Shown piece after piece: positions 1 to 22,415 of a stretch of DNA of 22,415 nucleotides. Below the pieces are notes generated by a model. It worked only from the letters and a program-made list of their open reading frames with translations. It ran no database searches and was not told the DNA's origin. Origin of the DNA: a virus; IMG/VR virus record IMGVR_UViG_3300031976_000544, positions 1 through 22,415 of that record; one strand, given 5' to 3'. The position numbers and the translations under genes are program-made. The number at the start of each line of letters is the position of its first letter. Positions within the stretch are counted from its first letter, which is position 1.

Positions 1-743
1 GCTTGTGAATAAATAGTTTCGCCATTCATCGTAACACCACCAAGCATTGCAACACCATTAAATTTAGATAGGTTTGCTCCCCATTGTTTTTTAATCAATG
101 AGGTTGCATATCGTTTTAGATAGATGTCATCAAAGACATCAGTATACGTTGTAGGATCAAGTTTACGATAACACTCTATAATTATAAACTCACCAGCATC
201 CATATCATTCTGCCAATCCATATCAATGTAAAGACGGTTTTGATGTTGATTAAAACGAATAGGTGTTTCTCCTACAAGGATATGCTCTAGAAAATCTAGG
301 TGTTGCATTGTCTGTTGATAATGCATAACTGATGTTGAGGAGAAATCATAGAGATCATTTAATCGCAATTGATAACGAACATCAAAGAGGTTTCCTCCAC
401 CACCAGTATCAGTGAGAGGAAATACTTTTACAACTGAAACAACTGTATCTGGTACAGGTATAAAACCTTTACCCTCTAACCAATCAGCAGAAATACCACT
501 ATCAACTTTATCTGTAACAGAGGTTGTTGAATTTGTTATACCTCTATCAAGCTCTGCCTGAGTTATCTGGTGTTTAAGATACATTCTCTCAATACCATCA
601 TAGTGGTATTGAGCGAAGTATTGCAATGCTTCATCTAAACGATCATCTACTTGGTCATCAGACACGTTGATATCAATAACTCCATCACCAAGAGAGCGTA
701 AACAATATGATTTCAGAGTTGCTTTCGTAGAAGGTATGGCCAT
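1..743 (-). CDS. 13: gp13-like neck protein (C-terminus missing)
   Basis: The reading frame begins MAIPSTKATLKSYCLRSLG and stays open to the window edge, giving 247 codons. T4 gp13 has 309 residues, so the 3' end lies outside. I recognise the N-terminal pattern of the marine T4-like gp13 family: a short helix with YCLRSLG, then INVSDDQVDDRLDEAL, then FAQYHYDGIERMYLKHQ. In T4, gp13 and gp14 form the neck that closes the filled head and joins the tail. The start is fixed by AAAGGA at 751-756, seven bases upstream, and a TATAAATA late promoter lies just beyond at 762-769. It follows the adhesin genes, as gene 13 follows genes 9-12 and wac in T4. Family assignment is from memory of the motifs, not a search. 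Confidence 0.85.
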   Translation of the reverse strand, partial: MAIPSTKATLKSYCLRSLGDGVIDINVSDDQVDDRLDEALQYFAQYHYDGIERMYLKHQITQAELDRGITNSTTSVTDKVDSGISADWLEGKGFIPVPDTVVSVVKVFPLTDTGGGGNLFDVRYQLRLNDLYDFSSTSVMHYQQTMQHLDFLEHILVGETPIRFNQHQNRLYIDMDWQNDMDAGEFIIIECYRKLDPTTYTDVFDDIYLKRYATSLIKKQWGANLSKFNGVAMLGGVTMNGETIYSQ

Positions 744-761
744 GTTTCAATCCTTTCTACA

Positions 762-769
762 TATTTATA
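762..769 (-). promoter_or_regulatory. T4-type late promoter before gene 13
   Basis: The minus strand reads TATAAATA, an exact T4 late promoter -10 box. It sits 18 bases upstream of the gene 13 start codon with the ribosome binding site between them. It lies in the 52-base gap after the preceding gene. The box overlaps a short palindrome (ACATAT-AA-ATATGT), which is probably incidental. Confidence 0.7.
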
Positions 770-795
770 TGTTTAAAAGTCTGTGTTATTATCTA

Positions 796-1236
796 TTATG
801 ATGGTTCAGTTGGCCAAGTAATGTCGTCAGGGTCAGATTCAGATGCAGGCAAATCTCTGAGAGCTTGACGATACGTTTTCCAAGCACTGCTCATTGTAAC
901 ATCACTCATTCCACGCCAGTCTGACGCTTCAAGTTTAGCATCACGGGCCGCTCTAATAGATGCCCAATGTTCTGAATCAGTTTGGTCAACAGCAGTATGA
1001 GTTAATGTAACCGTCTGTTTATCTTTGTCTATAGTAGTAGTTGTATCCCCACGTTTCTTTCCAGAAGTGACTTCTTGTGTAACTTCAGTAGCTTTAACCA
1101 AAACGTAATCACCTAAATCTAAAGGTCTTTGATCACCTGTATATACAATATCCATCGTATCTGGTATTTTAACTCGACCTACAGAACTGCCTAATCTGGT
1201 AGCTGTTCCATCTGATTTTTTAAGTAAATAATCCAT
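796..1236 (-). CDS. Small protein with tail-assembly-chaperone-like C-terminus (copy 2)
   Basis: This 146-residue protein starts MDYLLKKSDGTATRLGSS. The frame is open for 61 codons further upstream, but that extension lies inside the neighbouring gene, is Leu/His-rich and lacks phage-like features. AAGGA at 1244-1248, seven bases before the chosen ATG, supports the shorter start. The C-terminal half (WASIRAARDAKLEASDW, then SSAWKTYRQALRDLP and DDITWP) matches what I know of the Phage_tail_APC type domain, found in small proteins encoded next to tail-fibre genes and thought to help fibre assembly. The last 36 residues match those of the protein at 3601-4023 at 35 positions, while the N-terminal parts differ. 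It follows the 240-residue fibre-like gene. A folding or attachment role for that fibre is inferred. Confidence 0.75.
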   Translation of the reverse strand: MDYLLKKSDGTATRLGSSVGRVKIPDTMDIVYTGDQRPLDLGDYVLVKATEVTQEVTSGKKRGDTTTTIDKDKQTVTLTHTAVDQTDSEHWASIRAARDAKLEASDWRGMSDVTMSSAWKTYRQALRDLPASESDPDDITWPTEPS

Positions 1237-1252
1237 GTGTTTTTCCTTATTA

Positions 1253-1975
1253 TTATGAGGGCCCAAAGACAAGAAATGCGGATGATCTAAGTGCTGTTCC
1301 ATCGTATAAAACACTAACAACCTGTCCAGCAGAAGCAGAAGCAAAAGTTGCATCTGCACAACCAGTTTGTGTACCCGCACCTGTCTCACTTCCGGCATCG
1401 GGGCCAAGTCCAACATCAATTCTTTCAGTTAAATTTGTAAAAGTTAAGGTTTCACGTTCTTCACCATCCGCAAGAATACTTAGACCTATAACAGCCTGTC
1501 CTGCTTCTATATCAAATGTTGCTGAATGGGTAAGACTACCAGACCCAGCAGTGTTTGTTGTAACTGAGCTACTTTTAAAAATTAAGTCTGTTCCCTCCCA
1601 AACATATATTCCACCTCGTTTTGTAGTCCTTTGATATGTAGGAATAATATCTTTAGTTGTTCCTGATGCAATTTCATATCGAAAAACTGCTATTTGTGAA
1701 TGGTCTGTTCCTAAATTTTCAAAAACTTTAGTGCCAGCAACACCACCGCAAGTCATCCCAGAAAGACCATCAGTGCCAGCACCTCCACCTGTTGTCACTG
1801 CAGCAACAAGAATAATACGAGAAGCACCCTCATTACTTCCTACACTAACATTACTGTAAGTTGTTGATGTGTAGTCTTCAAGTGTACTACCAGAGGAACC
1901 ACTAGCCGTAAATCCTACAAAATTAAGCACTGAAGCAGCTGCGGATGCTGGAGCAAATACAGGAAATAAACTCAT
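1253..1975 (-). CDS. Putative tail fibre or adhesin component, 240 aa
   Basis: A beta-rich, Gly/Ser/Thr-rich protein with no predicted signal peptide or membrane segment. It begins MSLFPVFAPASAAASVLNF. The central pattern (ASRIILVAAVT, a Cys-Gly-Gly turn, FRYEIASGTTKDIIP, then RGGIYVWEG) resembles an uncharacterised beta-sandwich found in many phage tail proteins. Its start overlaps the stop of the upstream 190-residue gene by four bases (ATGA) and no good ribosome binding site is visible, so translation is probably coupled to that gene and the two may act in one fibre. A chaperone-like gene follows 16 bases downstream. Receptor binding is inferred from location and composition only. Confidence 0.65.
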   Translation of the reverse strand: MSLFPVFAPASAAASVLNFVGFTASGSSGSTLEDYTSTTYSNVSVGSNEGASRIILVAAVTTGGGAGTDGLSGMTCGGVAGTKVFENLGTDHSQIAVFRYEIASGTTKDIIPTYQRTTKRGGIYVWEGTDLIFKSSSVTTNTAGSGSLTHSATFDIEAGQAVIGLSILADGEERETLTFTNLTERIDVGLGPDAGSETGAGTQTGCADATFASASAGQVVSVLYDGTALRSSAFLVFGPS

Positions 1976-2544
1976 TGTAGGGCAACCACATGAACTTGTT
2001 TAAAGTCACCCATCACAGTACAGTAGAGAAAAAAGTCATGGCCGTTTGTTGTCGTAAGCGAATCGCCAGTTGCCTGAGTGAAGCCACTCACAGTCAGAGT
2101 GCCAGCACTGGCATTATTTGTATACTGAACAACGATTGTACTATCCTCAAGTTGAGGCACCAAAGTATGAGCTCCTCCGTTTGTTACCTTTTGGAAGTTA
2201 CCATTAAAAGCACTCAAATTTACGGTTAAACTTGAAACTGTTCCATGATCAAATATAGTAGCAGCAAAACCAGTATTTGCAGCAAGTTGACCACCACCAC
2301 TAAGGAAACTATCAGCAGCTACATCCTCTAGTAGTAAATTATCACCAGCATCTGTTGCAGAGCCATCTGTTCCACCAGCTTCAATCTCGAAATGATCATT
2401 TAGGTTTGAAGCAGAACCATCTGTTGCATCTAAACTAAACTTATCATTAATTGACTCAGCAGAAATAGTTCCAGTAACTTTTAAATTACCTTCGATTTTC
2501 TCTGCGGCTCCTGTTCCGCTTGGTGCTCTTCCAAAATATGGCAT
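1972..2544 (-). CDS. Putative short tail fibre protein with DGTD-type repeats, 190 aa
   Basis: The N-terminus MPYFGRAPSGTGAAEKIEGN resembles the MPY(L/I)G leader of marine phage tail fibres and that of the 339-residue protein at 4033-5052. Residues 37-55 and 58-73 carry two copies of an acidic repeat (SLDATDGSASNLNDHFEIE and GTDGSATDAGDNLLLE), also found many times in the 1503-residue baseplate-region protein. The C-terminal 90 residues form a beta-rich tip ending HDFFLYCTVMGDFKQVHVVALQ minus its last residues, a pattern I know from phage fibre tips. The start has GGAG about nine bases upstream. It overlaps the next gene by four bases. I infer a short fibre whose N-terminus docks to the virion and whose C-terminus is exposed. 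Confidence 0.7.
   Translation of the reverse strand: MPYFGRAPSGTGAAEKIEGNLKVTGTISAESINDKFSLDATDGSASNLNDHFEIEAGGTDGSATDAGDNLLLEDVAADSFLSGGGQLAANTGFAATIFDHGTVSSLTVNLSAFNGNFQKVTNGGAHTLVPQLEDSTIVVQYTNNASAGTLTVSGFTQATGDSLTTTNGHDFFLYCTVMGDFKQVHVVALQ
2326..2436 (-). repeat. Two DGTD-type acidic repeats in the 190-aa fibre protein
   Basis: Two units of the pattern xLDxTDGSxSNxxDxxxLE lie side by side at residues 37-55 and 58-73. The second (GTDGSATDAGDNLLLE) matches the units in the protein at 15414-19925. The underlying DNA (tatcaccagcatctgttg on the plus strand) also resembles the repeat DNA there. Confidence 0.75.
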
Positions 2545-2567
2545 TTATTTATTCTCCAGTTTTATCA

Positions 2568-2942
2568 TTACGGTTTTGGGTTGTCACTTTTTATTTTAGC
2601 AATTGCGGCATACCAATCGCCGGTTTTATCTGCTTTCCCTGCAGCCATATCGTGATATAACTGGTCTAGCTGGTCGCCTATTTCAGCGTAAGCTTTTTTC
2701 CTTGCAGACTTGTAAGCCACAGCAGTAGCAGAAGCCACATCACTGTCATGTGTACTTTTGTCATACGTCAGGGTTTTCTTGTCTGCATCGACTACCCAGT
2801 AATCCAATATACCATCAGGCGTGGCACAAACAAAGCCTCCATGTGTAGAAACGTGAGCATTAGCCTCTGACTCTTTTGCAAAGTCTTGATACTTTGTAAT
2901 TTTGTTGTCAGCATGACTGACTACTGCAATATATTTTTCCAT
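2568..2942 (-). CDS. Small fibre-assembly-like protein, 124 aa
   Basis: This hydrophilic protein starts MEKYIAVVSHADNKITKYQDF. Its C-terminal third (KKAYAEIGDQLDQLYHDM, then DWYAAIAKIKSDNPKP) is a pattern I recognise in small proteins beside marine phage fibre genes, with the core IGDQLDQLYHDM and a final NPKP. These are usually annotated as tail-fibre assembly or hypothetical proteins. It lies 8 bases after the 209-residue fibre-tip gene, matching the fibre-then-helper order of the two other cassettes, although its helper domain is of a different family. No enzyme motif is seen. The helper role is inferred from position and family resemblance. Confidence 0.65.
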   Translation of the reverse strand: MEKYIAVVSHADNKITKYQDFAKESEANAHVSTHGGFVCATPDGILDYWVVDADKKTLTYDKSTHDSDVASATAVAYKSARKKAYAEIGDQLDQLYHDMAAGKADKTGDWYAAIAKIKSDNPKP

Positions 2943-2950
2943 TTCATTTC

Positions 2951-3580
2951 CTAAAGATAAAGTGCGTTAATTACCCCAGCATCCAGATCGTTGACGGCAC
3001 TTACTAACTGTAGCTGTGTTAATTCACCACTTAGAGCTTTGTCACCGCCAGTAAACCCATAGCTTATACCATTTTGGAAATTGCCTGTAGCTACCCAGTG
3101 GTTATTAGTTGCATCTTGTAGTGTAAAGAAAATTTGACCTGTAAACGAACATCCAGCACCGACTTGTTCTTCAATTAGCCAACCATCAGTTGCATCTGTG
3201 TGTGTGCCTGCGCTGGCTTGAATATCCAACCCTTTGGTGTCGTAGCCGCTAGTCTCAATGCCGCCCGCATCGCCAATGCGAATCTTCATGTCACCTGTGC
3301 CATTCGACACATTGTTCATCAGTAAGATGACCAGTTTTACGCCACTTGGTATACCAGTTATTGAGGCTGAACCGCCGCTGGTAGTTGCCACCTCTGCGGT
3401 CTGTGTAAATCCTGATGCAACGGTTGTAAATGTAGGTGGAGAACCAGCACCAGCAGAGGTAAGCAATTGACCAGAACTACCAGTTGCTACAGCAGCAGGA
3501 TTGCCAGAAGCATCAAAAGTAATAAGATTGCCGTCTGTTCCATCAGCCATCATTGAAAGTGGTAATTTTGTTAAACTCAT
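2951..3580 (-). CDS. Putative tail fibre tip protein, 209 aa
   Basis: The N-terminal 50 residues (MSLTKLPLSMMADGTDGN, then FDASGNPAAVATGSSGQLL) are the linker module that recurs in marine phage fibres, and a near copy is in the 339-residue protein. The remainder is a Gly-rich beta domain with GIPSGVKLVILLMNNVS, GDMKIRIGDAGG and a C-terminal LSGELTQLQLVSAVNDLDAG, a pattern I know from receptor-binding tips. The start has GGGGAG about eight bases upstream. It lacks the MPYLG virion-docking leader of its neighbours, so it may assemble onto another fibre rather than bind the baseplate directly. The 124-residue helper-like gene follows. Function is inferred. Confidence 0.7.
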   Translation of the reverse strand: MSLTKLPLSMMADGTDGNLITFDASGNPAAVATGSSGQLLTSAGAGSPPTFTTVASGFTQTAEVATTSGGSASITGIPSGVKLVILLMNNVSNGTGDMKIRIGDAGGIETSGYDTKGLDIQASAGTHTDATDGWLIEEQVGAGCSFTGQIFFTLQDATNNHWVATGNFQNGISYGFTGGDKALSGELTQLQLVSAVNDLDAGVINALYL

Positions 3581-3600
3581 TTATTTGCTCCCCAATTTTG

Positions 3601-4023
3601 TCATGACGGTTCATCCGGCCAAGTAATATCATCTGGATCAGATTCAGATGCTGGTAAATCTCTTAGAGCTTGTCTGTAAGTTTTCCAAGCACTGCTCATT
3701 GTAACATCTGAGTTACTCATGTAATCTGATTCAGCAAGTTTAGTATTACGTTGACTTCTAATAGATGCCCATTTAGCAGATAGGTCTGTACTATTTACAA
3801 GTGATTGCTGTAAAGTTGCCTTTCCATCAGCCACTTTCCAGAACATAGGTGTCCTCCAAGCCTCTAGTCCGTCAGCAACTTTATCTTCTAGATAGAAAGC
3901 GTTTTCATCACCATCAGAAACACAAGCGGCTACACAAGCTTTGGCTTCATCTTCAGTGTCAGCCACATTAATTCTATCGGGTATACCGTCATCATCCCAA
4001 TGTGATATAATTGAATACGTCAT
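3601..4023 (-). CDS. Small protein with tail-assembly-chaperone-like C-terminus (copy 1)
   Basis: This 140-residue protein starts MTYSIISHWDDDGIPDRINV with AGGAG about nine bases upstream. Residues about 85-140 (WASIRSQRNTKLAESDY, SSAWKTYRQALRDLP, DDITWPDEPS) form the same Phage_tail_APC-like domain as in the protein at 796-1236, with 35 of the last 36 residues shared. The N-terminal 80 residues are different (Cys-containing, acidic, with FYLEDKVADGLEAW) and may set fibre specificity. It lies 9 bases after the 339-residue fibre gene. Assistance in folding or mounting that fibre is inferred, since these domains are known mainly from gene neighbourhood. Confidence 0.75.
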   Translation of the reverse strand: MTYSIISHWDDDGIPDRINVADTEDEAKACVAACVSDGDENAFYLEDKVADGLEAWRTPMFWKVADGKATLQQSLVNSTDLSAKWASIRSQRNTKLAESDYMSNSDVTMSSAWKTYRQALRDLPASESDPDDITWPDEPS

Positions 4024-4032
4024 TATAAACTC

Positions 4033-5052
4033 CTAAGTACTGTTATTAATGCCTAGTAAAACATACCGGCCTGTTACATTTCCACTTGATGCTGTAATTT
4101 GAAAAGCATCTACATCAGCAGCACTTAATCGCATTGCGTGTAAATATGAGTACATTAACAAACCATTGGTGTGAATTCCTGTATGAATACCAGAAAACAT
4201 GGTGTAACCTGTGTTGTCAGGAGCTATAATAGTTAATTCGCCAACAGCGTGTTCTCCTGTACCAGCCGAGGCAAGAAAACCACCATTCGATGCGCCTCTG
4301 GTAGTACGTGCTTCAGTGGTGCTAGTAACAGTAAAATCTTCGATGCCTGGGTCATTAATAAAGTGACGCCAATAGTAGTCTCCGCTGCCACCATCATAGG
4401 CAGAACCACCATTCGTACTGGTTTTGTATATAATATCTACGCCATCCGTAGCAGGCGTGATTTCCCAAAATATTTTGTACGCATCATAATTTGTGTTATC
4501 AAATGCAGTAATTGAAACAGCAGATACGTTACTGAAAGCAACTCTTGCTAAGACTGCTGTACCACCACCAGCTGCCGCAGCAAAAGCGGGTGCAGCACCA
4601 GCACCACCAGAAGTAAGAACTTGACCAGAAGAACCTGTTGCTATTGCTACAGGATCGCCCGAAGCATCAAAACTAATTATATTTCCATCAGTTCCACCAG
4701 CAAGTTTTGCTAAAGTAATTGCGTTATCAGCAATTTTAGCAGTACTAACTGCACTATCGGCAATTTTTGCCGTTGCAACTGCATCATCAGCAATTGTTTG
4801 AATTGAACCTACTGTAAAAAATTGTACTACAATATTATTTGATAGTGCTGGGGGTGCAGTAGTAAAAGCTAGTGTTGTACCAGATACCGTAAAATCAGCT
4901 CCATTACGTTGCATCACACCAGATATTCTGACAAAAACAGAATTAGTAGTTGATGATTGTGACAACGTAAAGTTTGTTGTTGATGCATCCCCTGTGAAAG
5001 TCTGGGTAAAGGCATCTGTAATTGCTCCTGGCTCATTACCTAGATAGGGCAT
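4033..5052 (-). CDS. Tail fibre protein, 339 aa
   Basis: Three parts are visible. Residues 1-80 are a beta-rich leader starting MPYLGNEPGAITDAFTQ. Residues about 85-120 are a short repeating segment (IADDAVATAKIADSAVSTAK and on), a 10-residue period that probably forms a trimeric stalk. The linker GTDGNIISFDASGDPVAIAT and TGSSGQVLTSGGAGAAP follow. The C-terminal 170 residues form a Tyr- and Gly-rich beta domain (YDAYKIFWEITPATDG, DYYWRHFIND, GRYVLLGINNST), the likely receptor-binding tip. This order is standard in marine T4-like phage fibres. Its ATG overlaps the upstream stop codon by one base (TAATG), and a chaperone-like gene follows. No catalytic motif is seen. The exact attachment site on the virion is unknown. 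Confidence 0.8.
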   Translation of the reverse strand: MPYLGNEPGAITDAFTQTFTGDASTTNFTLSQSSTTNSVFVRISGVMQRNGADFTVSGTTLAFTTAPPALSNNIVVQFFTVGSIQTIADDAVATAKIADSAVSTAKIADNAITLAKLAGGTDGNIISFDASGDPVAIATGSSGQVLTSGGAGAAPAFAAAAGGGTAVLARVAFSNVSAVSITAFDNTNYDAYKIFWEITPATDGVDIIYKTSTNGGSAYDGGSGDYYWRHFINDPGIEDFTVTSTTEARTTRGASNGGFLASAGTGEHAVGELTIIAPDNTGYTMFSGIHTGIHTNGLLMYSYLHAMRLSAADVDAFQITASSGNVTGRYVLLGINNST

Positions 5053-5417
5053 TAGGTTATCTCCATTACACTTAACGTAGCATCCAGTTTACTAGCAGTT
5101 TTTGCTCCTATTGTTATAACGTCTGTCGTTTCTACAACTATCTTTTGTCCAGCAAAAACCTCAAGAGTGGAGTCAGCAGGAATTACCACTTCATTAAGAA
5201 GTGTAACACTTTCATTTGCAACATTGTTTGCAGCAGTTCGATTAGCAGTATCACTTGTAAGTTTAACTGTAACGTCTTGTTCAGCGGCATCTTTATTACA
5301 GATATTCAGTCCAAGAACAACTGCTGTTACACCAGTTCCAGCTGTATATATTGTACTGAACGTACCACTATCAACAGCAACATCTGCTATCGTAAAAACT
5401 TTAAAGGTATTGGCCAT
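5052..5417 (-). CDS. Small beta-rich virion-associated protein, 121 aa
   Basis: The protein starts MANTFKVFTIADVAVDSGTF and alternates hydrophobic and polar residues as a compact beta-sandwich would, with LGLNICNKDAAEQDVTVKL and ADSTLEVFAGQKIVVETTD. I have seen similar small proteins next to fibre genes in marine phages, usually annotated as hypothetical or structural. TGGAGA at 5425-5430 supports the start. It is the first gene after a pair of tandem late promoter boxes, so it heads the unit that contains the 339-residue fibre, with which it overlaps by one base. A role as a connector or decoration protein is a guess. No other function can be supported. Confidence 0.65.
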   Translation of the reverse strand: MANTFKVFTIADVAVDSGTFSTIYTAGTGVTAVVLGLNICNKDAAEQDVTVKLTSDTANRTAANNVANESVTLLNEVVIPADSTLEVFAGQKIVVETTDVITIGAKTASKLDATLSVMEIT

Positions 5418-5439
5418 TGATTAATCTCCATTTGTCAAC

Positions 5440-5447
5440 TATTTATA
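5440..5447 (-). promoter_or_regulatory. T4-type late promoter, proximal of a tandem pair
   Basis: An exact TATAAATA on the minus strand, 22 bases before the 121-residue gene's start. It is the downstream member of a direct repeat of TTATAAATA whose other copy begins nine bases upstream. Confidence 0.7.
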
Positions 5448-5448
5448 A

Positions 5449-5456
5449 TATTTATA
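5449..5456 (-). promoter_or_regulatory. T4-type late promoter, distal of a tandem pair
   Basis: A second exact TATAAATA immediately upstream of the first, in the 43-base gap after the stop codon of the 336-residue fibre gene. The minus strand reads GTTATAAATATTATAAATAG. Either or both boxes could be used. Confidence 0.6.
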
Positions 5457-5460
5457 ACAC

Positions 5461-6471
5461 TTATCCCAAAGCAATTGCAAGTGCTGTTGCTTCTCCACTA
5501 GTTAATGTAACTATTCTTGATAGTGCAGCTTTTCTATTTGTTCCACCAGCGCCATCGTCTACTATAATTAAATCTGTAGTTGCTAAATCTGCACCAATGT
5601 CTGTTCCACCATCAATATCTAAATCTACAAGTGCGATAGAACCATCAGGAAATACAGGTGCTTGTGAGAATGTCACAACACCATTGGCTGCAATTGCAAT
5701 CGAGTCTGCATCAGAAGCAGAACCTATCTGTCCATCATCTGCAACAGTGATACCACTACTATGAACATCTCTCTGACTAAAAGTTACTGCACCAGCAGCT
5801 GCAATCGTTATAGCATCTGCATCAGTAGAAGTTCCTATGGTTCCTCCGTCTTTAATGACAATGTCATCTACAAAAGTAACAATACCAGTAGATGCAATAC
5901 TGATGGCAGAAGTAGAACTTGTAACACCGATTGTTGCGGCATCTTTTAAAATTAGGTCATCGACTAAAGTGACAATACCTGTAGAAGCGATGGTGATTGC
6001 AGAGGTTGAACTGGCAACACCAATTGTGCCACCATCTTTAATTAGAATATCATCTACAAAAGTAACGATACCTGTGGAGGCAATCTGCATTGCAGCCGTA
6101 GAACTAGCAGAACCAATATTACCGTCATCAGGAACAATCACACCACCGTCAGCAGAAAGTGTGATAGTAGTAGCAGAAATTGCACCGTTGAATATTGCTT
6201 TACCAGCATCACTCATATCAAGAGTAAGTGCAGTTATATCAGAACTACCATCTGTTCCCTTAAAGATGATATCTGTGTCACCAGCCTGTGCGTCAATTGT
6301 GATGTTACCAGTTGACGTAGCAATCGTAACGGCTGCATCACCAATAGATATATCATCTGCTGCGGTTGTACCACTCGCAACACCATCAACGTCCTGTACA
6401 AGTTTATTAAACTCTACACGAAACTCTTCTAGGCTTTTATCTGGTGTAATTGCACTTGATGTAATTGCCAT
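5461..6471 (-). CDS. Repeat-containing tail fibre or structural protein, 336 aa
   Basis: The N-terminus (MAITSSAITPDKSLEEFRVE, then FNKLVQDVDG) is helical and resembles the leader of marine phage structural proteins. Residues about 115-276 hold four to five copies of a repeat with core DGGTIGxxSSTxAIxIAST and GIVTFVDDILIK. The first three steps are exactly 31 residues apart (Gly120, 151, 182, 213) and the last is 37. Such regular beta units suggest a beta-helix or beta-prism shaft. The C-terminus (LIIVDDGAGGTNRKAALSRI) is a motif seen near the ends of phage fibre proteins. The start codon overlaps the upstream stop by one base (TAATG). It has no recognised enzyme motif. The next gene is behind its own promoters, so expression may be separately tuned. 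Confidence 0.75.
   Translation of the reverse strand: MAITSSAITPDKSLEEFRVEFNKLVQDVDGVASGTTAADDISIGDAAVTIATSTGNITIDAQAGDTDIIFKGTDGSSDITALTLDMSDAGKAIFNGAISATTITLSADGGVIVPDDGNIGSASSTAAMQIASTGIVTFVDDILIKDGGTIGVASSTSAITIASTGIVTLVDDLILKDAATIGVTSSTSAISIASTGIVTFVDDIVIKDGGTIGTSTDADAITIAAAGAVTFSQRDVHSSGITVADDGQIGSASDADSIAIAANGVVTFSQAPVFPDGSIALVDLDIDGGTDIGADLATTDLIIVDDGAGGTNRKAALSRIVTLTSGEATALAIALG
5644..6129 (-). repeat. In-frame 93-bp tandem repeats encoding a 31-residue beta unit
   Basis: Successive units in the 336-residue protein begin at residues 115, 146, 177 and 208, with a degenerate fifth at 245. The IASTGIVTFVDDI segment is nearly identical in the first three. The DNA repeats too, with catctacaaaagtaac recurring on the plus strand near 5867 and 6053. 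The last two units drift in sequence, with AAAGAVTFSQ and AANGVVTFSQ replacing ASTGIVTFVD. Confidence 0.85.
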
Positions 6472-6701
6472 TATTCTTTACTCACTAATTTTTTTAGTAG
6501 AGATTTTATTTCGTGCATCTCCGACTTAATGTTATTTATTTCCCTTGTTGCAGTCCTTATCTCATCTCTTGACTGTTGTGCCTCTTGTGCTCGTTTTTTA
6601 GCTTTATCATAAGCACTGCGATTACGATTTATTATAGCATGAGATTGTTTATCTCTTACTAAATTTGAATGACCTTCTACTTGAATATAATTATCACTCA
6701 T
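6471..6701 (-). CDS. Small coiled-coil virion-region protein, 76 aa
   Basis: The protein starts MSDNYIQVEGHSNLVRDKQS and is strongly charged. The first 30 residues (QVEGHSNLVRD, then AIINRNRSAYDKAKKRA) resemble a small conserved protein that I recall from T4-like cyanophages, where it is a hypothetical protein in the structural region. Residues about 35-75 form a predicted coiled coil with heptad-spaced hydrophobics (INNIKSEMHEIKSLLKKLV). It lies one base after the stop of the 617-residue gene and overlaps the next start. Trimerisation or linkage of a fibre is plausible but unproven. No Cys or catalytic motif is present. Confidence 0.75.
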   Translation of the reverse strand: MSDNYIQVEGHSNLVRDKQSHAIINRNRSAYDKAKKRAQEAQQSRDEIRTATREINNIKSEMHEIKSLLKKLVSKE

Positions 6702-6702
6702 C

Positions 6703-8556
6703 TTATGTCACCAACGCTATCGCTCTAAGTTCTTTAATTCTTGGTGGTTCTGCACTGTTTGTTCCCTGCATAACAATCTTAATTTGAAATGATATAAACT
6801 CATCTAAAGGATCACCAATACCATCGTCTGTAACACCAGCAGTGTAAATATACTCTTGGAAATCATCTACATCAGCTGATGCTGGTGTATCGTTATCATC
6901 AACACCAGTTGTGTTAAAGAATGTGTATCCAAGATCATCAAAATCAGTTGCATCATCTGTTCTTAAAATCTTAAACATAAGTTTAATTTCAGATGTTGAA
7001 GGTCTATGTGCAGAAAGTAATACTTTGATAGCTGTAGCAGGATTTTCAAGAGTTACTTTCTTTGTAAGATAAATTGCTGCGTTGTTATCTCCCTCTGGTT
7101 CAGTAGAAGCAACGAAATCGGTTGTAGGAAAAACATCAGAAGAAGAATCTATGTTATCTATCATATTTTGAACCGCAACAAAAGAGCAACGTGTTAAATC
7201 AATAACAGGAGATAAGTTTTGATTTGAAGATGATAATGTAATCGGCATCTCAAAAGATTTTGCACCGCTCATCTCATTTGTTTCATTAATTTGTGAAGCA
7301 ATCATTTGAGGTGTTTCAAACTTAATATTTTCATTTAGATCATATCCTACAGCATTTGATAAAGTACTTTTAATAAATGATGTTTGACTTCCACTTCGAC
7401 TTGTAGCGGTAGTTGATTGTATTTTTGCAGAAAGTTTAGCATTTGGAAATTCTAGTTTTCCAATCAAAGACTTACCAGCATCCATTGCATTATTTTCTGA
7501 AACCACCACTGCACCACCACCATTTTCAGCTAAACCAGTTCCAGAAATTACAGGAGTAGTGCTTAATGTAACAGTATAAGATTCCATACCTATATTAGAA
7601 ATACTGGTGTGTGTTTTATTAACTTCCGTCAAAGGAACTTTATGTATTTGATAAAGTTCTACAGTTGCTCCGTCAGCATGAGTTGCAGCAGTTGTACCGT
7701 CTTGTCCTCTAGTAATGACAGATACAGAATTTTCACTTATAGTAGTATACTTCATAATTTCATCATCAATTTTTATAAAATATTCACTCGCAGCTGTGAT
7801 TGAAAACTTACCAGAAGTATCATCAAAGTTAGTTCCACTCGTAAGAGTTAATGTTGTGGCAGTGGCAGTTATAGCACCATTCAGCGTTGTAGATGCACCA
7901 GATTTAGCACCTGATATAGTTACATTATTATTCGTAGAATACATTCCATGTGGCAAAAATGTATTAACTTTCAATTCTGTATTTCCATTTGTAAAAGTAA
8001 GAGGGTTAGATGGCAATTGTTTATTAAGAACTGCATTATTTTGTAAAGTAACTGTTCCATCAGTTCCAGTGGTGAACTTAGCTGCTTTAATTGTAAATTT
8101 CAAATCTTCTGTAGGGGATTCAGCCCAAGTAGAATTATTAGAAGATTTAAAAAGAACACCAGCATGAGGTTGTGTTGAAATATTTCTACTTCCACCAATT
8201 TCTTGATCTCCAAGATTAGTTATCCATATTTTATAATCTGGTAAATGTGTTTTAACTACAAGAGCATATTCTGTATTTTCTTGCACGTACACAGGAGAGT
8301 CAAAAGTAAATGTTGTTGATGTAGCAGCAGTTAAATCTACATTAACACTGCTTGAATGAAGTGTTAGTCTACTAAATGGTAAAACTTTTCTGCCGGGATA
8401 ACCATTTATCATATTTCTAATTTCTATAGTAATTGGTAATGACTCATGTTTAGCAGCAAAATATAAATCTACCGAAGTAATAAATCTTCCTCCAGCAAAA
8501 TCTACATCTTCAGATTGTATTGAAAAACTTTGTGCTAATGGCTGCCCCTGTCTCAT
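6703..8556 (-). CDS. Virion structural protein, split-off C-terminal part of a DUF4815-type protein, 617 aa
   Basis: The protein starts MRQGQPLAQSFSIQSEDV. The first 160 residues (PLAQSF, FITSVDLYFAAKHESLPITI, ENTEYALVVKTHLPDYKIWI) match a module that, in marine T4-like phages as I remember them, follows directly after the DUF4815 region within one giant polypeptide. The middle (residues about 210-320) is beta-rich with SGAKSGAS and TATATTLTLTSGTNF segments. The C-terminal part (SFVAVQNMIDNI, AAIYLTKKVTLENPATAIKV, LLSAHRPSTSEIKLMFKIL) is also typical of that family. Here it has its own ATG, overlapping the upstream stop by four bases (ATGA), with AGGA about eight bases before it, so translation is probably coupled. 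A baseplate-to-fibre connector role is inferred from position between genes 8 and the fibres. Confidence 0.8.
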   Translation of the reverse strand: MRQGQPLAQSFSIQSEDVDFAGGRFITSVDLYFAAKHESLPITIEIRNMINGYPGRKVLPFSRLTLHSSSVNVDLTAATSTTFTFDSPVYVQENTEYALVVKTHLPDYKIWITNLGDQEIGGSRNISTQPHAGVLFKSSNNSTWAESPTEDLKFTIKAAKFTTGTDGTVTLQNNAVLNKQLPSNPLTFTNGNTELKVNTFLPHGMYSTNNNVTISGAKSGASTTLNGAITATATTLTLTSGTNFDDTSGKFSITAASEYFIKIDDEIMKYTTISENSVSVITRGQDGTTAATHADGATVELYQIHKVPLTEVNKTHTSISNIGMESYTVTLSTTPVISGTGLAENGGGAVVVSENNAMDAGKSLIGKLEFPNAKLSAKIQSTTATSRSGSQTSFIKSTLSNAVGYDLNENIKFETPQMIASQINETNEMSGAKSFEMPITLSSSNQNLSPVIDLTRCSFVAVQNMIDNIDSSSDVFPTTDFVASTEPEGDNNAAIYLTKKVTLENPATAIKVLLSAHRPSTSEIKLMFKILRTDDATDFDDLGYTFFNTTGVDDNDTPASADVDDFQEYIYTAGVTDDGIGDPLDEFISFQIKIVMQGTNSAEPPRIKELRAIALVT

Positions 8557-11500
8557 TGTTTTATTCCTATAACATCCAATTCTTTAGGCAGTTGATCTGC
8601 TATTTTGTCTGATTCCATTTCCTTAATAAAATTACTTAAAGCTATTTGCATGGTTGGATAAGGACTTTTCCCTGCTAAGTTATATCCTAATGCTCTCCTA
8701 CCTCGTACAGTTCGATATCCATCGACTGTGTATGTTGCAGTTTCTTTGACATCAAAGTTAAAGACAAATTGTTTTTGAAGTAAATAAACTATTGAGTTAA
8801 TTGTAACTATATCACCAGTGTCAGAAAGTAATGTATCACCAACTACAAGATCACTTACAGAACTCCAGTTACCATCTCCAGTAACCATTATCTCTGTATG
8901 CGACACTCCAAGTATACCATTAATTCTAACAACATTAACATAATCGACTGCGACTTCGCAAACTGTGCCAGATGTAAGAGGCCCATCAAGTTCTTCAAAA
9001 TTGGCAACTTTATCTCCAACTTCTATAAACTCAATAGGTTTGGTAGACCCATCGGCCATTGCGATAAGAGAACCAGCAACAAAGCAACCGCCGCCACTAT
9101 CACTACCACTATCATCACCGCCGGGATCGCCTGAAGCAGTATCCCCAGGGGCCCCAAAAGCACTTGAACTAAAAGAAAATGAGGTATCATCTACGCCAAC
9201 ACCAACACCAATATCTACACCAAACTGATCCCCTGCAAAGCTTGCCGCATAGGTATCATTAGCAGGATCACCGCCGGCATCTTGAGATATTCTTCTACCA
9301 CCAAAATAACCTCTATATCTTCTTGCATATGTTACTTCATTTATATCTTCTGCTACAATTATAGCATTTTTTGTAGCAATAATGGTTTCTTGAGAAGTTT
9401 CAAGAAGACCATTAGCATGATAAATAGTTTGTGCAGCAGTTATTGGGTCACGATCAAGTCTATTTACAGGACTTGAAGTAATTCTAAATTGTATTTCTCC
9501 AGCTGGAAATTGTGGATTACCAAATTGTTTTGGATTAGGAATTGAAAAAGTCCCAAGTGCTGAACCAACAGAATTTGTAATTAATTGACTTCCTTTTATT
9601 GGTGTTGTATCTGTACTATACGTAGAGTTTAATGGTGTTACAAAAGAACTGACATTAAATCCACCAAAAAATACATATACTTTAGTATTTGGTTTTAATT
9701 GACTGGCTTCAAATACTATATCTCTTACCCTACAATAAGGAACTAATCCTCTTGATATAACTTTACTACCTTGTGATTCTCTATCAATTTGAGCAAGAAC
9801 TGCTGATGAAATTGTTGTTTGCCCAGAACTAGTACGATACGTTTCTACAGCTCTTACTACTTCTCCACTTTGATCTTTTACAAAATCTCCATCGGTTTCA
9901 GAAACACCAGACCATTGAGATTCCCAACTATTCCAAATAGTTCCTATTTGATTTTTTACAGCACTAACAACCGCATCGAAATTACCATCCACATTAACTA
10001 TAACTTCTGGAGCAACAGCAGTCTCAAACCACTCATCACTATCTGGTTTTAAATGTAAATCGCCTATCCAAGAAAATGTATGAAAAGTTGCAACTCTTTC
10101 TATAGTTGAAGCATAAGGTTGTTCTACAATTGTTTCTTCTGTATAAGGAAGAGTTAATAAACTTCCTGTTCTCTGATATCCAGCTGATGTTCTTTCGCTG
10201 GTACTAGTGGCATTTTCTGACAATCTAGTAGCGTTCATGTGATGTTGAGGACGTAATTCATTATTTTCCATATCAATGGAGTTTTTATAATCTTTATGAA
10301 CAGTGTCACCTATACGATGACCATCAAAATTATCAACTACAAATCCAGCTTTAAATCTGTTTAATCCGTTAACATCTGTTGTCTCAAAAGACTCTGCATC
10401 TCTTTCTAGCATATTAAGAGCTGTATAATATTCAACATGATCAAGTCTTGATTCTATTTTACCAATATCTTTCATGGTAAATCTTTGATATCTTTTTCTT
10501 GCTACAATAACTTTTCTTGGATCAGGAGTATATGCTGGAAGAAAAACATCAAATAATCTCATTCCAATATCTGGAACTGTAGGTAAGCTAGGATTTTCGG
10601 ATGAAACTCCTTCATGCACAGTAATCTCTCCATTTTCGCCTAAATGAATACTAGTCATTTTTGGAAGAAAATATTCAAAATCACTTTGAACCAAAGAACC
10701 TGGCTTTGGAAAATCTGCTGTAGACGATCCTGTCCCACTAAATACCCTACTATTAAAATTAAAAGAATTTCCAGTTATTTCATCAACAACAGAAAGTGTA
10801 TCTGATGTTCCAGTAATATTTGCAACTCTAGGTCTGAAATCATAAGTATCTTGAAGTGGAAACAGACCTGTAGGTTTTTGTGAATCTGGATCAACTTTTG
10901 TTGCAGCATACTGTGGTATATCATCATACGTCATTCGTAATGCAACGTCTGTATATGAGTCTACAGTCATCAAGTCTCCCGACCCATGTTCCATGTAATC
11001 GTAAACTATTAATAGTCTACCAGTTGGTGTAGATGAACCAGCTTTTATTACAATTCGAGCAATATCATAAAAATTATCTCTCATTCCTGTATCAAGAGCA
11101 TATCTATTTGTAATTGCTATACTTCCATCCGTAACTTCTGAAATAGTTGCAGTCGCACCAGAAGACGAACCAGTAATTGTGTCAGAAGTTGTAAAGTCTG
11201 TTGGAGTTAAAGCTACATAACTCATAGGAGAAGTTGTATCAATTACTCTTCCTGTTGCTTTAGTGACTGACCCTGTAATTTTCTCGCCTCTTGTAAATGT
11301 TCCACTAATGTCTGTTAAAGTTAAACTAGGAGCAGTTGCATCTGAACTAGTGCTTTCAGAATCAAAGACTGCAACGAGATTAAATACATCAGCCCTACCA
11401 AGAGAAATTGTTTTATCAGTAGGTCTAGTACCAAACGCATCAGTTGCACCAGTTGAAACTTTAACTTGTTTCATAAGATTAACAGTTTTATTTTTCTGTA

Positions 11501-13841
11501 TGACTGAAGTTTTAAGAATTGTTGCAGTTAATTTAACCTTTGCAGAATCACCTAAAATAGTAGCATCAGTTATAGTTAATGAACCACTACCAGTGCCAGA
11601 AACTTTACCAGATATACTTACAATATCACCTTGAGCTCCTGTACCATCTCCTGCTGTAAGGATAGACATTGTATAATCTCTTTCTGAATGACCAAGAAAA
11701 GCTTCATTAGTACCAGCATTAAATGTTACTACACCAGAACCATTTGTCGTTCCTACAAACTGTCTCCTAACAGTATATTGTGTATCAGTTGCACCATCGT
11801 TAGTCGCAGTTAAGAGTGTTTTAATAACCTTCTTTGGAAGTTTATATAAAGATATATTTTTTTCTGTTTCTTTTAATTTTGCAGCCTCAGTAACAAATCC
11901 CTCTTGAATAAGTAAACCACCTGTTGTTTCTAACTCAATCCCACCTGTTCCATTTTCAAGTGAGATATCAGCAAATACGTTTGTTAATTGTTCAGTAACA
12001 AAATCAGCAGTAAAGTCTTGACCAGAATCATCATCGTCCATAAAGACTTGTCTAAAGTCAACAAAACTAAATGTTTCAATTTTTGAAATTGTAATATCAA
12101 CATTACCAGAGGTTTCTATAATACCTCCTGTTTCTGCTGAATCAGAAGCTGTAACCTTTTCACCAGAACTAAACGTACCAACAACATTTGTTAAATTAAC
12201 ACTTGTTGTTGATGTTCCATCTTTAAATACAAAACCAGTTGCACCAGAAGTAACACCTTTAATTTGAACACCACCATTTGCATGACTTGCTAAAAGAGTA
12301 GGACTAGGAGTACCACTCAAAGTTAATTTTGTAAATGGTTGTAAGTCAAACATAAACAATTTATATTGTGAATCAAAATTTGTCGCACTTGCTCCAGCAG
12401 TTCCAGAATGAAATTCTATTGCACGAGCTTTTCCTACACCAATTAAATTTCCATTGGCCGCACCTCTAGTTGTATTAAAAGCATCGTAGAACTCTATTTT
12501 TTTAAACGTAGTAGTTTCACCAGTAACAAATGTTATATCAGGAGTTCCGTATACATTTGTAATAAAAGCAAAATTACCTACATCAAAAGATGTAACACCA
12601 GCATTAACAGTTTCAAAATCCCTTGCTTTTTTTACATCTTTAACGGTATGTGCAAGTTTTTCAACTTCATATCCTTTAATATATGCTTTGCCTGGAGTAA
12701 TACGAAAAGCTAATAAATCTGAACTTGGAGTATTACCATCATCCGTTAAACTTCCAGTTGTCAAGGAACGATTTTGATAAATGCCATTATAGTTTAAAGA
12801 ATCATTGTCAAGACACTCTCTTACTTCAGTTTGAAAAGGACGAACTGTATAATCACCAGATTCTTCTGCTGTTCTTCGAGCTAAAGCTTCTTCTAAAATA
12901 GAATACTCTGTATTTCTAACAAGACTCTGAATAACTCCCTCTTTAACATCCATCAATTCTACAAAATTAGAATCTGCTGTAGAAGACCTTGTAAGTTTTG
13001 ATAATGCTAATGAGATTTTAAGTCTGTGAGCACCCTTTGCAGCAAAGTTGTTTGAACCAGTAGCATTATCAAGTAAAGTTGTATCTGACTCTGGAGTAAG
13101 AAGTGTTTCTGTTACAGTAAACCCAACACGATTAGAAGGATTAGTGGTATAAGGGTCTAGTACTAAAGTCTCTTCAGAGCAAGTAACAAAATGTCCTCTT
13201 ACATAATAAACACCAGAATCAATTTTTACAGCAGACCCTATTCTTGCTGCTGGGCCTGTCGCACTTGAAAGGTTAGCAACTGTGTCTGTCGCAGTTTGAC
13301 CCTCTACAGTTGCTTTAAATGAAGAGGTAAATGTTGTGGCAGACGCTACTCCAGAAGAATAACTTGAAGTATGAGTTATACCAGCATTTGCAGAAATATT
13401 TTCTCCATCTGCAAAAACTGTAGTTACGTTATCCGTTCCTGTTTTAACATAATCGATATGAAGAAGTGCTTGGTCTGTTGACGTTGCCGCAGTAAATCCA
13501 ATAACTTGAGCAGTAACACCAGTAGTAGCTCCAGTGATTGTAACAGGAGTTGTTGAATTAAAATATTGAGATGGATCAATTTGTTCTGATGCAAAACTAG
13601 ATGCAAGTTTTAATGTAAAAAAATTATTATTAAAAGACAACTGGCCAGGCACAACCATTGCACCTTCTTTGAAAATATGACTTCCATGTTTTTCAATTTG
13701 ATTTTGAAGAACAGATTGTAATTGTGTTAACTCTCTAGCTTGTATTGCAAAGCCAGGACGAAATAATGTTCGTTTAAAATTGTCTGTCTCATCAAAATCA
13801 TCATAATAAGGAGAAACATTTAAATCAGTTTTTTGTGCCAC
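8553..13841 (-). CDS. Giant DUF4815-type baseplate/tail structural protein with C-terminal Hint domain, 1762 aa
   Basis: The start is GTG, with GGAG about ten bases upstream, two bases after the gp8 stop. Residues 10-65 (SPYYDDFDETDNFKRTLFRPG, minus the last residue, ARELTQLQ, KHGSHIFKEGAMVVPG) are the hallmark N-terminus of DUF4815. Residues 209-230 (SGVYYVRGHFVTC) continue it. Several beta modules with TSGATG turns follow, then the conserved DDIPQYAATK, DFRPRVANITG, and MKDIGKIESRLDHVEYYTAL with GLNRFKAGFVVDNFDGH. After YARRYRGYFGGRR comes a Gly/Asp/Ser-rich linker and a Hint domain from Cys1586, then a 50-residue tail. Marine phage homologues are large structural proteins in the tail. Position after gene 8 fits T4 genes 9-11. 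Whether the Hint domain cleaves the chain is unknown. Confidence 0.85.
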   Translation of the reverse strand: MAQKTDLNVSPYYDDFDETDNFKRTLFRPGFAIQARELTQLQSVLQNQIEKHGSHIFKEGAMVVPGQLSFNNNFFTLKLASSFASEQIDPSQYFNSTTPVTITGATTGVTAQVIGFTAATSTDQALLHIDYVKTGTDNVTTVFADGENISANAGITHTSSYSSGVASATTFTSSFKATVEGQTATDTVANLSSATGPAARIGSAVKIDSGVYYVRGHFVTCSEETLVLDPYTTNPSNRVGFTVTETLLTPESDTTLLDNATGSNNFAAKGAHRLKISLALSKLTRSSTADSNFVELMDVKEGVIQSLVRNTEYSILEEALARRTAEESGDYTVRPFQTEVRECLDNDSLNYNGIYQNRSLTTGSLTDDGNTPSSDLLAFRITPGKAYIKGYEVEKLAHTVKDVKKARDFETVNAGVTSFDVGNFAFITNVYGTPDITFVTGETTTFKKIEFYDAFNTTRGAANGNLIGVGKARAIEFHSGTAGASATNFDSQYKLFMFDLQPFTKLTLSGTPSPTLLASHANGGVQIKGVTSGATGFVFKDGTSTTSVNLTNVVGTFSSGEKVTASDSAETGGIIETSGNVDITISKIETFSFVDFRQVFMDDDDSGQDFTADFVTEQLTNVFADISLENGTGGIELETTGGLLIQEGFVTEAAKLKETEKNISLYKLPKKVIKTLLTATNDGATDTQYTVRRQFVGTTNGSGVVTFNAGTNEAFLGHSERDYTMSILTAGDGTGAQGDIVSISGKVSGTGSGSLTITDATILGDSAKVKLTATILKTSVIQKNKTVNLMKQVKVSTGATDAFGTRPTDKTISLGRADVFNLVAVFDSESTSSDATAPSLTLTDISGTFTRGEKITGSVTKATGRVIDTTSPMSYVALTPTDFTTSDTITGSSSGATATISEVTDGSIAITNRYALDTGMRDNFYDIARIVIKAGSSTPTGRLLIVYDYMEHGSGDLMTVDSYTDVALRMTYDDIPQYAATKVDPDSQKPTGLFPLQDTYDFRPRVANITGTSDTLSVVDEITGNSFNFNSRVFSGTGSSTADFPKPGSLVQSDFEYFLPKMTSIHLGENGEITVHEGVSSENPSLPTVPDIGMRLFDVFLPAYTPDPRKVIVARKRYQRFTMKDIGKIESRLDHVEYYTALNMLERDAESFETTDVNGLNRFKAGFVVDNFDGHRIGDTVHKDYKNSIDMENNELRPQHHMNATRLSENATSTSERTSAGYQRTGSLLTLPYTEETIVEQPYASTIERVATFHTFSWIGDLHLKPDSDEWFETAVAPEVIVNVDGNFDAVVSAVKNQIGTIWNSWESQWSGVSETDGDFVKDQSGEVVRAVETYRTSSGQTTISSAVLAQIDRESQGSKVISRGLVPYCRVRDIVFEASQLKPNTKVYVFFGGFNVSSFVTPLNSTYSTDTTPIKGSQLITNSVGSALGTFSIPNPKQFGNPQFPAGEIQFRITSSPVNRLDRDPITAAQTIYHANGLLETSQETIIATKNAIIVAEDINEVTYARRYRGYFGGRRISQDAGGDPANDTYAASFAGDQFGVDIGVGVGVDDTSFSFSSSAFGAPGDTASGDPGGDDSGSDSGGGCFVAGSLIAMADGSTKPIEFIEVGDKVANFEELDGPLTSGTVCEVAVDYVNVVRINGILGVSHTEIMVTGDGNWSSVSDLVVGDTLLSDTGDIVTINSIVYLLQKQFVFNFDVKETATYTVDGYRTVRGRRALGYNLAGKSPYPTMQIALSNFIKEMESDKIADQLPKELDVIGIKQ
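8706..9086 (-). other. Hint (intein/hedgehog-like) domain, residues 1586-1712 of the DUF4815 protein
   Basis: The segment opens with Cys1586 in CFVAGSLIAMADGSTKPIEF, followed by IEVGDKVANF: the standard Hint N-terminal block, with Cys as first residue and an ADG turn. A block-B-like region (LGVSHTEIMVTGDGNW) has a His at residue 1648 but Gly, not Thr, three places before it. SDLVVGDTLL follows. The C-terminal block (FNFDVKETATYTVDGYRTV) is clear, yet the next residues are Arg-Gly (1713-1714) where splicing inteins have His-Asn. N-terminal thioester chemistry could remain, while Asn cyclisation could not occur. There is no homing endonuclease. The linker before Cys1586 is very flexible (SGDPGGDDSGSDSGGG). 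Confidence 0.85.
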
Positions 13842-13842
13842 T

Positions 13843-15333
13843 TTAGAACTCCACTATAACTTTAATATCTTCGGTTTGGTCTGTCGATCTTGAAATTGGT
13901 TTTCTTTGTTCTCTGTAAATTATATTACCACTATCAGGCTCTAGTTCTGGATTTGCATGACCATCAGTAAAAGTTATAGTGTTACTACCAGCCAAGGTAA
14001 CAGCAGAGTCAGAAGATGCATCTGGTGTTCCAGTTGCTCCAGAGGTTGCACCAGTTACCGTTGCATCAGTGCTGAACGCAACATAAGCACCAGTTGAACT
14101 ATTTGTTCCATAGTCTGCAAATCTTTCCTGAGAGTAATAAAGAATTTTAAGAGTGCTATCCCATTCAACAACTCTACCAATCGCACCAGTTGTTGCTTGA
14201 GAGATTTTTTCATCTGCTTGAAAAGTGCCGGGCGACCCACTAAATTGCATAGCGTAAGTGGTTCTAAATGATGTTGCAGTTCCTACAGTAGATGTTCCAA
14301 ACGTGGTAGGGTCAGCAACCAGATTAATGTTTCTGAAATCGTTACCAGTTAGAAAGTCATCATTGTCAGCACCCTCAAGTGTAGTTTGCATCATTACATA
14401 ATGACCGCCAAGTTGAGCTGCATTATCAGAACCATGTCCACCTTTAGGACTTATAACAACTGAGATAGCTGCACCAGAACCACCGATTGCAGAAGCAGAA
14501 CTTAAAGATGTATCGGAGAATGTAAAACCAGAACCAAGATTAACTGTTCCAAATGTGTATCCAGCACCAGCTTGTTGCACACCTGTATTACCAGTTGATA
14601 CTGCTGAGATAACATTACTTGAAACTGTGATTTTTACAATTGCACCACTTGATGTTCCTTGACTTGTTCCATCTCCATAAACAGCTGCATAGTATGTGCC
14701 GTTTGTCAAACCACTTCCAGTGTTTGTAACTATGATTGATTCAATCGCACCATCAGTTGCAGCAGCAGATACCGTACTGTCTGTAGATACTGGCATAAAA
14801 TCTGTTGTCATAAATGTTGCTTGTTGAGATGCACTAATGGTATAAAGATACTTTAATGTGTACCCACCTAGAACAAAACTTGATGTTGATTCAGATGTAG
14901 GTTCTGCACCACTATAAGCACTTCCACCATTGTTGTCAAGAACAAGATAAACACGATTGTCTGAAGTTCTAAAATAGAATGTAGAATCAAATATGTTTGT
15001 CGCACCAGAGGTTGTGGTATTTGATGCACTAATATTATGTTCGTACATATCAAAGGTTGTACTGTTTGCCCAATCTCTACGAGGAATTACTTTTGATATA
15101 TTAGATGTCGTAATCTTCTTTGCAGCAATAGCAGAGTCCCAAGTGTAAAACTCACTACTAATATCATCTGCTGGAGTAGGTGGAGAGTCATCAGACCCAC
15201 CAGACGTTCCAGAGGTGAACGGCATCGACTTACCTATCATAAGATAATACACTGTTGCAGAGGCTTCACTGAACGACTCAAAAAACTGAGTGGCATTATG
15301 TTGCCTAAATTTCTCTGTAATAATTGCTGTCAT
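13843..15333 (-). CDS. 8: gp8-like baseplate wedge protein, 496 aa
   Basis: The N-terminus (MTAIITEKFRQHNATQFFES, then YYLMIGKSMPF) and the C-terminus (DSGNIIYREQRKPISRSTDQ, then EDIKVIVEF) are clear signatures of the gp8 family as found in marine T4-like phages. T4 gp8, 334 residues, is a dimeric wedge subunit that joins gp6, gp7 and gp10; this homologue is longer, with added beta segments including GSGLTNGTYYAAVYGDG and a stretch with TSGATG turns near residues 365-440. VIPRRDWANSTTFDMYEHN near residue 85 also fits. GAGGA at 15341-15345, seven bases upstream, and a late promoter box at 15358-15365 support the start. It is followed after one base by the GTG of the DUF4815 protein. Confidence 0.9.
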   Translation of the reverse strand: MTAIITEKFRQHNATQFFESFSEASATVYYLMIGKSMPFTSGTSGGSDDSPPTPADDISSEFYTWDSAIAAKKITTSNISKVIPRRDWANSTTFDMYEHNISASNTTTSGATNIFDSTFYFRTSDNRVYLVLDNNGGSAYSGAEPTSESTSSFVLGGYTLKYLYTISASQQATFMTTDFMPVSTDSTVSAAATDGAIESIIVTNTGSGLTNGTYYAAVYGDGTSQGTSSGAIVKITVSSNVISAVSTGNTGVQQAGAGYTFGTVNLGSGFTFSDTSLSSASAIGGSGAAISVVISPKGGHGSDNAAQLGGHYVMMQTTLEGADNDDFLTGNDFRNINLVADPTTFGTSTVGTATSFRTTYAMQFSGSPGTFQADEKISQATTGAIGRVVEWDSTLKILYYSQERFADYGTNSSTGAYVAFSTDATVTGATSGATGTPDASSDSAVTLAGSNTITFTDGHANPELEPDSGNIIYREQRKPISRSTDQTEDIKVIVEF

Positions 15334-15357
15334 TTTTTTGTCCTCTATATCTTCTTT

Positions 15358-15365
15358 TATTTATA
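15358..15365 (-). promoter_or_regulatory. T4-type late promoter before gene 8
   Basis: An exact TATAAATA box on the minus strand, 24 bases upstream of the gene 8 ATG. It lies in the largest intergenic gap here (80 bases), with the ribosome binding site GAGGA between it and the gene. It should drive gene 8 and the giant downstream genes. Confidence 0.75.
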
Positions 15366-15370
15366 CTCAC

Positions 15371-15392
15371 TAATAAATGAAATTATTTATTA
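15371..15392 (-). other. AT-only inverted repeat between the 1503-aa gene and gene 8
   Basis: TAATAAAT and ATTTATTA form a perfect 8-base inverted repeat with a six-base loop. It lies just upstream of the late promoter box. All stem pairs are A-T and no T-run follows on the transcribed strand, so it is a poor candidate for a terminator. It could be a weak hairpin at the end of the upstream transcript, or chance in AT-rich DNA. Confidence 0.3.
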
Positions 15393-15413
15393 ATTACATT
15401 ATACCTGTTTTGT

Positions 15414-18400
15414 TTATAGTCTTATAGACTCATAGAATGTTGCAGTTTCTAAAATTATATCATCACCCACACCAGTGTGACCAGTTGTTGAGTGCCTATC
15501 TAATAAGAAGTTTGCACCACCACCAAAGTCCTCTAATACTAAAGCATCTACTGGTCTTGTGGTTACATCACTACTATATGTGTATGGTTCTATATCTGAG
15601 TTAGTAAAGTTCTCAGAGGGAATAACACCTTTCGTATTGAAGCCATGAGAAGAGGTTGTTCTCACTTCATCCTCTGGTATTAGATATTGTTTTTCTAAAA
15701 TGAGTTTGTTATTAAATCCAACACCAACTCCATCTTCTAGTAAGAAAGAATCTCCATGAGATTGCGGTGCAGTAGTTCCATCTTCTTGTTTAAACGAACC
15801 TATCTCATCTTGCTCCATAACAATATTAACAAGATTACCACCATCTGTATCTGCCAAGAATCTAGCAGGACGAATGATATCTTCTATTGTCATATAACTA
15901 TGATTGAATGTTACTTCTCCAAGAATTTTACCTCCACTATGATTACCATGCAAGTCAAGAACACCACTTTCTAAAGTAATGTTGTCTCCAGCATTAGTAC
16001 TAGAACCATCTGTTCCATCCAAAACTATTGTATGAGAAAAGTTATAACTACCAAAGTCATCAAAGGCAAATCCACTCCCAACATTGTCATCTACTACATC
16101 CTCAAATAATAACTTTTCTCCCTCACCTGTTATTCTGTTCACATTACCCTTTACATTAATTTGTTCAAAACCAGCAAGAACTAATTTTCCTGAGCTAGAG
16201 GCACCCACAGTTCCTATTTCTAAATCAATTGCAGCAGGGGCATTACCAAATGGTGACTCACCCATAGTTATTAAACCATTAGGCAGAGAACTTGAATTTT
16301 TATTAGGTAGATGTATTTTACTTGTTACTCTAGATATTACACTAACATCTTTGTTTGTTACATCACCTTTACCAGCTGTTTCTAGATACTGATTTCCACC
16401 TTCCTCGTTGAGTAAAGAATTAGTATCACCTATAGGTTCTGCCAATAATTTAGCAGATGGAGCATCTTCAGATATAAACCTATCACCAGCATTAGAGCTA
16501 GAGGAGTCTGTTCCATCTAACAAGAAATAAGTTTTAGATACAGTGACGCCTGGAAATAAATTTCCTCCGTCCACTGTTCCTTCTGGTTCTAAAAGTAAAT
16601 CGTGAGTTACCTCTACTCCTGTCTCAGAAACTATTCTGTTTCCAATTTCTGCACTTGACAAAGACTCTTCAACAATAATTTGACCAAGGCCGTTTTCTAA
16701 AGATAAACCATCTCCAGCAAAAATAGTAGGAATGTGGAAATCTTCTAGAATTATTTCATCATCACCACCTTCTTCATTCTCTACTAAAAACTTAGTTCCT
16801 AAAGGAGTAAAGTTATCGTCTTCTAATAAAATCTCGTCATCAAAATTACCAACACCATATTCCATAACACCAGTAGTTCTGGAAACTTGTTCATCAAAAA
16901 GAATGGTAAATGTAGAGGCCAGAATTGATGAGAACTCACTAGTAAATCCAGCACCAAGACTTGCACCAGCAGTTGGTATTGCTGCAGACACAAGTGTTGC
17001 TATACTAACTTTACCAAATACATTGAACCCAGCTGGATGTACTGCTTTCTTTAACTCTGTTAGATAGTCTGCTTGACTAGATGCAGTTTCGATTTCATAT
17101 GAGAACTGTTGATAATAAACAGAGTCTTGGATTCTGTTTAAGTCTTCTCCGATAAGACTTTCAATACTTACACCATAGGAAGGAACAGTTTCAGCTTGAG
17201 TTCCAATAGAGGTTGTGCCTTTTGCAATATCAACACTTACAATTGTTCCAGACGCACCACTCGAATCCGTGATAGTAGTTGTCTCCGCAGAGAAGTCTGG
17301 TGGTTGTTCATTTACAATATTGTCACCAGCATGATTTGAAGTAGAGTTAGTTCCATTGATTGCGATATTACCGTCAAGAGCTTCAACATTACTTAGAAGA
17401 CGTTCATTAACATTTGATTGATTAGCATCAGTACCATCTAATACAATAGAGTTACCGACATTCTCTGCCATAAGAGTATCACCAGCGTCAGTTCCACTAG
17501 CATCTGTTCCATCTAGAAGAATACGTATCTCATTTTCAATACCCAATTCTATGAAACCATCTGTTAATAATTTGTCACCATCACTATCTCTTACTGCAAC
17601 CGCAAAACTATTCTCTGTTACAAATCTAGTCTGTGTAGGACTTGGAGCAAAATAACGTGCATCACCTACTGATGTAGAATCTTCATATCCTATTACTCCA
17701 CCAAGAGAGTCTTCATAAACTAAATTATCGTATGAACTTCTACCACCAGCTGGTGGAATTGTATCACCTACACTTTTTCCGCCAGATACACTCTCTAGCG
17801 CTACACCTGTATCAAGTCCAATTCTAGAATCTTCTTCAACTAAGAAACCATCACCACCATTTAGTTCAGTTCCAGATTCTATAACAAAGTAATCTAATTG
17901 TTTTCCAGCAAAAGGAGAATCCATCACAAGGTTGTTTCCATCCTCATCTACTAATTCTTCTTCTATTGCAAGTTGATTATCTATTGTTAAATATGGTTCA
18001 CCAAGTCTATCACCTAAAACAACAAGTGAGTCTTCAAGGCCGATACCCTCGCTATCACTGGTTTCCATAGTGATACGTTGAACATCTTCAAACGTAGTCT
18101 TGAGAAGTTTAGTAGTGGAGTCAAAACTTTTAACAACTCCTGTATGACCACTACTTGCAAGAGTGTTTGTTGCAGCAAACGTACCAGTTACGTCTTTCAA
18201 AAGAAAGTTTGCTCTAAATTGTCCCTCTGGAGCTTCGGTATATTTGAATCCTTGTTTTGTAACATTAACACTGCCTACAGCTCCAATGTCATTTGTGTCT
18301 GCAAGAAGAACGGCACCTGTTCCAGATGTTGAAGTAATTGAGACTGAAGGTAGTAGAGAGTATCCTCCTCCACCATCTTTCAAGAACACTCTAGTTATCT

Positions 18401-19925
18401 CACCAGTGGGAGCAGTTCCATCTTCTAAAGCAAATGTGTCATTATCTGTTCCATAACTATCTGTTGTTATCTGATCTGCTTCATTAATGAGGAAATGCCC
18501 TGCATTGTGACCAGAAGAATTTGTTCTATCTAAAGCAAGTCTGTCTCCAGCATTAGAACCAGAGGAATCAGTTCCATCTAATAGAAAATTAGAATTTACA
18601 ATGGAGCTAGTGGATGCAGCTTCTAAAACTAGATTGTCACCAACATCACTACTAGAAGAATCTGTGCCGTCAATTTCTAAGGAACCATCAATAACAGAAA
18701 CAAATCCAGTTGCTGCTTTTGTATTAGTCCCTGACTCTGTGGTGGTAAATGTTAGGATATCACCCTCTCTGAAAAGAGTACCAGCATCGTCAATAACAAC
18801 TCGACTCACACTACCTGTCTTGATTGAACCAACTTCTGCTAAAGCTTCTCCGTTACCTATTGCAGTTTGAGTGTCAAGACTTAAATCATCACCAACAGAA
18901 TACAACTTACCGCCATCAGTAACCGCATAAGATGTAACCATACCTCGTACTGTAAATGACATTACAACATCTTGAACAGTAGAAGTTCCTTTTATAACTT
19001 CGCCGTCTGTAAATGTTCCCACTAATGAAGCAGGATTGATTTCAAATTCAGTTATGGCCTCTCCACTCTCTGTTGTAGAAAGTGAATTAGCAACAACAGC
19101 TGTTGCACCAGAGGTTTGACCAGTTATAACTTGACCTATTATTTCACCACCAAGAGCATTTGCTCCTGGCGAACATTTTATGATTGTTTGATATCCCCAT
19201 TTACCGTCAGAAGCTCTCATCATAAATTTGTTTGGATATGTTACTTCAATATTTTCATCAAGTAACATTCTCATAAAAATCTTATGACCTTCAGAGGTTC
19301 CTTTTGCTCTATATAACTCTCGTATATTTTTTATGAGGTTTCTTTGATTTACTCCAGTTGCAAGTTCTTTTGGAATTGCGTTCATAAACGAATCTCTTAG
19401 TTGATCTAAGAAATCATATATGGTATTGTCTACGTTTGCATATTCCAAAAGTTGTTGAAGGTTCTGTACAGGATTTGCACGATACCTTACAATCGTACCA
19501 GTAGAACCAGAGGTTCCGCCTGTAATCGTTTCACCAGTTTGAAATTGTTGTTGAGATGTTATGAATAGTCTTGGTTTCGTAGAGTTGCCTAAATCATCTA
19601 CAAGAATTGTTGCGGTTGCCTTAGAAGTAGCACCAGTGATTGTTTCACCGACAACAAATTTACCAGTGGTTTCATCCGTAGCATCTTCAAGAACAACTTT
19701 ATTATCGTCTGAGTCTAAAACAAAAGATTCTGTTTCAAGTTCCAAGAGTAGATTATCAATGACAACATCAACACGTAATTCACCAGCCTCTAGATATTCA
19801 AAATAACTTTTGAGAAACTGAACAAATACAGGATGGTCTGCCTGAATAAAATCAGGAACCTGACCCTCTAGAAGAGGACTAAGTTTGTTTGTTAGATTTG
19901 ATGAATATCCGTCAAGAGGTGCCAT
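15414..19925 (-). CDS. Giant baseplate-region structural protein in the gp7 position, 1503 aa
   Basis: Located between genes 6 and 8, where T4 has gene 7 (1032 residues). Residues 24-47 (PDFIQADHPVFVQFLKSYFE) and 190-245 (NQRNLIKNIRELYRAKGTSE, then MRMLLDENIEVTYPNKFMMR) match the N-terminal motifs of the marine-phage proteins at this locus, and residues 934-974 (DSVYYQQFSYEIETASSQAD, then AVHPAGFNVFGKV) match another. Between and after these lie long acidic stretches with repeats of the form LLDGTDSSSSNAGDxLxLE (at least eight clear copies) and many shorter (I/L)xLE(D/E) units. Modules with TGxTSGATAxV occur near 93-145 and 265-280. The gene starts one base after gp6's stop. A wedge scaffold role like gp7's is inferred from position; direct similarity to T4 gp7 is not evident to me. 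Confidence 0.8.
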   Translation of the reverse strand: MAPLDGYSSNLTNKLSPLLEGQVPDFIQADHPVFVQFLKSYFEYLEAGELRVDVVIDNLLLELETESFVLDSDDNKVVLEDATDETTGKFVVGETITGATSKATATILVDDLGNSTKPRLFITSQQQFQTGETITGGTSGSTGTIVRYRANPVQNLQQLLEYANVDNTIYDFLDQLRDSFMNAIPKELATGVNQRNLIKNIRELYRAKGTSEGHKIFMRMLLDENIEVTYPNKFMMRASDGKWGYQTIIKCSPGANALGGEIIGQVITGQTSGATAVVANSLSTTESGEAITEFEINPASLVGTFTDGEVIKGTSTVQDVVMSFTVRGMVTSYAVTDGGKLYSVGDDLSLDTQTAIGNGEALAEVGSIKTGSVSRVVIDDAGTLFREGDILTFTTTESGTNTKAATGFVSVIDGSLEIDGTDSSSSDVGDNLVLEAASTSSIVNSNFLLDGTDSSGSNAGDRLALDRTNSSGHNAGHFLINEADQITTDSYGTDNDTFALEDGTAPTGEITRVFLKDGGGGYSLLPSVSITSTSGTGAVLLADTNDIGAVGSVNVTKQGFKYTEAPEGQFRANFLLKDVTGTFAATNTLASSGHTGVVKSFDSTTKLLKTTFEDVQRITMETSDSEGIGLEDSLVVLGDRLGEPYLTIDNQLAIEEELVDEDGNNLVMDSPFAGKQLDYFVIESGTELNGGDGFLVEEDSRIGLDTGVALESVSGGKSVGDTIPPAGGRSSYDNLVYEDSLGGVIGYEDSTSVGDARYFAPSPTQTRFVTENSFAVAVRDSDGDKLLTDGFIELGIENEIRILLDGTDASGTDAGDTLMAENVGNSIVLDGTDANQSNVNERLLSNVEALDGNIAINGTNSTSNHAGDNIVNEQPPDFSAETTTITDSSGASGTIVSVDIAKGTTSIGTQAETVPSYGVSIESLIGEDLNRIQDSVYYQQFSYEIETASSQADYLTELKKAVHPAGFNVFGKVSIATLVSAAIPTAGASLGAGFTSEFSSILASTFTILFDEQVSRTTGVMEYGVGNFDDEILLEDDNFTPLGTKFLVENEEGGDDEIILEDFHIPTIFAGDGLSLENGLGQIIVEESLSSAEIGNRIVSETGVEVTHDLLLEPEGTVDGGNLFPGVTVSKTYFLLDGTDSSSSNAGDRFISEDAPSAKLLAEPIGDTNSLLNEEGGNQYLETAGKGDVTNKDVSVISRVTSKIHLPNKNSSSLPNGLITMGESPFGNAPAAIDLEIGTVGASSSGKLVLAGFEQINVKGNVNRITGEGEKLLFEDVVDDNVGSGFAFDDFGSYNFSHTIVLDGTDGSSTNAGDNITLESGVLDLHGNHSGGKILGEVTFNHSYMTIEDIIRPARFLADTDGGNLVNIVMEQDEIGSFKQEDGTTAPQSHGDSFLLEDGVGVGFNNKLILEKQYLIPEDEVRTTSSHGFNTKGVIPSENFTNSDIEPYTYSSDVTTRPVDALVLEDFGGGANFLLDRHSTTGHTGVGDDIILETATFYESIRL
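15447..15509 (-). repeat. Terminal divergent DGTD-type repeat
   Basis: Residues 1473-1493 of the 1503-residue protein read FLLDRHSTTGHTGVGDDIIL, a degenerate unit (DRHS for DGTD, GVGD for NAGD) eight to ten residues from the protein's end. Confidence 0.5.
15969..16028 (-). repeat. Single DGTD-type repeat (residues 1300-1319)
   Basis: The unit reads IVLDGTDGSSTNAGDNITLE. It is a clean match to the consensus and isolated from the other copies by about 150 residues on each side. Confidence 0.8.
16467..16526 (-). repeat. Single DGTD-type repeat (residues 1134-1153)
   Basis: The unit reads FLLDGTDSSSSNAGDRFISE, nearly the same as residues 447-466 of the same protein, and the DNA of the two units is also closely similar (ccagcattag on the plus strand in both). 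Confidence 0.8.
17307..17522 (-). repeat. Cluster of three DGTD-type repeats (residues 802-873)
   Basis: Three units follow each other at 25-27 residue spacing: ILLDGTDASGTDAGDTLMAE, IVLDGTDANQSNVNERLLSN and IAINGTNSTSNHAGDNIVNE. They become less regular towards the C-terminus. Confidence 0.8.
18480..18680 (-). repeat. Cluster of three DGTD-type repeats (residues 416-482)
   Basis: Units are LEIDGTDSSSSDVGDNLVLE (416-435), FLLDGTDSSGSNAGDRLALD (447-466) and directly adjoining DRTNSSGHNAGHFLINE. The third lacks the leading hydrophobic triplet, as if fused into the second. Confidence 0.8.
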
Positions 19926-19926
19926 G

Positions 19927-21840
19927 TTAATAGCTCGATGGTGTTACATAACTAGACGTTGTTGTTGATGCAGAAGCAACTGTTCCAGTGGACGAGTCTC
20001 CTGTTGCAATAGTATCCAATGTTCCATTTACACTAGTGTTAACAAAATCTATCTTTAGAATTTGATTACGAACAGGAACTATATCAAGTGAGTCTGGTGT
20101 GACTGTCAAACGAATAAATGTAGATGCTACCTCATCAACATTTTCTACAGAGATAATATTAATACTACTAATCTTAATCTCTCCAGTGCTATACGTTATA
20201 GTTCCAGCAGTTGAGTCTTGATACTGTCGAGCACCAGCAACTAGATAGTATCTTCGGATATTACCAGCACCGTCATCATCAAAGAACTGTACGTTAGTTG
20301 TATCACCACTTACTTTGAATCCAGTAGAAGCAAGAACTCCACCAGAGGAAGAGTTGTGACCACTATGAGGATTATAAAATGCATTGTTGAGTTGTATGGT
20401 ATATGCCGTTGCAGTGCTTAAAGTTGGAGTTAGGTTGTGAGCCAGTGTCACTGTGGTAATGTTACTGGTTATTGCTGTATCCGTATCATCAATTAATCCT
20501 GTTACCTTTGAGTGTCTAAACGCACCATCAAACTGAGCTAAATTGCTGGTGTTGTAATTTATTAGAGTACTATTAATTTTAGATGACAATGATGTAGCAG
20601 TCTCAGTTGTCTTACTTGAGTCAAACTGAAAAGTAACACCTAATATAAGATTTGTTGATTGTGTGTCAACAATCACTGGTGTTATAGACGCAACTGTAAA
20701 AGGACTTAGTGCAGATATCAGTGTAGATTTTTCTGTAGCTGTTAGATTGTTACCAGTTGTAGATTCAATTGCAATAAAAACTTTTCCATATTCAGGTGTA
20801 CTAACAACACCAAGGCTTGTATCAAACGAACCACCCTCTCCACCAAAGACTGAAACAGATTTAGTGTTTGGAAAAAATCTCTTTGCATAGACTTTATAAT
20901 CTTCTGCCGTAACACATCGACCCTGAGAAGCATAACTTAGTGGTGCGTTGTACTTGATTGATTGAAGTGTCTCTGGTTCCGAACCAGCAGATGCAGCTGC
21001 CACAGTTGCAACCGCAACATCAGATACACTTGCGATTGTTGCTGCATTATCAAAGAGAGCTGCACCGTTTGCAAGAGATTTATTTGAGACAATATATGTG
21101 AGTATGATTATGTTACCATCTGAAAGAGCAGAACCTATAATACCATCACCAAAATAAATTTCAAATACTCCAGCCTCTACCTCTTGTAAAAAATAAACAT
21201 TACTTGATGCAGACACTTGTGTTATGTCCGTAGCTTCTGTATATGTTGTAGTGGTTGAGTCAGAGGATGATGTTTGAACCTTTACTGTGAGTGTGGTAGT
21301 GTCTGCTCTATTATCAGTCAACAAAAATCTCTGGTCAATATCAGAGCTATCCACCGTATATCTTGTTGTTATAAAAGTTCCTTCGTAGATATCTGTATTA
21401 AGAAAAGGAATACTATTACCAGTGTTTGATTTCGTAACGTCTGTTATTGTTGAAAATTTATAACTTACACCATCAACAGATGTATTAAAAACTGTTCCAG
21501 CAGGCATCGTTAAAGAAACACTATTTGTATTTAGAGTAACATCTACGATTGCTTTAGACGCACGAGCAGATGATGGTGTGTATCCTAAAGTTTTTGCGTG
21601 AGAAACAATACTAGACCTAAGAGATGAACTATCTAGAAACATCTCGTTTGCAAGCATATTTGCATTGAAACCTAGATAGTGAGTATTGTATGCAAGAACA
21701 TCCAAAAGGATATTCATACCAGAACCTTCAAAGTCATAATCCGTAAATTGATTTTGACCTTTAAGGAAAGTTTTGAGATTAGTCTTTACCTCATCAAAAT
21801 CAAACTCTGTAACTTCTAATCTTTTGTCATTTATTGCCAT
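19927..21840 (-). CDS. 6: gp6 baseplate wedge protein, 637 aa
   Basis: Length is close to T4 gp6 (660). Residues 33-90 (TDYDFEGSGMNILLDVLAYN, NANMLANEMFLDSSSLRSSI, AKTLGYTPSSARASKA) are the signature of gp6 in T4-like phages. Residues 227-243 (EIYFGDGIIGSALSDGN) and 303-325 (YASQGRCVTAEDYKVYAKRF) are shared with the wider baseplate J group. gp6 dimers form the inner ring of the baseplate and link neighbouring wedges, with gp25 and gp53 bound. The start overlaps the gp25 stop by one base (TAATG), so the two are probably translated together. The next gene begins one base after its stop. Confidence 0.93.
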   Translation of the reverse strand: MAINDKRLEVTEFDFDEVKTNLKTFLKGQNQFTDYDFEGSGMNILLDVLAYNTHYLGFNANMLANEMFLDSSSLRSSIVSHAKTLGYTPSSARASKAIVDVTLNTNSVSLTMPAGTVFNTSVDGVSYKFSTITDVTKSNTGNSIPFLNTDIYEGTFITTRYTVDSSDIDQRFLLTDNRADTTTLTVKVQTSSSDSTTTTYTEATDITQVSASSNVYFLQEVEAGVFEIYFGDGIIGSALSDGNIIILTYIVSNKSLANGAALFDNAATIASVSDVAVATVAAASAGSEPETLQSIKYNAPLSYASQGRCVTAEDYKVYAKRFFPNTKSVSVFGGEGGSFDTSLGVVSTPEYGKVFIAIESTTGNNLTATEKSTLISALSPFTVASITPVIVDTQSTNLILGVTFQFDSSKTTETATSLSSKINSTLINYNTSNLAQFDGAFRHSKVTGLIDDTDTAITSNITTVTLAHNLTPTLSTATAYTIQLNNAFYNPHSGHNSSSGGVLASTGFKVSGDTTNVQFFDDDGAGNIRRYYLVAGARQYQDSTAGTITYSTGEIKISSINIISVENVDEVASTFIRLTVTPDSLDIVPVRNQILKIDFVNTSVNGTLDTIATGDSSTGTVASASTTTSSYVTPSSY

Positions 21841-22289
21841 TATCGTAATACCTCTAGAAATACTGTCATGTCTACGAGCTCAGTGGGTGCATTAACAACA
21901 AAAAATTCTATAGTCACTTTGTATTCATTTCTAATAAAATTAGGTAAAGATCGAACACTGATTAACCTTGCTCTTGGTTCAAAATTTTCTATAACATCTT
22001 CAACTTTTCTTGCCAATACAACAGCAGTAATGGGTGTCATATTTTCAAATAACATATCTCTTATACCAGAGCCAATCTCTGGATGAAATGGTTTCTCATA
22101 AAAGTTAGTTAACACTAGATTACGAATAGACCTCTTCACTGCTTCAATGTCTGTTATTTTTGTTATATCATTTGTACCGTTTTTTCTACTAAAAAATAAA
22201 TCTAAGTCTCTATATTGACGAACATTTCTAGATATATCATTTTGAGATTGTGCATCACTTAAAGCTGCATTTGAAGTAATATTCGACAT
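21840..22289 (-). CDS. 25: gp25-like baseplate wedge protein, 149 aa
   Basis: A member of the GPW/gp25 family (T4 gp25 is 132 residues). Characteristic features are DIEAVKRSIRNLVLTNFYEK, the block KPFHPEIGSGIRDMLFEN (66-83) and the conserved EPR triplet at 104-106 in NFEPRARLI, near which the family binds the sheath and wedge. The N-terminus has about 30 extra residues (SNAALSDAQSQND, RNVRQYRDLDLFFSRK). AGGAG at 22296-22300 lies six bases upstream of the ATG, and a late promoter box at 22309-22316. gp6 follows, overlapping by one base. In contractile tails this family nucleates sheath assembly at the baseplate. Confidence 0.95.
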   Translation of the reverse strand: MSNITSNAALSDAQSQNDISRNVRQYRDLDLFFSRKNGTNDITKITDIEAVKRSIRNLVLTNFYEKPFHPEIGSGIRDMLFENMTPITAVVLARKVEDVIENFEPRARLISVRSLPNFIRNEYKVTIEFFVVNAPTELVDMTVFLEVLR

Positions 22290-22308
22290 TATGGACTCCT
22301 GTTCTATC

Positions 22309-22316
22309 TATTTATA
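22309..22316 (-). promoter_or_regulatory. T4-type late promoter before gene 25
   Basis: The minus strand reads TTATAAATAGATAG, with an exact TATAAATA box 19 bases upstream of the gene 25 start and just after the stop codon of the preceding gene. It would start the unit 25-6-(gp7 position). Confidence 0.75.
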
Positions 22317-22326
22317 ACAGATATGA

Positions 22327-22415
22327 TTAAGTTTTCATATGATAACGCTCTGGTTTTTTCCACCCAGCATCTTGTGCAGTCACTCGAATAAATGGTTTGT
22401 TACTTTCTGACTTTC
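22327..22415 (-). CDS. 3' end of an unidentified gene
   Basis: The minus strand is open from the window edge to a TAA at 22327-22329. The last 28 residues end FIRVTAQDAGWKKPERYHMK then Thr. The position just upstream of gene 25 is occupied by another baseplate gene in T4-like phages, so a baseplate protein is likely, but the fragment is too short for me to name. The next gene's promoter lies between this stop and gene 25. Confidence 0.5.
   Translation of the reverse strand, partial: KSESNKPFIRVTAQDAGWKKPERYHMKT

What the first reader, a model, noticed from the sequence alone, without database searches (positions are those of the whole stretch)
8706..9086. Hint domain with altered C-terminal catalytic residues in a phage tail structural protein
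A Hint fold with an intact leading Cys (residue 1586) and a recognisable C-terminal block ends in VDGYRTV-Arg-Gly instead of the usual His-Asn. By the established chemistry of inteins and bacterial intein-like domains, an N-S acyl shift could still form a thioester at Cys1586, but Asn cyclisation, and so normal splicing, could not. This resembles hedgehog or BIL-type domains, which cleave or transfer the N-terminal part to another nucleophile. In a virion protein this could release the 1585-residue body with a reactive C-terminus, and perhaps attach it covalently to a partner in the baseplate or fibre. The chemistry is known; its operation here is inference.
Basis: partly seen in the sequence, partly recalled or inferred. 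Interest (0 to 1): 0.82.

Follow-up and report, generated by a model that had tools for sequence, protein, structure and literature searches.

The report
Self-processing-type Hint in phage baseplate protein
A marine phage baseplate protein has been cut into two genes, and the first half now ends in a mobile, intein-like "Hint" domain; relatives carry such domains at the same spot again and again, suggesting that phages use self-cleaving modules to finish or divide this protein, although this copy has lost several of the usual catalytic residues.

Summary
The Hint domain is real: PT-HINT over cut-off, a confident AlphaFold model, and PDB neighbours that are BIL domains and inteins (Z 19-20). 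It starts at Cys1586. The terminal His-Asn is absent; Val1712-Arg1713 occupy that place. The protein is the DUF4815/VrlC baseplate protein. In cultured relatives VrlC is one polypeptide without a Hint. Here it is split: body+Hint, then a C-part gene overlapping by ATGA. The closest Hint (86% DNA identity over 480 bp, starting just before the Cys codon) ends an unrelated virion protein of another phage, so the cassette is mobile. Scans found 34 distinct VrlC proteins with 1-4 Hints at this same junction, fused in frame (HN-K/R, then DPLAQ) or split. Gene splitting is common with a Hint (11 of 28) and rare without (1 of 78). Best reading: a BIL-type self-processing cassette, acquired repeatedly, that separates the halves by N-terminal cleavage; the window's copy may be slow, transfer-type or decayed. 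Covalent linkage to a partner is neither supported nor excluded. Novelty: new variant of a known kind.

The parts
9360..13841 (-). VrlC/DUF4815 body, residues 1-1494 (homology to fused relatives runs to QETIIATKNA)
   Evidence: DUF4815 E=2.5e-58; phrog_358 positions 1-1428; Melnitz 44% identity; junction alignment
9087..9359 (-). Gly/Asp/Ser-rich linker, residues 1495-1585, unlike the junction of fused relatives; GC 47% (9087-9340) versus 35% for the body
8703..9086 (-). Hint domain, residues 1586-1713
   Evidence: PT-HINT; AF2 model and PDB matches
9084..9086 (-). Cys1586, Hint residue 1 (putative N-S acyl shift nucleophile)
   Evidence: C8 is one of five invariant columns of 43 Hints; superposes on residue 1 of inteins and Cys258 of hedgehog
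8892..8903 (-). Block B S1647-H1648-T1649-E1650: Glu at the place of the block-B His
8700..8708 (-). C-terminal block V1712-R1713-G1714 in place of His-Asn-(+1)
8556..8702 (-). C-terminal tail, residues 1714-1762, with a predicted but low-confidence helix (1729-1749); SPYPTMQIALSNFIKE identical in L002
8619..9095 (-). Mobile cassette: 86% DNA identity to L002 (non-homologous host protein), 5' boundary at the Gly codons just before Cys1
8553..8556 (-). ATGA stop/start overlap between the body+Hint gene and the C-part gene; AGGA ribosome-binding-like site at 8565-8568
6703..8556 (-). VrlC C-part as a separate gene (MRQGQPLAQSF...)
   Evidence: phrog_358 positions 1655-2055; one ORF with the body in Melnitz, HTVC008M, Mosig and P-SSM7

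Best explanation
The first half of a split VrlC/DUF4815 baseplate protein ends in a mobile BIL-type Hint cassette. Shown by comparison: the Hint fold; loss of His-Asn; His to Glu in block B; recent transfer of the cassette between unrelated virion genes; gene fission at the body/C-part junction; and recurrent Hints at this junction in other phages. Inferred: the Hint serves (or served) to cleave the chain before Cys1586 by N-S acyl shift and thioester hydrolysis or attack by a small nucleophile. That would leave a body of about 1585 residues with a free C-terminus, which assembles non-covalently with the separately made C-part. In fused relatives the same two-chain state would come from cleavage at both Hint ends (Cys1 and His-Asn). 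Because the C-part is already a separate chain here, His-Asn is dispensable and only N-terminal cleavage would remain. The odd block B makes slow, triggered or lost activity a real possibility.
For: Fold and Cys1. VrlC is fused without a Hint in cultured relatives and in the nearest environmental ones. 34 distinct VrlC proteins carry 1-4 Hints at exactly this junction; in all 17 fused ones the last Hint ends HN followed by K/R and runs directly, or after up to about 16 residues, into DPLAQ-type sequence. Fission occurs in 11 of 28 Hint-bearing against 1 of 78 Hint-free VrlC (Fisher p 8e-7, not corrected for descent), which is easier to reconcile with separation than with splicing. Window versus L002: dN/dS about 0.27-0.32; SHTEIMVTGDGNW and SPYPTMQIALSNFIKE are identical in protein despite silent DNA changes. 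BIL domains mainly cleave rather than splice, and B-type BILs lack only the C-terminal motif (PMC7664689, PMC7765530).
Against: The block-B His is missing and so is the block-F His-like residue, so the acyl shift may be crippled. No biochemical data exist. Purifying selection could act on a structural role. Independent-pair tests on the tree do not reach significance for Hint versus fission. One VrlC (L177) is split without a Hint, so fission does not need one.
Confidence: 0.5

Rival explanations
1. The Hint here is catalytically decayed: a mobile C-terminal domain kept for folding, display or spacing at the VrlC C-terminus, with no autoprocessing.
For: Block-B His to Glu and no His-Asn, a combination shared only with L002 among 206 Hints. 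Very Gly/Asp/Ser-rich linker.
Against: Cys1 and block A (CFVAGSLIAMADGST) are retained with no amino-acid change from L002. dN/dS is about 0.3 overall, with the altered block B itself invariant. A decaying domain would probably not have moved recently at 86% DNA identity and stayed intact.
Confidence: 0.33
2. Hedgehog/BIL-like transfer: the thioester at Gly1585-Cys1586 is attacked by an amine or hydroxyl of a partner (for example the VrlC C-part, another baseplate subunit or a host surface molecule), leaving the body covalently attached.
For: General Hint chemistry (established knowledge). The conserved tail after the Hint (SPYPTMQIALSNFIKE) could act as an adduct or partner recognition segment (inference). 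B-type Hints of other phages have a dedicated GNAT partner gene.
Against: No acceptor identified; the window lacks the GNAT partner. The tail is short (about 49 aa) and its helix is low confidence. Fused and split forms alternate across relatives with no sign of a fixed acceptor.
Confidence: 0.12
3. Degenerate or split intein that ligates body and C-part (trans-splicing).
For: The Hint sits exactly between the two halves of one ancestral protein.
Against: The Hint is complete in the first gene. There is no terminal Asn and no C-intein piece on the second gene, which starts MRQGQPLAQSF. The fused relatives have K/R, not C/S/T, at +1.
Confidence: 0.03
4. Assembly or frameshift artefact: the gene is really fused.
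For: Two of the relatives' splits (L260, L266) do look like frameshifts inside a Hint.
Against: In the window the stop follows a complete Hint and tail. The C-part has its own ATG with an AGGA site and an ATGA overlap. L002 also ends its protein just after the same tail.
Confidence: 0.02

Closest known systems
B-type bacterial intein-like (BIL) domains
   Same: Hint fold, leading Cys, no C-terminal His-Asn, sits in a variable region of a surface/virion-type protein
   Different: Block-B His also missing; Asn/His replaced by Arg/Val; mobile C-terminal cassette with a 49-aa tail, in a baseplate protein
A-type BIL domains (2lwy C. thermocellum BIL; 6y75 Tetrahymena BIL2)
   Same: Closest folds in the PDB (Z 19-20); C-terminal block TYTVDGYRTV aligns with TYIADGYVVHN
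   Different: A-type BILs end in conserved His-Asn; this one ends Val-Arg
Hedgehog Hog domain (1at0)
   Same: Hint at the protein C-terminus followed by a tail; N-terminal part could be released or transferred
   Different: No sterol-recognition region of comparable size; block-B His absent; low sequence identity (14%)
Class 1 mini-inteins (gp41-1, Mtu RecA, Ssp DnaB)
   Same: Fold and Cys1
   Different: No terminal Asn, no +1 nucleophile, no C-extein in the same chain
VrlC/DUF4815 baseplate protein of Kyanoviridae (Melnitz, HTVC008M, Mosig, P-SSM7)
   Same: Body and C-part homologous, same gene order after gp8
   Different: Those are one polypeptide with a short junction and no Hint

Membership tests
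Hint superfamily | Horseshoe two-fold beta fold with residue 1 at its N-terminus | tested here: met
   AF2 pLDDT above 90; Z up to 19.9 with BIL2, 17.5 with hedgehog; PT-HINT over cut-off
Hint superfamily | Block B TxxH (usual, not strictly universal) | tested here: not met
   S-H-T-E; aligned column is Glu; shared only with L002
Intein | Terminal Asn/Gln with penultimate His and +1 Cys/Ser/Thr | tested here: not met
   Val-Arg-Gly
A-type BIL | Conserved C-terminal His-Asn | tested here: not met
   definition from PMC7765530
B-type BIL | Intein motifs except the C-terminal motif | tested here: inconclusive
   Block A/Cys1 present and His-Asn absent, but block B altered; definition from PMC7765530
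B-type BIL | N-terminal autocleavage | not testable with these tools
   needs expression or virion mass spectrometry
Hedgehog Hog | Sterol-recognition region after the Hint | tested here: inconclusive
   Only about 49 residues follow, low-confidence helix
Phage B-type Hint + GNAT module (described here) | FxDY-type C-terminal block and downstream GNAT gene | tested here: not met
   Neither is present in the window or L002
VrlC/DUF4815 (phrog_358) | Body and C-part in order | tested here: met
   phrog_358 1-1428 and 1655-2055 across two adjacent genes

The most novel reading that the evidence does not exclude
A Hint subtype with a rewired active site (Cys1, Ser-His-Thr-Glu, Val-Arg) still forms a thioester at the C-terminus of a baseplate protein and uses it to attach that protein to something else, its conserved tail choosing the acceptor: a hedgehog-like ligation in a virion.
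Probability: 0.1. Interest if true: 0.88.

Novelty: new variant of a known kind. Interest (0 to 1): 0.66.

Why it matters
Hint domains are known from inteins, hedgehog and secreted bacterial proteins. Here they form a recurrent, exchangeable module at one fixed junction of a conserved baseplate protein, in 1-4 tandem copies, linked to gene fission. If they cleave, tail assembly in these marine phages includes autocatalytic maturation of a baseplate subunit that sequence annotation misses. The fused, tandem and split relatives give a ready comparative series to test it, and compact candidates for protein-cleavage tools.

Tried and rejected
Direct tblastn of the Hint against cultured phages gave only distant Vibrio phage Hints in other proteins. 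An alignment of eight C-parts was too diverse for a scan, so two smaller ones were used. Scans for the C-terminal block plus tail and for the VSHTEIM block found only L002, so this subtype is rare in IMG/VR. The genome-contig scan gave only distant Hints. L002's host protein has no relative among cultured phages, so its own empty site could not be shown. Literature searches found no description of Hints in VrlC/DUF4815 or of a Hint-GNAT pair in phages within the open-access library; this is not proof of absence.

Full report
Observation. The 1762-codon ORF 8553-13841(-) has Cys at 1586 followed by a Hint domain. An AlphaFold2 model built on 43 phage Hints has pLDDT above 90 from Cys1586 to about residue 1711. 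Foldseek and VIA-align place it among BIL domains, mini-inteins and hedgehog (6y75 Z 19.9, rmsd 1.8 over 134; 2lwy Z 19.2; 1at0 Z 17.5). The alignment ends put Arg1713 opposite the terminal Asn of inteins, so the pair His-Asn is Val1712-Arg1713.

An unreported second change. In the MAFFT alignment the block-B His column is nearly invariant His, while the window and L002 have Glu there, in the motif S-H-T-E. The A-type HMM alignment agrees. Among 206 non-redundant Hints collected here only the window, L002 and L051 lack that His. A His lies two residues earlier, so a shifted active site cannot be excluded.

What the protein is. The body is DUF4815 and matches phrog_358 positions 1-1428. The next gene downstream (6703-8556) matches positions 1655-2055 of the same family. 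In Methylophilales phage Melnitz, Pelagibacter phages HTVC008M and Mosig and Prochlorococcus phage P-SSM7 the two are one ORF ('VrlC'), with a short junction and no Hint. The window is a gp25-gp6-gp7-like-gp8-VrlC baseplate cluster. In Ackermannviridae the VriC protein has been suggested to form baseplate prongs (PMC11721090). That VrlC and VriC are homologous is my inference from the many Salmonella-phage matches.

Insertion and fission. Homology with fused relatives runs to QETIIATKNA (about residue 1494). Then come a 91-residue Gly/Asp/Ser-rich linker, the Hint, a 49-residue tail, a stop overlapping ATGA with the C-part start, and an AGGA site 8 bases before that ATG. On a tree of C-parts the window nests among Hint-free fused VrlC proteins (supported sets of 3 and 8 rows), so Hint and fission are recent in this lineage.

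Mobility. The closest Hint, in contig IMGVR_UViG_3300046103_001477 (L002), is 86% identical in DNA over 480 bp, from the Gly codons just before Cys1 to FIKE. It ends a 453-aa protein with no detected homology to VrlC, in a phage with a different tail gene set. dN/dS is about 0.27-0.32; block B and SPYPTMQIALSNFIKE show silent changes only. The domain is thus moved as a C-terminal cassette and kept under selection.

A recurrent site. Scans with A-type and B-type Hint alignments, then HMMs for Hint, VrlC body and C-part, found 34 distinct VrlC proteins with 1-4 tandem Hints, placed between body and C-part (in three the C-part lies beyond the contig or stretch). In all 17 fused examples the last Hint ends HN followed by K or R, and a DPLAQ(T/S)F-type start follows directly or after up to about 16 residues. 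About a dozen are split, with the stop after the last Hint and the C-part starting the next ORF; two further apparent splits (L260, L266) look like frameshifts and were left out. The nearest 160 VrlC loci retrieved by C-part had no Hint, and 159 of them were fused. After removing near-duplicates, fission is seen in 11 of 28 Hint-bearing and 1 of 78 Hint-free VrlC (Fisher p 8e-7; the few independent pairs on the tree go the same way but cannot reach significance). Hint presence needs at least 10 changes on that tree, and on the Hint tree the VrlC label needs at least 15 (11 forced by supported branches), so Hints enter or leave this site repeatedly. Some 'other' hosts may be undetected VrlC relatives, so these counts are approximate.

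Mechanism. The simplest account of fused, tandem and split forms coexisting at one junction is that Hints separate body and C-part: cleavage at both ends in fused forms, only at the N-terminal end when the gene is already split. Splicing would need a +1 nucleophile, but +1 is K in 88 and R in 8 of 121 A-type Hints. Gene fission should also be harmful if ligation were the purpose. BIL domains mainly cleave (PMC7664689) and B-type BILs lack the C-terminal motif (PMC7765530). For the window this is inference. The altered block B leaves three options: weak or triggered cleavage, transfer to an acceptor, or a decayed structural domain.

A linked discovery. C-terminal B-type Hints of other phages (FxDY block instead of HN) are followed by a 150-aa gene in 98 of 127 loci, and by it or an Asp/Asn hydroxylase (PF05118) in 101, against none of 264 loci with only A-type Hints or with Hint-free VrlC. 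The 150-aa family is a GNAT by predicted structure (Ard1 and RimI, Z 16). In L034/L035 Hint plus GNAT lie between the VrlC body and C-part. The window and L002 lack the partner.

Verdict. It is a new variant of the BIL/Hint kind in an unexpected and recurrent place. Activity of this particular copy is open.

Noticed in passing
L035:6422-6889 (also L016:6442-6906, L017:3660-4091 and others): GNAT-fold 150-aa gene (phrog_17252, no Pfam match) directly or shortly downstream of C-terminal B-type Hint genes in 98 of 127 loci, none of 264 control loci, behind about ten unrelated host proteins.
   Followed up: partly
L036:6416-7090, L332:7916-8590: Aspartyl/asparaginyl beta-hydroxylase (PF05118) directly after the B-type Hint gene in 31 loci, usually with the GNAT gene further on.
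   Followed up: partly
A-type Hints, e.g. L264, L250, L030: The residue after the terminal His-Asn is Lys (88) or Arg (8) in 121 A-type phage Hints, even where it is the last residue of the protein (VHNK*). No explanation found; a lysine amine could be an acceptor or the product's new N-terminus.
   Followed up: partly
L255:1571-7084; L250:2014-11079: Tandem arrays of seven Hints (tail-fibre-like protein) and four Hints (VrlC), adjacent Hints joined as HNK|CF.
   Followed up: partly
L034 and L035, residues GAHNKNSG|CFLPG just before the Hint: An HNK left just before the B-type Hint looks like the scar of a lost A-type Hint; the relative L335 has A-type plus B-type in tandem.
   Followed up: no
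L177:2-3952 and 3995-6493: VrlC split at the same junction without any Hint.
   Followed up: partly
L258, L265: Hint domains upstream of what looks like a C-terminal intramolecular chaperone (RLKxxIELIxTRxDGLKIYxFxYVWSD) in tail-fibre-like proteins.
   Followed up: no
window 796-1419(-) and 3601-4023(-): Two ORFs share a nearly identical C-terminus (MSSAWKTYRQALRDLPASESDPDDITWP-EPS), suggesting a duplicated module among the fibre genes.
   Followed up: no
window 5461-6471(-): Fibre-like ORF with repeated units such as DDI-IKDGGTIG-ASSTSAITIASTGIVTFVDD and no family match.
   Followed up: no
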